DNA from: Hyphomicrobiales bacterium
Lineage (GTDB): Bacteria; Pseudomonadota; Alphaproteobacteria; Rhizobiales; Xanthobacteraceae
Direction of reading: 5' to 3'
NCBI GenBank assembly: GCA_017305715.1
Contig: JAFKKG010000031.1
Location: forward strand, 61,991-125,990
DNA: 64,000 nt
The notes beneath the pieces are model-generated. The model saw only the letters and a program-made list of their open reading frames with translations, was not told the DNA's origin and did no database searches. The stretch's first letter is position 1, and each line of letters opens with the position of its first letter. This document shows positions 1 through 64,000 of this stretch, piece after piece. A program made the position numbers and the translations under genes.

Positions 1-252
1 ATGCTTCTCAGCGCGCTCATCGTGACGAGCCTGTGGTCGATCATGCGGATGGCGAAGGGCGATGCCGCGAGCAGGTTCGTGTCCTGCTGCCTGGCGTTCG
101 TGGTTCTGCTGTGCCTCGTTCACGGCCGCCTCAGCCGGGAAGCCGCTGTGTTCGCATGGATCGGCACGGTCGCCGGCATGACGCAATCCGCGCGAAGCCG
201 GACGCCCGTCGCGCAGCCGGCCAGCTCGCCCGCCAGATCATCCGTGTCATGA
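1..252 (+). CDS. C-terminal fragment of a membrane protein, probably polysaccharide polymerase/ligase-like
   Basis: The reading frame runs in from the left edge, so the true start is probably outside the window. The visible 83 residues contain two hydrophobic segments (about 1-15 and 27-60) followed by a polar Ser/Pro-rich tail. Its stop overlaps the start of the next gene in an ATGA (249-252), which implies translational coupling and a shared pathway. Because the next gene is an O-antigen ligase family protein, a cell-surface polysaccharide role is likely, but the fragment has no diagnostic motif. The ATG at position 1 may be an internal methionine. Confidence 0.5.
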   Translation: MLLSALIVTSLWSIMRMAKGDAASRFVSCCLAFVVLLCLVHGRLSREAAVFAWIGTVAGMTQSARSRTPVAQPASSPARSSVS

Positions 253-1562
253 TGATGTCAGAAAGGCCCGGATTTGCCGCTCGTGCAAGTGACCTGTTCC
301 GGGCGAGAATCCGATCCCCGTCCTGGCGAACCTCTCTCGACGTCTACCCCTGCCTGATCGCTGCATCGATTCCGTGGTCCACGACGGCGGTCATCGTTTT
401 CTTGCTCATCTGGCTCATCGTACTGCTTCCGACCATCGAGCCGGTTCAATTTGGCCGGGTGGCGCGGCATCCGGCGGCGTTGGCGCCGATCGCGCTGGTC
501 GCGCTGGCGGTGGTGGGAATCCTGTGGGCAGAGGGGCCCTGGCTGAACCGATGGCAGGGGATCGGACCGGCGGCGAAACTCCTGATGGTGCCGCTCCTGC
601 TCTATCACTTCGCGCGATCGGAGCGCGCCGACTGGGTTTACAAGGCGTTTTTCGCCTCGTGCACATTGTTGCTGGCGTATTCGTGGACGATCTATCTCGC
701 GCCGGGGTGGCAATTCACGAAGGCTCACGGATGGGATACGACCGGCGTTCCCGTCAGGAATACGATCGATCAAAATCAGGAATTCGTGCTTTGCCTGTTT
801 GGTCTGGCGGGGGCGTCGCTGCAAGCATTCCGGCAGGGACGAACGCTGGTGGCGGCGCTGCTCGCCGCGCTTGCGGCCGCGTTTCTCGTCAATGTGCTTT
901 TCGTCGCGCTGGCGCGAACGTCGCTGGTCTATCTTGGCGTCATCGCGATCATGTTTGCGGTTCGCCATTTCGAGCGGCGCACGACATTGTTGACGCTGCT
1001 GGGCCTCGCGGCATTGGTGCCGGCGCTTTGGCTCGCATCGCCGAATCTGCGCAACCGGATCGCGCACATTGCGGTCGAGTATCAGGAGTATCGCGAAACC
1101 AACCGGCCGACTTCAACAGGACAAAGGCTTACCTACTGGTCCCAGTCGATTGACTGGATCCGCGAGGCGCCCGTGATCGGCCACGGAACCGGATCGGTCA
1201 AGCAGCTATTCAACGCCGCGGCGGTCGGCAAACAGGGCGCATGGGCCGACAAGATCGCCAATCCCCATAACCAGACGCTCTTTGTCGCCATCCAGTGGGG
1301 ACTGCTGGGATGCGTGGTTCTGTTCGCGATGTGGTTCTGCCATGCGCGCTTGTTCCTGACGCATGCCGGGTTCGCGGCGTGGGTTGGCGCCGTGGTCGTG
1401 ATTCAGAACGTCACGAGTTCGCTGTTCAATTCGCACCTGTTCGACTTTGCCGAGGGGTGGCTGTATGTCGTCGGCGTCGGTGTTGCCGGAGGCGCCTTTC
1501 TCAGGCGCTCCGGGGCATTGTCGTCCGGCCGCGCGGCACCGCAAGAAGCGCTTCGCAGTTAG
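249..1562 (+). CDS. O-antigen ligase family (Wzy_C/WaaL-like) membrane protein
   Basis: A 437-residue polytopic inner-membrane protein with about 10-12 hydrophobic segments and a long periplasmic loop. Family members join or polymerise undecaprenyl-linked glycans on the periplasmic face. The loop holds Arg-rich and GQRL-type segments, then a PHNQTLFVAIQWG motif that resembles the HN-x-x-L histidine region of WaaL. Three ATG codons in a row (249, 252, 255) make the exact start ambiguous; the first overlaps the upstream stop in ATGA. A start further upstream in the same frame would read through the previous gene and is unlikely. Ligase and polymerase cannot be told apart from sequence alone. 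Confidence 0.8.
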   Translation: MMMSERPGFAARASDLFRARIRSPSWRTSLDVYPCLIAASIPWSTTAVIVFLLIWLIVLLPTIEPVQFGRVARHPAALAPIALVALAVVGILWAEGPWLNRWQGIGPAAKLLMVPLLLYHFARSERADWVYKAFFASCTLLLAYSWTIYLAPGWQFTKAHGWDTTGVPVRNTIDQNQEFVLCLFGLAGASLQAFRQGRTLVAALLAALAAAFLVNVLFVALARTSLVYLGVIAIMFAVRHFERRTTLLTLLGLAALVPALWLASPNLRNRIAHIAVEYQEYRETNRPTSTGQRLTYWSQSIDWIREAPVIGHGTGSVKQLFNAAAVGKQGAWADKIANPHNQTLFVAIQWGLLGCVVLFAMWFCHARLFLTHAGFAAWVGAVVVIQNVTSSLFNSHLFDFAEGWLYVVGVGVAGGAFLRRSGALSSGRAAPQEALRS

Positions 1563-1581
1563 GCGCCTTGCGCAGGAGCGC

Positions 1582-1944
1582 TCAAGCCGCTTTCTTGCCG
1601 GCTTTTTTCGCGGCTTTCTTCCCGGGCTTTTTCTCAGCCTTCTCAGCCTTCTCAACTTTCTTGGCGGGCTTCATCGCCGCGATTTCTTCCGCCGCGTATT
1701 TGATCGCCCGCGCGTAGCTGTCGGCGGTATTGTCGGCGGAATTCTGCAGCCGCTTGGCGGCTGCCAGGCCATGCTCCATCGCGCTCTTGGCCATCAGTTT
1801 GAGCCGGCTCTTGGCATCCTTGTCCTTGGCCGAGGCCGCCTTGGCCATGTAGTAGCCCTGCCGCTTCCTGGCGGCAGCCATCAGGCTCTTGTTCTGTGCC
1901 TTGGCGAGTTGTCTGATAACTGCGTCTAGATCGGCTTCGGCCAT
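1582..1944 (-). CDS. Small Lys/Ala-rich hypothetical protein
   Basis: This 120-residue protein has an N-terminal alpha-helical part (about 1-90) with regular Ala/Lys/Asp heptad-like composition. Its tail is almost entirely Lys, Ala, Glu and Gly (KKAGKKAA type), like histone H1-like or HU-tail sequences. The tail suggests nucleic-acid binding, but no catalytic domain is visible. A GCAGGA sits directly before the ATG on the minus strand. It is convergent with the O-antigen ligase gene, with only 19 bp between the stops. I do not recognise the family. Confidence 0.65.
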   Translation of the reverse strand: MAEADLDAVIRQLAKAQNKSLMAAARKRQGYYMAKAASAKDKDAKSRLKLMAKSAMEHGLAAAKRLQNSADNTADSYARAIKYAAEEIAAMKPAKKVEKAEKAEKKPGKKAAKKAGKKAA

Positions 1945-2132
1945 TCCTGCTCACTCACTGACTGGATATCTGCAAACGTGATTTAAGCGTCAATCACGCG
2001 AAAGGGAAGTGAGTAGCTGCCCGCAAGCGCGGCGTCTGCAAACAGTCCCGGTAAAGGCGCGGGGTCGCGTGGCCGTCCTGGAGGACGACGACATCGCTCG
2101 GGGCAGGGCGGGTTCAGATGCCGCCCTGCTTA

Positions 2133-2162
2133 TTGAACACACGGACACGCTCTGTGTATACT
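2133..2162 (+). promoter_or_regulatory. Predicted sigma-70 promoter of the GntR regulator
   Basis: A TTGAAC -35 (2133-2138) and a TATACT -10 (2157-2162) are separated by 18 bp. The -10 hexamer lies inside the palindromic site at 2156-2168, so a protein bound there would block RNA polymerase. The start codon follows 68 bp downstream. Confidence 0.5.
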
Positions 2163-2168
2163 GCATAC
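2156..2168 (+). promoter_or_regulatory. Candidate GntR operator, copy 1
   Basis: GTATACTGCATAC has GTAT/ATAC arms and overlaps the predicted -10 box of the regulator gene. It matches the consensus GYATRCTGYATNC shared with the two sites in front of the transporter operon (3275-3287, 3296-3308). Autoregulation is inferred from position. Confidence 0.55.
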
Positions 2169-2229
2169 GAGGTGCAGTTTTCGTAGAATGCGTGCAATTT
2201 TCAATATTGCCTCGTCGAAGTAGGTATAA

Positions 2230-3024
2230 ATGACCAAGAAACCTGCAGCTGGGCGTGCATTCCCGGAGCGTGCGCTGCCTGTTCCGAAGACTAACGCGCG
2301 CAGCGCGGCACAACCCGACGTGGAGGTTGCATCAGTCGGCATCATGCGCGCCGAGCGAGTCTCGGACCAGGTGTATCGCAGACTTCGGCAATCGATCCTG
2401 CATGGTGAAATCGCCCCAGGCGCCCGCCTTCGCGAAACGGAAATAGCAGAAAACCTGGCGGTCAGCCGAACGCCGGTGCGGGAGGCCATTTCGCGCCTGA
2501 TCGGAGATCGCCTTGTCCGCGAGCTTCCAGCCGGTGGTGTCGAAGTTGTGGACACGCGTGCCGAAATGGAAGAGATCTACGCTATTCGCGAGGCGTTGGA
2601 AGTTTGTGCCGTCGGCCTTGCCGCGTCGAGGATCGATGGCGCGCAACTCGAAGAGCTGGAGCGCTTGCTGGCAACGGCGGAGGCAACGAGCTATCTTCAG
2701 CACGGCCGCCGGGCAGACTTGAACGAAGCCTTTCACTTGACCATCGCAGATGCCGCTCGGTCGCCGCGCTTGGCTGCTTTGATCGCGGAGTTCAGGGAGT
2801 TTTTCCTCAACTCGTCCTGGCTCAGTCAACAGACCGAGGACGACGCGCGCAAGGCGCTTGGAGATCACCGCGCCATCATTGAGGCCCTGCGCGACGGCGA
2901 TCGCGAAGCCGCCGAAACGTCACTAAGGAAGCACCTCGGGCGCGCATACCGCGGCATGGGCCTGGAGCGCAACGCTGCACCATCGCCGAAGAAGCCCGCG
3001 GCGAAGCGCTCGAAGAAAAAATAG
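2230..3024 (+). CDS. GntR family (FadR/FCD subfamily) transcriptional regulator
   Basis: This 264-residue regulator has a winged helix-turn-helix at about 42-105 (AENLAVSRTPVREAISRL is the recognition segment) and an FCD ligand domain at about 115-240. The residues Asp163, His169, His213 and His235 match the metal-binding pattern of metal-dependent FCD domains, so a carboxylate effector is likely. The first 38 residues are low complexity and the last 17 are a Pro/Lys-rich tail, both unusual for the family. The start is the first ATG of the frame; an internal Met39 just before the HTH is an alternative but has no clear ribosome site. It is the obvious regulator of the downstream transport and catabolic genes. 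Confidence 0.9.
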   Translation: MTKKPAAGRAFPERALPVPKTNARSAAQPDVEVASVGIMRAERVSDQVYRRLRQSILHGEIAPGARLRETEIAENLAVSRTPVREAISRLIGDRLVRELPAGGVEVVDTRAEMEEIYAIREALEVCAVGLAASRIDGAQLEELERLLATAEATSYLQHGRRADLNEAFHLTIADAARSPRLAALIAEFREFFLNSSWLSQQTEDDARKALGDHRAIIEALRDGDREAAETSLRKHLGRAYRGMGLERNAAPSPKKPAAKRSKKK

Positions 3025-3261
3025 CCTCCGGCCCGCCTGTTTCCAGGGGTTGGGGCGCGTCTGCGGCCTCGCAGCCCGCCGTTTGCGACAGCCCGCGACA
3101 TCGAGCTGGCGCACATTTAATCCACCTCCGCCCGATGTTGACGCAGGCCAAGCGGCCGAACCTGAAGACGTGACGTCTTTTGGCGCGTTACGGGCCGCGA
3201 AACAGGCTCGATCCGCCAATGCGCGGCCGTCCGAAGCGGCAAAGCGCCGCGGGCTCCCGGC

Positions 3262-3277
3262 TGGCACGGTGGTTGCA
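3262..3277 (+). promoter_or_regulatory. Sigma-54 (RpoN) promoter of the ABC transporter operon
   Basis: TGGCACG (3262-3268), four bases, then TTGCA (3273-3277) is a full match to the -24/-12 consensus TGGCACG-N4-TTGCW, with GG and GC exactly 12 bp apart. The predicted transcript starts near 3288, leaving about 43 nt before the ATG at 3331. Sigma-54 promoters need an enhancer-binding activator such as NtrC. I found no clear NtrC site upstream, but nitrogen control is the usual reason for such a promoter in front of an amino-acid-type transporter. Confidence 0.75.
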
Positions 3278-3287
3278 TACTGTATCC
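3275..3287 (+). promoter_or_regulatory. Candidate GntR operator, copy 2, overlapping the sigma-54 -12 element
   Basis: GCATACTGTATCC contains the perfect palindrome ATACTGTAT and shares 10 of 13 bases with the site in the regulator's own promoter. It begins on the GC of the -12 element, so occupancy would exclude sigma-54 polymerase. Confidence 0.55.
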
Positions 3288-3295
3288 CGGACATT

Positions 3296-3308
3296 GCATG
3301 CTGCATGC
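3296..3308 (+). promoter_or_regulatory. Candidate GntR operator, copy 3
   Basis: GCATGCTGCATGC is the core of a perfect 15-bp palindrome (3295-3309) and fits the consensus GYATRCTGYATNC. Its centre is 21 bp, two helical turns, from the centre of copy 2, so two dimers would lie on the same face of the DNA. It falls just after the predicted transcription start. Confidence 0.5.
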
Positions 3309-3330
3309 AGAGCGGCAGGAACCTGATCCG

Positions 3331-3996
3331 ATGGATTACACTTGGCACTTCCAGATCGTCTGGGATTACCGGATGGTCTTCGTGCGCGGCGCCATCATGA
3401 CCGCCCAGATTACGTTCTGGGCGACGTTGATTGGATTGGTGTTCGGCCTTCCGCTTGGCCTGATGCGTCGAAGTCGGATACTCCTGCTCCGCGCCCCCGC
3501 CGCGACGATCATCGAGCTGTTCCGGTCCACGCCGGCGCTCGTGCAACTGGTGTGGATCTACTACGCATTGCCGATCCTTACCGGCCTGCAAATGAGCAAC
3601 ACTGTCTCGGTGTCGATCGGCCTCGGATTGCATGCGGCCGCCTACTTCGCCGAGATCTTCCGGGCCGGCATCAACTCCATAAGCCGGGGGCAGTGGGATG
3701 CCGCGCTTGCAACCGGCATGACCTACACCCAGGCCATGCGGCGGATCATTCTCCCGCAGGCCGTCCGGCGCATGGTGCCGCCGTTCATCAACGAGTTTGC
3801 CTCGCTCATCAAGCTGACGACGCTCGGTTCGGCACTGGCAGTCTATGAACTGCTGCATGAAGCGAACAACCTCATCAACAATACGTATCGCCCACTGGAG
3901 ATCTACACCGTCCTGGCGCTGGCCTTCGCGGCCCTGATCTTTCCGATCATTTACGCGTCGCAGCTGCTCGAGCAGCGTTGGCGGGTGCGCCAATGA
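3331..3996 (+). CDS. Amino-acid-type ABC transporter permease (HisMQ/GlnP family)
   Basis: A 221-residue inner-membrane permease with about five membrane segments and the cytoplasmic coupling (EAA) loop [20 protein letters not shown] at about 120-140. The start chosen is the ATG at 3331, after AGGA at 3317-3320. It is the only permease in the cluster, so the transporter should use a homodimer, whereas many polar amino-acid systems have a HisM/HisQ pair. Its stop overlaps the start of the ATPase gene (ATGA). Together with the ATPase and the binding protein at 6123 it forms an importer for a polar, probably amino-acid-like, nitrogen compound. Confidence 0.9.
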
Positions 3997-4805
3997 AACC
4001 CGTCATGATCAGCGCGCGCAATGTCCAGAAGTCCTTCGGTGCGACCCAGGTTCTGAAGGGGATCGACCTGGACGTCGTCAAGGGCGAAGTGTTGGCCATC
4101 ATCGGTCCGAGCGGTTCAGGCAAGAGCACTTTCCTCAGATGCATGAACTTCCTCGAAGAATACGATGGCGGCGAGATCCGGTTCGACGATCGACTGGTTG
4201 GCTATCGAAAGAATACCAACGGCAAGCTGGTCAAGGACAGCGCAGTCCACGTTGCGGCAATCCGGGCGCGCATGGGCATGGTATTCCAGAGCTTCAACCT
4301 GTTTCCGCACATGAGCGTCCTCGACAACGTGATCGAGGGGCCGATGATCGTCCAGCGTCGCAAGCGGGAAGACGCAGTCAGGCAGGCCAAGGGTCTTCTC
4401 GATCGTGTCGGGCTGTCGACAAAGATCGATGCCTTTCCCGAGACGCTGTCCGGCGGGCAACAGCAACGCGCCGCCATCGCGCGCGCTCTCGCCATGAATC
4501 CCGAGGTGATGCTGTTCGACGAGCCGACCTCGGCACTGGACCCTGAACTCGTCGGCGAAGTGCTCGACGTGATGAGATCGCTGGCGAGCGATGGCATGAC
4601 CATGATTGTCGTGACACACGAGATGGCGTTCGCGCGCGACGTCGCGGACCGCGTGATGATGATGGATCATGGCAAGAGCGTGGAGATCGGTCCGCCGCGG
4701 GACATCTTCACGAACCCGTCCCACGCGCGCACGGAGGAGTTTTTGCAGCGCGTTTTGCAGCGCGCGGCACCGGCACCTCTGAAAAATCCGGAAGGAGTCC
4801 TGTGA
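3993..4805 (+). CDS. Amino-acid-type ABC transporter ATP-binding protein (GlnQ/HisP family)
   Basis: This 270-residue ATPase powers the importer. Walker A is GPSGSGKST (about 38-46), the signature is LSGGQQQR, Walker B is [12 protein letters not shown], and the switch histidine is in VVTHE. An insertion of about 15 residues after the Walker A region (around [14 protein letters not shown]) matches the longer HisP/ArtP-like members. The ATG overlaps the permease stop, so the two are translationally coupled. The 140 bp after it hold no recognisable gene or strong terminator, so the monooxygenase gene may be co-transcribed. Confidence 0.92.
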
Positions 4806-4945
4806 TGAGCGTCGCATCGCGACGCCCGGTCTGTCCTCGGCCGACGAGGCCGGCGGTGAACGGTGAACCTCATGAATGAATCTTCCCGTTCTCGCTAAGC
4901 CTGTTCGTTGCGCCCTCCACCAACGTTGATTGTAAGGAAATTTGG

Positions 4946-6031
4946 ATGCGAGTTGGAATCTGTGGTGGTGGCATAGGTGGGCTTTCCGCCGCTATCGGTC
5001 TGGTATCACTCGGCTTTGATGTCGAAGTGTTCGAGCAGGCGCCGCTCCTGAGGGCGACCGGCGCGGGCCTAAATCTCTGGCCAAACGCCGGACGTGCGCT
5101 CTACGGATTGGGTCTGCGGCAGCCGTACGACGCCATATCGGTCAAGCTTGACCGGTATCTCGGCTATGATCCGCACGGAGAATTGTTGTTCAAGAAGGAT
5201 GCGAGCGACTGGCCGACCAAATACGGCGCTCCCTCTGTCGGGGTCTATCGACTTGCGCTGAGTACCATGCTGGCCGAGGCCTACGGCCTGGAAAAAATCA
5301 AGTTCGGCTACGCGGTTACGTCGGTCGAGGATAGGGGCGATAGCGCCGTCTGCCATTTCGCAAATGGCGAGACTTACGAAGGCGATCTCGTCATCGGGGC
5401 GGATGGAATTCACTCGGTCATCCGCGAGCAGTTGATCGGCGGCGTCAAGTTCCGGCCGAATGATCATCACGCATTCCGTTTTCGGTCCGTCATCGATATC
5501 GATAAGGTCGATGTGGATCCTGCCGCGCAGACGGGGATCTACACGACGGGCGGCTGGCTGGCGGTCATCCCGATTGGCAACGGCAAGGCGTACTGGTTCG
5601 GCTCGGTGCGCGGTGCGGCGAATGTGGACGAGTTCATCGCCTATTTCAGTTCCTGGACCCATACACACGTCCCCACCACGATCGGTACGACGCCACGGGA
5701 CTCGATCGTCGCGAGCCCTTTGTTTGACGTCGATGGGACGCCGTACAAATGGACGCATGGCCGCGTCACGCTGCTTGGAGATGCTGCGCATCCTATGATG
5801 CCCGATCTTGCGCAAGGCGCGAGCCAGACGCTGATCGACGCTCTCGCTCTGCGCGATGCCTTCGCAAAGACAAAGGACATCGATCAGGCGCTGCTCGACT
5901 ACGAAAGCCTTCGGCGCCCGGCCGCGAACTACATCGTCAAACGTTCGCAGCAAGGAAGCTTTCTTGGTCGAAACAATGTCGATCCGATCGCGATCCGGTA
6001 CGAGAAGGAAGTCGAAGCGCAGCTCGCATGA
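4946..6031 (+). CDS. FAD-dependent monooxygenase (UbiH/salicylate hydroxylase/urate hydroxylase fold)
   Basis: A 361-residue single-component flavoprotein hydroxylase of the p-hydroxybenzoate hydroxylase group. The dinucleotide-binding GGGIGG is at 7-12, the DG motif GADGIHSVIR at 151-160, and the FAD-binding GD motif GDAAHPMMPDLAQGASQ at about 278-294. Such enzymes use NAD(P)H and oxygen to hydroxylate an aromatic or heteroaromatic ring. TAAGGAAAT precedes the ATG at a normal distance. It sits between the ATPase and binding-protein genes of one importer, so it probably acts on the imported compound or its first product. The exact substrate cannot be read from the sequence. Confidence 0.88.
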   Translation: MRVGICGGGIGGLSAAIGLVSLGFDVEVFEQAPLLRATGAGLNLWPNAGRALYGLGLRQPYDAISVKLDRYLGYDPHGELLFKKDASDWPTKYGAPSVGVYRLALSTMLAEAYGLEKIKFGYAVTSVEDRGDSAVCHFANGETYEGDLVIGADGIHSVIREQLIGGVKFRPNDHHAFRFRSVIDIDKVDVDPAAQTGIYTTGGWLAVIPIGNGKAYWFGSVRGAANVDEFIAYFSSWTHTHVPTTIGTTPRDSIVASPLFDVDGTPYKWTHGRVTLLGDAAHPMMPDLAQGASQTLIDALALRDAFAKTKDIDQALLDYESLRRPAANYIVKRSQQGSFLGRNNVDPIAIRYEKEVEAQLA

Positions 6032-6122
6032 ACCTGGCGCGGCGCGCGTCGTATTCGGCATTCATAAACTAGCGAAATTGGCTCACTCCATGGACTTCAG
6101 CACTTCAGGAAAGGACTTCACG

Positions 6123-6989
6123 ATGAACAGCATCACGCGATACTCGCTCCGCCTTGGCAGCACATTGGCCGCGCTTGCCTTGCTGGTCGGCGTTCAGCCG
6201 GCTGCCTCGCAAGTGATGGATCGCATTCTCAAGGAGAAGACGATCAAGGTCGGTTACATTCCGTCTCCCCCCGGCACGATCAAGGATCCCGCGACGGGCG
6301 AAGTGAAGGGCTACTACGTCGATGGTCTGCGATACATCTTCAAGGCGATCGGCGTCGAACCGGTGCTCGTGGAGACCACCTGGACCAATTATGCTGCCGG
6401 ACTGCAGTCGGGCCAGTTTGATCTGTCCATTGCCGGAACGTTTGCGACCGTTCAGCGCGCCGCTGCCGTCGAGTTCACCAAGCCCATCCACTATCTCGGA
6501 TACAGCGCCATCGTGAAGAAGGGCGACGAGCGCTTCAAGACTCTGGCTGACCTCAACAAGAAGGACATCAAGATCGCGGTCGTGCAGGGCGGCGCCGCGC
6601 ATGAGTATGTGAAAGAGAGCTTTCCGCTGGCCAATGTTGTGGCCCTTGGGACGTCGAACCTGACGGCTCCCTTTGTCGAGGTCTCCTCCGGGCGGGCCGA
6701 TGTCGGCATCGAGGATGCCTGGCAAGCGCGTCGTTATGCGTCGCAGCAGCCCGGCGTGACAGACCTGTTCCAGAGCAATCCCTACAACCTGCTGCCCATC
6801 GCATGGAGCGTGAAGCGCGGCAATCAGGAATTGCTCAATTTCCTGAACAGGTCGATCGACTTCATGCTGCTGACCGGGCGCTGGGAGCGCATGGCCAATC
6901 TCTACGGAATGACCGGTCGCTTCTACGACGCCCCCGACCTGAAGCCGTTCGGCGCTGTCGTTGAAGCGACGGATGAAAGCAAGAAGTAA
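6123..6989 (+). CDS. ABC transporter substrate-binding protein, amino-acid family 3
   Basis: A 288-residue periplasmic binding protein. Residues 1-29 are a signal peptide (basic start, LAALALLVGVQPAASQ) and the mature protein begins near VMDRILKEKTIKVGY. The IKVGY...GYYVDGLRYIF pattern and the two-lobe layout are those of the family-3 solute-binding proteins. The start at 6123 follows AGGAAAGGA (6107-6115) at 7 nt. It completes the importer encoded at 3331-4805 although a monooxygenase gene lies between them. A Gly/Pro-rich strand after the first beta strand (PSPPGTIKD) replaces the usual aromatic ligand segment, which suggests an unusual ligand. Confidence 0.9.
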   Translation: MNSITRYSLRLGSTLAALALLVGVQPAASQVMDRILKEKTIKVGYIPSPPGTIKDPATGEVKGYYVDGLRYIFKAIGVEPVLVETTWTNYAAGLQSGQFDLSIAGTFATVQRAAAVEFTKPIHYLGYSAIVKKGDERFKTLADLNKKDIKIAVVQGGAAHEYVKESFPLANVVALGTSNLTAPFVEVSSGRADVGIEDAWQARRYASQQPGVTDLFQSNPYNLLPIAWSVKRGNQELLNFLNRSIDFMLLTGRWERMANLYGMTGRFYDAPDLKPFGAVVEATDESKK

Positions 6990-7085
6990 CCCGATCGCCC
7001 GCACCAATGCCGCGCCTGGAGCCGAGATTTCACGAACTCGGTGCCCAGGCGTCGGCGACGCGAGGTCTTAGACCGGAAAGCAACG

Positions 7086-8348
7086 ATGAACAAAGCAAAG
7101 CAACAGCTACTGGACCGCATCGAAGCGGATCGAGAGTTGCTCATCACCTATCTGCGCGACTTTATCCGTCTCCCGAGTCCGAATCCGGCGGGAGACACAC
7201 GCAGTTCGGCCCAGCATGTTCGCGCCCTCTTCGACGCGCGCGGCATTCCGTATCGGATCATCGCGCCGGAGGAGACGATGCCGAACATCGTAGCCACATT
7301 CGATTGCGGTCAGGCGGGCCGGCACCTCGCGCTGAACGGCCATATCGATGTGTTTCCTGCCGGCGATGGCGCCGGCTGGACCAGGGATCCCTGGGGCGCC
7401 GAGTTCGTTGATGGGCGGATCTACGGCCGCGGCGCCTGCGACATGAAAAGCGGAACGACGGCATCGATCTTCGCCTTTCTTTATCTGCACGATATCCGAG
7501 AGCAGCTCCACGGTCGCCTGACCCTGTCCGTCGTATCGGACGAAGAGACGTTTGGCCCCTGGGGCGCCCGCTATCTGTTCGAGCATCATCCCGAAATCAT
7601 CGGCGATTGCTGCCTCAATGCGGAGCCGACCGGGCGGAATACGTTTCGATTTGGCGAGAAGGGGCCGCTCTGGTTGCGCTTCACGGTGCGCACGCATGGC
7701 GCGCATGGGGCATATGTTCACCGGAGCGCGAGCGCGACATCCATCGCATCGAAGGTCATCGGCGAACTGGAGTGCCTGGCCGAACTGCCGCCGGCCGAGC
7801 TGGGAAATCTGACAGCCGTCTTCGATGCGGCGGCGCCGACGGTCGATCAGGAATGGGGGCTTGGTGCCGCGCGCAATCTTCGTCGCATCACCGTCAATCC
7901 CGGCCTGATGCGCGGCGGCGTCAAGGTCAACATGGTGGCGGCGGAATGCGTGTTCGAAGTCGATATTCGTCTTCCGAATGGGTTCGACGATACCGACGTC
8001 AGACGGGCGGTCGATGCCATCGTCGCGCGCCATCCGGAAGTCAGCTACGAGCAGATCCTCTACAATCCTCCGAACTGGACGTCGCCGGACACCGAGATGG
8101 CCGGCCTGGTGCGCGCCAATGCCAAGGCGGTGTCGGGCGTGGAGCCGATGCCGGTCGTGAGCCTCGGATGCACCGATGCGCGCCTGTGGCGGTACAAGGA
8201 TGTGCCGGCGATCGTCTTCGGCCCATCGCCGATCGAAATGGGCGGTGTTGACGAGTATGTCGAGGTCGAGGAATTCCTCGATGTCGTTCGGGTCCACACG
8301 CTGTCGGCTTACGATTATCTGAGCCGTCCGTCTTCTCAGCCGCAGTAA
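7086..8348 (+). CDS. M20 family metallo-amidohydrolase (ArgE/DapE-like), copy 1
   Basis: A 420-residue deacylase-like enzyme. The expected ligands His86 and Asp88 (LNGHIDVFP), the bridging Asp119 (GRGACDMKSG), general base Glu153 with ligand Glu154 (SDEETFG), and Glu180 (NAEPTG) are all present. The C-terminal ligand is not: the position of the conserved histidine (GP-x5-H-x-x-N-E in DapE) is Gly386 (GPSPIEMGGVDE). The second copy at 9444 has the same change, so this is a subfamily trait and not damage. The enzyme probably hydrolyses an N-acyl or amide bond in the cluster's pathway. A dimerisation lid domain occupies about 190-300. Confidence 0.88.
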   Translation: MNKAKQQLLDRIEADRELLITYLRDFIRLPSPNPAGDTRSSAQHVRALFDARGIPYRIIAPEETMPNIVATFDCGQAGRHLALNGHIDVFPAGDGAGWTRDPWGAEFVDGRIYGRGACDMKSGTTASIFAFLYLHDIREQLHGRLTLSVVSDEETFGPWGARYLFEHHPEIIGDCCLNAEPTGRNTFRFGEKGPLWLRFTVRTHGAHGAYVHRSASATSIASKVIGELECLAELPPAELGNLTAVFDAAAPTVDQEWGLGAARNLRRITVNPGLMRGGVKVNMVAAECVFEVDIRLPNGFDDTDVRRAVDAIVARHPEVSYEQILYNPPNWTSPDTEMAGLVRANAKAVSGVEPMPVVSLGCTDARLWRYKDVPAIVFGPSPIEMGGVDEYVEVEEFLDVVRVHTLSAYDYLSRPSSQPQ

Positions 8349-8371
8349 CTCATATTTCGAGAGGAAAGCCG

Positions 8372-9289
8372 ATGATCAAGAACCCTCCGCCATGGCCGAA
8401 CGGGGCACGATGCGCCGTCAGCATCACTTTCGACGAAGATGCCGACAGCATTCTTCATCTCGCCCATCACGCCAGTGCGCATAACCGGGTTGCTGCCATC
8501 TCGATGTTGCGTTACGGACCGGAGATCGGGACGCCGCGGATCGTCGAGATGTATCGCCGGTTCGGCATCCGCCAAACCTTCTTCGTGCCCGCTTGGTGTA
8601 TCGAGCGCTATCCGCAAACCATTGAAACGATCCTCCGTGACGGGCACGAGATCGCGCATCACGGATATCTGCACGAGCATCCGAATGGCCTGCCCGAGGA
8701 AGAGCAGCTCTACTGGCTGCGCCGGGCCAGCGAAGTCATCAAACGCGTGACAGGAAAACATCCGCGCGGGATTCGTGCTCCGACTTACAAATTCTCTGCC
8801 GCAATGCTGGATCATCTGGTGGCGGATGGCTTCGACTACGACGCCTCGCTCATGGGTGATGAAATACCGTATTTGCTGACCAACGGGCGCGGCAGCGTGG
8901 TCGAGCTTCCGACCCACTACGCGGTCGACGACTGGCCGCATTACATGGCCTCGCGCGACTTCAGCTATATCATGCCGGTGAAAGCCCCGTCGCAGGCGAT
9001 GGAGTGCTTTCGCGCCGAATTCGATGCCGCCTGGGAATATGGTGCGCTCTTCGTGCCGGTCTGGCATCCGTTTCTTTCGGGCCGCCTGGCGCGCTGCCAC
9101 GCCATCGCGGAGTTCATCGAATACATGCTCAAGAAAGGCAATGTCTGGTTTGCGCCGATGGAAGAGATCGCGGCGCACGTCCGGCAACTCGTCGCGACCA
9201 AGGCCTGGGAGCCGCGTGTCGACCATCTGCCGCACTATTCCGGTCCGATACCTGAACTGGGCGACGTCGAACCGAGTCTCGCGCACTAG
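8372..9289 (+). CDS. Polysaccharide deacetylase family protein (PuuE allantoinase-like)
   Basis: A 305-residue NodB-fold hydrolase with no signal peptide, so cytoplasmic. The metal/catalytic Asp cluster is TFDEDAD (about 19-25), followed by the histidine motif HEIAHHGYLHEHP and a later ARG-containing motif (RGIRAPTYKFS). Cytoplasmic members of this group with the intro MIKNPPPWPNGAR and a WHPFLSGR segment cleave cyclic amides such as allantoin and not glycans. It lies 23 bp after the first M20 gene with GAGAGGAAAG as ribosome site, so the two are one unit. In this cluster a ring-opening or amide-hydrolysis step is more plausible than glycan deacetylation. Confidence 0.85.
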   Translation: MIKNPPPWPNGARCAVSITFDEDADSILHLAHHASAHNRVAAISMLRYGPEIGTPRIVEMYRRFGIRQTFFVPAWCIERYPQTIETILRDGHEIAHHGYLHEHPNGLPEEEQLYWLRRASEVIKRVTGKHPRGIRAPTYKFSAAMLDHLVADGFDYDASLMGDEIPYLLTNGRGSVVELPTHYAVDDWPHYMASRDFSYIMPVKAPSQAMECFRAEFDAAWEYGALFVPVWHPFLSGRLARCHAIAEFIEYMLKKGNVWFAPMEEIAAHVRQLVATKAWEPRVDHLPHYSGPIPELGDVEPSLAH

Positions 9290-9298
9290 AGCCGTTGC

Positions 9299-9391
9299 CG
9301 TTCCGATTGAATTGGAACGGGGGCTCCAGACTATCTATTTGACGCGTTTTCTTGATGTGAACCGGTCCCCACTTCGCCGGAAAATGCTCTA
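9299..9391. repeat. Dispersed intergenic repeat (Bradyrhizobium type)
   Basis: The block starts with GTTCC/GGAAC arms around GATTGAATT, continues through a TTGACGCGTTTTCTTGA segment and ends in AAAATGCTCTAG. I recognise this pattern from many Bradyrhizobium intergenic regions. It splits the second M20 gene from the deacetylase gene and may carry its own promoter-like TTGACG. Confidence 0.5.
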
Positions 9392-9443
9392 GCGTCCAGC
9401 TTGAGCGAAATCGGAAGAAGACTCATGAAGAAGGAAGCCACGT

Positions 9444-10718
9444 GTGACCTCGATTGCTGAGATCCGACAGACGCTCACGAGCTGGATTGACGTTGACCGT
9501 GACAGCATTCTGCAATTCATGCAGACGCTTGTCCGGGCGCGCTCGCCGAATCCGCCCGGTGACACACGCGAGGTCATGACTCTGGTGCGGTCCTATCTCG
9601 ATGGCCTTGGCATCGACTACGCGATGTTCAACCGCGATCAGACGATGCCGAATCTGGTTGCCGCCCGGACATTCGGTCCAGGCAACAAGCACCTCGTGCT
9701 CAACGGCCATATCGACGTGTTTCCGGTCGAGACGTCCGAAGGTTGGTCGCAGGATCCCTGGGATGGGCGTGTGGAAGGGACGATCTGGGGGCGCGGGAGC
9801 GCAGACATGAAAGTCGGCACCACGGCGTCGATCATGAGCTATGTTTATCTGACGCGTCTTGCAGCGCATTTGGCCGGCAAGCTCACGTTGACGGTCGTTT
9901 CGGAGGAGGAAAGCTTCGGTCCGAATGGGGCTCGTCATCTCTTCGATGCATGTCCCGAGCTGATCCTGGGGACGGCGCTCCTGAACGGCGAGCCGAGCGG
10001 CGCCAGCGTTGTCCGGTTTGGCGAAAAGGGAGCGCTCTGGCTGCGGATGACTGTGCAGACCCCGGGCGGACATGGCGCTTATCCGCACCTCAGCCCGAAT
10101 GCGATCGAGAAGGCGTTCGAACTGATTGGCGACCTGAAGAGACTCTCGGATGTGGAATTCGAGGAGCCTGAGGTGGTCGTCTCGGCACTCGAACGATCGC
10201 GTGAGGAATACGATCGGGCCTATGGCGACGGTGCAAGCGACTTGGCACGAAAGGTGACGATGAACATTGGCACCATTGCGGGGGGATCGCGCGTCAACAT
10301 GATCGCGTCTCGCTGCTCGTTCGATGTCGATATCCGCTTGCCGAATGGCGTGGATGCCGATGACCTCCTCGCGAAAATCGAGGGGTTACGCGATCGGCAT
10401 CAGTTCACCTATGAGGTGATCCTGCTCAACCGGCCCAATTGGACCGATCCGGACTACGAACTGGCGCAGATCGTCACGGAAACCGCCGCGGAGATCACAA
10501 ATATCAGGCCCGTGCCGGCGGTCAGCCTGGGCAATACGGATGCGAGACTCTGGCGATATCGAAAGATCCCATCGGTCGTCTACGGGCCCTCGCCGAAGGG
10601 AATGGGGAGCACGAACGAACACGTCCCGGTGGAGGAGGCGCTGAACGTTGTTCGTTGCCATGTTCTCTCTGCAGCAGCCTATCTCTTCCGTCAAAACGCG
10701 GAGAGATCAAGCGGATGA
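9444..10718 (+). CDS. M20 family metallo-amidohydrolase (ArgE/DapE-like), copy 2
   Basis: A 424-residue paralogue of the enzyme at 7086, similar along its whole length. Ligands His89, Asp91 (LNGHIDVFP), Asp121 (GRGSADMK), Glu155/Glu156 (SEEESFG) and Glu183 (NGEPSG) are present. The C-terminal histidine position is again glycine (Gly388 in GPSPKGMGSTNE). The start is a GTG at 9444 after GAAGGAAG; no ATG in the frame lies close by. The pair may handle successive or alternative acyl substrates in the same route, or form a heterodimer. Confidence 0.87.
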   Translation: MTSIAEIRQTLTSWIDVDRDSILQFMQTLVRARSPNPPGDTREVMTLVRSYLDGLGIDYAMFNRDQTMPNLVAARTFGPGNKHLVLNGHIDVFPVETSEGWSQDPWDGRVEGTIWGRGSADMKVGTTASIMSYVYLTRLAAHLAGKLTLTVVSEEESFGPNGARHLFDACPELILGTALLNGEPSGASVVRFGEKGALWLRMTVQTPGGHGAYPHLSPNAIEKAFELIGDLKRLSDVEFEEPEVVVSALERSREEYDRAYGDGASDLARKVTMNIGTIAGGSRVNMIASRCSFDVDIRLPNGVDADDLLAKIEGLRDRHQFTYEVILLNRPNWTDPDYELAQIVTETAAEITNIRPVPAVSLGNTDARLWRYRKIPSVVYGPSPKGMGSTNEHVPVEEALNVVRCHVLSAAAYLFRQNAERSSG

Positions 10719-10827
10719 AGCGTCAGGATCATGTCCAATTGAGCGTCTGTCCGGGGCGACGCGTCTCAGTCCACCAAAAGAGAACTGAAGGCCGGAGCTC
10801 AGCGCACAGGATTGGCGGGGACGTGAG

Positions 10828-11427
10828 ATGAAGATACACTCGGAAAATCTTACCAGGTCCGAAGCCTATAAGCTGCTGACGGGCGTCGTGGTGCCGCGGC
10901 CGATCGCCTGGATCTCGACGATATCAAACCAGGGACGGTCAAACGTCGCACCATTCAGCTGCTTTACCTTCGTATCCGACGATCCACCCATGATCGGTTT
11001 TAATTGTGGTCTTCGCGACGGCCGGCGCAAGCACACCGCAGCGAATATTCTCGAAACCGGTGAATTCGTGGTCAATATCGTCGACGAGCCACTGCTGGAT
11101 CCGATGCATCGATCGGCGATAGACTATCCCGATGGGATCGACGAAATAGAGCTGCTCGATCTGCCGAGCGTTGGAAGTGACCTGATTGCGCCGCGCCGCA
11201 TCGCGTCGTCGCCCATCAGTCTGGAATGCGTGATGGACCGGACTGTCATCTTCGGTCGATCGGGCGCCGAGTTTATTGTTGGCGAGATCAAGCTGTTTCA
11301 CGTGCGCGACGACCTGCTCAGGAACGGCAAGATAGACTCTGAACAGCTCCGGCCGCTCGCGCGTCTTGCGGGCTCTGTCTATGGAACGCTCGGCGACATC
11401 ATCCGCATCGATCGATCGGAGGTCTGA
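10828..11427 (+). CDS. Flavin reductase family (FMN-binding) protein
   Basis: A 199-residue split-barrel FMN protein. The opening (LTGVVVPRPIAWISTISNQG), the FSCFTFVSDDPPMIGF strand and NFVVNIVDE-like segment are those of the flavin reductase/DIM6 group. Such proteins supply reduced flavin to a two-component monooxygenase or act as oxygen-independent flavoenzymes. The FAD monooxygenase of this cluster should not need a reductase, so a partner oxygenase may be elsewhere, for example an LLM enzyme such as 13463. GGGGACGTGAG precedes the ATG. It is the last gene of the accessory cluster. Confidence 0.85.
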   Translation: MKIHSENLTRSEAYKLLTGVVVPRPIAWISTISNQGRSNVAPFSCFTFVSDDPPMIGFNCGLRDGRRKHTAANILETGEFVVNIVDEPLLDPMHRSAIDYPDGIDEIELLDLPSVGSDLIAPRRIASSPISLECVMDRTVIFGRSGAEFIVGEIKLFHVRDDLLRNGKIDSEQLRPLARLAGSVYGTLGDIIRIDRSEV

Positions 11428-12149
11428 CGGGAAATCTGTTGATGGCCGATGCGCGCGCAAGCGTCGCGCGCCACGGGAAACCGTCGGCGTCGTTTCCGTA
11501 CCGCCAACGCGGCCGTAGTGAACGCCGGTCTCGGGGCGGCCGGGATGCCATCTTCTCCGTTTCCCGGGATGGTCAGTTCTCGCCGAGTACCATCGACCAG
11601 AGCGCAAAAGCCAATGTCAGCACTGGGCTCAGCGGCGGTCAATCTGATCAGGCGCGGCCTCAATGTCCAGCGACTTGTTTCGGGCGCGAGACCCCATATG
11701 GAAAACCTCACCGCCGCGTCGGGGCATTCCTGCGGGCTCAATATTCTAAGCGGCGACTATGTTGAACGAATTCATGGGGTCACCGCCCCGGAGGCTGTGG
11801 GATACGCAACGCACGAGGGCGTTCGTGCACCGCTGTACGCAAGCCCGTCCGGAAAACTGTGCCCGTTCATGAATGGCCGCGTCCCTGGGGCTTGTGATAC
11901 CGACCGGTGAATTTGACGCGAAGCGGAATTCGTTCACGCTCAAACTGAGAGCCACGGCCCGACTTATCTCCGCACAGATTTCCTCCAGGTGACCTGGTGC
12001 TGACAGCGAAAACCCTGGATCGAGGATGCGGTCGTGCCGTGTCCTGCGCCGGCACAATCGGATACCAGCGCCATTAATCCACGCCGCGGCTTGGTGCGGC
12101 AGCATGGAAAGCCAGCCTGTAAGTCGGCGATAGCGCGCTCTGGTGTCAA
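11428..12149. other. Gene-free tract between the catabolic cluster and tRNA-Arg
   Basis: No frame here has convincing coding character or a recognisable domain, and there is no integrase remnant, insertion sequence or terminator I can identify. The tract lies on the 3' side of the tRNA gene, the side on which integrated elements usually accumulate. It may be eroded sequence. Confidence 0.5.
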
Positions 12150-12226
12150 TGGCGCACCCGACACGATTCGAACGTGTGACCTTTGCCTTCGGAGGGCAAC
12201 GCTCTATCCAGCTGAGCTACGGGTGC
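12150..12226 (-). tRNA. tRNA-Arg (anticodon CCG)
   Basis: Read on the minus strand, the 77-nt cloverleaf begins GCACCCGTAGCTCAGCTGGA. It has a 7-bp acceptor stem (GCACCCG/CGGGTGC), D arm with GCTC/GAGC, and anticodon stem TTGCC/GGCAA around loop CTCCGAA, giving anticodon CCG for arginine CGG codons. The T arm is ACACG-TTCGAAT-CGTGT, followed by discriminator G and an encoded CCA (12150-12152). Confidence 0.97.
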
Positions 12227-12409
12227 AACGCCGTTCATTTAGCCGATTGGTCCGGCATCGGCAACGGCCTTTGGGGGCCCTTGCGGCCTTGTCCGAGACT
12301 AAGGTGGCAGGACGCTTTCCCTTGTTATCGGTCAAAAATCTGCGCCGCTCCGCCCGATTGGTGCTAGTCTCGGGGCGTTAATCTTCTCAACCATCGATGG
12401 GGACGTCCG

Positions 12410-12883
12410 ATGTATAAGAAGGTTCTTCTCGCCTATGACGGGTCCGTTGAGGGAAGACGCGCTCTGCGGGAGGGCGCTAAGCTTGCGCAATTGTGCCGTG
12501 CCGAGGTCTTCCTGCTGGCGGTTGTCGAGGTTTCCTCGATCATGACGCCGGAGGCCGGGCTTACCATTCCGATCGAACTGCAGACCGAGGATTACAAGGC
12601 GATCCTGGCCGAAGGCACCGAGCGGTTGAAGTCGGTGGGCTTTTCGCCGACCTCGCGGCTGGAGGTCGGCGACGCCGGACAAAAGATCGCGGAAGTGGCC
12701 GAGGAAATCGGCGCGCATCTCGTGGTCGTCGGCCATCGTCCGCAAGGACCGCTGGCGCGCTGGTTCGGTTCCGTCGGCAGCTATCTGGTCAAGCGGCTGC
12801 GCTGCAGCGTGCTGGTTGGCCAGACCGAGATCAGCGACGCGGATTGGGAACGACTGAAGCCGCCGGCCGAAACGGTGGCCTGA
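12410..12883 (+). CDS. Universal stress protein (UspA family)
   Basis: A 157-residue single Usp domain. The N-terminal strand KKVLLAYDGSVEG carries the ATP-contacting Asp. The nucleotide-binding G-x2-G-x9-G-S motif is recognisable near the C-terminus as VGHRPQGPLARWFGSVGSYL, with one extra spacing residue. ATP-binding Usp proteins act as stress and respiratory-state response factors. GGGGACG lies before the ATG. It is a monocistronic gene running towards the YccF gene, with 12 bp between the stops. Confidence 0.9.
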   Translation: MYKKVLLAYDGSVEGRRALREGAKLAQLCRAEVFLLAVVEVSSIMTPEAGLTIPIELQTEDYKAILAEGTERLKSVGFSPTSRLEVGDAGQKIAEVAEEIGAHLVVVGHRPQGPLARWFGSVGSYLVKRLRCSVLVGQTEISDADWERLKPPAETVA

Positions 12884-12895
12884 AGGCAAATATCG

Positions 12896-13300
12896 CTACG
12901 CCGGAACGATGATCTTGCCGATCGGCCACAGCGCAATGCCGGCAAGCTTGAGATGCGCCCAGGCAAAGGGAATGCCGATGATGGTCACGGCCAGAACGAC
13001 CGCCGTGATGACGTGGGCGATCGCCAGCCACCACCCGGCCAGCACCAGCCAGACGATGTTGCCGATGACGCCGAGCGGCCCGGTGCCGATATCCCGCTCT
13101 CCGGTATAGAGGTCGCGCGACACCGCCTTCTGGCCGAACGGGAACAGCGTGTAGACCGCGATATTGAACGCCGCCCGCGCCCAGGGCAGGCCGATGATGG
13201 TAATGGCCATGATGACAGCGGCGAGTACCCAGCCGGCTGCCATCCATGCGCCGCCCAGCACGATCCAGAGAATATTCAGCAGCAACGAGACCGGTGACAT
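12896..13300 (-). CDS. YccF domain (DUF307) inner-membrane protein
   Basis: A 134-residue membrane protein made of two YccF repeats (about 5-55 and 75-130). Each has the pattern N-x-x-W-[IL]-V-L-x-G-x-W followed by TIIG[LI]P. Four hydrophobic segments are visible. The molecular function is unknown; family members occur as small inner-membrane proteins sometimes next to ion channels. There is no signal peptide. Confidence 0.85.
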   Translation of the reverse strand: MSPVSLLLNILWIVLGGAWMAAGWVLAAVIMAITIIGLPWARAAFNIAVYTLFPFGQKAVSRDLYTGERDIGTGPLGVIGNIVWLVLAGWWLAIAHVITAVVLAVTIIGIPFAWAHLKLAGIALWPIGKIIVPA

Positions 13301-13462
13301 GGTGCCATCTGTAGCGCGCCGGCGGCGCCATTGAAATCGAAAACGGCTTTGGGGGATGCCGATCCGGGCACGGCCGTGCCGGGAACCTGATTGCCGCGGG
13401 CCGTTCAGGCGCTAAACTGCGTTCCACGGTCCGAACAACAATCCTCTCAGGGAGAAGCGTCA

Positions 13463-14542
13463 ATGCGTCCGCTCGAATTCGGCTGGTATCTGCCCACGCA
13501 TGGCGACACCACGGCCTACGGGCTGATGGAGGCGCAGATCGCGGGCTCGCCTGAACTGTGCGATCGCGTGGTGCAGGCGGCGGAGGCGGCCGGCTTCGAT
13601 TATCTGCTGATCCCGGTCGGTTCGACGTGCTGGGAGGCCTGGATATCCGGTGCGTTCATGGCGGCGCGGTCGTCGACCATCAAGCCGCTGATTGCGGCCC
13701 GGCCCGGCTATATCAACCCGGTGCTGCTGGCGAAAATGATCTCGACCTTCGACCAGATGTCGGGCGGCCGGATCTGCATCAATCTGATCGCGGGCCAGAA
13801 CGAGAGCGAGGTCGAAGGCGAGGGCGTGCGTTACGCCAAGGAGGAGCGCTACGCGCTGATGGAGGAAGAAGTCTCGATCCTCAAGGCGCTGTGGACCACG
13901 CGCGGACCGGTGACGTTCGAAGGCAAGTTCCACAAATTGTCGGGTGCGCATATCAGGCCGCGTCCGCTGCAGCAGCCGTTTCCAAGATTCTATCTCGGCG
14001 GCGGCTCGCGCCAGGCCTGGGAATTATCCGCAAGACATTCCGACGTGCATCTGTTCTGGGGCGACCTGCCGGACCGGATCGCGAGCAATATCGCCGAGAT
14101 CAGGCAGATGGCCCGCGCCCATGGCCGCGAAAACGACATCGGCTTCGGCATGCGGCTGCAGGTGATCTGCCGCGAGAATGAAGCGGACGCGTGGGAGGCG
14201 GCCGACCAGCTGGTACGCCACGCCACCGAACGGCAGAAGCAGGATATCAAGACGCTCTACAACAAGTCGGAGGCGAATTTGCGCGTGCAGCAGCTCGCCC
14301 GCGAGCATGGCGACCTGCTGCTGCCGCATCTATGGACCGGTATCACCAAGGTCCGGCCGGGCGCCGGCATCGCCGTCGTCGGCAATCCCGCGCAATGCGC
14401 GGATACGCTGCAGCAATTCATCGATGCCGGCTGCCATTCGTTCTGCCTGTCCGGCTATCTGCACGACGAGGAGGCCGAGCGTTTCGGCCGGCTGATCCGT
14501 CCCATCCTCGCCGAGAACAATCGGAACCGTTGGGCGGCGTAG
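13463..14542 (+). CDS. LLM class flavin-dependent monooxygenase (SsuD alkanesulfonate monooxygenase-like)
   Basis: A 359-residue TIM-barrel oxygenase. The FGWYLPTHGD start, the STIKPLIAARPGYINPVLLAKM strand region, and the GGRICINLIAGQ motif follow SsuD and dimethylsulfone monooxygenase. It needs reduced FMN from a separate reductase. The start at 13463 has AGGGAGAAG upstream; the frame is open further up, but without a ribosome site. There is no sulfonate transporter next to it, so sulfonate is not proven as substrate. The flavin reductase at 10828 is a possible partner. Confidence 0.85.
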   Translation: MRPLEFGWYLPTHGDTTAYGLMEAQIAGSPELCDRVVQAAEAAGFDYLLIPVGSTCWEAWISGAFMAARSSTIKPLIAARPGYINPVLLAKMISTFDQMSGGRICINLIAGQNESEVEGEGVRYAKEERYALMEEEVSILKALWTTRGPVTFEGKFHKLSGAHIRPRPLQQPFPRFYLGGGSRQAWELSARHSDVHLFWGDLPDRIASNIAEIRQMARAHGRENDIGFGMRLQVICRENEADAWEAADQLVRHATERQKQDIKTLYNKSEANLRVQQLAREHGDLLLPHLWTGITKVRPGAGIAVVGNPAQCADTLQQFIDAGCHSFCLSGYLHDEEAERFGRLIRPILAENNRNRWAA

Positions 14543-14566
14543 CGCCGGGCGAGCGGGCATTGCGAG

Positions 14567-17500
14567 TCAGGCCGAGGCGAGTGCGGCGCTGCCGATGCCG
14601 AGCAACGGCCGCAGGTCGGCAGCGGGCCGCGGCTTGCTGAACAGATAGCCCTGCATCTGGGTGCAGCCGAGCTTTTTCAGCAGCGCCTTCTGCTGTTCGG
14701 TTTCGACGCCCTCGGCCGTCGTGATCATGTTGCGGGAAGCTGCGATATTCACCACCGCCTGCACGATCGTTTCCGAGCCATCGACCTCGATATCGCTGAC
14801 GAAGCAGCGGTCGATCTTGATCTTGTCGAACGGGAAGCGCTTCAGATAGCTCAGCGAGGAGAAGCCGGTGCCGAAATCGTCGAGCGCGATGCGGACGCCG
14901 ATGGCGCGGAGTTGGTGCAGGATCGCCAGCGCGGTCTCGTCGTCATGAATCAGGACGGCTTCGGTGATTTCGATTTCCAGCCGGTCCGGCGGCAGGCGGG
15001 AGGAGGCGAGCGCGCCCATGATGCGCAGCGCGAGCGTCTGGGATTTCAACTGGACCGGCGAGACGTTGACGGACAGCCGTACATCGGCCGGCCAGCCGGC
15101 GGCTTCCGCGCATGCGGTCTGCAGCACCCAATCGCCGAGCTCATGGATCAGGCCGATATCCTCCGCCAGCGGGATGAACTCCGCCGGCGAGACCATGCCG
15201 CGCTCGGGATGACGCCAGCGCAGCAGCGCCTCGCAACCGGCCACCGCATCGCTGCCAAGATCGAGCAGCGGCTGATAATGGATCTCGAAGCCGCCGTCGA
15301 CCATCGCCTGGCGCAGGTCCTGCTCCATCGTCAGCCGCGCCTTGGCGCGGGCGTCCATGGCAGGCTCGAAGAAGCGATGGGTGCGGCGGCCTTCGGCCTT
15401 GGCGCCATACATCGCCAGGTCGGCGTTCTTGATCAGCTGGTCGAGATCGGTGCCGTCCTGTGGCGCGAGCGCGATGCCGATCGAGGCGTCGGTCGATAGT
15501 TGGTGGCCGAGACATTGATGGGGCTGCCGGATCGCCTCGTGGATCCGCGACACGAATTCGATGACATCGTCGCGGTCGCCGGCCGCGGTCTGGATCACGG
15601 CGAATTCGTCGCCGCCGAGCCGCGCAATCAGGTCGGCCGGCTTGAGACAGTCCTTGATGCGGGAAGCGACCGCCTTCAGCAGTTCGTCGCCGACATGATG
15701 CCCGAGCGAGTCGTTGATGCCCTTGAATTCGTCGATATCGATATAAAGCAGTGCGAATTGCTCGCCGTCGACGGCCTTCTGCAATTCGCGCTCGATCTGT
15801 TCGCGGAACAGCGCCCGGTTCGGCAGGTCGGTGAGCGCGTCGTAATGCGCCAGATGCGCGATCTTCTCGTTGGCGCGCCGGCGTTCGGTTACGTCATCGA
15901 TGACGTTGATGATGTGGCTGGTCTGGCCCGCCGGATTACGGATTCCGATGCGCCTGGAGGTGATGTACTGCCGGCCCTTTCCCTTGCTTTCCCAGATATG
16001 TTCGTCCTTGAACAGGCCGTCGACGGACTGAATGGATCGATCGTCATCGGCGGTGATGCCGTCGGCGATCGCCTTCGGGAAGATATCGTGGGCGGTCTTG
16101 CCGACGATGAAGTCGCGCGAAACGCCGAACTGGGCTTCCGCTACGCGGTTGGCCAGCAGATAGCGGCGATCATGCGCGTCCTTCACGGTGATCTGCGAGG
16201 GGATGTGATCGATGATCTGGCTCAGGAAGGCGTGGTTGCGGTCGCGCTCCTGCTCGAGCTTGCGACGTTCGGTGATTTCCTCGATCGTGGTGATCCAGCC
16301 GCCATGCGCCAGCGGCCGGCTGATCGTCATGAACGAGCGTCCGTCCGGGCTTTGCACCATGCTGTGCTTGGTCCGCCCTCTTGCGATGCTTTCCAGGATC
16401 GCTGAACAGAAGGTCGAGACGTCGCCGACGAAAGACCCGCAATCCTGGCGATGCTGTATCAGGTCGCGGAAATGGCAGCCCGGCTTTACGATTTCCGGCG
16501 ACAGATTGTACATGTCAATATAGCGCCGGTTGAAGGTGACGATGCGCGCGGATGCGTCGTACATCACCAGGCCGTGGGTCATGTTGTTCAGCGCGGTATC
16601 GAGCCGGTGCCGCTCCGTTTCCAGCCGCTGCTGCGCTTCACGATTCTGCTGCGTGATCTTCCGGATGATCAGGAACAGGATCAGGGCGATGACCGAGGCC
16701 GACAGCGTCGCTGCCGCGACGAGGAATCTGGTTTGCGCATACCAATCGGCGAGTGCAGCGGAAACCGTGTTGGTCGCGACCACGATGATCGGGAAACGAC
16801 TGAGCTGCGCGGCGGATCCGAGCCGGTCCGTATGGTCGATCGGGCTCTGCATGCGCAAAGTCTGCTGGCCGCCCCGGCTCAGCACGCGCTCCAGCAATGG
16901 CGCCGACTTGATTTTTCTCCCGATCAGGTGATCGGCGCGCGGATATCGCGCCAACAGGGTCCCGTCGGCGTGAAACATCGAAACGGCGGCATTGGTTCCG
17001 ATCGCGACGGAAGCAAAGAACTTCATGTAATTGGAAGGGTCGATGCGTCGCGTCATCAGGCCGAGGAAGACACCGTCTTCCCCGGTCAGGCGATGGGCAA
17101 TCACCGTATTGAGTTTGTTGGTGAGAAGGCTTCGAGCCGCCTCGGTCAGAATCGACGGTGATTGCGGATTGAACTTCAAGGTCTTGAAATAGGCGCGCTC
17201 GGAGACGTTGAGCGCCGGCGTCGGCAACGGCCGCGACCACGTGATGATGTCGCCATTCTCGTCGTAAAGCGAAACGTCGCCGAGATAGGACAAAACGCCG
17301 GCCTTGGACAGGAGGATGTCATGCGCCTCCGCACGCGACATCAATTGTCGGAATTCCCGGGGCGAAGCGATGCCGGGAATCCGCAGCCGGGAGATCACGT
17401 CGGCGGCGATGGTGTCGGAGTCCTCGAATTGTTGGTCGAAATGACGGGTGAGCAGCAGAACGGTGTTTTCCAGTTCGCGTTCGCTATTGGTCAGCGCGCG

Positions 17501-17671
17501 CTCGCGGAATTCGCTGACCATCATGACGGTGCCGGCGAAAATCGCCGCTACCAGCAGAACGCCGCAGACGGTCAGCCACAACACCGGACCGCGTACCGTC
17601 GCGCCAAGGCGCCCACCGGCGGCCACAGCCCGCGATGCCGTATCTCTCAGGTTGTGAAACAGGACGCGCAT
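14567..17671 (-). CDS. Membrane sensor with dCache, PAS, GGDEF and EAL domains (c-di-GMP turnover)
   Basis: This 1034-residue protein has a transmembrane helix near residue 25-45, a periplasmic double-Cache sensor (about 50-320), a second helix (TRFLVAAATLSASVIALILF), two PAS domains (about 365-610), then GGDEF and EAL domains. The cyclase signature LARLGGDEFAV is intact and the phosphodiesterase has the signature CEALLRW and LDDFGTGFSSL loop, so both activities may be present. The start chosen is the ATG preceded by GGGAGAGGGGGA; the same frame extends 12 codons upstream without a better site. It should link an external small ligand to c-di-GMP level. Confidence 0.9.
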   Translation of the reverse strand: MRVLFHNLRDTASRAVAAGGRLGATVRGPVLWLTVCGVLLVAAIFAGTVMMVSEFRERALTNSERELENTVLLLTRHFDQQFEDSDTIAADVISRLRIPGIASPREFRQLMSRAEAHDILLSKAGVLSYLGDVSLYDENGDIITWSRPLPTPALNVSERAYFKTLKFNPQSPSILTEAARSLLTNKLNTVIAHRLTGEDGVFLGLMTRRIDPSNYMKFFASVAIGTNAAVSMFHADGTLLARYPRADHLIGRKIKSAPLLERVLSRGGQQTLRMQSPIDHTDRLGSAAQLSRFPIIVVATNTVSAALADWYAQTRFLVAAATLSASVIALILFLIIRKITQQNREAQQRLETERHRLDTALNNMTHGLVMYDASARIVTFNRRYIDMYNLSPEIVKPGCHFRDLIQHRQDCGSFVGDVSTFCSAILESIARGRTKHSMVQSPDGRSFMTISRPLAHGGWITTIEEITERRKLEQERDRNHAFLSQIIDHIPSQITVKDAHDRRYLLANRVAEAQFGVSRDFIVGKTAHDIFPKAIADGITADDDRSIQSVDGLFKDEHIWESKGKGRQYITSRRIGIRNPAGQTSHIINVIDDVTERRRANEKIAHLAHYDALTDLPNRALFREQIERELQKAVDGEQFALLYIDIDEFKGINDSLGHHVGDELLKAVASRIKDCLKPADLIARLGGDEFAVIQTAAGDRDDVIEFVSRIHEAIRQPHQCLGHQLSTDASIGIALAPQDGTDLDQLIKNADLAMYGAKAEGRRTHRFFEPAMDARAKARLTMEQDLRQAMVDGGFEIHYQPLLDLGSDAVAGCEALLRWRHPERGMVSPAEFIPLAEDIGLIHELGDWVLQTACAEAAGWPADVRLSVNVSPVQLKSQTLALRIMGALASSRLPPDRLEIEITEAVLIHDDETALAILHQLRAIGVRIALDDFGTGFSSLSYLKRFPFDKIKIDRCFVSDIEVDGSETIVQAVVNIAASRNMITTAEGVETEQQKALLKKLGCTQMQGYLFSKPRPAADLRPLLGIGSAALASA

Positions 17672-17929
17672 TCCCCCTCTCCCAGGGGACATCCATACGT
17701 TGTGCACATGCCATAAGACGTTAGGAAATCCGGTTACCCAAGGCTTAATCGCGGTTTGATCCCGGCTTGATCGCGTCTCTACGGACCGGAAACGGGACCG
17801 ATTGGGGGCATGGCGGGGCTGCGTGGGGCGCGGAGCGGTATCCTGTTGCTTCTGTAACTTCCGGGCTTAAGTTCGGCGGGCTCGAAAAACAACGCGGCGC
17901 GAAGTCCGCATTCCGCAGGGAGAAAGCCA

Positions 17930-18568
17930 ATGAAAGTCCTGATCGCCGCCGGCATGCTGGTGGCCCTGATCGCCGTCCCTTCCGCAAGCCGCGCCGAAGA
18001 GATCACCCGCTTCAAGCCGCTCAAGGCGGAAGAACTGACGCCGCCGCAGAAAGCCTATGCCGACCTGATCGCAGCGCCGCCGCGCAATGCGAAGTTCGGC
18101 AATCCGCCCTATCGCGCCTATATCCGCAACCCCGAGCTGGCGCCGAAGCTGTCGGCTTTGTCGGAATATCTGCGCTGGAACACCAAGCTGCCGCCGCGCC
18201 TGAGTGAAATGGCGATCCTGATCACCGCGCGGGAGTGGACTGCGCAGTATGAATGGTTTGCGCATTATCCACTGGCCCTGAAGGGCGGGCTCGACCCCAA
18301 GGTGGCGGACGCGATCGCCGCCGGCAGACGTCCCGACAGCATGAAGGATGACGAGGCCGCGCTGTATGATCTGGCGACCGCGCTCTACCGCGACAAGAAG
18401 GTCTCCGATCCCGTCTACAAGGCAGCGCTCGACAAATTCGGCGAGAGCGGCGTCATGGATATCATTGGCATCATCGGCTATTACGATCTGGTCTCGATGA
18501 CGTTGATCACCATGCAGGCCGAAGCGCCGAATGACAGCGTCAGGCCGTTGCCGGTGTTATCGAAATAG
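17930..18568 (+). CDS. Exported carboxymuconolactone decarboxylase-like (CMD/AhpD fold) protein
   Basis: A 212-residue protein with a clear signal peptide (about 1-22, ending SRAEE) and a CMD-like all-alpha domain. The stretch ILITAREWTAQYEWFAHYPL contains the E-W-x-x-H pattern typical of this branch; the AhpD CxxC pair is absent, so peroxidase activity is unlikely. Most CMD proteins are cytoplasmic, which makes the export signal unusual. Function in the periplasm is unknown. GGGAGAAAG-type ribosome site precedes the ATG. Confidence 0.8.
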   Translation: MKVLIAAGMLVALIAVPSASRAEEITRFKPLKAEELTPPQKAYADLIAAPPRNAKFGNPPYRAYIRNPELAPKLSALSEYLRWNTKLPPRLSEMAILITAREWTAQYEWFAHYPLALKGGLDPKVADAIAAGRRPDSMKDDEAALYDLATALYRDKKVSDPVYKAALDKFGESGVMDIIGIIGYYDLVSMTLITMQAEAPNDSVRPLPVLSK

Positions 18569-18585
18569 CGGATCGCAGGATGGAT

Positions 18586-18616
18586 GGTGGGCGTGCGCGC
18601 AGTGCCGTCGCCCACC
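18586..18616. repeat. REP-like inverted repeat
   Basis: Perfect 8-bp arms GGTGGGCG/CGCCCACC around a 15-nt loop. The GGTGGGC/GCCCACC stem is common between Bradyrhizobium genes and also occurs at 23958-23985. It lies just after the CMD gene stop and could work as a terminator or mRNA 3' stabiliser. Confidence 0.45.
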
Positions 18617-18645
18617 TTGCACCCGCGTAACGTCACCTCTGGTGT

Positions 18646-18831
18646 TTACGCGGGTTTCGGGCCCTTGATGTCCACGGCGGTGTTGCCTTCTTCGCAGTTG
18701 TAGAATGTGAACTTGTAGCCGAGAAATTTGAAAGTTCCGCCATTCTTGGTGCACCCCGAGATCGTGGTGCCGCCGCTAACCGCATCCAGTTCGTCGCTCG
18801 ACAGCGTACGAACCACCTTGCCAATCGTCAT
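18646..18831 (-). CDS. Short double-glycine-leader (bacteriocin-like) peptide
   Basis: A 61-residue peptide with leader MTIGKVVRTLSSDELDAVSG followed by G, ending in the SGG cleavage-type motif at 19-21. Leaders with L-x-x-[DE]-E-L-D-x-V-[SN]-G-G are processed by C39 peptidase-ABC transporters. The 40-residue core has two cysteines (Cys27, Cys46) that could form a disulfide, and several glycines and aromatics. GGAGAG precedes the ATG. No C39 transporter or modification enzyme lies in the window. A second peptide of the same design is at 48737. Antimicrobial or signalling activity is inferred only. Confidence 0.75.
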   Translation of the reverse strand: MTIGKVVRTLSSDELDAVSGGTTISGCTKNGGTFKFLGYKFTFYNCEEGNTAVDIKGPKPA

Positions 18832-18945
18832 GGTCGCTCTCCATCGTTGTCAGGCGCGCGGATCGCGACCTGGGTGAGCGCCATTACCAATGTCCGGACA
18901 GCCCTTCAGTGATCCCGGGCACAATGTCGCTCGGACACGCTCTTT

Positions 18946-20793
18946 TCAGCGGCGATAGCCGCTGGCGCGGGAAAATGCCGGGCGGCTTTCCTGAGCCGGC
19001 CGGCTCGCCAGGCTGGCGCGGGCCTCGCTGGCGAACGGTGTCGCCGGCCTGAGGTCCTCCAGGAAGATTGGCCGCGAGAAGTAATAGCCCTGCGCGTAGC
19101 GGATCTTGGTCGCCGCCTGCAGATAGGCAAGCTCCTCGAAGGTCTCGACGCCTTCGGCGATCACGGTCATGCCGAGCGCCTCGCTCAGCGATTCGATCGC
19201 CCGCAAGATGCCCTGGCTGCGCGGTCGCAGATGGATGTCGGTGATGAAGGAGCGGTCGATCTTGATTTCATCGGCGGTGATGTCGGCCAGCGCCGACAGC
19301 GACGAATAGCCGGTGCCGAAATCGTCGATCGAGATGCCGACGCCGAGCTTGCGGAAGATCGGCAGGATTTCATCCTGAAAATGCGTCTTGGCGACAAAGG
19401 CGTCTTCGGTCACCTCGATCATGAAACGCTTCGGAAATCCGGTCGCTTCCAGCGCCTCCGCGAACGGCCGCATGAATTCGGGATTGCCGGCCTGCTTGGC
19501 CGCGACATTGATGCTGATCGTGGTATCGGGGCCGAATGTCTCGTTGATCAGGTCGATCGCCTTGACGATCTCTGCCAGCACCAGATGGGTCAGTTCGTCG
19601 ATCAGGCCGAGTTCGACCGCGAGGTTGATGAAGGTGCCGGGAGCCTGAATCACGCCCTCATCATCCCTGAGCCGGACCAGCGCTTCGATGCCCTTGACGG
19701 CCTTGGTGCGGATATCGACCTTGGTCTGAAACGCGCAGCAAAACCGCTTTTCCAGGATCGCCAGCCGCAATGATTGCTCGACCTTCATCCGCGCCAGCGC
19801 TTCGCGCTCCATGCCGGTATCGAAGAACGCCGCGCCGCCCTTGTTGCCGTTCTTGATGCGGTACATCGCGATATCGGCATTCTGGCGCAGCACTTCGTAG
19901 CTCTTGCCGTGGTCGGGATAAAGGCTGACGCCGATCGAGGTCGAGGCGAATATCTCCGACTCGTCGATGAAGAACGGCGCCTTCATCCGCTGCAGGATGA
20001 AATGGACGTATTCGGCGACCTCGGCCTCGCTCTGGATCGGATTGAGCAGCAGCATGAATTCGTCGCCGCTGATCCGCGACAGGATGTCGGATTCGCGCAA
20101 ATCCATGCCCAGGCGCTTGGCCATTTCGACCAGCAGGGCGTCACCAATCGTATGGCCGTAATAATCGTTGATATGCTTGAAATTATCGACGTCGAGAAAC
20201 GCCAGCGCGAAATGGCTGCGCGCATTGCCGTGCGGGCTGGCTTGTGGATTGCCGTGCAGGCTTTCTTGCAAGTTTCCCTGTACGCTTTCCCGGGCGCCGT
20301 CGCGCGTCAGCAGCGTGTTGACGCGATGTTCGATCACCCGCCGGGTCGGCAGGCCCGTCAGTTCGTCATAATAGGCCGAACGGAACAGTGCGTCCTCGAA
20401 TGCCTTCTGTTCGGTGATGTCGGCCGAACTCGAGAGCAATAAATTGCGATCGGCGATCCGGGCCGGCCGGTGCGACGTCAGGAACACTTGCCTGGCCGCA
20501 CCGGAGGTCACGGCCTCTTCCACGACGGCCGCGCTGCCGCTGCGCAGCAATTCGAGGCAGGTCTCGTGGCGATCGCTCAATTGCGAAGCGGCTGGTGCTG
20601 CCGCGGCCATCTGGAGCAAGGCGGCGGCGGCGTCGTTCACCAGCAGGAAATTACCGTGCTCGTCCTGAACGGTCACGCCGGTCGGGAGCAATCTGAAGAC
20701 ATCCCGCAGGACGCTCAATTCGGTGTCATTGGCGCCTTCATTATCGGCCACAATCGAGGCCGCCTGAAGGTCATGTTTATGGGGACTGTGCAT
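18946..20793 (-). CDS. PAS-GGDEF-EAL protein (c-di-GMP turnover)
   Basis: A 615-residue cytoplasmic protein: a PAS-like domain (about 25-135), GGDEF (about 140-335) and EAL (about 345-590). The cyclase signature is SGDEF, a variant of GGDEF, and the phosphodiesterase signature EALVR with IDDFGTGYSSL is intact. The GGDEF domain carries an insertion of three 8-residue near-repeats (ESVQGNLQ, ESLHGNPQ, ASPHGNA). An upstream TTG at 20823 is open in frame, but the ATG at 20793 is preferred. It shares orientation with the sensor at 14567 and may be a net phosphodiesterase. Confidence 0.88.
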   Translation of the reverse strand: MHSPHKHDLQAASIVADNEGANDTELSVLRDVFRLLPTGVTVQDEHGNFLLVNDAAAALLQMAAAAPAASQLSDRHETCLELLRSGSAAVVEEAVTSGAARQVFLTSHRPARIADRNLLLSSSADITEQKAFEDALFRSAYYDELTGLPTRRVIEHRVNTLLTRDGARESVQGNLQESLHGNPQASPHGNARSHFALAFLDVDNFKHINDYYGHTIGDALLVEMAKRLGMDLRESDILSRISGDEFMLLLNPIQSEAEVAEYVHFILQRMKAPFFIDESEIFASTSIGVSLYPDHGKSYEVLRQNADIAMYRIKNGNKGGAAFFDTGMEREALARMKVEQSLRLAILEKRFCCAFQTKVDIRTKAVKGIEALVRLRDDEGVIQAPGTFINLAVELGLIDELTHLVLAEIVKAIDLINETFGPDTTISINVAAKQAGNPEFMRPFAEALEATGFPKRFMIEVTEDAFVAKTHFQDEILPIFRKLGVGISIDDFGTGYSSLSALADITADEIKIDRSFITDIHLRPRSQGILRAIESLSEALGMTVIAEGVETFEELAYLQAATKIRYAQGYYFSRPIFLEDLRPATPFASEARASLASRPAQESRPAFSRASGYRR

Positions 20794-20979
20794 GGCAGCA
20801 GAGCTTCGCAAAGTCCCTTTCAATATTGGTTAAGCGGAACTGCAAAACACCGTGACACTCCTATAAGTCGGATGCCTGGCGTAAGCGCAGCGGCATTTGT
20901 CATTAATAGAATATCAACCCGGCCCGCGAAGGCTTGCGGTAGGAACTGCGAATTGCGTGTCTGGGTTGCGTAACCGCGT

Positions 20980-21957
20980 TCAACTCGCGGGAATGCGGCA
21001 TTGCATCGTGCAATGGACGCCGGTCCTGAGGAAGCTGACGTCAGCCTTGCCGTCGAACGAGCGGAGCGCCGATTGCAGCAACTTGGTGCCAAACCCTGCG
21101 GGCCCGACATTTTCGACCGCCGGGCCTTCGGTTTCGTCCCAACTGATCTTGAGCCAGGGGGGGCCCGGGTTGTCTTCCGTCACAGACCAGGACACCTGCA
21201 ACATGCCGTTGGCGGCGGAAAACGCGCCGTATTTTCCGGCGTTGGTGGCCAATTCGTGGAAGATCAGCGCCAGGCTGACCGCCAGTTTGGCCGGCAGGAA
21301 CAGCGGATCGCCGTTCAGGTTGAACCGGACATGGCCGTAGGGCCCGAGTTCGGAGCGCAGCAAGTCCTTGATATCGCAGCCGCTGCCGTCGACCCGCGCG
21401 ATCAGATCGTCGGTTGCCGACAGCGCGCGGATCCGGTGGTCGATGGTCTCCCAGACCTGCGGCTGGCCGTGCAGGACCTGGTGCAGCACGGCATGAATCG
21501 TCGATGTCTTGTTCTTCAGTCGGTGCTGCAACTCGTCGACGATCAGTTTGCGGTATTCCTCTTCCTCGATCAGGCGTTTGGCGATCAGCCGCTGTTGCGC
21601 GACGATGGTCCGGTAGTGCTCGACGCCCCATATCGTCAGGCCGCAGACCGCCCAGAACATCAGCAGCAGCGCCAGCCGCGCCGAATCGGCAACCGCGTTG
21701 CTGAAATTGACCGCGACGCCCAGGACGCCGCCGGCAAGCGCGGTTGCGATCCCGATCCGGAGGCCGCCAAAGGCGGTGGCAAAGAACACGGCCGGAAAAT
21801 ACGGCGTGAAGAACACATCAGGGCGGATCTGCGCCAGTCCCCACCGCGCCCCGGTGGCCAGCCCGAGGCAGCAGATCGCAAAGCCCATGCTGAATAGCGG
21901 TGAGGGCTGGGAAATTCCCTGCCAGCCGTGCCTGAATTCGTCGATCAATTTCGTCAT
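20980..21957 (-). CDS. Membrane-bound HWE/HisKA_2 sensor histidine kinase
   Basis: About 325 residues. The N-terminal part has four hydrophobic segments of the DUF4118/KdpD-like type (about 20-120). The kinase core has the phosphoacceptor box VDELQHRLKNKTSTI (about 145) and an ATPase domain with N-box HELATNAGKYGA and G-box GFGTKLL. HWE-type kinases in rhizobia often feed general stress (PhyR) or light responses. There is no response regulator beside it. The frame can also begin at a GTG at 21969; neither start has a strong ribosome site. Confidence 0.87.
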   Translation of the reverse strand: MTKLIDEFRHGWQGISQPSPLFSMGFAICCLGLATGARWGLAQIRPDVFFTPYFPAVFFATAFGGLRIGIATALAGGVLGVAVNFSNAVADSARLALLLMFWAVCGLTIWGVEHYRTIVAQQRLIAKRLIEEEEYRKLIVDELQHRLKNKTSTIHAVLHQVLHGQPQVWETIDHRIRALSATDDLIARVDGSGCDIKDLLRSELGPYGHVRFNLNGDPLFLPAKLAVSLALIFHELATNAGKYGAFSAANGMLQVSWSVTEDNPGPPWLKISWDETEGPAVENVGPAGFGTKLLQSALRSFDGKADVSFLRTGVHCTMQCRIPAS

Positions 21958-22139
21958 CTGTATTGTCACTTCACGTGATCAGCGAATCCAAAATAAGGCC
22001 GACCATAGCGGAAATCGGGGGATATCGAAGCCGGCGGCGGCGACGAGGCGGTCTTGCCCCGGCGATCCCGGCGCGAGATGCTCGCTTGCCTTGTTTCCGG
22101 CGGGCGGGAATATTGGCGCCAACAAAACGGGAGGAAGGG

Positions 22140-23396
22140 ATGAACCGTCTCATTCGTGCGTTCGGCGCATCGGCCTTCTTTGTCCTCGCAGCCGCCGGAA
22201 GCAGCTGGGCGAACCCGATCCTCCCGGTCGCGGCAACGCCTGAAGACGTCGGCCTGTCCTCCAGCCAGCTCGCGCGCATCGAGGCCGTGACCCAGAAATA
22301 CGTCGATTCCGGGCTGGTGCCGGGCGCGGTGATGCTGGTGGCCCGGCGCGGCAAGATCGCCTGGCACAAGACCATGGGCTACCGCGATCGCGCGGCAAAG
22401 GACCCGATGCGGCCGGATTCGATCTTCCGGATCTACTCCATGACCAAGCCGATCGTGTCGGTCGCGGCCATGATGCTGGTCGAGGAAGGCCGGATGCAGA
22501 TCAGCGATCCCGTCGCGAAATACCTGCCGGAAATCGGCCGCATGAAGGTGGGTGTCGAGCGCGACGAAGGCGGCAAGGCGACGCTGCAACTGGTCGATCC
22601 CATCAGGGAGATGACGGTGCAGGACCTGCTGCGGCATACCTCCGGGCTGATCTACGGCAGCCGCGGCAAATCGCTGATCAATGCGGCCTATATCGAGGCG
22701 AAGATCGGTAGCCGCGATTTCAGCAATGAGGAATTCGTCGCGAAATTGTCGAACCTGCCGCTGCGGTTCTCGCCCGGCGAGCGCTGGGAATACGGCGTGT
22801 CGACCGACGTGCTGGGACGCGTTGTCGAGGTCGTGTCCGGCAAGACGCTGGGCGAATTCCTGAATGAGCGCATCCTGGCGCCGCTCGGCATGACCGACAC
22901 CGGCTTCTTCGTGCCGTCAGGCAAGCTCGATCGCGCCGCGCAGCCCTGGCAAATGCCGGAGGCAGCTCCGATGACGCCGCGCTTCGACTTGGCGCAAAAG
23001 CCCCGCTTCGAATCCGGTGGCGGCGGGCTCACCAGCACGATGGATGATTATCTGCGCTTCGCCATCATGCTCGCCGACAGCGGCGAATTCGCGGGCAAAC
23101 GCCTGCTCGGCAACAAGACCATCGATTTCATGACGGCGGATCACACGCTGGCGCGGCCGGGCCGTCCGCCGGGGCTGGGTTTTGGCCTTGGCTTCGAGGT
23201 TCGCACCAGCGTTGGCGATGCCGGCCTGCCGGGCTCGGTCGGCGAATATGGCTGGGCCGGCAATGCCGGCACGCTGTTCTGGATCGATCCCAAGGAACAG
23301 TTGATCGCGATCTACATGGTGCAGGTCGACGATGGCGTGCGGGTCATGCTGCGCAATCAGTTCCGGACCATGGTGCAATCCGCGATCATCAATTGA
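22140..23396 (+). CDS. Exported serine hydrolase, beta-lactamase class C/EstB family
   Basis: A 418-residue protein with a signal peptide (cleavage near SSWA-NPIL, residue 24). The SxxK nucleophile motif is SMTK (about 101-104), the tyrosine motif is Y-G-V in EYGVSTDVL, and a GWAGNAG segment takes the place of the KTG box, as in esterases of this family. This favours esterase or peptide hydrolase activity over beta-lactamase. GGGAGGAAGGG precedes the ATG. The cupin gene follows after 50 bp and may be co-transcribed. Confidence 0.88.
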   Translation: MNRLIRAFGASAFFVLAAAGSSWANPILPVAATPEDVGLSSSQLARIEAVTQKYVDSGLVPGAVMLVARRGKIAWHKTMGYRDRAAKDPMRPDSIFRIYSMTKPIVSVAAMMLVEEGRMQISDPVAKYLPEIGRMKVGVERDEGGKATLQLVDPIREMTVQDLLRHTSGLIYGSRGKSLINAAYIEAKIGSRDFSNEEFVAKLSNLPLRFSPGERWEYGVSTDVLGRVVEVVSGKTLGEFLNERILAPLGMTDTGFFVPSGKLDRAAQPWQMPEAAPMTPRFDLAQKPRFESGGGGLTSTMDDYLRFAIMLADSGEFAGKRLLGNKTIDFMTADHTLARPGRPPGLGFGLGFEVRTSVGDAGLPGSVGEYGWAGNAGTLFWIDPKEQLIAIYMVQVDDGVRVMLRNQFRTMVQSAIIN

Positions 23397-23446
23397 GGTT
23401 CAGCGCCGCCGCCCGTCATGCGGCTTGGAAAGAAGGAGAGACAACC

Positions 23447-23950
23447 ATGTCCGCCATCGCCGGGTCGCCATCGGTCGGAGTGCCGGGGCGGCCGTTTTAT
23501 CTCGCCGCGATCGCCGGCCTCGCCTGCGCCCTCGTGATCGGAAAGACCTTGCCTTCCACGATGGATGCGATCGCGGCGATCATCGCGCCGCTGTGTTCGA
23601 ACGCGGCTGCCGCAGGCTCGCCGCTCGATACCGTCGAGCCGATCGGCTCCTATGCATTGCCGAACGTGCCGGGCAAGCGGGTGACGATCGTGCGCGTGTT
23701 CTATGGTCCGGGCGGGTTCACCCGCGCGCACCGCCACGCCGGCTCGGTCACCGCCTACATCACCAAAGGTGAGATCCGCTCGCAACTCGCCGGCGGCGTG
23801 GTCGAGACGTTCAAGGTCGGCCAGTCGTTCTTCGAGCCGCCGGGCGCCGTGCATCTGGTCTCGGCCAATGCCAGCAACACCGAGCCAGCCGAGTTGATCG
23901 CGGTGTTCGTCGCCGACGAAGGCGCGCAACTGACGACGTTTGTGGAGTAG
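23447..23950 (+). CDS. Cupin domain protein with N-terminal membrane anchor
   Basis: A 167-residue protein. Residues 18-35 are hydrophobic and may be a signal anchor. The rest is a single small beta-barrel with the cupin metal motif GGFTRAHRHAGS...ITKGEIRSQ and the second motif FFEPPGAVHLVSAN. The histidines HRH and H in GAVH are the expected metal ligands. It follows the serine hydrolase at short distance with AAGGAG before the ATG. The substrate is unknown. Confidence 0.83.
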   Translation: MSAIAGSPSVGVPGRPFYLAAIAGLACALVIGKTLPSTMDAIAAIIAPLCSNAAAAGSPLDTVEPIGSYALPNVPGKRVTIVRVFYGPGGFTRAHRHAGSVTAYITKGEIRSQLAGGVVETFKVGQSFFEPPGAVHLVSANASNTEPAELIAVFVADEGAQLTTFVE

Positions 23951-23957
23951 CCGAGAA

Positions 23958-23985
23958 GGGTGGGCACGCTTCGCTTTGCCTGCCC
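23958..23985. repeat. REP-like inverted repeat
   Basis: Arms GGGTGGGCA and TGCCTGCCC (one mismatch) flank CGCTTCGCTT. It sits between two convergent genes (stops at 23950 and 24009), where it may end both transcripts. It is of the same type as 18586-18616. Confidence 0.45.
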
Positions 23986-24008
23986 TGCGCACGGCACGCG
24001 AACGCGCG

Positions 24009-25379
24009 TCACACCGGCTTCAGCACGACCTTCAACCCATCCTTCGGCTTCGGGATCGGCCACATCTGCCAGTCCGGCTGGTAGCCCGGCTCCAGCGATA
24101 CGCTCAGATTCTGCAGGAAATGACGCGCAAAGCATTTTGCCTGCATATAGGCAAAATGCAGGCCGAGGCACATATGCGCGCCGCCGCCAAACGGCACCCA
24201 GGCAAAGCGATGCCGGTTGCGCAGTTCCTCGTCGCTGAACCGCATCGGATCGAATTTGTCCGGATCGGGCCAGATTTCGGGCATGTGATGGGTGTACAGC
24301 GGGTTGACGCCGACCAGCGTGCCGGCGGGAATGTCATATCCACGGAACGAGTAGTCACGCACCGCGCGCCGCGGCATCGACGGCACCGGCGGCTTCAGCC
24401 GCAGCGCTTCCTTGAACGCCATTTCCGAGAGCGGCATTTTCTCAAGATTGTCGATGCTGGAGGGATCATTGGCCTCGATGCCGAGCCCTTTGACTTCCTC
24501 GCGCAGCCTTTCCTGCCACTCCGGATGCGCGGCAAGCTCGCCGACAAAGGAGGTCAGCGACGATGTCAGCGTGTCATGCGCTGCCATCATCAGAAAGCTC
24601 ATATGGTCGATGATGTCCTGGGTCGACAGCAGCGCGCCGTCCTCATGGGTGGCCTGGCAAAGCTGCGAGAACAGATCCTCGCCGCCGCCCCGCGCGCGGC
24701 GGATCGGGATTTGTTCGGAGAAGTAGGCCACGATGCGCTTGCGCCCGGCAACGCCGCGGCCCATCTGCGTGAACGGAAGCGGCCGCCGGATCGGCGCCAC
24801 GGCCGCCGCGACCATGTCGACGAAGGCGCGGGTGATCTCGTCGACCTCGGGCCCGATCTCGGCGCCGAGAAACGAGGTTGCCGCCAGATCGAGCGTGAGC
24901 TGCTTCATGGCGGGATAGACCAGCATCCCGCCGGGCTGCGCCTTCCACTGCTTGACGCGCACGGCAATGCCGCGGTCGAGGTCGGCGAGGTAGGACTTCA
25001 TCGGTCCTGACTTGAACGCAACCGACAGCGCGCGGCGGTGCAGGCGGTGTTCCTCGAAGTCGAGCAGCATCAGCCCGCGCGGAAACAGCAGGCCGAGGAT
25101 CGGACCCCAGCCATGGGTGGAGGAGAACAGGCGCTGCTGATCGAACAGAACGAGTTCATTGGCCTCCGGCCCGAGCATCGTGATGCTGGTCTCGCCGAAC
25201 ATGTTGGTGCGATAGACCGGGCCGTATTTTTCGGCCGCCTTCTCGATCCAGCCTTTGGGATCGGCCAACACGTTCAGCGTGTTGCCGATGAACGGCCAGC
25301 CTTCGTCACCGGGAATATGCCGCAGCGCCCCGGGATTCGGCGGGACCGGAACATGGGAAGCGACGCTCTGCATCGACAT
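24009..25379 (-). CDS. Cytochrome P450
   Basis: A 456-residue soluble P450. The heme motif is FGGGAHMCLG with the cysteine ligand Cys404, the I-helix has AHDTLTSS (acid-alcohol pair), and the K-helix has EALR. The FSSTHGWGPILGLLFPRG B-C region and HRLHRRALSVAF helix C resemble the CYP120/CYP51-like branch acting on hydrophobic ring compounds. CGGAGTG precedes the ATG at 25379; the frame is open for 28 further codons upstream. No ferredoxin or reductase gene is next to it, so redox partners are elsewhere. Confidence 0.92.
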   Translation of the reverse strand: MSMQSVASHVPVPPNPGALRHIPGDEGWPFIGNTLNVLADPKGWIEKAAEKYGPVYRTNMFGETSITMLGPEANELVLFDQQRLFSSTHGWGPILGLLFPRGLMLLDFEEHRLHRRALSVAFKSGPMKSYLADLDRGIAVRVKQWKAQPGGMLVYPAMKQLTLDLAATSFLGAEIGPEVDEITRAFVDMVAAAVAPIRRPLPFTQMGRGVAGRKRIVAYFSEQIPIRRARGGGEDLFSQLCQATHEDGALLSTQDIIDHMSFLMMAAHDTLTSSLTSFVGELAAHPEWQERLREEVKGLGIEANDPSSIDNLEKMPLSEMAFKEALRLKPPVPSMPRRAVRDYSFRGYDIPAGTLVGVNPLYTHHMPEIWPDPDKFDPMRFSDEELRNRHRFAWVPFGGGAHMCLGLHFAYMQAKCFARHFLQNLSVSLEPGYQPDWQMWPIPKPKDGLKVVLKPV

Positions 25380-25519
25380 GAGGTTCACTCCGTTTGGCCA
25401 TGTAGTAGATAGCCTTTTGCGGGTGCACTGCAAAGGCTCTCCGGCGGCTGCAATTGGTGCCACAACTCCGCGACGGCGTGCTAGAGTCCGGCAAAATCAA
25501 GGAGATCAGGGAGACTGTG

Positions 25520-26341
25520 ATGTCGAGAGCGCGGGTTATGCTGGTCGCTTTGGCGGCGATAGGCGTGATTTTCACCGGAGCAGGCGCGGCACGGGCGCAG
25601 ACCGTACCTGGCATCACCAGCTTCGGTCCGGATTTTCCCAAGACCGGAATCTTCATCGGCAACAGCTTCTTCTATTACAACAACGGCCTGCCGGGTCATC
25701 TCTCGCTGATGGAGAAGGCCGCCGATCCCGAGAACAAGAACGCCTATCGCAACACCATGGTGACGATCGGCGGCTCCGGCTTCGACTGGCATGATGTGGA
25801 GAGTTATCTCCGGCCGAATGCGATCGGCCGCTATTCTTTCGACGACAACAATAACGTCGTCTTCAACCAGCCGGGCCAATTGTTCGACGTCGCCGTCATG
25901 ATGGATTGCAGCCAGTGCCCGATCCATCCCACGCTCAAACCGGTCTTCACGGAATATGCTAGGAAGAACAGCGCGATCGTGCGCGGCAAGGGAATCAAGC
26001 CCGCCTTCTTCATGTCCTGGGCCTATGCCGACAAGCCGGAGATGACGGCGCAACTGGCCGAGGCCTACACGAAAGCTGGCAACGACAACAACGCGCTGGT
26101 GATTCCGGCCGGCCTTGCCTTTGCGCGCGCCATCGCCAAGCAGCCCGAACTCAACCTCTATGCGCCGGACAAGCGTCATCCGTCGCTTGCGGGAACCTAT
26201 CTGGCGACCTGCGTGGTGTTTGCGTCTCTGACCGGGCGCTCGCCGGTCGGCAACCCCTATACCGCGGGGATCGATCCGCCGACCGCGACATTCCTGCAAA
26301 CCGTGGCGTGGGAGACGGTGCAGGACTATTACGCCAAATAG
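25520..26341 (+). CDS. Exported SGNH/GDSL-like hydrolase (DUF4886 type)
   Basis: A 273-residue protein with a signal peptide (about 1-27, AARAQ). The block I motif is FIGNSFFYYNNGL, where the serine would be the nucleophile, and the C-terminal block is DKRHPSLAGTYL, giving the Asp-x-x-His pair. A conserved GGSGFDWH segment gives the block II glycine. Likely an esterase in the periplasm. It diverges from the P450 gene with 140 bp between start codons. Confidence 0.8.
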   Translation: MSRARVMLVALAAIGVIFTGAGAARAQTVPGITSFGPDFPKTGIFIGNSFFYYNNGLPGHLSLMEKAADPENKNAYRNTMVTIGGSGFDWHDVESYLRPNAIGRYSFDDNNNVVFNQPGQLFDVAVMMDCSQCPIHPTLKPVFTEYARKNSAIVRGKGIKPAFFMSWAYADKPEMTAQLAEAYTKAGNDNNALVIPAGLAFARAIAKQPELNLYAPDKRHPSLAGTYLATCVVFASLTGRSPVGNPYTAGIDPPTATFLQTVAWETVQDYYAK

Positions 26342-26345
26342 AAAG

Positions 26346-26370
26346 GCGGCGCGGAGAGTATCCGCGCCGC
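26346..26370. terminator. Hairpin between convergent genes
   Basis: A perfect 10-bp stem GCGGCGCGGA/TCCGCGCCGC with loop GAGTA lies between stops at 26341 and 26379. There is no T-run on either side, so it may act with Rho or as an mRNA-end stabiliser. Confidence 0.5.
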
Positions 26371-26378
26371 TCGAAACC

Positions 26379-27620
26379 TCACGCCTTGCGCTTCGCCGCT
26401 TCCTTCTGCAGGTCCGGCGCGTTGATGGTCGGGATCGCGACCCGGCCGGGGCCGGTGACGGCAAGGGCTGCTGCGGCCTTTTCGTTTTCCATGATCTTGG
26501 CCATCACGGCTTGCCCGGCGCGCTCGAACACCGCGCGGTTCTCGACCAGGAATTTCTGCGACTCGCGCAATCCCCTGACGTAGCCGTTGATCTCCGGGAT
26601 CACGTAGCGCGCCACCATGTCCCAGCTGCGGCGGGTGTTTTCCGGATTGGCCCAATCGTGCACGAAACCGACGATGGTGCCGACGCCGCCGGAAACCTGA
26701 ATCAGGTTCTTGATGGTCTTGACCAGATCGTCGGGCGTGCCGATGGTGGAGGCGGCGGCCTCGCCGCCCGCGGTCTTCTCCAGCGCATCCTCCGGCGACT
26801 TGAACGGCTCGAGGCCCGGCCGCTGCAGCGTGCCGACATTATATTCATTGTGCCACTTCATCAGGCCCGGGCCCGCCTCGCGATAGGCCTGTTCGCGGGA
26901 TTCGGCGATATGCCAGGAGAGCAGCACGCGCCAGTCGGCGCGGCTCACGGTGGTGCCGGCCTTTTTCGCGGCGTCCTCGGCAAAGCCCCATTGCGTCGGC
27001 AGCGCCATCAGGCCCTGCGTCGACATCGAGCCGAGCGAGATGATGCCGATGCCGTATTTGCCGGCCAGCGTCATGCCCGACGGTGAAATCTGCGACGCCA
27101 CCACGAACGGCATGTCTTCCTGCATCGGCAGCAATTGCAGCGCGGCGTCGTTCATCTGGAACCAGTCGCTCTTGGCGGTGACGCGCTCGCCCTTGAACAA
27201 TCGGCGGATGACCGCGATCGCCTCGTCCTGGCGGTCGCGCTGCGTCATCGGGTCGATGCCGAGCGTGTGCGCATCGGACGCCAGCGCACCCGGGCCCGAG
27301 CCAAAAATGGCGCGGCCGCCGGTCATCCAGTCGAGCTGCACCATGCGTTGCGCGACATTGTAGGGATGGTGATAGGGCAGCGAGACCACGCCGGTGCCGA
27401 GCTTGATGCGCTTGGTGCGTTCGCCGGCAGCCGCCAGGAACATTTCCGGTGACGCGATCATTTCCCAGCCAGAGGAATGGTGCTCGCCGCACCAGAATTC
27501 GTCGAAGCCCAGCGTGTCGATCTGCTCGACGAAGTCGAGGTCGCGGCGGAACTGCAGCAGCGGATTCTCGCCGATCGGGTGATGCGGGGCGAGAAAGGCT
27601 CCGAATTTCAGGCGTGCCAT
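26379..27620 (-). CDS. LLM class flavin-dependent oxidoreductase (bacterial luciferase-like)
   Basis: A 413-residue luciferase-fold oxygenase. Signature elements are FGAFLAPHHPIGENP at the start, FDEFWCGEHHSSGWE, and GTGVVSLPYHHPYNVAQRM. The LMKWHNEYNVG helix and long C-terminal extension fit the limonene/nitrilotriacetate monooxygenase branch. It requires reduced flavin from another protein. The 209 bp upstream hold only its promoter and that of the next gene. Substrate not determinable. Confidence 0.87.
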   Translation of the reverse strand: MARLKFGAFLAPHHPIGENPLLQFRRDLDFVEQIDTLGFDEFWCGEHHSSGWEMIASPEMFLAAAGERTKRIKLGTGVVSLPYHHPYNVAQRMVQLDWMTGGRAIFGSGPGALASDAHTLGIDPMTQRDRQDEAIAVIRRLFKGERVTAKSDWFQMNDAALQLLPMQEDMPFVVASQISPSGMTLAGKYGIGIISLGSMSTQGLMALPTQWGFAEDAAKKAGTTVSRADWRVLLSWHIAESREQAYREAGPGLMKWHNEYNVGTLQRPGLEPFKSPEDALEKTAGGEAAASTIGTPDDLVKTIKNLIQVSGGVGTIVGFVHDWANPENTRRSWDMVARYVIPEINGYVRGLRESQKFLVENRAVFERAGQAVMAKIMENEKAAAALAVTGPGRVAIPTINAPDLQKEAAKRKA

Positions 27621-27829
27621 GGGGGTCTCTCTCCGGATTTATTGTTCTTTGGAATTGCCGAGGAATTGTCAGGTGTCCAAACTACGGGGTGGGGCAGGGC
27701 AAGGCAATCCTCCAAGCCCGCCGTCAGCGCATGGTTGTCGCGCGGGTTTGGCTGACATACCGTTGCCCGGAATTATCGGGCGACTGTCCTCCCGGCCGCA
27801 GAGATCCCCATGAACCGCGCTCTCCTTCG

Positions 27830-28531
27830 ATGAATCTCGCAAAACCCCGCATCGATATCGGCTTTGCCACCAATCACGCGCCGGCAGCGCTCGCCTTCTG
27901 GCAGAACGAGATCGGCTTGCCGTTCGACCACACCCAGCCGATCCGTCGCGGCTACAAGCAGCATCGCCACGATCTCTGCGGTTCGGTCCTGAAGATCAAC
28001 CAGGTCTATGAGGCGCTGCCGGACAATCCGCCGTCGGGTTACCTGGAACTCCTGATCGCGCGCGATGGCCTTGCTGCGCCGCAGCCGATGGCCGATCCCG
28101 AAGGCAACCGTGTCTCGCTGGTGCCAAGCGGCATGTACGGCATCGAACGCATCGGCATTCGCCTTGGCGTGCGCGATGTCGAAGCGCATCGCCGGTTCTA
28201 TACGGAAGCGCTGGGACTGCCGCAGGGCGAGACCACGGCGGGCGGCGCGTTGACCTTCCGCGCGGGCGATACGGTCCTGATCGCAGAGCCCGCGGCCGAC
28301 GCGCCGCATGATGCCGCCTTCGAAGGCAAGGGCTGGCGCTACATCACGTTCCAGGTGTTCGAGGTCGATCGCGAGCACGCCCATGTGCTGGCCCATGGCG
28401 GCCGCGAGGCCCGCGCGCCGGTGACGCTGGGGACCACGGCGCGGATTTCGATGGTGCGCGATCCCGACGGCAACTGGATCGAGCTGTCGCAGCGCGCCTC
28501 GCTCACCGGATCGCTCGAGCCTGTGCATTGA
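27830..28531 (+). CDS. VOC family (glyoxalase/bleomycin resistance fold) protein
   Basis: A 233-residue protein with two vicinal-oxygen-chelate modules (about 5-110 and 110-225). The second module starts IERIGIRLGVRDVEAHRRFY and ends RDPDGNWIELSQ, giving the usual His/Glu ligands of a metal site. The first module is more diverged (IDIGFATNHAPAALAFWQNEIG). Such proteins are dioxygenases, isomerases or drug-binding proteins. The ATG at 27830 is used because the frame upstream has no ribosome site. Confidence 0.82.
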   Translation: MNLAKPRIDIGFATNHAPAALAFWQNEIGLPFDHTQPIRRGYKQHRHDLCGSVLKINQVYEALPDNPPSGYLELLIARDGLAAPQPMADPEGNRVSLVPSGMYGIERIGIRLGVRDVEAHRRFYTEALGLPQGETTAGGALTFRAGDTVLIAEPAADAPHDAAFEGKGWRYITFQVFEVDREHAHVLAHGGREARAPVTLGTTARISMVRDPDGNWIELSQRASLTGSLEPVH

Positions 28532-28587
28532 TTGGCTCGGCGTCTGTCCACGGCAACTGCATTCCAGAACGGGACGCTGAAGGCGCT

Positions 28588-28606
28588 GATTACCTCCCGG
28601 GTAATC
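28588..28606. promoter_or_regulatory. Palindromic operator upstream of the MFS gene
   Basis: GATTACCTCCCGGGTAATC has perfect 7-bp arms GATTACC/GGTAATC with a 5-bp spacer. It lies 60 bp before the MFS start. The shape fits a dimeric HTH repressor (HxlR, TetR or MarR type). No such regulator is adjacent. Confidence 0.55.
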
Positions 28607-28665
28607 GTTCGCATGACCGAAAGCTGTAACGATGCGTGCAACAGATTTCGGACACGACGTGCCGC

Positions 28666-30087
28666 ATGCATCAGATCGTCACCAACCCCGTCGATAACCC
28701 CGTCGATTCCTGGCGCCGCTGGTGGGTGCTGGCGATCGTCGTCTCCGCGCAGTTCATGTTCGGGGTCGACGCCTTCATCGTCAACGTGGCGATTCCGACC
28801 ATTGCCGCCGAACTGAACGCAAGCGCGGCGCAGATCGAGGCCGTGATCGCGATCTATTTGATCGCCTATGCCACGCTGGTGGTCACCGGCGGCCGGCTCG
28901 GCGATATCTACGGCACGCGCAACGTGTTCATATCGGGCGTGTTCGGCTTCACCGTCACGTCACTGTGGTGCGGTCTGGCGCGGTCGGGCCCCGAACTCAT
29001 CATGGCGCGGCTGGCGCAGGGCGCCACCGCGGCGCTGATGGTGCCGCAGGTGCTCGCCACCATTCATCTCCTGTTCGCCGACGGCGCGCGCGGCCGCGCC
29101 TTCGGTATCTACGGCGTCGTGCTGGGTTTGGCCGGTGCGGCCGGCTTCCTGCTCGGTGGCGTTCTGGTGACATCGGATCTCGCAGGCCTCGGCTGGCGCG
29201 CGGTGTTCTTCGTCAACGTGCCGTCAGGCCTGATCATCATTGCGGCGGCTATGAAACTGATGCCGGTGGCGCCGCGGCGTGCGGGGACGCGGCTGGATAT
29301 AGCGGGCGCGGTCGTGCTGTTTGCCGGACTGCTGTGCCTGATCGGACCATTGCTGTTCGGCCATGATCTGCACTGGTCGCCCTGGGTCTGGCTGGTGATG
29401 GCCATCGGGGTTGCGATCATTGCCGGCTTCCTGCGGCTTGAACACTTCGTCGCGCGCCGGGGGGGCATGCCGCTGATCGATCTTTCGCTGCTGTCGGACG
29501 CTGCCTTCATGCGCGGTCTCGCCGCGGTGTTCTTTTTCTTCTTCGCCAACCTGTCGTTCTATCTGGTCATGACCATGTTCATGCAGAAGGCGCTGCATAT
29601 TCCACCTTTGCAGGCCGGGCTCGTTTTCATCCCGCTGGCGCTGACCTTCGTGATCGCCTCGCGTCACAGCGGCATGCGTGCGAAGCATCGCGGTACGTTG
29701 GTGCTGATGGAGGGCTGCGCGGTGCAGCTTGCAGGCCTTGCCGCATTGGTGGCCTTGATCGATTGCGTCAGCGTCCCGTCAGCCGTCATGCTGGCGCTGG
29801 TGTTGACGATCTTCGGTTATGGTCAGGGATTGGCGATGGCGCCGCTGTCGAGCGCGGTGCTCTCGACCGTGAAGCCGGAAAGCGCGGGCGCGGGCTCCGG
29901 CATGTACGGCACGACGGCCCAGATTGCGAACGCCGCCGGCGTTGCCGCGATCGGCGCCGTGTACTTTGCGATCGAAGCCGCGGGCTCGTCGCGAACCGCG
30001 CTGCTGGTCGCCTGCGCATTGTTCGCGATGTCGATCATGGCATGTGCCACATTCCTGACATGGATGCGGCGCGCGACGCTGGGATGA
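28666..30087 (+). CDS. MFS transporter, DHA2 (EmrB/QacA) drug efflux family
   Basis: About 473 residues with 14 predicted membrane segments. Motif A-like GGRLGDIYGTRNVF follows TM2 and the motif C-like GVVLGLAGAAGFLLGG lies in TM5. Members export drugs, dyes or acidic compounds in exchange for protons. In TM1, FMFGVDAFIVNVAIPTI replaces the usual LD-x-TIVNVALP with D-A-F-I-V. A GTG at 28636 is also in frame; neither start has a clear ribosome site. A likely operator is 60 bp upstream. Confidence 0.87.
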   Translation: MHQIVTNPVDNPVDSWRRWWVLAIVVSAQFMFGVDAFIVNVAIPTIAAELNASAAQIEAVIAIYLIAYATLVVTGGRLGDIYGTRNVFISGVFGFTVTSLWCGLARSGPELIMARLAQGATAALMVPQVLATIHLLFADGARGRAFGIYGVVLGLAGAAGFLLGGVLVTSDLAGLGWRAVFFVNVPSGLIIIAAAMKLMPVAPRRAGTRLDIAGAVVLFAGLLCLIGPLLFGHDLHWSPWVWLVMAIGVAIIAGFLRLEHFVARRGGMPLIDLSLLSDAAFMRGLAAVFFFFFANLSFYLVMTMFMQKALHIPPLQAGLVFIPLALTFVIASRHSGMRAKHRGTLVLMEGCAVQLAGLAALVALIDCVSVPSAVMLALVLTIFGYGQGLAMAPLSSAVLSTVKPESAGAGSGMYGTTAQIANAAGVAAIGAVYFAIEAAGSSRTALLVACALFAMSIMACATFLTWMRRATLG

Positions 30088-30128
30088 CAGATTAACGTCG
30101 ATAACGAAAATTCAATTCTGGGGAATGA

Positions 30129-30156
30129 CAGTGCACGGTCTTTTTATTTTGCACTG
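30129..30156. repeat. Inverted repeat between MFS and esterase genes
   Basis: CAGTGCA and TGCACTG form perfect 7-bp arms around a T-rich 14-nt loop. It could be a weak terminator for the MFS gene or a protein site for the esterase gene. Confidence 0.3.
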
Positions 30157-30211
30157 CAGCAACTATCTGATTGGAGTGACGTTATAAGAGCAATCACCCC
30201 AGGAGCAGCTG

Positions 30212-31492
30212 TTGTCCCTCTCCAAGAACGTCGAATTTCTGCGCCATCTTCCTAAGCTGAGCGCCTTCAATGGCTTGCCCGGATATGGCCGGACCGTTGT
30301 AGATAGTCCGCTGGTCGAAACGAACGAATTCGGCTCGAATCCGGGCGCGCTGCGGATGTTCTCGTTCGTACCAGAGCACCTCTCGCCTGCGCCGGCACTG
30401 GTCGTCGTGTTGCATGGCTGCGGCCAGACCGCGGCCGGTTACGATCGCGGCGCTGGCTGGTCGACGCTTGCCGAGCGCTACGGCTTTGCCTTGCTGATGC
30501 CTGAACAACAGGCATCGAACAACGCCAACACCTGCTTCAACTGGTTCAATCCGGAGGACATTGCGCGAGGCGGCGGCGAAGCGCTTTCGATCCGGCAAAT
30601 GATCGCGCGGATGGTCCGGGATCACAAGGTCGATGCACGCCGCATCTATGTGACCGGGCTTTCGGCCGGCGGCGCCATGACATCCGTGATGCTCGCGACC
30701 TATCCGGAGTTGTTTGCGGGCGGTGCCGTCATCGCCGGTTTGCCATATGGTATTGCCAGCAATGTGCGGGAAGCGCTGAACGGCATGATGCAATCGCCGT
30801 CACGTCCGGCGAGCGAACTCGGCGACTTCGTCCGCAACGCCTCCACGCACAAGGGCCCGTGGCCGAAATTGTCGGTGTGGCACGGCAGCGCCGATCGCAC
30901 CGTGAACCCGGCCAATGCCGATGAGATCGTCAAGCAGTGGCTCGATGTGCATCGATTGCCGCTCGCGCCGATGTCGTCAGGCGAGGTCGACGGCCATCCC
31001 CGCGACGTCTGGTGGAATGCCGATGGCGAAACGATCGTCGAGTCCTACACCATCACCGATATGGCCCACGGCACACCGCTCGGCATCAACGGCAGCGACG
31101 AGCCGTATGGCGCGGAAGGCGCGTTCCTGATCGAAGCGGGGATTTCGTCGTCCTATCACATCGCAAATTTCTTCGGGCTCACCGAACGGATTTACGAGCC
31201 CAAGACTGAACCCAAGACTGAGCCCAAGACTGACCCCAAGGCCGAGCAAACCAAGACCGGGCAAACGATTGCGCCGAAGGCGGCCGCAAAGGCCGCTCCG
31301 ACGGGCGTCTCGCGCGATCGCGCCATTGCGATGACTGTTCCAGTGCCTGCGCCGGAGCCCGATCTTGCGAATATATTATGGCCGCAGGCCAAGCCGGCGC
31401 ACCACGCCAAGCCGCGGGCCTCAAGCCGTCGCGGCATCGATGTCGGCGCCGTCATCACCCGCGCACTGACCGCCGCCGGATTGATGAAATAG
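30212..31492 (+). CDS. PHB depolymerase-family esterase (alpha/beta hydrolase)
   Basis: A 426-residue hydrolase of the esterase PHB/feruloyl esterase family. The oxyanion segment is VVLHGCGQTA, the nucleophile elbow is GLSAGGAM, the acid is likely Asp in GSADRTVNP, and the histidine is in DMAHGTPLG. No signal peptide is visible. The start is a TTG at 30212 after AGGAG (30201-30205); the next ATG in frame is 48 codons in and would remove strands. The last 110 residues are a non-catalytic tail with a 4-residue tandem repeat (EPKT/DPK, 31197-31245) and a basic end. Intracellular polyester or short-chain ester hydrolysis is likely. Confidence 0.85.
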   Translation: MSLSKNVEFLRHLPKLSAFNGLPGYGRTVVDSPLVETNEFGSNPGALRMFSFVPEHLSPAPALVVVLHGCGQTAAGYDRGAGWSTLAERYGFALLMPEQQASNNANTCFNWFNPEDIARGGGEALSIRQMIARMVRDHKVDARRIYVTGLSAGGAMTSVMLATYPELFAGGAVIAGLPYGIASNVREALNGMMQSPSRPASELGDFVRNASTHKGPWPKLSVWHGSADRTVNPANADEIVKQWLDVHRLPLAPMSSGEVDGHPRDVWWNADGETIVESYTITDMAHGTPLGINGSDEPYGAEGAFLIEAGISSSYHIANFFGLTERIYEPKTEPKTEPKTDPKAEQTKTGQTIAPKAAAKAAPTGVSRDRAIAMTVPVPAPEPDLANILWPQAKPAHHAKPRASSRRGIDVGAVITRALTAAGLMK

Positions 31493-31508
31493 CGCGCGCC
31501 GCGCTGGC

Positions 31509-32201
31509 TCACATCTCGCCGGTGAGGAACGGATTGGTCAGCCGCTCCTGGCCGATGCTGGAGCCGGCGCCATGGCCGCAGACGAAGCTGACATCGTCGC
31601 CGAGCGGCAGCAGCTTTTCCTTGATCGAGTTGATCAGCGTGGCATGGCTGCCGCCGGGCAAATCGGTGCGTCCGACCGAGCCGGCAAACAGCACGTCGCC
31701 GACATGGGCGAAGTGCAGTTCCTTGTTGTAGAACACCACGCTGCCCGGCGAATGGCCGGGGCAGTGCAGGATGTCGAAGGTCAATTCGCCGATCGAGACC
31801 TGATCGCCTTCGTCGAGCCAGCGGTCGGGTCCGAAATTGCGCACGCCGGTCATGCCAAAACGCTCGCCGCTCGAGACGACATTATCGAGCAGATATTTGT
31901 CGGCGATGTGCGGCCCTTCGATCTTCACGCCCAGTGCGTCGCGCAGTTCGGCGGCGCCCCCGACATGGTCGATATGGCCGTGGGTCAGCCAGATCTTCTC
32001 GACGGTGACGCCGGTCTGCTTGATCGCGGCCTGAATCTTGTCGACATCCCCGCCGGGGTCGATCACCACGGCCTTCTTCGAGGGCTCGTGCCAGATGATG
32101 GTGCAGTTCTGCTCGAACAGCGTCACCGGAACGATGATGGCGCCGGCTTTCGCGGGAGCCTGCTCTTGAGTCTCGTTTTGGTCTTGGTTTTTCTGAGTCA
32201 T
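31509..32201 (-). CDS. Metallo-beta-lactamase fold hydrolase (glyoxalase II-like)
   Basis: A 230-residue MBL protein. The zinc motif is THGHIDHVGG, further ligands are the histidine of HCPGHSPGS and the Asp of HVGDVLFAGSVGRTDLPGG, and the last histidine is in VCGHGAGS. The layout follows the short glyoxalase II/YcbL type, which cleaves thioesters such as S-lactoylglutathione. The ATG at 32201 is preferred; the frame is open 18 codons upstream. Gln-rich residues 1-18 precede the fold. Confidence 0.87.
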   Translation of the reverse strand: MTQKNQDQNETQEQAPAKAGAIIVPVTLFEQNCTIIWHEPSKKAVVIDPGGDVDKIQAAIKQTGVTVEKIWLTHGHIDHVGGAAELRDALGVKIEGPHIADKYLLDNVVSSGERFGMTGVRNFGPDRWLDEGDQVSIGELTFDILHCPGHSPGSVVFYNKELHFAHVGDVLFAGSVGRTDLPGGSHATLINSIKEKLLPLGDDVSFVCGHGAGSSIGQERLTNPFLTGEM

Positions 32202-32257
32202 GGCGCCAGATTGCCGATTTTTCGGCGTTCGCCAAGCAAAAGATGAGCGGGACAATT

Positions 32258-33322
32258 CTACGTTTTGGTCTCGTCACCAGGCGTGGGGCGGCCATGGCCG
32301 GCGAGGTTCCGCAGCGCCAGGACTTCGCGCATCCACTGTCGTCTCGGTTGGGCAGGAAAGCCGCCCCAGACCGCGCCGGCGGGGACATTTTCATACACGG
32401 TGGACCTCGACAGCAGCATCGCCCCCTTGCCGACGGTGATGTGCGGAATGATGCCGGTGCGCGGTCCCAAAACCACGAAATCCTCGATCGTCACGCTGCC
32501 GCTCAACCCTGATTGGGCAACGATGATGCAGTGGCGGCCGATGATGCAATTATGCCCGATCTGGCACAGATTATCGATCTTGGTGCCTTCGCCGATCACG
32601 GTATCGCGCAATCCGCCGCGGTCGATCTTGGTGCCCGATCCGATCTCGACGTCGTCGTGAATGACGACGCGCCCGATCTGCGGAATCTTGATATGGCCTT
32701 TGCCGTCGGAGATGTAACCGAAACCATCCTGTCCGATATGGCAACCGGGGTGAATCACCACCCGGTCTCCGACATGGGCATGGGTGATCGCGCAGCCGGC
32801 GCCGATCGTGCAATCGGCCCCGACCTCGACCCGTTCGCCGATCATGGCGTGCGCCGCGATCAGCGAGCCCGCGCCGATTTTGGCGGAAGGCCCGATCACG
32901 ACGAACGGATCGATCGTCACGTCAGGTCCGATCTGCGCCGTGGGATGCACCGCCGCACTCGGTGCGATGCCCTGGGTGCCGAACGCCGAGACGGGACGCA
33001 GCGCGCTGCCATACATAAGACGCGCGACCGTGACGAAGGCTTCATAGGGCTTGCGCACCTGCAACACGACGACCCCGGCCGCCGCATAATGCGCGAACCG
33101 TTCGGTGGTGAGGACGACGCCCGCCTGGCTGGTGATGAGCGCTTTGGCGTATTGGGCGTCTTTTACGAAAGTCAGATCGTCAGCGCCGGCCCGGTCGATC
33201 GGCGCGATGCCGGTGATGATGCGGGACAGGTCGGCGCCGGCGCATGGGTTTCCTCCCGTGAGCGAGGCGATCTCGGCCACGCTCAAGCCCGATGAGCTTG
33301 AGAAAAAACTGAGCTCGACCAT
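32258..33322 (-). CDS. lpxD: UDP-3-O-acylglucosamine N-acyltransferase (LpxD), isolated copy
   Basis: A 354-residue left-handed beta-helix acyltransferase for the third step of lipid A synthesis. The N-terminal uridine-binding domain is about 1-105, about ten hexapeptide turns follow ([20 protein letters not shown] and others), and the catalytic histidine is in [10 protein letters not shown]. Length and start (MVELSFF, after GGGGGAAGAGG) match LpxD. It is not next to bamA, fabZ or lpxA, where lpxD normally lies, so it is probably a second, non-housekeeping copy; this cannot be shown without the rest of the genome. Confidence 0.9.
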
Positions 33323-33528
33323 GTCCTCTTCCCCCATCGGCACGATAGCCGGGTAGGCCTGCGATCCCAAGCCTAATCGGGGGTAAGCCCAGACGAAACG
33401 CGTCGAAATACCGGAATCCGTCACCAAACCGTCCCCCTTCGGGGGTGGCCGAGCGAATTCCGCCATCGCGGTCCCGTGCGCCATGGCGCACCGGGCCGCG
33501 ATGACACGCCATGGTTACGGCGCCGGCC

Positions 33529-34674
33529 TCATCGCTTGATCTGCGCCTTCAGCGTGTCCTCGACCACGCGGTCGAACGACGATGGCGATGACGGCTTTGC
33601 CGGCGCCCTGGCGCGGGCGTCGGCGATGTATTTGTCGCGCTTGGCCACCAGCGCGCCGAGCTTGTCGTTGAGCTCCTTGCGCTGCTTCATCTGTTTGTTG
33701 ACTTCGTCCATGCGCTGTTCGGGGTTCATCGCGCGCAGATGATCCGGCAGGTCTTCCTCCTTGGTCGCGGAGAAGCTGCTGCGCCCGGCCGTGACGTCGG
33801 TGACCAGGTCGCCGTCGCCGGTGACGGCTTCCGACGTCGCCTTGGCACGTTTGTTGATGAAGCTCGCCATCTCGGAAGCCTGTGAAGGCGCCGCCGCCGC
33901 GACCCGCGACAATTGCTGCGTCTTGTCTTCGGTGCGCTTCTGCTGCACGCGCGGGCCATAGGGGATCACGGTGCCGTTGATCTCCCGCTGCAGGATGATG
34001 ATATCCTCGTCGAACGGCGTCTCGATCACCACCACCTGGCCGCCGTCCTGCGGGATCGGGATGAAGCGGCCATTGCCGTTCTGGGCGATATCGCGCCACA
34101 CCCGCTCGGTATCTGCGGCATTGCCGGCGAGCACCGCATTGACGATGATGTCCTTTTGTTTGGCGACCTTCAGCGTCACCGGATATTTGGTGTCCTGCGC
34201 GTAGTCCATGTGTGGCGGCGCGTCGCCGACCAGGAACACGATGCGCCTGACGTCGCCGTCTTGCGTCCATTGCAACTTGTTGACGGCGACATCGAGCGCC
34301 TCATTGACGCTTTCCGGCCAGTCGCCGCCGCCACGGGCCTTCAGTTCCAGCAGACTGGCGTAGAGGTCCTGGATATCCCGCGTCAGCTCGATCTTTTTGG
34401 TGACGTAATCGTCGCCGATGTCGCGATAGGCGACGAGGCCCATGCGGATGTCGGCGTCGGGATTGGAATCGACGATCGCGGTCGCGATCGACCAGATCTT
34501 GCGCTTGGCGCCTTCGATCAGGCCGCCCATCGAACCCGTCGTATCCAGTACGAACGCGACTTCGACGGTGGGCTTGGCGATGGCCTGTGACAGGCCGGCC
34601 GTCAGGGGAAGGGTAGCGAGAGCGAATGCGAGTGAGCGAAGCGTGATGCCGTGATGCCCGAAGCGCTGCTTCAT
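33529..34674 (-). CDS. Exported von Willebrand factor A domain protein
   Basis: A 381-residue protein with a signal peptide (about 1-33) and a VWA domain (about 37-230). The metal-ion-dependent adhesion site is DTTGS (44-48), with later Thr and Asp positions in LVAYRDIGDDY and FLVGDAPPH. The C-terminal third is polar, Lys/Asp-rich and helical (EQRMDEVNKQMKQRKELNDK). VWA proteins of this kind bind partner proteins in the periplasm. GGAGGAGAAAG supports the ATG at 34674. Confidence 0.85.
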   Translation of the reverse strand: MKQRFGHHGITLRSLAFALATLPLTAGLSQAIAKPTVEVAFVLDTTGSMGGLIEGAKRKIWSIATAIVDSNPDADIRMGLVAYRDIGDDYVTKKIELTRDIQDLYASLLELKARGGGDWPESVNEALDVAVNKLQWTQDGDVRRIVFLVGDAPPHMDYAQDTKYPVTLKVAKQKDIIVNAVLAGNAADTERVWRDIAQNGNGRFIPIPQDGGQVVVIETPFDEDIIILQREINGTVIPYGPRVQQKRTEDKTQQLSRVAAAAPSQASEMASFINKRAKATSEAVTGDGDLVTDVTAGRSSFSATKEEDLPDHLRAMNPEQRMDEVNKQMKQRKELNDKLGALVAKRDKYIADARARAPAKPSSPSSFDRVVEDTLKAQIKR

Positions 34675-34832
34675 GGCTTTCTCCTCCATGTGTTCCGTCC
34701 CTCGGAACCCAGGTTCCCCCGGCTTCACGGTGCCGTGTGGTCCAAATCAAGGCGGCTTGGGTACGAATTTACGGCGCCTTCCGCGCGCAGGGAGCGGTGG
34801 CGACCGTCCCGGAATCGGATAGGCTGCCGCCC

Positions 34833-35318
34833 ATGGAATCGCTCGCCCGCCAGATCAACCTCGTGCCGCCGCCGGACCGTCGCCAGTCGGAGACGGCGCT
34901 GGCGATCGCGCGCGGCACCGCCAGAATGCTGCGAACACTGGGATTTTCCTGCATCAGCGAGCTGCCGCTGCCTTCCGGGCGCCGCGCCGATCTGGTCGCG
35001 CTGAACGACAAAGGCGAGATCTGGATCGTCGAGATCAAGTCATCGGTGGAGGATTTACGTGCCGACAGCAAGTGGCAGGATTACCGGATGCATTGCGACC
35101 GGTTGTTCTTTGCCTTCACGCAGGATCTGCCGTGCGAGATTTTTCCCGAAGGCACCGGCCTGATCATCGCGGATGCCTATGGCGCCCATCTGCATTGCGA
35201 GGCGCCCGAGCACCGGCTGGCCGCGCCGACCCGCAAGCTGATGACGGTGCGGTTTGCGATGGCCGCAGCCCAGCGGATCAACCGGCTGGTCGACCCGCAG
35301 GGGCATTCGGAGTTCTAG
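34833..35318 (+). CDS. mmcB: MmcB family DNA repair protein
   Basis: A 161-residue PD-(D/E)XK nuclease-fold protein. The core is RRADLVALNDKGEIWIVEIKSS with Asp53, Glu67 and Lys69 as the expected metal site. MmcB is known in Caulobacter as an SOS-regulated factor that delivers primase during damage repair with ImuABC. I see no LexA box in the short divergent spacer to the VWA gene. The start at 34833 matches the family; the same frame upstream has no ribosome site. Confidence 0.88.
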   Translation: MESLARQINLVPPPDRRQSETALAIARGTARMLRTLGFSCISELPLPSGRRADLVALNDKGEIWIVEIKSSVEDLRADSKWQDYRMHCDRLFFAFTQDLPCEIFPEGTGLIIADAYGAHLHCEAPEHRLAAPTRKLMTVRFAMAAAQRINRLVDPQGHSEF

Positions 35319-35345
35319 TCGCGCGAAGGTGCGGGCCAGAACCGC

Positions 35346-36203
35346 TTAGGCGGATTTGCCGTAATTGTAAAATCCCCGGCCGGTCTTGCGGCCGAGATGG
35401 CCGGCGGCGACCATTTCCTTCAGCAGCGGCGCGGCGCGGTATTTCGGATCGTTGAAGCCGTCATAGAAAACTTCCATTACCGACAGCATGGTGTCGAGCC
35501 CGATCATGTCGGCGAGCGCCAGCGGGCCGATCGGGTGGTTGCAGCCGAGCTTCATGCCGGCGTCGATATCCTCGGCGGTGGCGATGCCTTCCTGGAGCGC
35601 AAAGATCGCCTCGTTGATCATCGGGCACAGGATGCGGTTGACCGCAAAGCCCGGGCTGTTCTTCGCCGTGATCGGCACCTTGCCGACCCGCTTTGCGAAT
35701 TCTTCCGCCTTGGCGTGGGTGTCGTCGGAGGTCTGCAGGCCGCGGATCAATTCCAACAGCGCCATCAGCGGCACCGGATTGAAGAAGTGCATGCCGATGA
35801 AGCGGTCCGGACGGTCGGTCGCGGCGGCGAGTTTGGTGATCGAGATCGAGGAAGTGTTGGTCGCGATGATCGCGCGCGGGCTCAGCGTCGCGCAAAGGTC
35901 TTTCAGGATCTTGATCTTCAGATCCTCCCGTTCGGTCGCCGCTTCGATCACGAGGTCGCAATTGGCGAGCTTTGAATTGTCCGTCGTCGCGGTGATGCGC
36001 GCCAGCGCCGCTTGCCGGTCGGCATCGGTCATCTTCTGCTTGTTGACGAGGCGCTCCAGGCTGCCGGTGACCGTCGCCATGCCCTTGGCGACCGCGGCAT
36101 CCGAGATGTCGATCATCGTCACCTTCAGGCCGGCCGCCGCGCAAACCTGCGCGATGCCGTTCCCCATCGTCCCCGCCCCGATGATGCCCACCGTCTCGAT
36201 CAT
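35346..36203 (-). CDS. 3-hydroxybutyryl-CoA dehydrogenase
   Basis: A 285-residue NAD-dependent dehydrogenase of the HbdA/PaaH type that converts 3-hydroxybutyryl-CoA to acetoacetyl-CoA. The Rossmann motif is GAGTMGNGIAQVCAAAG (about 8-24), and the signature MHFFNPVPLMALLELI carries the catalytic His. A conserved KNSPGFAVNRILCP segment starts the C-terminal dimer domain. GGAG lies 6 nt before the ATG at 36203. Confidence 0.93.
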   Translation of the reverse strand: MIETVGIIGAGTMGNGIAQVCAAAGLKVTMIDISDAAVAKGMATVTGSLERLVNKQKMTDADRQAALARITATTDNSKLANCDLVIEAATEREDLKIKILKDLCATLSPRAIIATNTSSISITKLAAATDRPDRFIGMHFFNPVPLMALLELIRGLQTSDDTHAKAEEFAKRVGKVPITAKNSPGFAVNRILCPMINEAIFALQEGIATAEDIDAGMKLGCNHPIGPLALADMIGLDTMLSVMEVFYDGFNDPKYRAAPLLKEMVAAGHLGRKTGRGFYNYGKSA

Positions 36204-36374
36204 TTCGTGCTCCATTGCTTGACACCGGCAAGCGATGCCGGTTTGGCCGCCGTCCGGCTAACCGTTAGCAGACGGAGGCGAGGAGCAAAACCTGTCAAAT
36301 GCGGCCGAGGGGCCATATGGCTTTCGGGCCGCCGGATTCGCCAGTAAGCTGCCGGCAAAACAGGAGAAGCCGGA

Positions 36375-36662
36375 ATGCCCGCTTACGTGATCTTCGACGT
36401 CGAAATCAGGGATGCCGCGAAATATCAGGAGTTCATGTCGGGCGTGAAGCCGGCGCTGGAAGCGGCCGGCGCCAGATATCTGAGCCGCGGCGGTGCCCAC
36501 AAGGTCTACGAAGGCGACTGGGAGCCGCGCCGGATCGTGCTGCTGGAATTCCCCTCGGTCGCGGCCTGGGAGACCTTCTATAACGGGCCGACCTATCAGG
36601 GACTGAAAAGCATCCGGGACGCCTGCAGCTCGGCGCGCCTGGTCGGCGTCGAAGGGCTCTGA
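36375..36662 (+). CDS. DUF1330 domain protein
   Basis: A 95-residue ferredoxin-like alpha/beta barrel-type protein. The MPAYVIFDVEIRDAAKYQEF start, the YLSRGG turn and the VLLEFPSVAAWETFY segment are the family hallmarks. Function is not established for the family. GGAGAAGCCGGA precedes the ATG. Confidence 0.88.
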   Translation: MPAYVIFDVEIRDAAKYQEFMSGVKPALEAAGARYLSRGGAHKVYEGDWEPRRIVLLEFPSVAAWETFYNGPTYQGLKSIRDACSSARLVGVEGL

Positions 36663-36663
36663 T

Positions 36664-37497
36664 TCACGCCACCGGAATCCAGATCTCGATGCCGCCAAGG
36701 CCGGTGCGTGGATTGAAGGTCGGCAGATGCTTTTCGAGCCAGGGTCCGTCGGAGACGATCTTGCCGCTTTGCGGGACCCACTGATCCCAGATCGCGGCGT
36801 AGGTCTTGGGAATCTCGGAGGTGTGTCCGGAATGCCTGAAGACCGCGTAGGTCTGCGCAGGGATGCTTTGGGCAACGAAGCCCTTTGGCGGCGTGCCGGC
36901 CGACGACACGACGACGCCGGTCAGATATGAGAAATTTCCGTCGCCATCCATGTCGGTGGTGACGCTGACCGGAATCGTCTCGGCCTTGTTGTCGATCTCC
37001 TCATACCGGGTCATGAATTGTTGCCATTGACCGGGGATCGCCTGTGCGTTTGCAAGGTTTTGCCGGCGCGACAGCCCGACCACGGTCAAGGCGCCAAGCT
37101 TTTCAATCCGAGGCTCGATGGTCCCGTTGGCTGACGCCGTATGCGGAACGTTTGCGGGTTTCATCATGTTCAGCTCCTTCGTGGTTCCGTGCTTGCGCGC
37201 CGCTTCGGGCGTGCAATCGAACTGCGCCTTGAACGCGCGCGAGAACGCCTCATGCGAGGCATAGCCGGTGTCGAGCGCAAGGCTCAGGATATCGCCAGCG
37301 CCTTCCGCCAGCCGCTCGGCGGCGTTGCTCAGGCGGCGCGCCCGCACATAGTGCATCACCGGCATGCCGATGCGTGCTTCGAACGCGCGCGCCATGTGAA
37401 ATTTCGACACGCCGCATCCGTCGGCGATGTCGCTCAACGAAAGCTCGTTGCCGAGATTTCGCTCGATCATCCAGATTATTTTTGCAGCCAGTGACAT
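36664..37497 (-). CDS. AraC family regulator with GyrI-like effector domain
   Basis: A 277-residue regulator. The DNA-binding AraC/XylS double HTH is N-terminal (about 1-105, LSDIADGCGVSKFHMARAFE and GYASHEAFSRAFK). The C-terminal half is a GyrI-like (SOUL/AraC_E_bind) domain that senses small hydrophobic compounds (GTIEPRIEKLGALTVVGLSRR to EIWIPVA). This layout is like Rob and SoxS-type multidrug regulators. Its stop is 2 bp from the stop of the convergent DUF1330 gene. Targets unknown. Confidence 0.9.
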   Translation of the reverse strand: MSLAAKIIWMIERNLGNELSLSDIADGCGVSKFHMARAFEARIGMPVMHYVRARRLSNAAERLAEGAGDILSLALDTGYASHEAFSRAFKAQFDCTPEAARKHGTTKELNMMKPANVPHTASANGTIEPRIEKLGALTVVGLSRRQNLANAQAIPGQWQQFMTRYEEIDNKAETIPVSVTTDMDGDGNFSYLTGVVVSSAGTPPKGFVAQSIPAQTYAVFRHSGHTSEIPKTYAAIWDQWVPQSGKIVSDGPWLEKHLPTFNPRTGLGGIEIWIPVA

Positions 37498-37583
37498 GGA
37501 TTTTCATCTAGCAGGCGTCGATCGGCCTCGCTTGATCGGGATTGCGCAATCGCGCTGAGCAGCCGCGCTGCGGCGGGCGCGTG

Positions 37584-37610
37584 AATTATGACATTTATGA
37601 CAATTATGAC
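37584..37610. repeat. Three 9-bp direct repeats in a promoter region
   Basis: AATTATGAC, ATTTATGAC and AATTATGAC follow one another without spacer; on the other strand this is TGTCATAAW repeated at 9-bp spacing. They lie 96 bp before the membrane protein gene at 37706 and 87 bp before the AraC gene. A Pho box also has TGTCA repeats but at 11-bp spacing, so this is not one. Confidence 0.5.
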
Positions 37611-37705
37611 AGCGCGCGCTCACGCGCATTTTTGTCGTGACCCCGGCGATTCGTAACACTATTAATACAATCCAATGTCACTTCGGTAACAAGGCGGAGC
37701 GGTCG

Positions 37706-38641
37706 ATGAGTTTGGAATGGCGTGCGCAGCCGGCCTCCCTGGCCTGGTCTAACCCGGTGATCCGGTGGTGGGGCATGCTGACGCTGGTCAGCGGCGCCAA
37801 TATCGCGGTTTGGTTCGTGCTGTACCGCCAGCTCCACGGGCAGCCGATCGGGACTCCGGCCAGTGCATTGGGTGTCGAGCTCATGCTCGCGCTCAGCGCG
37901 GCCTATGTGTTCGGATGCGCCTTCCGTTCGGTGCTGCCGCGTGCGGACGTGCAGCGCATCTGCCTGTTCGACACCTGGCTGTCGAGCGTGTTCGTCGGCC
38001 GCTCGGTCGCAACGGTGGCCGAGGTCGCCTTCGCGGCGCAGTGGGCGATCATCCTGCATCAGCTCGGCACCATCGCGGACGCGGATTTAACCGTAGCCGC
38101 CGCCTGGGTGATCGTGCCGCTGATCGTCATCGCGGAATGCTTCTCCTGGCATGCGGTGCTGACCACCAAATATCTGCACAACGCCATCGAGAATTCGATC
38201 TGGGCCGTCGTCTTCTTCATCATCGGCGTCGGCCTCTGCCGGCTGTTGCCGGAGTTCGACGGCGCGGTGCGGGCGATCCTGATCGTGACCATCGTCGGGA
38301 TCGTCTTCTATCTCGCGTTTCTGATGACGGTCGACGTTCCCATGTACATGAACCGCTGGCGCGCCGATGTCGCCGACGGCAACACATTGATGAAGCCGCT
38401 CGAAGGCCTGCGCGACGTCAGCACGCGCTGGATCGTGACGCACGACATTGCCGAGTGGAAGGAAGAGATCGCCTGGATGTCGCTGTATTTCAGCCTCGCG
38501 GTCTGGTCGAGCCTTGCGCTGTGCGTGTTCTATTCGCTGGAGGATCAGCTGCCGCGCTACCGCACAGAGGCGCCTGTTGCGAGCATTTCGTCGCAGGCGC
38601 CGGCGGTTGGTGCGACGCAGTCCGCAGTGACCATTATTTAA
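37706..38641 (+). CDS. Polytopic membrane protein of unknown function
   Basis: A 311-residue protein with 8 or so hydrophobic segments spread over its length (for example MLTLVSGANIAVWFVLYR and AILIVTIVGIVFYLAFL). A VDVPMYMNRWRADVADG loop and a TRWIVTHDIAEWKEEIAWM loop are polar and conserved-looking. I do not recognise the family. GGCGGAG is at a good distance from the ATG at 37706. The last 8 bp overlap the end of the convergent DUF5107 gene. Confidence 0.75.
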   Translation: MSLEWRAQPASLAWSNPVIRWWGMLTLVSGANIAVWFVLYRQLHGQPIGTPASALGVELMLALSAAYVFGCAFRSVLPRADVQRICLFDTWLSSVFVGRSVATVAEVAFAAQWAIILHQLGTIADADLTVAAAWVIVPLIVIAECFSWHAVLTTKYLHNAIENSIWAVVFFIIGVGLCRLLPEFDGAVRAILIVTIVGIVFYLAFLMTVDVPMYMNRWRADVADGNTLMKPLEGLRDVSTRWIVTHDIAEWKEEIAWMSLYFSLAVWSSLALCVFYSLEDQLPRYRTEAPVASISSQAPAVGATQSAVTII

Positions 38642-40061
38642 TCTTCGTCTCGGCCGCGATCAGCTCTTTGCCTTCCGCGGTCGTGATCGTCAGCCGAACC
38701 GGTTCGCCACTGGCACCTGCCGAAAGCGCCGACGAAATGCGGTTGCCGTTCTTCGGATCAGCGGTCACGGCTTCATCGAACAAGACGGCGTCGCCGCGTT
38801 TCAAGGTGATTCGAAGCGGCGCCGCCGGTTCGATGCTGAAGAATTGCAGGCTTACGCCGGACGCATCAGTCGCAAGATTGATCAGGATGTTTTCGTTCGC
38901 CTGCGTCACGTTGCTCATGCCGACAGTCGGGCTGTAGGTTTCCGGGATCGACACCTCGCTCCACGCCGGGAATTCGGCGCTGTGAAAGAACTCGTCCGAC
39001 ACCCCCGCCCACAATTCCACATAGGGCCGCGCCGGGTTCGGATCCCGGCGCTGGTCGGTCTCCTGTGTGAACGATGGAAATCCCCACGTCCACATCTTGA
39101 GGCCGCGCGTGACACGGTTGTCGGCGATGCGGATGATGCCCTCTTCATTGTCGTGGTTGATCACACCCCAGAAATTGCCGCCCTGCATGTCCGGCGCCGC
39201 ATAGGCGATGCCCATCGTCGGCCAGTTCCTGAAGTGGCGCAGTCTTTCGAAACGGCTGGTGCCCGCGCCAACGCGCGCGTCGCCATCGGACAGGTTCTTC
39301 GACCAGGCCGGCGTGCGATAGGCTGCGATCGGCGCGATGATTTCGGCGCCCCCGGTGGCTTTGGGATGGTTGGGGTCCGATCCCGGCGCGAGCGTCGTGC
39401 AGGTCCAGTATTCGTATGAGATGGCTTTGTCGTTCGGGTTTTTCAGCACCATGCGCGTATCGACCGCGGCGCGATCGGCCTTCAGCGTCACGTAGTAAGT
39501 CGCTTCGATGCCGGTCGATCCTCTCCTGAACTTCGCGGGCGCTGCCGTATACTCGAAATTGTCCGTCAGCGACATCGCCACCGTCACTTCGCCGGCGCTC
39601 TCCCGCACGACCTTGAAGTCCCACGGCTTCAGCCAGGTCTTGCCATGCTCGGCATCCGGTAATGTTGGAAAGATGCCGCCATACACCATCAGCCAGTCGT
39701 AGTAGAAATTGCCGCCGCCCATGCCGTAGGGCACGCCGACTTCGGTGCGATAAAGCTGCTCATGGCCGGTCGGCTTGTAGATGATCGAAAGAATGCGCCC
39801 GCCGAACTCGGGCAGCAACGTCACTTTCAGGTAGCGGTTCTCAAGTATGCGGGCCTTGAACTGCCGGTCGACGATGCTGTTCTTGTCGAGCGAGCCGCCA
39901 ATGAACCCGTTCTCCGCCGAAACAGCGTATTTGACGGTGCTCCAGGCGATCGTCTGCTCGCTGAGCGACACCTTGTCCGGCTCCGCCGCGTGCGCGACGG
40001 CGTGGAATGCAAGGATTGCTGAGCTGAGGAGGATACGAAGCGAGGGAGGACCGATTGCCAT
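38634..40061 (-). CDS. Exported DUF5107-like protein (galactose-mutarotase fold)
   Basis: A 475-residue protein with a signal peptide (about 1-25, AHAAE). Residues 60-370 have the beta-rich aldose-epimerase-like pattern of DUF5107 (LENRYLKVTLLPEFGGRILS, TGHEQLYR, VPYGMGGGNFYYDWLMVYGG). The C-terminal 100 residues look like an immunoglobulin-type beta domain. Carbohydrate binding in the periplasm is plausible; catalysis is not shown. The 3' ends of this gene and 37706 overlap by 8 bp. Confidence 0.75.
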   Translation of the reverse strand: MAIGPPSLRILLSSAILAFHAVAHAAEPDKVSLSEQTIAWSTVKYAVSAENGFIGGSLDKNSIVDRQFKARILENRYLKVTLLPEFGGRILSIIYKPTGHEQLYRTEVGVPYGMGGGNFYYDWLMVYGGIFPTLPDAEHGKTWLKPWDFKVVRESAGEVTVAMSLTDNFEYTAAPAKFRRGSTGIEATYYVTLKADRAAVDTRMVLKNPNDKAISYEYWTCTTLAPGSDPNHPKATGGAEIIAPIAAYRTPAWSKNLSDGDARVGAGTSRFERLRHFRNWPTMGIAYAAPDMQGGNFWGVINHDNEEGIIRIADNRVTRGLKMWTWGFPSFTQETDQRRDPNPARPYVELWAGVSDEFFHSAEFPAWSEVSIPETYSPTVGMSNVTQANENILINLATDASGVSLQFFSIEPAAPLRITLKRGDAVLFDEAVTADPKNGNRISSALSAGASGEPVRLTITTAEGKELIAAETKIK

Positions 40062-40177
40062 TTACGCCGCTTTCGAATGATCGGGCGATCCTATCGCGCA
40101 ACGGCTGGTTTGTTGAGGCGATTAAGTGCCGGCAGCGCGATTGACCCCCGCGGGGACAATATCCATATGGGTCACAC

Positions 40178-41194
40178 ATGAATCACATCAGCCCGCCGCG
40201 AGTGCAAATGACACCATTGTCCATCCTCGATCTCGTCCGTGTCACCGAAGAAACCGACGCGAGCGGCGCGCTTGCCAACGCCCGCGATGTCGCGGTTCAT
40301 GCCGAGGCCTGGGGCTATCGCCGCATCTGGGTGGCGGAGCACCACAACATGGCGGGGATCGCCAGCGCCGCGACGGCGGTCGTGATCGGCCATATCGCGG
40401 CGGGGACGAAGACCATCCGCGTCGGCGCCGGCGGCATCATGCTGCCCAACCATGCGCCCTATGTCATCGCCGAACAGTTCGGGACGCTGGCGCGGCTGTT
40501 TCCCGGCCGCATCGACCTTGGGCTCGGCCGCGCCCCCGGCACCGACCAGCTGACGCTGCGTGCCTTGCGCCGCACGCCGGAAGCCGCCGAGAATTTCCCG
40601 CAGGACGTTCTCGAAGTGCAGGCCTTCCTTGCGCCGGCCGGTCCCAATCAGCGCATCCGCGCCGTGCCGGCGGCGGGCACCGAAGTGCCGCTGTGGATTC
40701 TGGGATCGAGCAATTTCGGCGCGATGCTGGCGGGAGAACTCGGGCTGCCCTATGCCTTCGCCTCGCACTTTGCGCCCGAACTGCTGATCCCGGCGCTGCA
40801 GATCTACCGCAGCCGCTTCAAGCCGTCCGAGCAGCTCGACCGTCCCTACGCGATGGTCGGCGTCAACATCATCGCCGCCGACAGCGATGACGAAGCGCGC
40901 CGGCTGGCGACGACGCAGCAGATGTCGTTCACGAATATATTCCGCGGTGCGCGCGGCCTCAGCCAGCCGCCGATCGACGACATCGAGAGCTATTGGTCTC
41001 CGGCTGAGAAGGCGCAGGCGATGGGCATGCTGGCGCGCTCCATCGTCGGTTCGCCCGAGACGATTCGCTCCGGCATCGATGCGCTGGTTGCGGAAACCGG
41101 CGCCGACGAGCTCATGATCGTGTCCGATGTCTACGATCACGCCAAGCGGCTGCGCTCGTTCGAACTGATCGCCGGCGCCGCGGGGATTGGCTGA
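40178..41194 (+). CDS. LLM class flavin-dependent oxidoreductase (YhbW family)
   Basis: A 338-residue luciferase-like protein of group 1 (MsnO8/YhbW). Key elements are [51 protein letters not shown] and [13 protein letters not shown]. Most homologues start at the equivalent of Met11 (40208), so that start is possible; neither ATG has a clear ribosome site. Substrate and partner reductase are unknown. Confidence 0.87.
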
Positions 41195-41438
41195 GGCGCC
41201 TTTGTGCTGCTGCTGCGAAAGCTGCCCCGTGCAGTCATGTTGCTGACGCAATTTCTGTCTTAACCGGCGGCAACCAAGACCTGTGCGAGGACCATTCTGG
41301 TTCCCACAACGGTTCCGTCGCGCCCTGGTTGGCACGATCCGCAAAAGATTGGCGCAAGCTCGTCAACGCATCCGCGTTCGCTTGACCGTGTTTTGCGGCA
41401 TCGGGAACCGAACCATCCAGAAAATCAATCGAGGATCT

Positions 41439-41959
41439 ATGATGTTGTTTCGGTCGAGCGCCGCGATTTGCGGCGCCGTGTCTGCGCTTGCGATTTCTGT
41501 TACCTTCGCTCGAAGTGAAGACGCTGTTCATTCCGGCGCCGTCGTCGATGTTACAGTTCATTCAATTGCCGCCGTCGATGCCGCTTCCGGGGATGCCATC
41601 GTTGGCGCGGCATCCACCTATAATCCGTTCCGGCCCGGACGGCTGGAGGGCGGCCGAACACCGCCTCCGGCGAGCGCTATGATCCCTCGGTCTGGGCGGC
41701 TGCCATCAAGACGAGCCTGCGCCAGAAATTTGGCGGGGTCCAATTTGGCGCGCGGCCGAAATATGCCCTCGTCGAAGCCGCAGGCAAGAAGGTCATCGTC
41801 AAGATCAATGACGTCGGGCCGCTAAGGCCCGGCCGCATCATCGACCTCAATGAGCGGGCGATGCGCTATCTCGATCCGAGCCTGGAGCTCGGGGTCATTT
41901 ACGGCGTAAGGGTTAGCCCGCTTGCCGGCGACTATTGGATTCCCGGACCGGTTGGCTGA
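41439..41959 (+). pseudogene. Frameshifted RlpA-like (double-psi beta-barrel) protein
   Basis: The first part reads MMLFRSSAAICGAVSALAIS (signal peptide) up to ASTYNPFRPGRLEGG in one frame. The second part continues one frame off with NTASGERYDPSVW, VKINDVGPLRPGRIIDLNE and ends IPGPVG at 41959. Together these give the RlpA order A-S-x-Y-[N], T-A-S-G-E, V-x-[IV]-N-D-x-G-P. A single missing base in 41645-41660 (GGCGGCCGAAC, where GGCGGCCCGAAC would restore EGGPNTASGE) explains it. The intact product would be about 173 residues, an exported peptidoglycan-binding or lytic protein. A sequencing error in the GC run is possible. Confidence 0.75.
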
Positions 41960-41995
41960 AATCGCGCGAAAGAACCCCGGTCGGCACAAAGCCAG

Positions 41996-42292
41996 CTAGC
42001 CGCTGCGGCTAGCCTCGGCCTTGGAGAACTTGCGGCCGACCAGAAGACGCGCGCCGTCGGCTTCGATCCACTCGTCGTGCAGTTCGCCTTCGGCGACGGA
42101 AAATATCTCTCCCGAACGGTAGGTGACAGGCTCCCCCGCTTGCCGGACGACAAATGTTCCCGAGAGGACCAGCCCGCGGATCTCGAAGAGGTGCCGGTGC
42201 CGTCCCTTGCCGGGGCGCGGATCGAGATTTTGACGCTCGATCTCATCGAAGCCGTCGGCTCTCAGTTGTTTTTCGAAATCCTGTTCATTCAT
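41996..42292 (-). CDS. Small cupin-like protein
   Basis: A 98-residue single-domain protein, predicted as a small cupin barrel: RHRHLFEIRGLVLSGTFVVR, YRSGEIFSVAEGELHDEW. The histidines in RHRH and LHDE are at cupin metal-ligand spacing. GGAGGATTGC precedes the ATG, which sets the start; longer versions of the frame upstream are not supported. Function unknown. Confidence 0.75.
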   Translation of the reverse strand: MNEQDFEKQLRADGFDEIERQNLDPRPGKGRHRHLFEIRGLVLSGTFVVRQAGEPVTYRSGEIFSVAEGELHDEWIEADGARLLVGRKFSKAEASRSG

Positions 42293-42437
42293 GCAATCCT
42301 CCTGCTGGGCAGGCAGCCCCAATGACGGCTGAGATGATATCCGGATCCTGGCCCGCCAAGGATAGCGGCTTTCTCTGACGTGGCAACGTTCGACGCATCT
42401 ATGGCGGCAGACCCGCAGCCACCGGCAGACCGGGGTA

Positions 42438-43799
42438 TCATCGACTACATTCGGAAACGCCATACTTGGCGAACTCCTTGGCAATATCGGGGTCCAGGGA
42501 TTTGGCAAGACCGAGATCGGCTGACCCGTCGGCCTTGTTGCGCTTTTTTGCGATACCGCGTCCGAACAGGGATGAAACCTGACGGGGGCTTGCTTCAAGC
42601 GCGGCCGAGTAGTCGGCGATCGCTTGCTCATTCCGGCCGAGCTTCAGGTTAATCAGCCCCCGGCTATCCAGCGCGTCGGCAAATCCGGGGCGAAGCCTGA
42701 GGGCCTCGTTGCAGTCTTTCAGGCCCAGTTGCAGATCGCCGCCGGCAGCGTTCGCCCAGCAACGATTGTTATGCGCTTCGACATCCCGCGGATTATTGCC
42801 GATGACTTCGTCGAAATCCTTGATGGCGAGGCTGAATGCGCCTTTAGCGGCATAAACCTGACCGCGCTTGTAATAGGCAATTTTGTCATTCCGGTTGGCC
42901 GAGATTCGACGGCTGAGTTCGTTGATGACCCGATCGTTGGCAAGCTCGTCCAAACCTGGCGGGGGTGTCGGCGCCAAGCTGACGCAATCCTCGCGATCGT
43001 CCTTCTTGCGCGCGTTATCTTCATTTCGCCCAAGAACGGGATTCGAACCAAAGCTGAACTCAACGGCCAATGAGGAAGAGAACCACGGCACCTGCTCGCC
43101 TCGCGAACCAAGGGCAACGCCGTTCTTGGTGTTTGTCAACGCCTGTTCGGCGCTGGTGCCGGGAACGCGGATTTCCCTGAGAAACTCACGGACAAAGAGG
43201 CCATGCGCGGTTCCAGCGGCATCGTTGATCACAGAACCCAGCGCCGCCGAGTACATCACCAGACTGTTCGCCGGCGCGATCACGGGAGCCAATCCCGCCG
43301 AATAGGAACGAAACCGGCGCTCGAACGGATTGCGTCGCGAGGCATCGATGAGCGCGATCTTGACCAGGGCGCCGCGATTGTTCATCTCGCCAAGGATGGC
43401 TTCGAGCCCAACGCCGTCGCGCCGAACGTCGGACTCGGTCCAGATCTGGGCATCGACCGGAACTAGATAAGTCTGGCGCGCCGATTGAATTCCAAAGCCA
43501 CCGAAGAAAACCAGCGCGACGGACCCCGGCTTGATCTTTCCATACAATCGATCAAGCGCCGCCCGCGCGGCATCGCCTGTGAGATTGATGCCGGTTTCGA
43601 CATCGAAATTGTCGCGTTTGAGTTCATCGGCGACATCCTGGGCATCGTTGGCGATCTCCGGGAGAGCCAAATCGCTGTCCGGGTATTTTGCGTTGCCAAT
43701 GACGAGCGCGAACTTGCCTGCCGGTTCGGTCGTCAGGCCGGGATTGGTCGCAGCGACTGTCAGACCGAAAGCAACCATCAGGACGAAACCAAATCGCAT
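42438..43799 (-). CDS. Exported caspase-fold (C14-like) TPR protein lacking both catalytic residues
   Basis: A 453-residue protein: signal peptide (about 1-26), caspase-like domain (about 28-245) and four TPR-type repeats (about 285-440). The fold is clear from KFALVIGNAKYP, YLVPVDAQIW and IDASRRNPFE. The catalytic histidine of the G-H-G motif is Phe102 (FFGGFG) and the catalytic cysteine of D-A-C-R is Ser154 (DASR), so no cysteine protease activity is expected. The rest of the domain is well kept, which argues for a structural or binding role and against decay. The start is the ATG before MRFGFVLMVAFGL; the frame extends 169 codons further without coding character. Confidence 0.85.
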   Translation of the reverse strand: MRFGFVLMVAFGLTVAATNPGLTTEPAGKFALVIGNAKYPDSDLALPEIANDAQDVADELKRDNFDVETGINLTGDAARAALDRLYGKIKPGSVALVFFGGFGIQSARQTYLVPVDAQIWTESDVRRDGVGLEAILGEMNNRGALVKIALIDASRRNPFERRFRSYSAGLAPVIAPANSLVMYSAALGSVINDAAGTAHGLFVREFLREIRVPGTSAEQALTNTKNGVALGSRGEQVPWFSSSLAVEFSFGSNPVLGRNEDNARKKDDREDCVSLAPTPPPGLDELANDRVINELSRRISANRNDKIAYYKRGQVYAAKGAFSLAIKDFDEVIGNNPRDVEAHNNRCWANAAGGDLQLGLKDCNEALRLRPGFADALDSRGLINLKLGRNEQAIADYSAALEASPRQVSSLFGRGIAKKRNKADGSADLGLAKSLDPDIAKEFAKYGVSECSR

Positions 43800-44117
43800 G
43801 AAGTTGCCTAACAGCCCCTGGACATTACCAATCGATGGGGAGCGTATGCCAAAAATCAGCCACCATCCAGCCAAGCCGCACATCCGGCGCGTTGGTTCTG
43901 TGACTGGGTCACAGTCGCTCCCGGCCGTCAATTCATCACCGCGACGATCGCGGACTTTGCCATTCGGCAGCACCATGTTGCGGTAGCGAAGCTGGAGCCA
44001 CTCTCTATCGACGTAGGCGGCTGCCGCCAATATCATGCCAAATTGAATGAGGCCGCGAGGCCTTTTACCCCGGTGGCGGGCAAGAAGAGAATCAAGAATA
44101 GAGAATTGGGGGTGGTC
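43800..44117. other. Divergent intergenic region
   Basis: 318 bp between the caspase-fold gene and the divergent secreted-protein gene. It must hold both promoters. The minus-strand frame continuing upstream from the caspase gene stays open here, but its composition is not protein-like. No repeat or RNA seen. Confidence 0.4.
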
Positions 44118-44612
44118 ATGATACGGGCGCGACATGCCGTGCTGGCGGCGGCGATGCTGATGACGATGGGCACATCCGTCGCGGCGGAGGTTCTCGACGC
44201 CACGTATCGCGGCACGATGGTATGCGACAAGCTGCCGTTTACCAGCGACAAGATGCGCGAAGCCATCGAGGTCACGATCACTGGTGGCGCTGCGCGCTAT
44301 TCTCATGTGGTGCGGCTGCGCAACGTCGCCGTCGAGCCCACGGCGGAGGAGGGCACCGGCAAGATCGACGGCCAGAAGATCGATCTTCAGGGCACCTGGA
44401 AGAGTGGCGGCCGGGAGTACCAGGCCAAATACAGCGGCAGCTTCGTGCGGCGCAGCGCGCGACTCAAGGGGACGCAGACCTGGACCGACGACGGCAAGAC
44501 CGTCACCCGCGCCTGCGCGGGCGCGATCAAGCGGCCGTTCAAGCCGTTCCTGCCGCGCGCCAGGAAGCAGGCGGCCGCGGGGCAGGAGATTGCAACTCGC
44601 TCACTGAACTAG
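44118..44612 (+). CDS. Exported hypothetical protein
   Basis: A 164-residue protein with a signal peptide (about 1-23, SVAAEVLD). The mature part is beta-rich and looks like a small lipocalin-like or avidin-like barrel: YRGTMVCDKLPF, AIEVTITGGAARYSHVV, GKIDGQKIDLQGTWKSG. It ends with a basic tail. Stops of this gene and the convergent gene share one CTAG (44609-44612). I do not recognise a named family. Confidence 0.7.
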   Translation: MIRARHAVLAAAMLMTMGTSVAAEVLDATYRGTMVCDKLPFTSDKMREAIEVTITGGAARYSHVVRLRNVAVEPTAEEGTGKIDGQKIDLQGTWKSGGREYQAKYSGSFVRRSARLKGTQTWTDDGKTVTRACAGAIKRPFKPFLPRARKQAAAGQEIATRSLN

Positions 44613-45079
44613 ATTTCGCATCCATCCAGATTCAAGGCCTTGCGCAAGCCGCCAAACGCGCTCAGCCGGCAGGGCTCGGTATTGCCGGCGGCCTTCGAAC
44701 GCGCGGGAATGGTGGTTTGCCTGGTAGCCGTGGCCTTTGGCTTCGGCTTGGGAAGGGCCGCAGCAGTGACCTTCTTCGATTTGGGATCGGGCCGATGGCG
44801 TTTGATGATCCTCGGGGCCTCCGGAGGCGCAACAGCGGTCGCTTCCGAAGGAGGCAAGCTTTCGGCGACCGGCTGCGCTGGCGTCTCGCTCCCGGCATAG
44901 TTGACGTCAAGCCGATCAGCCTTTGCCAGCGCACCCTGTGAATCGGAAAGGCCTGGGGCTGTCTCGGCTCGCGGCTGAACGACCGCTACCGCGGTACGCG
45001 GTGGCGTTTTGAGTTCCATTGCAGCCAGTACGCCCACACCGAGTGGGATGAGGAGGCCCAACAACAGCATTCTCAGCAT
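44609..45079 (-). CDS. Hypothetical protein with N-terminal membrane anchor
   Basis: A 156-residue protein: a hydrophobic start (LRMLLLGLLIPLGVGVLAAM), then a Pro/Ala/Lys-rich linker (KPKPKATATRQTT) and a short C-terminal part with two cysteines (PCRLSAFGGLRKALNLDGCEI). The end resembles the conserved C-termini of several small rhizobial exported proteins. GGAGGGGCATC precedes the ATG at 45079. No function can be assigned. Confidence 0.65.
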   Translation of the reverse strand: MLRMLLLGLLIPLGVGVLAAMELKTPPRTAVAVVQPRAETAPGLSDSQGALAKADRLDVNYAGSETPAQPVAESLPPSEATAVAPPEAPRIIKRHRPDPKSKKVTAAALPKPKPKATATRQTTIPARSKAAGNTEPCRLSAFGGLRKALNLDGCEI

Positions 45080-45369
45080 GATGCCCCTCCGAGCAGAAGC
45101 GTTGGTGGAAATTCTCCGATTCAATGAGGCGATCTGGCGGCGATCCACGCAACAACCGGACCCGCGTACGGGATGTTTGCCGAGAGGGTTAACAGCGCGC
45201 CCGAAGGGAAAGCAAAGGAACCGGCGCCGCAGGGCGGCCAAATCAGCCTGACGCTACGCCGATCGCGTTCGATCAACCGTGGAGAACGCCCGGTGGTCTG
45301 CCGGTGACGCTCGACGCGCTGCGATCAGGTTGTTAAGTCCGCCTCCGCAGGAAGGCTTTGAGTCGAGAC

Positions 45370-46863
45370 ATGACCGTTGCGATCGAGATGGGACACACGA
45401 CGGCAGGAACGCCTGCTACTCTCGACCTTGAAGAACTGCTGGCGACGCGCCTCCTGGTGCAGGGCAATTCGGGCTCCGGCAAATCCCATCTCCTGCGCCG
45501 GCTGCTGGAGCAGAGCGCTCCCTGGGTGCAGCAGACCATCATCGATCCCGAAGGCGACTTCGTTGCGCTTGCCGAGCGTTTCGGCCATCTCCTGATCAAT
45601 GCCGAGGACCATACCGAGCGCGGCTTGCAGGTCGCCGGCGAGCGCGCGCGCATCCATCGCGTTTCCGCCGTGCTCAATCTCGAAGGGCTCGACGCCGAGA
45701 ACCAGATGCGGCGCGCCGCCGCCTTCCTCAGCGGGCTTTTCGAGGTTGCCCGCGACCACTGGTATCCGATGCTGGTGGTGGTGGATGAGGCGCAACTGTT
45801 CGCGCCGGCGGTTGCCGGCGAGGTTTCGGACGAAGCGCGCAAACTCTCGCTCGGCGCCATGACGAACCTGATGTGCCGTGGCCGCAAACGCGGGCTTGCA
45901 GGGATTATCGCCACCCAACGATTGGCGAAGCTCGCCAAGAACGTCGCGGCCGAGGCGTCCAATTTCCTCATGGGCCGAACGTTTCTGGATATCGACATGG
46001 CGCGCGCCGCTGACCTGCTGGGCATGGAGCGGCGACAGGCAGAGGCCTTCCGCGATCTGGAGCGCGGGCAGTTCATGGCGCTGGGACCGGCTCTCTCCCG
46101 CCGTCCGCTCGGATTGCGCATTGGCCCGACGGACACCACGCCGCGCAACGCGACACCGCGGCTGATGCCGCTGCCGGAAGCGACACTGGATGCTCATGCC
46201 ATTATCCTCGCCGCGCCGCCGCCCGAGAATAATCGGCCCCAGCGCCGGCCGTCGCCGGACCTGCTCGGCCAACTCATGGCGGCGAAAAATGCCGCCATCG
46301 AATCCCGCCCCGAAGCGCTGGAGCAGCTCAGCGCCGAGGAGCTGGCGGAGCGGCACGAGCGGGTCGACCGCATTCTGCGCGCCGTCATGGCGGAGCCCGA
46401 CGCCGGCTTTCGCGCCATCGGCGTCCTCTATCAGGAATTCGTGGTCCGCTGCCGGATAGAGGGCCTCGGTTCGGCCGTGCCTGATCTCGGTGACTTCCGG
46501 CGCATGCTGACGCGCGCCCGGGCCGGGCTCGGCTCCGATATGGCGGAGGATGACGGGTGGCAGGATGTCTCGGTGCGCGCCTCGCTGTTGCCGGAGGATA
46601 TGCAAGGCGTCTTCATGATGATTGCCCGCGCTGCGAAGGAAGGTTGGCCCTGTCCCGGCGATGCGGCGATTGCCCGCGCCTATGGCTCGCATTCGTTGCG
46701 CCGTGCACGGCGTCTGCTGACCTATATCGAGGAGCAGGGCTTGATCGTTTGCCAGCTCGACGGTGCTGGCCGGCGGATCGTGACGCTGGTCGAACTGGCC
46801 TGGGCGACGGCACCGGGTGACCCCAATGCCGAAGAACTGGAGAACGGCACTCCGGCCCCGTGA
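45370..46863 (+). CDS. HerA/FtsK-like P-loop ATPase
   Basis: A 497-residue ATPase with Walker A GNSGSGKS (32-39), Walker B MLVVVDEAQLF (about 134-144) and the arginine/sensor region RGRKRGLAGIIATQR. The C-terminal part (about 330-490) is helical with winged-helix-like elements (DAAIARAYGSHSLRRARRLLTYIEEQGLI). HerA-type ATPases pump DNA and usually pair with the NurA nuclease, but none is adjacent. AGGAAGG lies 14 nt before the ATG at 45370 and 2 nt before an in-frame TTG at 45358, so the start is uncertain. Possible roles include DNA processing or phage defence. Confidence 0.8.
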   Translation: MTVAIEMGHTTAGTPATLDLEELLATRLLVQGNSGSGKSHLLRRLLEQSAPWVQQTIIDPEGDFVALAERFGHLLINAEDHTERGLQVAGERARIHRVSAVLNLEGLDAENQMRRAAAFLSGLFEVARDHWYPMLVVVDEAQLFAPAVAGEVSDEARKLSLGAMTNLMCRGRKRGLAGIIATQRLAKLAKNVAAEASNFLMGRTFLDIDMARAADLLGMERRQAEAFRDLERGQFMALGPALSRRPLGLRIGPTDTTPRNATPRLMPLPEATLDAHAIILAAPPPENNRPQRRPSPDLLGQLMAAKNAAIESRPEALEQLSAEELAERHERVDRILRAVMAEPDAGFRAIGVLYQEFVVRCRIEGLGSAVPDLGDFRRMLTRARAGLGSDMAEDDGWQDVSVRASLLPEDMQGVFMMIARAAKEGWPCPGDAAIARAYGSHSLRRARRLLTYIEEQGLIVCQLDGAGRRIVTLVELAWATAPGDPNAEELENGTPAP

Positions 46864-46944
46864 TGCCAATGCCGGCCTTGCCTGGGTCTTGTTTGGCCTT
46901 TCGCTGTCGTGGACGCTGATTCATTACTCTGGCATCCTGTCGAC

Positions 46945-48609
46945 ATGTCACTGGCCCTGATCATCGTGACCGCGCTTGCCGTCCTCTGGATTGCGGAACG
47001 AAGCGTCGAGCATCTGAAACTGGCCGTTGCCGCGCTGTGCTTTGGCGCCGCGCTGTTGCTGTTCGCCGTGACGGATCTGGAACGAGCGATCCTGTTGTCA
47101 GCCATCCTGGCGGCGGGAATTTTCGGGGCATCGAACGTCAAATATGATCACAGCGGGATCAAACTCGTTGTAACGGATTTGCCGCTGGCTTTTGCGGGAA
47201 CAGTCCCGTTCCTGTTGGCACAATACCCGCTCGCACTGACCGTAGCCCTCGCCGGAAGCATCGCGCTCATGCTGGCCGGTGTCGCAACGCTGTTCTATGT
47301 GCGCGGGCCGCCGGTATCTTTGGAACTCCAGATGCTGCTTTTCGGCATGGCGTGTGTCGGTTTGCTGGCAGCGTACCGGGCGACCGGCGGCCCGGTGACG
47401 TTCCAGCGCCACGCGGCTCACCCCCGCTGTTTTCTTTCGAGCTTCGTGGCCTCCGTTCTCGATCCGCTTTCCTGGCGGCGGTTCGGCGGGCTCGCGCTGA
47501 GCGACATCGCCGAGGATCCGCTGCCGCTGATGGCGGCCGTGCCGGCGCGCATTACCGACTATCCCGACATCATCATCATCCAGCACGAATCGATCTTCGA
47601 TCCGCGCCTGTTCGGCCTTCCGATCGAGCCGATCGTCGAATCGTTTCTGTCGCCGGAGCGCGGCCTGCATGGAAGCCTCAACGTCGACATTTTTGGCGGC
47701 GGGTCATGGCAATCGGAATTCAGCCTGCTGACCGGCCTTTCAAGCGCGAGCTTCGGCTCGAACGCCTATTTTCTTTTCAAGCGCGGTGCCGGCCGTTTCC
47801 ACAGCAGCCTGCCAAGAACGCTCTCTGCGCTTGGATACAGGACGATGCTCACCTCAAGCTGCCGTCGCAGCTTTCTCAGCTACGACAGGTTCTACCGTTC
47901 GATCGGCATCCACGAACGTCTCTTCACGGACGATTTTCGTCCCCCCTTCGACGTCAAGCGGTTCGAAGCGACGGGTTCCGATGCATTGTTCCTGGACGCC
48001 GCACTCGATGCCCACATGAAAGGAATTGCCGGCGATGCCTCGCCCCGCTTCCTGTACGCACTGACCAACTTCAATCACGGCCCGCACACCCGGCAGCTCG
48101 CGGCCACCGGGCGCTTCGAAGGCGAACGCGCGTTTGCGGCCGCGAGCCTTCCCGATGCCTGCTATGCGGAATATTACGCGCGGCTGGTGGAGACCGCGGT
48201 GACCTGGAACAGGCTCAAATCCGAGCTTTCCGTCCGTTTCCCCGATCGTCCTGTGCTCATCGTACATTATGGCGATCATCAACCCGTCATGACGCGACGG
48301 ATCGAGCGAAAGCTCCAGCTCGATCCGGACCCGAAGCGGCAGTTCCGCACCTTCTACGCCATCGAAACCATCAACGGCTTGCCTGATCGAATTCCTTGCG
48401 GCCGCGGCCCGGACCTCGATATTGCGTTTCTCGGGACTGTGGCCTTGCAGCATGCCGGTCTGCCGCTCGATGAGATCTTTGCGACGCGCGCCAGCCTGCT
48501 CGAACATTGCGGCGGCGCCTATTTTGCATCGTCATCGGAACGCAAACGCCGCTTCCACCGTACCCTCGTCGATCTCGGCATGATCGACGTCGCACCAACC
48601 GTGCGATAG
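46945..48609 (+). CDS. LTA synthase/phosphoglycerol transferase-like membrane protein (sulfatase superfamily)
   Basis: A 554-residue protein: five N-terminal membrane segments (about 1-150) and a large alkaline-phosphatase-superfamily domain. The metal and nucleophile region is IIIIQHESIFDPRLFG, where Glu and Ser/Thr take the LtaS/OpgB positions. The second part has NFNHGPHT and VHYGDHQPV, the usual D-H metal pair. Such enzymes transfer phosphoglycerol or phosphoethanolamine to surface glycans. It starts 81 bp after the HerA-like gene, on the same strand. Confidence 0.85.
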   Translation: MSLALIIVTALAVLWIAERSVEHLKLAVAALCFGAALLLFAVTDLERAILLSAILAAGIFGASNVKYDHSGIKLVVTDLPLAFAGTVPFLLAQYPLALTVALAGSIALMLAGVATLFYVRGPPVSLELQMLLFGMACVGLLAAYRATGGPVTFQRHAAHPRCFLSSFVASVLDPLSWRRFGGLALSDIAEDPLPLMAAVPARITDYPDIIIIQHESIFDPRLFGLPIEPIVESFLSPERGLHGSLNVDIFGGGSWQSEFSLLTGLSSASFGSNAYFLFKRGAGRFHSSLPRTLSALGYRTMLTSSCRRSFLSYDRFYRSIGIHERLFTDDFRPPFDVKRFEATGSDALFLDAALDAHMKGIAGDASPRFLYALTNFNHGPHTRQLAATGRFEGERAFAAASLPDACYAEYYARLVETAVTWNRLKSELSVRFPDRPVLIVHYGDHQPVMTRRIERKLQLDPDPKRQFRTFYAIETINGLPDRIPCGRGPDLDIAFLGTVALQHAGLPLDEIFATRASLLEHCGGAYFASSSERKRRFHRTLVDLGMIDVAPTVR

Positions 48610-48736
48610 CAGCGCGGCACCATTGCTTGCCGGTCCGCCTCTTCCTGTGTGAGCCGGCTCACGGCGTCCGGACGTCTCCAGCGTTACCTTGCGGCCCGCG
48701 ATCGGACCAGCCGGTCCGGCTCAAACGGAGATGATC

Positions 48737-48934
48737 ATGAACGAACTGAACATGGATGAACTCGACACGGTCAATGGAGGAAAAATCAGCCTCGTCACCG
48801 ACAAGGGCTATATCGGCCTCGAAGTCAGCATCGGCGGCTATGGCTTTGCGGTATGGGCGACGCAAGGATCGCTTTGCGGATCCGTGATTTCGCCGAGCAA
48901 TCCTCTCGGCGTGCCCGGGCGCTGCATACCATGA
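48737..48934 (+). CDS. Short double-glycine-leader (bacteriocin-like) peptide
   Basis: A 65-residue peptide with leader MNELNMDELDTVNGG (1-15) and a 50-residue Gly-rich core with two cysteines (Cys47, Cys63). Its leader is of the same design as 18646 (D-E-L-D-x-V-x-G-G), the substrate type of C39 peptidase transporters. The start at 48737 is 6 nt after ACGGAG; an ATG at 48731 would leave no spacing. It lies 329 bp before the tandem S41 gene on the same strand. No transporter or modifying enzyme is in the window. Confidence 0.75.
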   Translation: MNELNMDELDTVNGGKISLVTDKGYIGLEVSIGGYGFAVWATQGSLCGSVISPSNPLGVPGRCIP

Positions 48935-49263
48935 AGCATGCTGCCGGCCCGAGTATTCGCCCAGCCGAGAACCAGGAAGCGATCGGTACCTCGCACAGCA
49001 GGGCGGCGATCACAAGGTACAGCAATCCGAAAGGAAGTGCCATGCCGCCCCCATCCAATTTGACTCTGGCCAGGTCCCTCGATCCTACGCAACTGTGATC
49101 GGCGTCACGATATGTCGATTAACCACAGCGCATTGTTCGGGTGCGCTACGAACACGTGCTGCCAGGCCCTGACCAAGAATTCCGAGATCGCGAATGTGAG
49201 GCGATCTCCTCCCGCCCTAAGCACAAGCGTGCAGCAGGCACATCGAGACGACCGGAGATATGC
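48935..49263. other. Region between the leader peptide and the S41 gene
   Basis: 329 bp with no convincing gene. The S41 frame is open from a GTG at 49141, but the segment 49141-49263 has no S41-like sequence. No terminator-like hairpin separates the peptide from the protease gene, so one transcript is possible. Confidence 0.4.
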
Positions 49264-51408
49264 ATGGGTAACCTCGACCGGTTGATGAACGTTGCCAGGG
49301 TTTGGAGCGGGATCAAATTCTTCCACCCCCAATTGGCATGCCACACGAAGCTCGACTGGGACGCGGCCTTGATTAGCTGCCTGTCGATATTGCGGGTTGC
49401 TGGCAGCACCAGTGAATACGCATCTGCGCTCCAGCAAATGCTGGATACCCTCGCGGATCCTGCGACACGGGTCCGGGAGTTCGAAACCCGCGAACGAGTC
49501 TCTACCGAGCCCAGGCCGCCGTTCAGACGCAAGACCGACAGCGGAGTTTTGATCGTGGCATTCGGAGCGTTCGACAACACCGATTGGGCTGCGGCAATTC
49601 CGGAAACGACGAAACTGCTGCCGGACCTCCCCGGCACGCCGGGCATTGTCTTTGACCTGCGAAACTCAACGATAACTGAAATGTGCTTCGGCTGGACCGG
49701 ATTGGGACGACGGCTTTCGACCACACCGCTGGTGAAGCCTGGACGACGATCCCGGATGCATGCTGGCTTCGCATCCCAGCAGGGCTCGGGATCAGGGAGC
49801 TATTATTCAGGCTTCCAGGTGACAGACGGAGAGGTCGTAACCCCGCATAAGGAAGCGAGCGACGTGCCTTGTGTTTTCGTCGCGGATGCCGATTGCGAGG
49901 TGCCGGGTATAGCCCTGGCTTTGCAGCGGGCGGGGAAGGCCGCAATTGTCGTTGCGGGCGGCGGCGCAATCGCCCCGATGGTTGAGACGGCCGATATTGA
50001 TATCGGCGAGGGTCTGGAAGTGTGCATCCGTGCCCGTGAGCCGATTTATGTGGATGGTACCACAACCTTTATGCCCGACGCCGTTGTCCACCGTCCGGAA
50101 GACATTCTCGAATCTGCAATTGCCATGCTGGGTCGTTGCTCCGAGGCGGCTCCTCCGGGTGCTCCAGCCCCGTTTGTTGGGCGGATGCCGGCCGAGCCGA
50201 GGTACCCCGAAATGAGCCATCCGCCGTTGGAGTATCGGCTGCTGGCGGCATTCCGGATCTGGAGCGTTTTTCACTATTTCTTCCCCTACAAGGATCTTAT
50301 TGGAGAAGACTGGAATGACGTTCTCCGCGAATTCATTCCGCAATTCGAGGCAGCGGACGATGCATTGAGCTATGCGCAGGCGGTCGCCCGAATGGTGGCT
50401 CGAACCTCCGATTCTCATTGCTTCGTTCGCAGTCCGGTGCTCGACAGCTACTACGGCATGGCGCCGCCTGCCGCGCGCGTCAGGATGATCGAAGGCCAGC
50501 CCGTCGTCGTCAGTATCGGCGCCGAGGACGAGGTGGGTGGACTAGAAGTTGGGGACGTGGTCGTCTCTGTTGACGGCATCGACGTCGAAACGCGGATTGC
50601 TGCGCTTGGGCAGCACCGTGCCGCCTCGACGCCGCAATCGTACGGCTGGCTTGTCGCTCAACGCCTTCTCTGTGGTGCCGATGGCAGCACGGCGACGATC
50701 GCCGTAAAACGGGGTGAGACAGCGGCGGTATGCCGGGCGCTCCGCGCGTCGGGAAATTGGGAGCGCTTCCGCGACCAGCGCACGGGGGACATTGTCAAGC
50801 ATCTGAGTGTCGATATCGGATACGTGGACCTCGATCGCCTTCCGGCCGGTGAGACGGATGCGATGTTCGAGCGGCTCAAAGCCACCAAGGCGATCATTTT
50901 TGATATGCGCGGTTACCCCTACGGAACGGCCTGGACAGTCGCTCCCCGACTCGCTGCGCGTGGCAATACCGTAGGTGCAGTATTCGAAAAGCCGCTGGTT
51001 GGCCCTGAGCAGATCGAGAGTGGTGACACGCCGAACTGTTTCAGCATTCAGAGCTTTGCGCAGAAGATTCCACGCTCCGAAAAGTGGCGATACACCGGGC
51101 GCACGATCATTCTCGTCGATGAGCGAACGGTCAGTCAGGCCGAGCACACTGCCTTGTTCTTCAAGGAAGCCAACGGAACGACGATCGTCGGCAGTCCAAC
51201 CACGGGAGCCAACGGTGACGTGACCCAATTCGTGCTGCCGGGCGGCATATGGATCTGGTTCACGGGCCAGGCCGTGAAGCATGCGGACGGCTCCCAACTT
51301 CAGCGTGTCGGAATTATTCCGGATGTGCAGGTCTATCCGACAATCGCGGGCATCAAGGCCGGTCGCGACGAGGTGCTTGAAAAGGCGGTTGCGCTGCTTG
51401 ATGGATAG
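49264..51408 (+). CDS. Tandem S41 (C-terminal processing) peptidase-like protein
   Basis: A 714-residue protein formed of two S41-like halves. Both begin with the helical segment seen in S41 proteins (ARVWSGIKFFHP near the start; FRIWSVFHYFFPYKD near residue 335). The second half has a PDZ-like domain (GGLEVGDVVVSVDGID) and the core with the nucleophile in RTVSQAEHTA (Ser624). In the first half the matching position (FVADADCEVPGIALAL) has no serine, so only the second half should be active. There is no signal peptide, so it should be cytoplasmic, unlike most S41 proteases. GGAG precedes the ATG at 49264. It could process the adjacent double-glycine peptide; that is inference. Confidence 0.8.
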   Translation: MGNLDRLMNVARVWSGIKFFHPQLACHTKLDWDAALISCLSILRVAGSTSEYASALQQMLDTLADPATRVREFETRERVSTEPRPPFRRKTDSGVLIVAFGAFDNTDWAAAIPETTKLLPDLPGTPGIVFDLRNSTITEMCFGWTGLGRRLSTTPLVKPGRRSRMHAGFASQQGSGSGSYYSGFQVTDGEVVTPHKEASDVPCVFVADADCEVPGIALALQRAGKAAIVVAGGGAIAPMVETADIDIGEGLEVCIRAREPIYVDGTTTFMPDAVVHRPEDILESAIAMLGRCSEAAPPGAPAPFVGRMPAEPRYPEMSHPPLEYRLLAAFRIWSVFHYFFPYKDLIGEDWNDVLREFIPQFEAADDALSYAQAVARMVARTSDSHCFVRSPVLDSYYGMAPPAARVRMIEGQPVVVSIGAEDEVGGLEVGDVVVSVDGIDVETRIAALGQHRAASTPQSYGWLVAQRLLCGADGSTATIAVKRGETAAVCRALRASGNWERFRDQRTGDIVKHLSVDIGYVDLDRLPAGETDAMFERLKATKAIIFDMRGYPYGTAWTVAPRLAARGNTVGAVFEKPLVGPEQIESGDTPNCFSIQSFAQKIPRSEKWRYTGRTIILVDERTVSQAEHTALFFKEANGTTIVGSPTTGANGDVTQFVLPGGIWIWFTGQAVKHADGSQLQRVGIIPDVQVYPTIAGIKAGRDEVLEKAVALLDG

Positions 51409-51629
51409 GCCGATCCAACGAATCCGAATTGCTTGCGGCTATGGCTTTGCCCCGAAGCGGACGTCGTGCCAGCTTCACGGAGCATTCGCGGGCCGCCACG
51501 TTGCGCCGGACGCGCGTTCCAGCAAGAATGCGGATTGACCCAAACTGCAAACCGCCAATGGTTCGGGCAGCAGGGGCTGGATCATTGGTGAGTTGACCGT
51601 TGCCAAAGCGCGGGCAGGACGGAGGGATC

Positions 51630-52502
51630 GTGACAGATCGGATCGTGGGGATCATTGGACTGGGCATCATGGGCGGCGCCATCGCGCGCAACCTCGTCGA
51701 ACGCGGCTGGACCGTGGTCGGATTCGACACCGAACCGGCGCGCCGGAGCGAGCTTGCGCTGGACGGGGTGACCATCGTCGATGGCACCAGCGCCGTCGCC
51801 GCCCGGGCATCGACTATCCTGACGAGCCTGCCGAACGCCGCTGCCGCCCTTGCCGTCGCGACGGACATCGCTGCATCGGGCCAATCTCCGCGCGTTGTCG
51901 TCGAAACCAGCACGCTCACCATCGCCGACAAGGCGCGTTTCAAGGCCATTCTCGATCCTGCGGGCCATGTCGCGCTCGACTGTCCGCTCAGCGGCACCGG
52001 CGCCCAGGCGGCGGTCCGGGACCTCGTCGTCTACGCCAGCGGCGATCCGGCCGCGATCGCGCGGTGTGCGGATCTGTTCGCCGATTTTTCCAAGCAGAGC
52101 GCCGATCTCGGAGGTTACGGCAATGGCAGCCGGATGAAGTTCGTCGCCAATCATCTGGTCGCCATTCACAACGTCGCCTCGGCGGAAGCGATGCTGCTCG
52201 CCGAGCGGGCCGGGCTCGATCTGCATCAGGTGATCGAGATGGTTGCTCCCGGCGCCGGCGGTTCGCGGATGTTTCAGATGCGGGCCCCGATGATGGCAAG
52301 CCGCACTTACGAACCGGCGACGATGCGGATCTCGACCTGGAAAAAGGACATGGCGATTATCGCGGAGTTCGCCAGCGGGCTGGGCTGCGAAACGCCGCTC
52401 TTCACGATGACGCAGCCGGTTTACGCCCGGGCCATGGCGATGGGGTTGGGTAACCAGGATACGGCCGCGGTATTCGAAGTGTTGAAGGCAAACGACGCGT
52501 GA
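51630..52502 (+). CDS. NAD(P)-dependent beta-hydroxyacid dehydrogenase (3-hydroxyisobutyrate dehydrogenase family)
   Basis: A 290-residue enzyme: Rossmann motif GIIGLGIMGGAIARNL (about 7-22), ETST substrate strand, DCPLSGTG loop and the catalytic lysine in NGSRMKFVANHLV. The family oxidises 3-hydroxyisobutyrate, tartronate semialdehyde or related beta-hydroxy acids. The GTG at 51630 follows GGAGGG; a TTG at 51600 is open in frame but without a ribosome site. It is monocistronic; substrate not fixed. Confidence 0.88.
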   Translation: MTDRIVGIIGLGIMGGAIARNLVERGWTVVGFDTEPARRSELALDGVTIVDGTSAVAARASTILTSLPNAAAALAVATDIAASGQSPRVVVETSTLTIADKARFKAILDPAGHVALDCPLSGTGAQAAVRDLVVYASGDPAAIARCADLFADFSKQSADLGGYGNGSRMKFVANHLVAIHNVASAEAMLLAERAGLDLHQVIEMVAPGAGGSRMFQMRAPMMASRTYEPATMRISTWKKDMAIIAEFASGLGCETPLFTMTQPVYARAMAMGLGNQDTAAVFEVLKANDA

Positions 52503-52631
52503 CGAACGCTGGGGGCGATGCGGCGCCGGCCATGCCTGGTTGCCTCGGCAAGGTTTGTTGCATACCGTCGCCGGGCTCATCGTCATCTTCATTTCGGGCG
52601 ACATCTTAATCACAAGACGCAGGGGGACTTC

Positions 52632-53786
52632 GTGGCTGCGCGATTGCTGTTTACGAGCGCGGGTAACGGTTCGAGTAACAATTTGGCCCGCAGCATCCGG
52701 GCCGGCGCCGGTTCTTCCTATATCGTTGGCTGCAACGCCGATCAGTTTTCTCTGAAGAAATCCGACGCGGACAGGAATTACGTGGTCCCGCCTGCCGATC
52801 ATCCGGAATGGGGCGCGGTGCTGCACTGGATCATGAAGACCGAGCGCCTCAATCTCATCATCCCCACCGTCGATTCCGATGTCGAGAGCCTGTCGCACGC
52901 GCGGAAGAATCTCGGCGAGTATCTGTTCCTGCCGAACGAAACCGTGCTGGGCGTCTGCCGCGACAAATACCGTCTCATCTCATTGCTGCGCCGTAACGGT
53001 ATCGACGCGCCCGAAACCTATCCGGTGCGGGATCTGAAGAACGTCAACAGGATCTTCCAGCAGCTCAAGGGCGGCAGGCCGTTGTGGTGCCGCGTCCGGA
53101 GCGGGGCGGGCTCGCTCGGCGCCCTGCCGGTGCAGACGCCGGAGCAGGCACGGAGCTGGATCCGGTACTGGAAGGAGATGCGCGGCGTACCCGTCACGGC
53201 GTTCCTGCTTTCGGAGTATTTGCCGGGCCGCGATTTCGGCTGCCAAAGCGTCTGGAAGGACGGCAGGCTGGTGCTGATCAAGACCTACGAGCGGCTTTCC
53301 TATCTTGGCATGGGCAGCCAGCCGTCGCGCTTCTCGTCGGTCGCAGCGCTGGCCAAGACGGTATTCGAACCGAAGGTCGTGGATACCTGCGTGAGGGCCA
53401 TCAAGCTGCTCGATGCCAAGGCGTCCGGCGTTTTCAGCGTCGACCTCAAGGAAGACGTGCGGGGGAATCCCTGCATCACCGAAGTCGGCGTCGGCCGGTT
53501 CACGTCGGCGACCAACATTTTCGATATGACCGGAAAGCACAACATGGCCAGAACCTTCGTCCAGCTGGCGCAAGGCCTGCCGGTGAAGATCAAGGACAGT
53601 TACGATGCCGCGCCGGACTGGTACATGATGCGGGACCTCGATGGCCCGCCGCGCATCTTCCACGCCTCCCAATTCGCTGATAGCATTCACACCACTTGGC
53701 AAGGAGCAACCTCAGGACGAGGCGGCCCGAAGGCAAAGGGAAGGGGCAGAAGCGGATGGCGTACATTCAAGTCAACAAGAAGGTAA
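52632..53786 (+). CDS. ATP-grasp fold ligase
   Basis: A 384-residue ATP-grasp enzyme of the carbamoyl-phosphate synthetase/carboxylate-amine ligase type. The N-terminal domain has LLFTSAGNGSSNNLARSI, the ATP-grasp core LLRRNGIDAPETYPV, LWCRVRSGAGSLG and SEYLPGRDFGCQSVW, and the metal-binding end GVFSVDLKEDVRGNPCITEVGVGRF. The GTG start at 52632 follows AGGGGGA. The last 25 residues are basic and low complexity, and the gene overlaps the next one by 31 bp, so the C-terminus may have been extended by a shifted stop. Substrate unknown. Confidence 0.82.
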   Translation: MAARLLFTSAGNGSSNNLARSIRAGAGSSYIVGCNADQFSLKKSDADRNYVVPPADHPEWGAVLHWIMKTERLNLIIPTVDSDVESLSHARKNLGEYLFLPNETVLGVCRDKYRLISLLRRNGIDAPETYPVRDLKNVNRIFQQLKGGRPLWCRVRSGAGSLGALPVQTPEQARSWIRYWKEMRGVPVTAFLLSEYLPGRDFGCQSVWKDGRLVLIKTYERLSYLGMGSQPSRFSSVAALAKTVFEPKVVDTCVRAIKLLDAKASGVFSVDLKEDVRGNPCITEVGVGRFTSATNIFDMTGKHNMARTFVQLAQGLPVKIKDSYDAAPDWYMMRDLDGPPRIFHASQFADSIHTTWQGATSGRGGPKAKGRGRSGWRTFKSTRR

Positions 53787-53989
53787 GTACCACCGGCCGT
53801 ACCTATATCCGGGTGTCGGTCACGCCCAAGAGCGCGCAGGGCAAAGAGTTGCTTCGTAAATTCGAAGCGGAAGTGAGGGACTTTGAAAAAAGGTGGAAGG
53901 CAACCCCGGCCGCAAAGAAGGACCGTCTCGCAAGAGAAGCAAGGGCCAGGAAGAGAGCCGCCGCCAAGAAAAAAGCTGCCAAGAAGTAG
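53756..53989 (+). CDS. Small lysine-rich protein overlapping the ATP-grasp gene
   Basis: A 77-residue basic protein: residues 1-50 form a short beta/alpha unit (AYIQVNKKVSTTGRTYIRVSV) and residues 50-77 are a KKAAKK-type tail, similar in style to that of 1582. The ATG is inside the end of the ATP-grasp frame and has AAGGGGCAGAAGCGG before it. Nucleic-acid or polyanion binding is likely from charge only. Confidence 0.6.
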   Translation: MAYIQVNKKVSTTGRTYIRVSVTPKSAQGKELLRKFEAEVRDFEKRWKATPAAKKDRLAREARARKRAAAKKKAAKK

Positions 53990-54179
53990 GTCTCTCGAGA
54001 CCCGGCAGCCGGTCGTCCGCACGATCGAAATCGATGGAGGCCTCGATAGCCACGAGTTCGAGGCCCTTCAACTCGAGTTGCGGGCGCTCGCCAGCTCCTG
54101 CGGGCTGGAGATCACTGCCCTGGAAGTGGCGGCCCCGCCAGCCGGGGCTGCACGAGTCAAGGCTGCGAAGCGCCGCTAG
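53883..54179 (+). CDS. Possible small hypothetical protein
   Basis: The C-terminal 60 residues (VRTIEIDGGLDSHEFEALQL, ALASSCGLEITALEV) look coding, with regular amphipathic pattern, but the N-terminal 45 residues overlap the previous gene in another frame and look like a shadow. The true start may be a non-ATG codon near 53989. Reported at low confidence. Confidence 0.35.
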   Translation: MKKGGRQPRPQRRTVSQEKQGPGREPPPRKKLPRSRSLETRQPVVRTIEIDGGLDSHEFEALQLELRALASSCGLEITALEVAAPPAGAARVKAAKRR

Positions 54180-54233
54180 TCTAGCTAGGACGAGATGCGC
54201 TCGGGTCGCAGCGACGAATCCTGAGAGCGTTCC

Positions 54234-54512
54234 TTAGGCCACCAGCGCCTGAAGCTGTACCGCCTGCTCCCGGCTATGCACGGCAATGGCGGTGTGGCTA
54301 TAGAGGGCATTCGACTGAAGCCTCGCGATGCGGTCGAGCAAATTGCTGCCCTTGACGACGTGCAGGCCCATTCCCTCATCCGAGGGGAAAATACCCAGAA
54401 CGACGTCGTAGGCCGCGACCACATCTCTCAAGGCGGCGGCCGGATCTTTTGAATGTTCGATGAATGTGCGAACGTCCGCTGCGAGGTCACGCAGCTCGTC
54501 AAAATTTTCCAA
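54234..54512 (-). CDS. Small hypothetical protein
   Basis: A 92-residue, mostly helical, acidic protein (MENFDELRDLAADVRTFIEH, AAALRDVVAAYDVVLGIFPS). The frame has good codon bias and an ATCCCTTTG-type weak ribosome site. No family recognised. Its neighbours are the lysine-rich gene and the dispersed repeat. Confidence 0.6.
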   Translation of the reverse strand: MENFDELRDLAADVRTFIEHSKDPAAALRDVVAAYDVVLGIFPSDEGMGLHVVKGSNLLDRIARLQSNALYSHTAIAVHSREQAVQLQALVA

Positions 54513-54637
54513 AGGGATACTCCAACGCTACCAACTGCCTGAATCTTGAATGGATAAGATTACCGAACCCTCAACAAAGCCGCCGTCACGGCTTCAGGAT
54601 GTCGCGTCTTTCTTTCAATCGGAACGGAAAGGGCGCT

Positions 54638-54740
54638 AAAGCGCGATGAGATTGGGTCGAATCGTCATCGCGCTTTGGCTCTTTGTTTGAGCATGATCTT
54701 TTCGGAAAACCGCTTCACACTTTTCCGGATCATGCTTTAG
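54638..54740. repeat. Dispersed intergenic repeat with two hairpins (Bradyrhizobium type)
   Basis: Hairpin 1 has perfect 12-bp arms AAAGCGCGATGA (54638-54649) and TCATCGCGCTTT (54665-54676). Hairpin 2 has AGCATGATC (54690-54698) and GATCATGCT (54728-54736). The element runs right up to the stop codon of the cyclase gene (54737-54739), so it likely also ends that transcript. GATGAGATTGGGTCGAAT is shared with 63541-63558. I recognise this as a high-copy repeat of the genus. Confidence 0.65.
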
Positions 54741-57700
54741 GACAGCGCAGCAAGCTCCTTCCGGGCCTGTTCCAGCCAGAACTGCATACCGAGTTCCTCG
54801 AACTGCGCCGTGGCCGTCTTGAGATGCTGCTCGGCGTTTCCCCGTTGTCCGGCCGACCGGTAGTGCTTTCCGAGTCCGAGGTGGCATTGGGCGGCGAGCG
54901 GCCGCAGTTCGAATTCCTCGGCCTTCCGCAGGGCTTCGAGAAAATTCGTCTCGCTCTCGTCGAGCGGGGAGGGGTCGCTCAGTCCGAGCTCGGCGAGCAG
55001 CCGGAGCGCGTGGGCCTCATAGCCGTGCTCGCCCTGTTTACGGGCCAGCAGCAGCGCCCGGCGGCCGGATCGTTCGGCGTCGGCCATGCGGTCGGCCCGA
55101 AGATAGGCCTCGCCCAACTGCACCAGAACCATGGCGTGGCCGCCGAGGCGATGCATGATGTTTGCCTCGCGTTCGGTTTCCTCCAATAGCGCGATCGCCT
55201 CGTCGGCGCGGTCGGCCAGGTAATAAGCTTGTCCGAGCGATACGCCGATCAGCGGGAGCACCAAAGGGAGCGTCCACGAGCGGCCGAGATTGAGGCCCTG
55301 TTCGAGCACCGCAATGCCTTGCGCGACTTCGCCCTGAAGTGTCAGCACGGTGCCTTTGCAATAACACGAGAAGGCCAAGCTATAGACCTGGTTTGCCGCC
55401 TCGGCGATTTCCACCGCCTCTTCGGCATAGTGTGCCGCCCGTTCGAACTCGCCGAGTTCGGCCAGCGAACATGCCAGATATCCGCGCATGAACACGCCGA
55501 GAACCCCCGTCGTGCCCATCATCTCGGTGGCGATATCGCCGCGAAGGCGCTCCACAGCCGCGTCCAGTATGTCCGCGGCGCGGCGATGATTTCCCCTGGC
55601 GGCACACAGCGCCGCAAAGTGCCCGCTCACCACCATGCGCAGCGGCAGTTCGTCCAGCTCTTCTGCAATCGCCATGGCGTTTTCGCCGGCCTCGCCGGCA
55701 GGGCCGAGTTCCCCCATCAACCGGTAATACTGGCACAGGAACGACGAAGCCTGACCGAGCCGTCGCTTGTCGCCGAGCTGGATCGCCTGCGCCTGCACCT
55801 TCTGCAGGTGATCCAGGCATCGGTCGAGGTAGCCCAGCGGGTGAAGCGAGTTTCTGAGGTCGAACCGGATATCGATGGAAAGTTCGATATTCTCTTTGGT
55901 CTCGGGCACTTTTTCGAGGATGGCGAGCGCCTGTTCGAACCAGACGCGCCCGTTCTCCAGCGCCGAACGCCCCAGCGCCTTCTGTCCGGCCTGCCGCAGA
56001 TAGCGAACCGCTTTGTCCAGCAATTCGCCACGAACGGCATGCTGCGCCAGACGCTCGATATGTTCGCCGAGCCGGTCCCGGTACAAGGTCTCGATCGCGT
56101 TGACGAGGCGCGCATGGAGCGAGCTGCGCCGTGCCCGCAGCAGCCCGTTATAGGTCACCTCGTGCGTCAGCGCGTGGGTGAAGGAGTATTCGACGTCAGG
56201 ATAAACCCCGGTCTCGAACAGAAACTCGGCCATCTGCAGATGTTCGAGCGCATGATCAAGTGCCTCTTCGGTAAAATCGGCCATTGGCCGAAGCACCGCC
56301 AACGGAACTTCCCGGCCCACGACGGAAGCGATCTGCAGCAGGTTCTTGTCGCTGGGGAGAAGTCGGTCGATGCGCGCCGCCAGGATGGCCTGCACGGTCG
56401 GGGGCACCTGAATGTTTCCAATCGGGCGCATCAGCCGGTATTGGCCGCGCTCGCCCGACAAGGCCTGCGTTTCCACCAGGGCGCGGACGGTTTCCTCGAG
56501 AAAAAACGGATTGCCGCCCCGCCCGATCAGAAGCTGCTTGAGCGGACCAAGTTCGGGATCGCGGCCAAGCAGCACCTCCAGCAGATCATGCGCGTCATGG
56601 GTCGGCAGCGCGCTCAACCTGATCTGACGGTAATTGGGCCTGGAGCCCCAGATGTCCTGGTATCCGGGACGATAGGTGACGAGCAGCAGCAGGCGCGCCG
56701 GCCCCAGGGCGCCCGCCAGCGCGTCGAGCAGGGCCTGGGTTTCGTTGTCCACCCAATGCAGATCTTCGAAGATCAGCAGCACCGGCTGCTTGCGGGCCGC
56801 CTGCAATATCAGGCCCCGGACGGCATCGAGATAGCGGCGCCGGCGCTGGGCCGGATCGAGCGCGTGCCAGCCGGGGTCATCGACGGGGATGTCGAGCAGG
56901 GCCAAGATCGCCGGAAGCGCCGATTCGAGCTCTTCGTCGAGCGCCAGCGTCTTCTCGATCACCTTTTGGCGGATCTCGTGCTGCTCGTCGCGGTCCTGGA
57001 TCGCAAAATAGCTCTTGAGAAGCGCGACCACCGGCAGGTAGCTCGTCGCCCTTCCGAGCGAAATCGCCGTGGTCTCGAGCACCAGCCAGCCGAGCAGCCG
57101 ATGCGAATGGGTGAATTCATAAAGCAGGCGCGATTTGCCGACGCCGGCTTCGCCGATGATCGCCACCAGCTGGCCGGACCCCGTGGCCACCGGCTGCTGT
57201 GCGCGGCGGAGCTGGTCCAGTTCGCTCTCGCGGCCGACGAACTGGGTCAGGCCCCGAATCGACGCGGCCTGCAAACGGGTGCGTGCGGGGCCCGCGCCGA
57301 CGAGTTCATGGACCTCTTCGGGCTCGGCCAGTCCCTTGATCGCCACGGGGCCGAGCGACCGCACGGCGATGTATCCTTCCGCCAGTCGAATGGTCTGCGT
57401 GGTGGTCAGGATCGTCCCGGGCCGCGCCATCTGCTCCATGCGGGCCGCCAGATGCGCCGTCTCGCCGACGACGGTGTATTCCATATCGAGATCTTTGCTG
57501 ATCGCGCAGACGACAATTTCGCCCGAGTTGATCCCGACGCGAATCTTGAGCGGGTACTCGGCGCGCTCTGCCAGTTCGGCGGCCGATTCCTGGATCATCA
57601 GCGCGGCGTAACAGGCGCGCACGGCATGATCCTCGTGGGCCAGCGGCGCGCCGAAGATCGCCATGATCCCGTCGCCGAGCAGCCTGTTGACCGTCCCCTC

Positions 57701-58090
57701 ATAGTAATGGACGGCTTCGATCATCTGCTCGAGCACGGGGTTGAGGATCGCCTGCGCGCTCTCGGGATCCCGGCCGTAGATCAGCTCCAGTGAACCGGTG
57801 ATGTCCGCGAACAGCACGCTCACCTGCTTTCGCTCGCCCTCGACTTCGGCCCTCGCCGTCAGGATTCGTTCGGCGAGGTGGCGGGGAGTCCGCGGCTTCA
57901 ACGCCAGCGAGCGTGACGACAGGAATTTGGGCGCGCTGCGGCTCGTGGGGTGGCCGCACTGCGAGCAGAACTTGGCCGTCGGTGAAAGCGGGCTGCCGCA
58001 ATCGGCACAGACAGCGGCCAGAGCTGCCGCGCATTCCTCGCAGAACTTCGCTTCCGCGCTGTTTTCGTGCTGGCAACCCGGGCAAATCAT
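54737..58090 (-). CDS. Zinc-ribbon/class III cyclase/AAA ATPase/TPR signalling protein
   Basis: A 1117-residue regulator. Two zinc ribbons (Cys3, 6, 17, 20 and Cys28, 31, 42, 45) are followed by a class III adenylate/guanylate cyclase domain (about 85-265), a P-loop ATPase with Walker A GEAGVGKS (313-320) and Walker B LLIFEDLHWVDNE, and many TPR-like helices (about 680-1110). The metal aspartates Asp96 (LFADITG) and Asp140 (LGDG) are kept, the transition-state Arg217 is kept, but the usual Asn is His213 (GETAHLAAR). ATPase-cyclase fusions of this kind are common in Bradyrhizobium. Activity of the cyclase is uncertain. Confidence 0.9.
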   Translation of the reverse strand: MICPGCQHENSAEAKFCEECAAALAAVCADCGSPLSPTAKFCSQCGHPTSRSAPKFLSSRSLALKPRTPRHLAERILTARAEVEGERKQVSVLFADITGSLELIYGRDPESAQAILNPVLEQMIEAVHYYEGTVNRLLGDGIMAIFGAPLAHEDHAVRACYAALMIQESAAELAERAEYPLKIRVGINSGEIVVCAISKDLDMEYTVVGETAHLAARMEQMARPGTILTTTQTIRLAEGYIAVRSLGPVAIKGLAEPEEVHELVGAGPARTRLQAASIRGLTQFVGRESELDQLRRAQQPVATGSGQLVAIIGEAGVGKSRLLYEFTHSHRLLGWLVLETTAISLGRATSYLPVVALLKSYFAIQDRDEQHEIRQKVIEKTLALDEELESALPAILALLDIPVDDPGWHALDPAQRRRRYLDAVRGLILQAARKQPVLLIFEDLHWVDNETQALLDALAGALGPARLLLLVTYRPGYQDIWGSRPNYRQIRLSALPTHDAHDLLEVLLGRDPELGPLKQLLIGRGGNPFFLEETVRALVETQALSGERGQYRLMRPIGNIQVPPTVQAILAARIDRLLPSDKNLLQIASVVGREVPLAVLRPMADFTEEALDHALEHLQMAEFLFETGVYPDVEYSFTHALTHEVTYNGLLRARRSSLHARLVNAIETLYRDRLGEHIERLAQHAVRGELLDKAVRYLRQAGQKALGRSALENGRVWFEQALAILEKVPETKENIELSIDIRFDLRNSLHPLGYLDRCLDHLQKVQAQAIQLGDKRRLGQASSFLCQYYRLMGELGPAGEAGENAMAIAEELDELPLRMVVSGHFAALCAARGNHRRAADILDAAVERLRGDIATEMMGTTGVLGVFMRGYLACSLAELGEFERAAHYAEEAVEIAEAANQVYSLAFSCYCKGTVLTLQGEVAQGIAVLEQGLNLGRSWTLPLVLPLIGVSLGQAYYLADRADEAIALLEETEREANIMHRLGGHAMVLVQLGEAYLRADRMADAERSGRRALLLARKQGEHGYEAHALRLLAELGLSDPSPLDESETNFLEALRKAEEFELRPLAAQCHLGLGKHYRSAGQRGNAEQHLKTATAQFEELGMQFWLEQARKELAALS

Positions 58091-58241
58091 TCAAGCTTCC
58101 AGGAAAAATCGACAAAATAAAAAATCGGCAATCGAAGGTAGCGTCCGGCGCCACCGGCAACAAGCCGGTATTTCGCGCAGCGCGCGCTTGCCGATGGACC
58201 GCCTCGCCTCGTGTCAGAATCGGACATGCGGCGAGGCCGCA

Positions 58242-59477
58242 CTAAAGAACGGGCCGGTACGCCACCGCGCGCTGGCGCATGCGTCCGACCAGCACGCCGA
58301 CGATCAGCAGATTGAGAATGTTGGCGCCGATGCCTGCCGCGAACGCGGGTGCATAATATCCGAGATGGTCGTAGAGCAGTCCGGCGAGCCAGCTGCCGGC
58401 GGCCATGCCTCCGCCGCTGAACAGCAGGAATGTCGGGATTCGCCAGGAGGCCTCCGAGGCCGGGAACAGTTCGCGCACCGCCAGCACATAGGCCGGGATG
58501 ATGCCGGAAAAGCCGAGCCCGAACGCGGCGGCCACCGTGAACAGGCCGACTTCATTCTGCGTCGAGAGAAACGCCGTCATCGATGCCGCCTGCCAGGCTG
58601 ATCCGATCAGGACCGTCGCAAGTCCGCCGATCCGATCGGATATCACACCCCAGATCTGGCGGCTCAGGAACGCGGTGCCGAGCAGAACCGACAACATCAG
58701 CGCGCCCATCGACCTGCTGATACCGAGATCGCTGCAAAACGCCACCAGATGGCCCTGCGGCATCGCCATCGGGATGCAACACAGCACGCCCGCTGCGCAC
58801 ATCATGGCGAATACGGCATTGGGCGGCCAGCCGAGGATGCGCGCTTTGGCCGAACCCGTGCCGGACACCGTGGCGGGCGCGACCACCTCGGGCGCCGTGC
58901 GGAAAAAAATCGCGGCAAGCGGAACGACGATCATGATCTCGGCGAGCGCATACCACAGCATCGCCTGCCGCCAGCCGTAATGGGCGATCACCTGCTCGAA
59001 TATCGGCGGCCACAGCGCCCCGGCGACATAGGTGCCGCTCGAGATCAGCGCCAGCGCCGAGCCGCGCCGGCGATCGAACCAGCGGCTGACATAGATGTAC
59101 AAGGGCGCATTGATGCCGCCCAATCCGATCAGGCCGATGAACAGCCCGTGGCCGATCCACAGCGGCCATGGCGGTCCAAAGGTCGAGATCGAAAGGCCGA
59201 GGCCGATCATCAGCGAACCGAAGATCACCGTCGCGCGGGTGCCGACCCGCTCGGCAATTCGCGACATCAGGATGCCGCCCGTACCGGAGCCGAGCCACGC
59301 CAGCGCACCGGCGAGCGCCGGAACGGATCGCGACCCGCCGACTTCGCCGGCGATGTCCTTCAGCGCGACCGCCGTGATCCACGCCGCGCCGAACGCCATC
59401 CCGAGAATGGCCAGCGCCGCCGAAGCGACGACCCACGAGGCCCTGGTCTCAACGGAGTCTGACGGAGACGGCAGCAT
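58242..59477 (-). CDS. MFS transporter, monocarboxylate/oxalate (MCT/OFA) type
   Basis: A 411-residue protein with 12 membrane segments. The loop between TM2 and TM3 has RIAERVGTRATVIFGSLM and the TM4-TM5 loop has VSRWFDRRRGSALAL followed by SSGTYVAGALWPP, as in MCT-like transporters. A repeat of motif A appears in the second half (ISDRIGGLATVLIG). The substrate is probably an organic anion. It is transcribed alone, in the same direction as the cyclase gene, 151 bp upstream of it. Confidence 0.87.
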   Translation of the reverse strand: MLPSPSDSVETRASWVVASAALAILGMAFGAAWITAVALKDIAGEVGGSRSVPALAGALAWLGSGTGGILMSRIAERVGTRATVIFGSLMIGLGLSISTFGPPWPLWIGHGLFIGLIGLGGINAPLYIYVSRWFDRRRGSALALISSGTYVAGALWPPIFEQVIAHYGWRQAMLWYALAEIMIVVPLAAIFFRTAPEVVAPATVSGTGSAKARILGWPPNAVFAMMCAAGVLCCIPMAMPQGHLVAFCSDLGISRSMGALMLSVLLGTAFLSRQIWGVISDRIGGLATVLIGSAWQAASMTAFLSTQNEVGLFTVAAAFGLGFSGIIPAYVLAVRELFPASEASWRIPTFLLFSGGGMAAGSWLAGLLYDHLGYYAPAFAAGIGANILNLLIVGVLVGRMRQRAVAYRPVL

Positions 59478-59638
59478 CGGGAGGGAAATCCGGTTGGCAC
59501 ATCCTTTTTACGGGCCGCCCAGGATTTCACCACCCATGTCCACGCGGGTCTGCCCTACATGCTGCATTGCAGCCAATGCGCCGGCATCGCCGCGATGGCC
59601 GGCAAATGAGTGTGCACGCGGTGCACAGTCATCAAGTC

Positions 59639-59712
59639 AAAGTCATCAAGCCACGATCTTCGAGTCATGGTCTTCAAGCGATGGCCTTCAAGCGATGGTC
59701 TTCAAGCAACGG
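59639..59712. repeat. Degenerate 14-bp tandem repeat
   Basis: Units ATGGTCTTCAAGCG (59667), ATGGCCTTCAAGCG (59681) and ATGGTCTTCAAGCA (59695) are contiguous, preceded by a diverged copy ACGATCTTCGAGTC (59653) and two GTCATCAAG words. It lies between two minus-strand genes and is likely a minisatellite by slippage. Confidence 0.65.
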
Positions 59713-59717
59713 CTCGA

Positions 59718-60074
59718 TCAGCCGCAATTCCAGACCGGCCCGATCGGCGTCCGCGTCCAGCACGGTCCAAAGCTGCCGCCATTGTAGCGGCCTCCGTAAA
59801 AGCCGGGCCGGCCGAAATAACGCCAATCGCCATTATATCGGTAATAAGCCGGAACGGGATCGATGTACCACGGCCGGCGGTTGCGTTGCGCCTGACGCAA
59901 GACCGCAGCCCGCTGCTTGTAGGCAGGCAGGCTGTTATTCGGCGGCTGCTGATAGCCCGGCAGGAAGCCGTAGCCTTGCCAGCGTTGCGCGGGCCGCTGG
60001 GCCGGTGCCGCCGGCGCGACGGCCGGCAGCAGCGACAGCACGATAGCAATCAATGGAAACATGAGGCGTGACAT
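59718..60074 (-). CDS. Small exported protein, Gly/Tyr/Arg-rich
   Basis: A 118-residue protein with a signal peptide (about 1-23, APAAPAQ). The mature part has a YIDPVPAYYRYNGDWRYFG segment and a conserved end FYGGRYNGGSFGPCWTRTPI. Proteins with this end are common in Bradyrhizobium; their role is not known to me. Two cysteines at the end could pair. Confidence 0.78.
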   Translation of the reverse strand: MSRLMFPLIAIVLSLLPAVAPAAPAQRPAQRWQGYGFLPGYQQPPNNSLPAYKQRAAVLRQAQRNRRPWYIDPVPAYYRYNGDWRYFGRPGFYGGRYNGGSFGPCWTRTPIGPVWNCG

Positions 60075-60296
60075 CCGCGCACCATAGACGGCGGGCTGCC
60101 GGCAGGCGATTCAAATCTGAGTGCGCAGCCCTGCGCCTGCTTGCCGCTCGCCAGCGAAACGGGAGGCGTAGCATTTGGCTCCTAGCGGGCGGCACCGAGT
60201 TGCGGCCAATGCCGGCTTTTGGCGCTTGGCGCCATTCGTCGGATGTCCCTCTTGTGCCAACGTCCGATGCCGCGCGGGAATATAGGATCATCATCG

Positions 60297-61304
60297 CTAC
60301 GGAAACGCGATCGCGATCTTGCCGAAATGGCCGGCCTGCTGCATCAGCCGCAACGCGCCGGGCACGTCGGTGAAATCCAGCGTTCGGTCGATCACGGGTT
60401 TCATGCGGTTCTGTCCGATCGCCGCCACCATGTTTTCAAACATTCTCCGGCTGCCGACGGAGAGCCCGATCACATGCAAATTCTTGCTGAACAGGCTCGG
60501 AATTGAAATCTGCTGGGAAAAACCCGACAGAACGCCGATCACAAGAATGGTGCCGCCGACGCATGCTGCCTCGAGCGATTGCTGAAAAGTGTCCTTGCCG
60601 CCGACTTCCACGATGTGATCGACACCGCCACCGGCCCAGGCCGCGGCGGCCTTGCCCCATTCCGGAATCGCGCGGTAGTTGATCGTGTGGTCCGCGCCGA
60701 GCGCCTTCGCCCGCGCGAGTTTCTCGTCGCTCGACGAGGTCACGATGACCGTGGCTCCTGCCAGCTTGGCAAATTGCAACGCGAAAATCGAAACGCCGCC
60801 GGTGCCTTGCACGAGGATGGTTTGGCCGGGCCGCAGATGGGCTTCGTCGAACAGCGCCCGCCAGGCGGTCAGTGCTGCGCAGGGCAAAGTGGCGGCCTCC
60901 GCAAAGCTCAGATGATCGGGAATGCGCGTGACGCCTTCGGCATCGAGCAGCAGAAACTCTTGCAGCACGCCCGGACGCGTGCCACCAAGCGCGAGACGGC
61001 GCGCGCTGCTCGAAGGCCCGCCGTCGAACCAGGATTGAAAGAACATCGGGCACACGCGATCTCCCACCGCGACGCGGCTCACGCCTGGTCCCACAGCGGC
61101 AATTTCTCCGGCGCCGTCGGAGAACGGGATCAGTGGAAGCTTGTAGGCACCCCCTTGACCCGTCACGGTCAGAAGGTCGCGATAATTCAAAGATGCCGCG
61201 CGCATCCGGACCACGACCTGACCGGCGCCGGGCTCCGGCTCCGGCCGTTCGACCAGTTCCATGCCGTCGATCGACCATTCGCGTGCGACTTGCCAGACTT
61301 TCAA
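60297..61304 (-). CDS. Medium-chain dehydrogenase/reductase (quinone oxidoreductase/alcohol dehydrogenase family)
   Basis: A 335-residue MDR enzyme. GroES-like N-terminal domain (about 1-130, LNYRDLLTVTGQGGAYKLPL and PFSDGAGEIAAVG) and Rossmann domain with the motif GTGGVSIFALQFAKLAGATV (about 167-187). The catalytic-zinc cysteine and histidine of the classical alcohol dehydrogenases are absent, so it is of the zinc-independent type. The SDR gene lies 24 bp upstream on the same strand, suggesting a two-gene unit. Confidence 0.88.
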   Translation of the reverse strand: MKVWQVAREWSIDGMELVERPEPEPGAGQVVVRMRAASLNYRDLLTVTGQGGAYKLPLIPFSDGAGEIAAVGPGVSRVAVGDRVCPMFFQSWFDGGPSSSARRLALGGTRPGVLQEFLLLDAEGVTRIPDHLSFAEAATLPCAALTAWRALFDEAHLRPGQTILVQGTGGVSIFALQFAKLAGATVIVTSSSDEKLARAKALGADHTINYRAIPEWGKAAAAWAGGGVDHIVEVGGKDTFQQSLEAACVGGTILVIGVLSGFSQQISIPSLFSKNLHVIGLSVGSRRMFENMVAAIGQNRMKPVIDRTLDFTDVPGALRLMQQAGHFGKIAIAFP

Positions 61305-61328
61305 TCGAGCCTCCCCGTGTCGGCCTAC

Positions 61329-62099
61329 TTACGCCGCAAAATATCCGCCGTCGACGACCTGCGACGCGCCGGTCATGAAGGACGCCTTGTCGGAGCACAT
61401 CCAGACCACTGCTTCGGCGATCTCTTCCGGAACGCCCATGCGGTTCATCGGCACCTTCGCCAAGGTGGCATCGAGCCGCGTTTCCACGACCTCCCGGGTC
61501 ATCGGCGTGGTGATGTATCCGGGATTGACGCAGTTCACGCGGATGCCGTCCTGCGCGTATTCGATCGCCGCGGTCTTGGTCAGGCCGACCACGCCGTGCT
61601 TTGCCGCCACATAATGTCCTGACGTCGCCAGCCCGATCAGTCCGGCGATCGAGGCGGTGTTGACGATGGCGCCACCGCCGCCTTGCGCCAGCATCTGCAC
61701 GATCTCGTGCTTCATGCACAGCCACACGCCGGTGGTGTTGATCGCGAGCATGGCGTCGAACGAGGTCTTGCTGAGTTCGTGCAGGCGCTGGCGCCCCGGG
61801 CCGACCGCGCCGCCGGCCACGCCGGCATTGTTGAACGCGCAGTCGATCCGGCCATAGGCCGCCACGGTGCGCGCCACCATCGCGGCCACCTCGGCTTCCC
61901 TGGTGACGTCGCCGCCGATGGCGATGGCCTGGCCGCCGGCCGCGTTGATCAAGGCCACCGTGCCGGCCGCGCTCTCTTCGGTCCGGTCGGCGACCGCCAC
62001 GCGAGCGCCCTCGCGCGCCATTGCCAGCGCCGTCGCCCGTCCGATGCCTGAAGCGCCGCCCGTCACCAGCGCCACCTTGCGCTCGAGGATTCCCGCCAT
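61329..62099 (-). CDS. Short-chain dehydrogenase/reductase (SDR)
   Basis: A 256-residue classical SDR: cofactor motif TGGASGIG (13-20), NNAG (90-93), catalytic Ser150, Tyr163 and Lys167 (YVAAK), and the C-terminal VNPGYITTPMTR. The Asp at the end of strand 2 (VADRTEES) suggests NAD preference. GGGAGAAACGGAC sets the ATG at 62099. It is probably co-transcribed with the MDR gene downstream of it. Confidence 0.9.
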   Translation of the reverse strand: MAGILERKVALVTGGASGIGRATALAMAREGARVAVADRTEESAAGTVALINAAGGQAIAIGGDVTREAEVAAMVARTVAAYGRIDCAFNNAGVAGGAVGPGRQRLHELSKTSFDAMLAINTTGVWLCMKHEIVQMLAQGGGGAIVNTASIAGLIGLATSGHYVAAKHGVVGLTKTAAIEYAQDGIRVNCVNPGYITTPMTREVVETRLDATLAKVPMNRMGVPEEIAEAVVWMCSDKASFMTGASQVVDGGYFAA

Positions 62100-62311
62100 G
62101 TCCGTTTCTCCCTGTCCCGCAACGCGCGTGCGGCGATCATTTTCGTGGCCCGGATTTTTCGGGCCCGCCACCTTACGACCCTGCGTCCGCGCGTCAAAGA
62201 GGAACAGCGTTGCCCGCATCGGACGTTCGCGCCGGCTCTCGCCGCGGCCATCGGATCTTTCTTTGACGGATGAGCAATATTGCGGGCCGGATCGGTCCGA
62301 TCTAGAACCCT

Positions 62312-63535
62312 ATGATGGTAGACACGATTACAGAGGCGGTCAGGAAGCAGTACGAGGCGTATAGCTATCCACCGCCAATTGAGGATGCCGAGAGTTTCCT
62401 GAGGAAATGGGGACCGCTGACATGTGACCCCAAATTTGCAGGCATTCAGTTGTGGCCGGAGGGCCGGCCGCGGCAGGACCTGCGGATATTATGCGCCGGT
62501 TGCGGTTCTTCACAGGCGCCTCTGATTGCACTCAACAACCCGGACTGTACCGTCCTCGGTATCGATCTTTCCGAGACCAGCCTTGGTCATTCGAAGCGTC
62601 TTCGCGATCGGCACCGCCTTGCCAATCTTGAACTTCGGCAAATGAGCCTGCTGGATGTCGCTGCGTTGAAGCGCTCCTTCGACCTGATCCTTTGCACCGG
62701 CGTTCTTCATCACCTTCCCGATCCGGACGCCGGATTGAAGGCCCTTGCGGATGTCCTCGATCCGTCGGGCAGCATGGCCATCATGCTGTACGGGAAGGCG
62801 GGGCGCGCCGGAATATATCTGGTCCAGGATATCCTGCGGCGGCTTGGCGCCGGTCCGAATGCCGAAGGCCTCGGGATGGCCCGCGAGCTTTTGAAGTTCA
62901 TCCCGCCGCACCATTATCTGATCTCGACGACCGGTAAACTGCCCAATGACCTTGCCGACGATGCCGGCATCGTCGACATGCTGCTTCATCCTCAGGATCG
63001 CGCCTATTCGGTGCCGGAGATCATGGCGTTTGTCGAAGCGGCCGGGCTCATTTTCTCCGGCTGGAGCGACAACGCGCTCTACTGCGCCGATCGGTTTTTG
63101 AGCGGAGAGATGCTGGAAAGGGTTTTGGCGCTCCCGGCCGCCGAGCAGTGGGCCGTCATCGATAATCTTACCGTCCTGAACGACAGGCACGATTTTTTCC
63201 TGAGGAAGCCCCAAAGCGCGGGCTTCCTCATGCGTTTCGATACGGATGAGTGTCTGTCGTATGTCCCGCACGTCAGATCCGGCACCAGACTTGCCGGTGA
63301 TATCAACTCATTGGTTCTGACGCGCACGTCGCTTCAAGGGGAAGTCGTCATCCCGATATCGAGATCGGAAGCGCTCTTGCTGGAGCGGGCGGACGGGAAA
63401 AAGAGCATATCGGAAATTCTGTCCCATTCCGTGTTCGCCGGGTTCGAACCCGGACAACGAAACAGTTTCGCGCGCGCCGTCTGCGGGCGCATGTGGCGAT
63501 CGGGGCATGTCCTGTTCGGCCGATCCGGCACCTGA
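62312..63535 (+). CDS. Class I SAM-dependent methyltransferase with PqqD-like C-terminal domain
   Basis: A 407-residue protein. The methyltransferase core has motif I ILCAGCGSSQAPLI (about 59-72), acidic GIDLSETSL, and post-motif FDLILCTGVLHHLPDP. Residues 280-407 form a separate domain; SRSEALLLERADGKKSISEIL with the end GRMWRSGHVLFG resembles the PqqD winged-helix pattern (D-G-x-x-[ST]-[IV]-x-E-I). The first ATG (62312) and second (62315) are both possible. GATCGGTCCGATC (62289-62301) upstream is a small palindrome. Target of methylation unknown. Confidence 0.8.
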   Translation: MMVDTITEAVRKQYEAYSYPPPIEDAESFLRKWGPLTCDPKFAGIQLWPEGRPRQDLRILCAGCGSSQAPLIALNNPDCTVLGIDLSETSLGHSKRLRDRHRLANLELRQMSLLDVAALKRSFDLILCTGVLHHLPDPDAGLKALADVLDPSGSMAIMLYGKAGRAGIYLVQDILRRLGAGPNAEGLGMARELLKFIPPHHYLISTTGKLPNDLADDAGIVDMLLHPQDRAYSVPEIMAFVEAAGLIFSGWSDNALYCADRFLSGEMLERVLALPAAEQWAVIDNLTVLNDRHDFFLRKPQSAGFLMRFDTDECLSYVPHVRSGTRLAGDINSLVLTRTSLQGEVVIPISRSEALLLERADGKKSISEILSHSVFAGFEPGQRNSFARAVCGRMWRSGHVLFGRSGT

Positions 63536-63540
63536 AGTGG

Positions 63541-63558
63541 GATGAGATTGGGTCGAAT
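63541..63558. repeat. Partial copy of the dispersed repeat at 54638
   Basis: GATGAGATTGGGTCGAAT is identical to 54645-54662. Only the first hairpin loop region is present here; the following sequence differs. Confidence 0.5.
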
Positions 63559-63647
63559 AGCTCGCTCCGGACTCAGTTCACTCCTCCCCAGCGGGGCGAT
63601 TTGCGCAACAAATCGGGTGAGGGCGCACTGTTTCAACGAGAGGCCAT

Positions 63648-63695
63648 CACCCCTCACCCGCGCCTTCGGTGCGGCCTCTCCCGGTGGGAGGGGTG
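63648..63695. repeat. Long palindromic intergenic repeat
   Basis: CACCCCTC and GAGGGGTG form outer arms around a C/G-rich centre (GCGCCTTCGGTGCGGCCTCTC). This CTCACCC...GGGAGGGGTG element is another genus-typical repeat. It lies in the 465-bp gene-free end of the window. Confidence 0.5.
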
Positions 63696-63799
63696 GAATT
63701 CCCGACGCCGTTCCAACTCAGCCAAATTTCATCACGCTCTGGAGCGTGAGGCCATATTGAGGCAAATCACTTCTGATTTACGGAATTCTTGTCAAGCCC

Positions 63800-64000
63800 C
63801 GAAATAAAAAATATTTCGCTTTTCAGAAATGGCAAATCAGGGCTACGACCTTGCCCATCCCGTCCTGGTCAGAAGGGCGTCGGCCGTCGTCACGGACGTT
63901 GGGCGGGGAGCGGTGGACGCAAGGGTTGTCGCCTGACGAGCGCGGCCGAAGCGTACGGCAAAGACGTGTGGTCCTGACGCCGCGTTGCTGGCGTCCATGC
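63800..64000. repeat. Dispersed repeat truncated by the window edge
   Basis: From TTTCGCTTTTCAGAAATGG onwards, with CGGTGGACGCAAGGGTTGTC and the end TGTGGTCCTGACGCC, the segment matches a long repeat I know from many Bradyrhizobium intergenic regions. A short open frame at 63789-63977 lies inside it and is probably not a gene. The repeat continues beyond the window. Confidence 0.45.

Follow-up and report, generated by a model that had tools for sequence, protein, structure and literature searches.

A predicted sigma-54 promoter with candidate FCD-type GntR operators ahead of a transporter and amidohydrolase operon

Gene content of the locus

The window (the whole 64-kb stretch of DNA analysed, G000:C18:61991-125990, where G000 is the window's own genome of 7.45 Mb) encodes a GntR/FCD regulator, followed after a 306-bp gap by an operon running from an ABC transporter permease through a flavin reductase, all on the + strand. 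The genes and their best supported family assignments are as follows.

2230 to 3024, + strand: GntR/FCD regulator gene, gntR (Pfam GntR 8.6e-18 and FCD 1.3e-23, both above cut-off)
3331 to 3996, + strand: ABC transporter permease of the polar amino acid type, first gene of the operon (Pfam BPD_transp_1, 4.4e-21)
3993 to 4805, + strand: ABC transporter ATPase (Pfam ABC_tran, 6.6e-33)
4946 to 6031, + strand: FAD monooxygenase (Pfam FAD_binding_3; best NCBIfam model HpxO, far below cut-off)
6123 to 6989, + strand: solute-binding protein, family 3 (Pfam SBP_bac_3, 5.9e-23)
7086 to 8348, + strand: M20 amidohydrolase (Pfam Peptidase_M20, 2.8e-27; ArgE/DapE family deacylase above cut-off)
8372 to 9289, + strand: polysaccharide deacetylase or PuuE-like amidohydrolase (Pfam, 2.2e-18; NCBIfam PuuE below cut-off)
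9444 to 10718, + strand: second M20 amidohydrolase (Pfam, 6.6e-23)
10828 to 11427, + strand: flavin reductase-like protein (Pfam, 2.7e-20)

The permease likely begins at the ATG at 3331, where the sequence ATGGAYTAY is common to five operons, and the ATG given for it in the list of open reading frames, at 3298, falls within one of the candidate operators described below (operator 2). As the operon combines amidohydrolases with an HpxO-like monooxygenase, its content suggests that the cell takes up and hydrolyses a nitrogen compound, perhaps a purine derivative or an acyl or carbamoyl amino acid. Plasmid pLA6_003 (L017) carries a related GntR gene at the head of a cluster whose annotation lists monooxygenases, a RutF flavin reductase and a carboxypeptidase G2 precursor, an enzyme set that resembles that of the window operon.

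Promoters of the operon and of gntR

The regulatory features predicted upstream of gntR and in the gap between gntR and the permease are listed here, with positions relative to the predicted transcription start (+1) in brackets.

2133 to 2162, + strand: sigma-70-type promoter of gntR, TTGAAC-18-TATACT (9/12, two overlapping rows)
2155 to 2168, + strand: candidate operator at gntR, TGTATACTGCATAC, overlapping the -10 (one of three founding 14-mer sites)
3165 to 3179, no strand: 15-bp perfect palindrome AAGACGTGACGTCTT, then TT (centre about -116)
3262 to 3277, + strand: predicted sigma-54 promoter, -24 TGGCACG and -12 TTGCA (exact consensus match)
3274 to 3287, + strand: candidate operator 1, TGCATACTGTATCC, on the -12 (about -14 to -1; motif match)
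3295 to 3309, + strand: candidate operator 2, TGCATGCTGCATGCA, a perfect odd-centred palindrome (about +8 to +22; motif match)

Sigma-54 promoters follow the consensus TGGCAC-N5-TTGC with fixed spacing and are mostly described as activator-controlled. The sequence TGGCACGGTGGTTGCA at 3262-3277 on the + strand is the sole exact match to TGGCACGNNNNTTGCW in the 64-kb window. When up to two mismatches were allowed, the window held 9 matches against a mean of 11.8 in shuffles, no excess over chance, so that the exact match alone is informative. A first-order Markov model predicts 0.022 exact matches for 64 kb and 2.6 for the whole genome, where 8 were found against 1 for the reversed pattern; of the other seven, read by eye, three lie shortly upstream of an open frame and one within a coding frame. 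The score at 3262-3277 was reached by none of 1000 dinucleotide shuffles of the 300 bp upstream, and rpoN is encoded in the genome (PF04552, 3.5e-70). The GC of the -12 element occupies 3275-3276 and is overlapped by operator 1, and the spacing would put +1 at about 3288, 12 nt after the -12. A scan of 2090-3340 found no sigma-70-type promoter at the permease, the sole location of that type being the gntR promoter (mean of shuffles 0.3).

Candidate operators and their assignment to the adjacent regulator

The repeats TTGCATACTGTAT (3273) and TTGCATGCTGCAT (3294) are spaced 21 bp apart. A preliminary description of this DNA had placed two operator-like repeats on the promoter, the first on the -12 GC and the second 21 bp on, and this arrangement is borne out from 3274 and 3295, TGCATGCTGCATGC at 3295 standing 21 bp from TGCATACTGTATCC at 3274. 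Both predicted operators overlap the region bound by sigma-54 RNA polymerase. The 14-mer motif TGYATRCTGYATNC was drawn from the sites at 2155, 3274 and 3295, which match it by construction; the 7.45-Mb genome holds four exact matches, one beyond the founding three, with about 1.1 expected by chance. This motif can be read as a tandem of the 7-bp unit TGYATRC or as an odd-centred palindrome. Operator 2 has no mismatch to the palindrome motif TGYATGCNGCATRCA and was equalled by 0 of 1000 shuffles, a figure that is descriptive as the motif was defined after the sites had been seen, the sigma-54 consensus being prior knowledge.

The operator at 2155 covers the -10 of gntR, as expected for autorepression. 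Its core GTATAC fits the GT-N2/3-AC type, and operator 2 and the operators of the relatives carry G/C variants. A relative of the GntR protein (44-50% identical) adjoins the operon in four other genomes, and the segment VSRTPVREAISRLIGD is identical in the regulators of all five operons. Sites of the TGCATGCA type occur upstream of gntR in two of these genomes (G1010 and G1050), and a TGYATRC half-site upstream of gntR was not found in the other two (G384 and G1075). On plasmid pLA6_003 the sequence TGCATTCTGCATACA begins 41 bp before the gene for a 42%-identical GntR protein, and the stretch holds no sigma-54 match at one mismatch or fewer. Taken at sequence level, the assignment of the operators to the adjacent GntR/FCD protein is supported, and repression is the likely effect. 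Pfam reports no ligand domain besides FCD in this protein, which places it outside the HutC subfamily.

An exact operator motif is also present at G000:C1:363293-363306 (L031), ahead of a 515-aa frame for which Pfam gave no match. This site lies 2.3 kb from a different FCD-type GntR gene, so the motif class may be common to such regulators.

Conservation of the footprint in related operons

Four operons with an adjacent gntR were compared with that of the window: G384 belongs to another family of the same order, and G1075, G1010 and G1050 to genus g419 of the window's family. G384 was found through the GntR protein (2 of 397 genomes, the window's own included) and the three g419 genomes through the solute-binding protein (4 of 167, again including the window's own); these searches sample their groups, and other carriers may exist. 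The permeases are 81-89% identical, and in the relatives the adjoining gntR is divergent.

The promoters, anchored on TGG, read TGGCACGGTGGTTGCA in the window, TGGCATGCCTCGTGCA in G384, TGGCATGTGCCTTGCT in G1075, TGGCACATGCCTTGCT in G1010 and TGGCACGCCTCTTGCG in G1050, and all keep the -24/-12 spacing with one mismatch to the sigma-54 consensus in each g419 genome and two in G384. The sigma-54 promoter that had been proposed ahead of the transporter operon is exact at 3262-3277 and has a counterpart in all four of the other operons that adjoin a gntR. It is followed, upstream of the equivalent start codon, by the palindrome TGCATGC[T/A]GCATGCA, of which G384 has the variant GGCATCCTGCATGCAGAATGCC; mismatches to TGCATGC-N-GCATGCA number two in G384 and none in G1075, G1010 and G1050. 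Per 1000 shuffles, the sigma-54 site was equalled by 0 in the window, 22 in G384, 0 in G1075, 8 in G1010 and 5 in G1050, and the palindrome by 0, 1, 0, 0 and 0, respectively. Each of the three g419 loci (16.5-17 kb) contains a single sigma-54 match with no more than one mismatch and a single perfect palindrome, and the two lie together at this promoter. At one mismatch or fewer neither was found in the G384 locus, where the sigma-54 site is weak and the -24 box, GGCATGCC, itself resembles the operator core. A five-way alignment of the gap shows little in common besides promoter and palindrome. An ungapped comparison of the 305 bp of the window with G384 alone scored 15, which the best of 60 shuffles also reached, so the comparison is weak by itself and becomes convincing once the g419 genomes are added. 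As these three genomes belong to one genus, the five operons represent three lineages.

The position of the palindrome shifts slightly. Counted from the first base of the -24 box, operator 2 begins at 26 nt in G1050, 29 nt in G1075 and G1010 and 33 nt in the window and G384, which sets the conserved operator at about +1 to +22 of the predicted starts. Since this spacing varies by a few bp, steric blocking would fit better than a fixed protein contact. Operator 1 is present in the window only, its first heptad TGCATAC being shared with G384; at its position the g419 genomes have TTGCTTAGC, TTGCTTTGC and TTGCGACC, which are not operators. The earlier proposal of GntR repression at the -12 holds in so far as the operators are assigned to the GntR/FCD protein with repression as the likely effect, but the -12 operator is not the conserved part, as the g419 genomes have no operator after TTGC and carry their palindromes at or after +1.

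Five further permeases (63-76% identical, from G939, G858, G750, G684 and G365) stand in other gene contexts, some of them not as first gene, and have no GntR hit in the stretch fetched. No sigma-54 match with fewer than four mismatches was found in the 400 bp upstream of them (best match four or five mismatches), and both the promoter site and the palindrome are absent. The L013 stretch has a sigma-54 match with one mismatch at a distance of about 5.8 kb from the permease.

Distribution in the genus and other sites in the genome

The permease was found at E <= 1e-80 in none of 241 other genomes of the window's genus (own genome only, 1/242). The GntR protein had no match at E <= 1e-60 in 145 genomes of the genus, a limit too strict for this count to serve as evidence, as the relatives score about 1e-47 to 1e-53; a scan of named genomes returned four distant GntR proteins. 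The operon (2230-11427) has a patchy distribution, with further occurrences in a second genus of its family and in a second family, and has perhaps been moved horizontally.

A broad class of such promoters in the genus was also considered. The pattern TGGCACNNNNNTTGCN{0,14}TGYATNC was met at 18 places in 13 of 242 genomes, four of them tandem copies in G002 and two in the window's own genome. The reversed control gave 8, which speaks against a broad class, and this idea was rejected.

Some further sites in the window's own genome were recorded in their own right. At G000:C36:178632-178665 (L024, L029), an exact sigma-54 site directly precedes TGTATGCGGTATGC, which is operator-like with one mismatch, and the gene downstream encodes a glutathione S-transferase (Pfam); this sequence has no counterpart among the other places that the search of 242 genomes listed. 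At G000:C28:299310-299405 (L030), an exact sigma-54 site with the operator-like TGCATGCTGCATTT (one mismatch) 67 bp upstream precedes a flavin monooxygenase-like gene (Pfam FMO-like, 1.6e-22). A pair of exact sigma-54 sites, divergent and about 160 bp from each other, occupies G000:C31:17759-17952 (L023), between an ABC ATPase gene (read by eye) and an NMT1-type solute-binding-protein gene (Pfam 3e-35); at 294 bp upstream of one member of the pair there is an NtrC-like site with one mismatch.

Activator and nitrogen control

Sigma-54 polymerase requires an enhancer-binding protein, and the NtrC site consensus is TGCACY-N5-RGTGCA. The GAFTGA-type signature of enhancer-binding proteins is absent from the window, and a search for an activator gene by GAFTGA and two other signatures gave no match in the stretches of the four relatives (L016, L059, L060 and L061). 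Upstream in the window the best match to the NtrC consensus has 4 mismatches of 12, though degenerate sites may exist, and no good match to the IHF pattern was found in the window. Control by nitrogen limitation, as had been suggested for this promoter, is a conjecture drawn from the class of sigma factor; no good NtrC site or activator gene was found in the window.

The three g419 genomes (L059, L060 and L061) share a block, CTGATTAAC...TGCNAGNNNATTGNGCA, at about 105-150 bp before the predicted +1, a distance usual for an activator site, and the G1050 copy includes an NtrC-like dyad (3 mismatches of 12). We regard the block as a lead towards an activator site. It was not found in the window or in G384; in a comparison with the window one half gave a weak reverse-strand match (equalled by 7 of 300 shuffles) and the other half gave no notable match (equalled by 40 of 300). 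The palindrome AAGACGTGACGTCTT at 3165-3179 is a possible activator site or weak terminator stem, and its best match in the upstream regions of the four relatives has 5-7 mismatches of 15.

Proposed regulation and alternative readings

We consider it probable, with fair assurance, that the operon is expressed from the sigma-54 promoter at 3262-3277 and that the FCD-type GntR protein encoded next to it acts as its repressor. The promoter, operators and conservation come from sequence, and from them we infer binding, repression, ligand, activator and start site. The operon from 3331 would be transcribed off this promoter with +1 at about 3288, and GntR would bind the conserved palindrome at about +8 to +22 and, in the window, also the second site 21 bp upstream over the -12. 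With the dimers in place, sigma-54 RNA polymerase would be unable to settle on the promoter, or else to open and clear it, until a ligand derived from the substrate and held in the FCD domain releases the dimers. Transcription would then require that the repressor be lost and that an enhancer-binding protein provide ATP-dependent activation, so that the operon probably needs both the activating signal and the right substrate. GntR would also repress its own sigma-70 promoter through the operator on the -10.

As to the way in which the repressor acts, our estimate falls a little short of even for a narrower version of this proposal, in which the promoter is of the sigma-54 type but GntR works chiefly from the downstream operator, as a roadblock or a block to clearance, and the -12 site is a weak auxiliary or an accident. 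Operator 2 is found in all five operons with a spacing that varies by a few bp and operator 1 is absent in g419, and lambda-CI sites positioned beyond the start of the inducible promoters pBAD and pRHAB acted as elongation blockers in a synthetic circuit (PMC4490610). On the other side, a single downstream lambda-CI site gave incomplete repression in that circuit, whose promoters are not of the sigma-54 type (PMC4490610), and operator 1 has a full motif fit, stands 21 bp from operator 2 and has its first heptad in G384. A more specific form of the repression proposed here, in which a family of FCD-type GntR proteins holds sigma-54 promoters through the start region, with a two-dimer clamp in the window that also blocks closed-complex formation, can be put forward tentatively, and we hold it to be somewhat doubtful.

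That the operators are bound by a regulator other than the adjacent GntR appears improbable: an exact motif does lie at G000:C1:363293, 2.3 kb from another FCD-type GntR gene, but the motif travels with this GntR, at both window promoters, at gntR in two of four relatives and at the plasmid homologue. Also improbable is a sigma-70 promoter driving the operon, with the -24/-12 match a by-product of TGCAT-rich operators, for although operator 1 includes the -12 TTGCA, the G384 -24 box resembles the operator core and TGCAT sequences raise the chance of TTGCW matches, TGGCAY-N5-TTGC is retained in the g419 promoters, where no operator lies on it, and a sigma-70-type site was found at gntR and none at the permease.

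Comparison with known systems

The preliminary description knew of no described case of this geometry, and for the general design this does not hold. In Pseudomonas, the 51-bp footprint of HutC, a repressor of the GntR family, overlaps the sigma-54 site of hutU, and the substrate derivative urocanate lifts the repression (PMC12977541); NtrC and CbrB activate the hutU promoter (PMC8871633). With HutC at hutU published, the regulatory logic is known already. The predicted arrangement resembles it in that sites for a GntR-family repressor overlap the sigma-54 promoter of a catabolic operon, and differs in that HutC belongs to the HutC subfamily with the operator TGTA-N2-TACA, whereas the window regulator is of the FCD type with a conserved operator at about +1 to +22.

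Operator rules for the GntR family give GT-N2-AC for HpxS, HypR, MdcY and others, with extra boxes at 7-12 nt (PMC4494728). The core TGTATAC, which has a neighbouring box at a distance of 7 nt, is like these operators of the FadR subfamily (FCD). The conserved TGCATGC-N-GCATGCA is unlike that class, having G/C at the GT/AC positions and lying on a sigma-54 promoter. No FCD-type repressor on a sigma-54 promoter was recognised in a literature search from whose reach subscription journals were mostly excluded. The Pseudomonas gbdR promoter with BetI is also among the closest known systems, BetI being, unlike GntR, a TetR-family protein.

The new aspects may be the FCD-type repressor in a sigma-54 role and its placement over the transcription start. 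Here a sigma-54 promoter apparently has a local repressor layered on it, one of the large FCD class, and the layering is conserved in three genera. As the operator shifts in position and one lineage seems to have an extra site on the -12, the set could serve to separate blocks to closed-complex formation, opening and clearance. If true, FCD repression at the start region would amount to a natural two-key switch and, to our knowledge, the first FCD case, beside the HutC subfamily at hutU.
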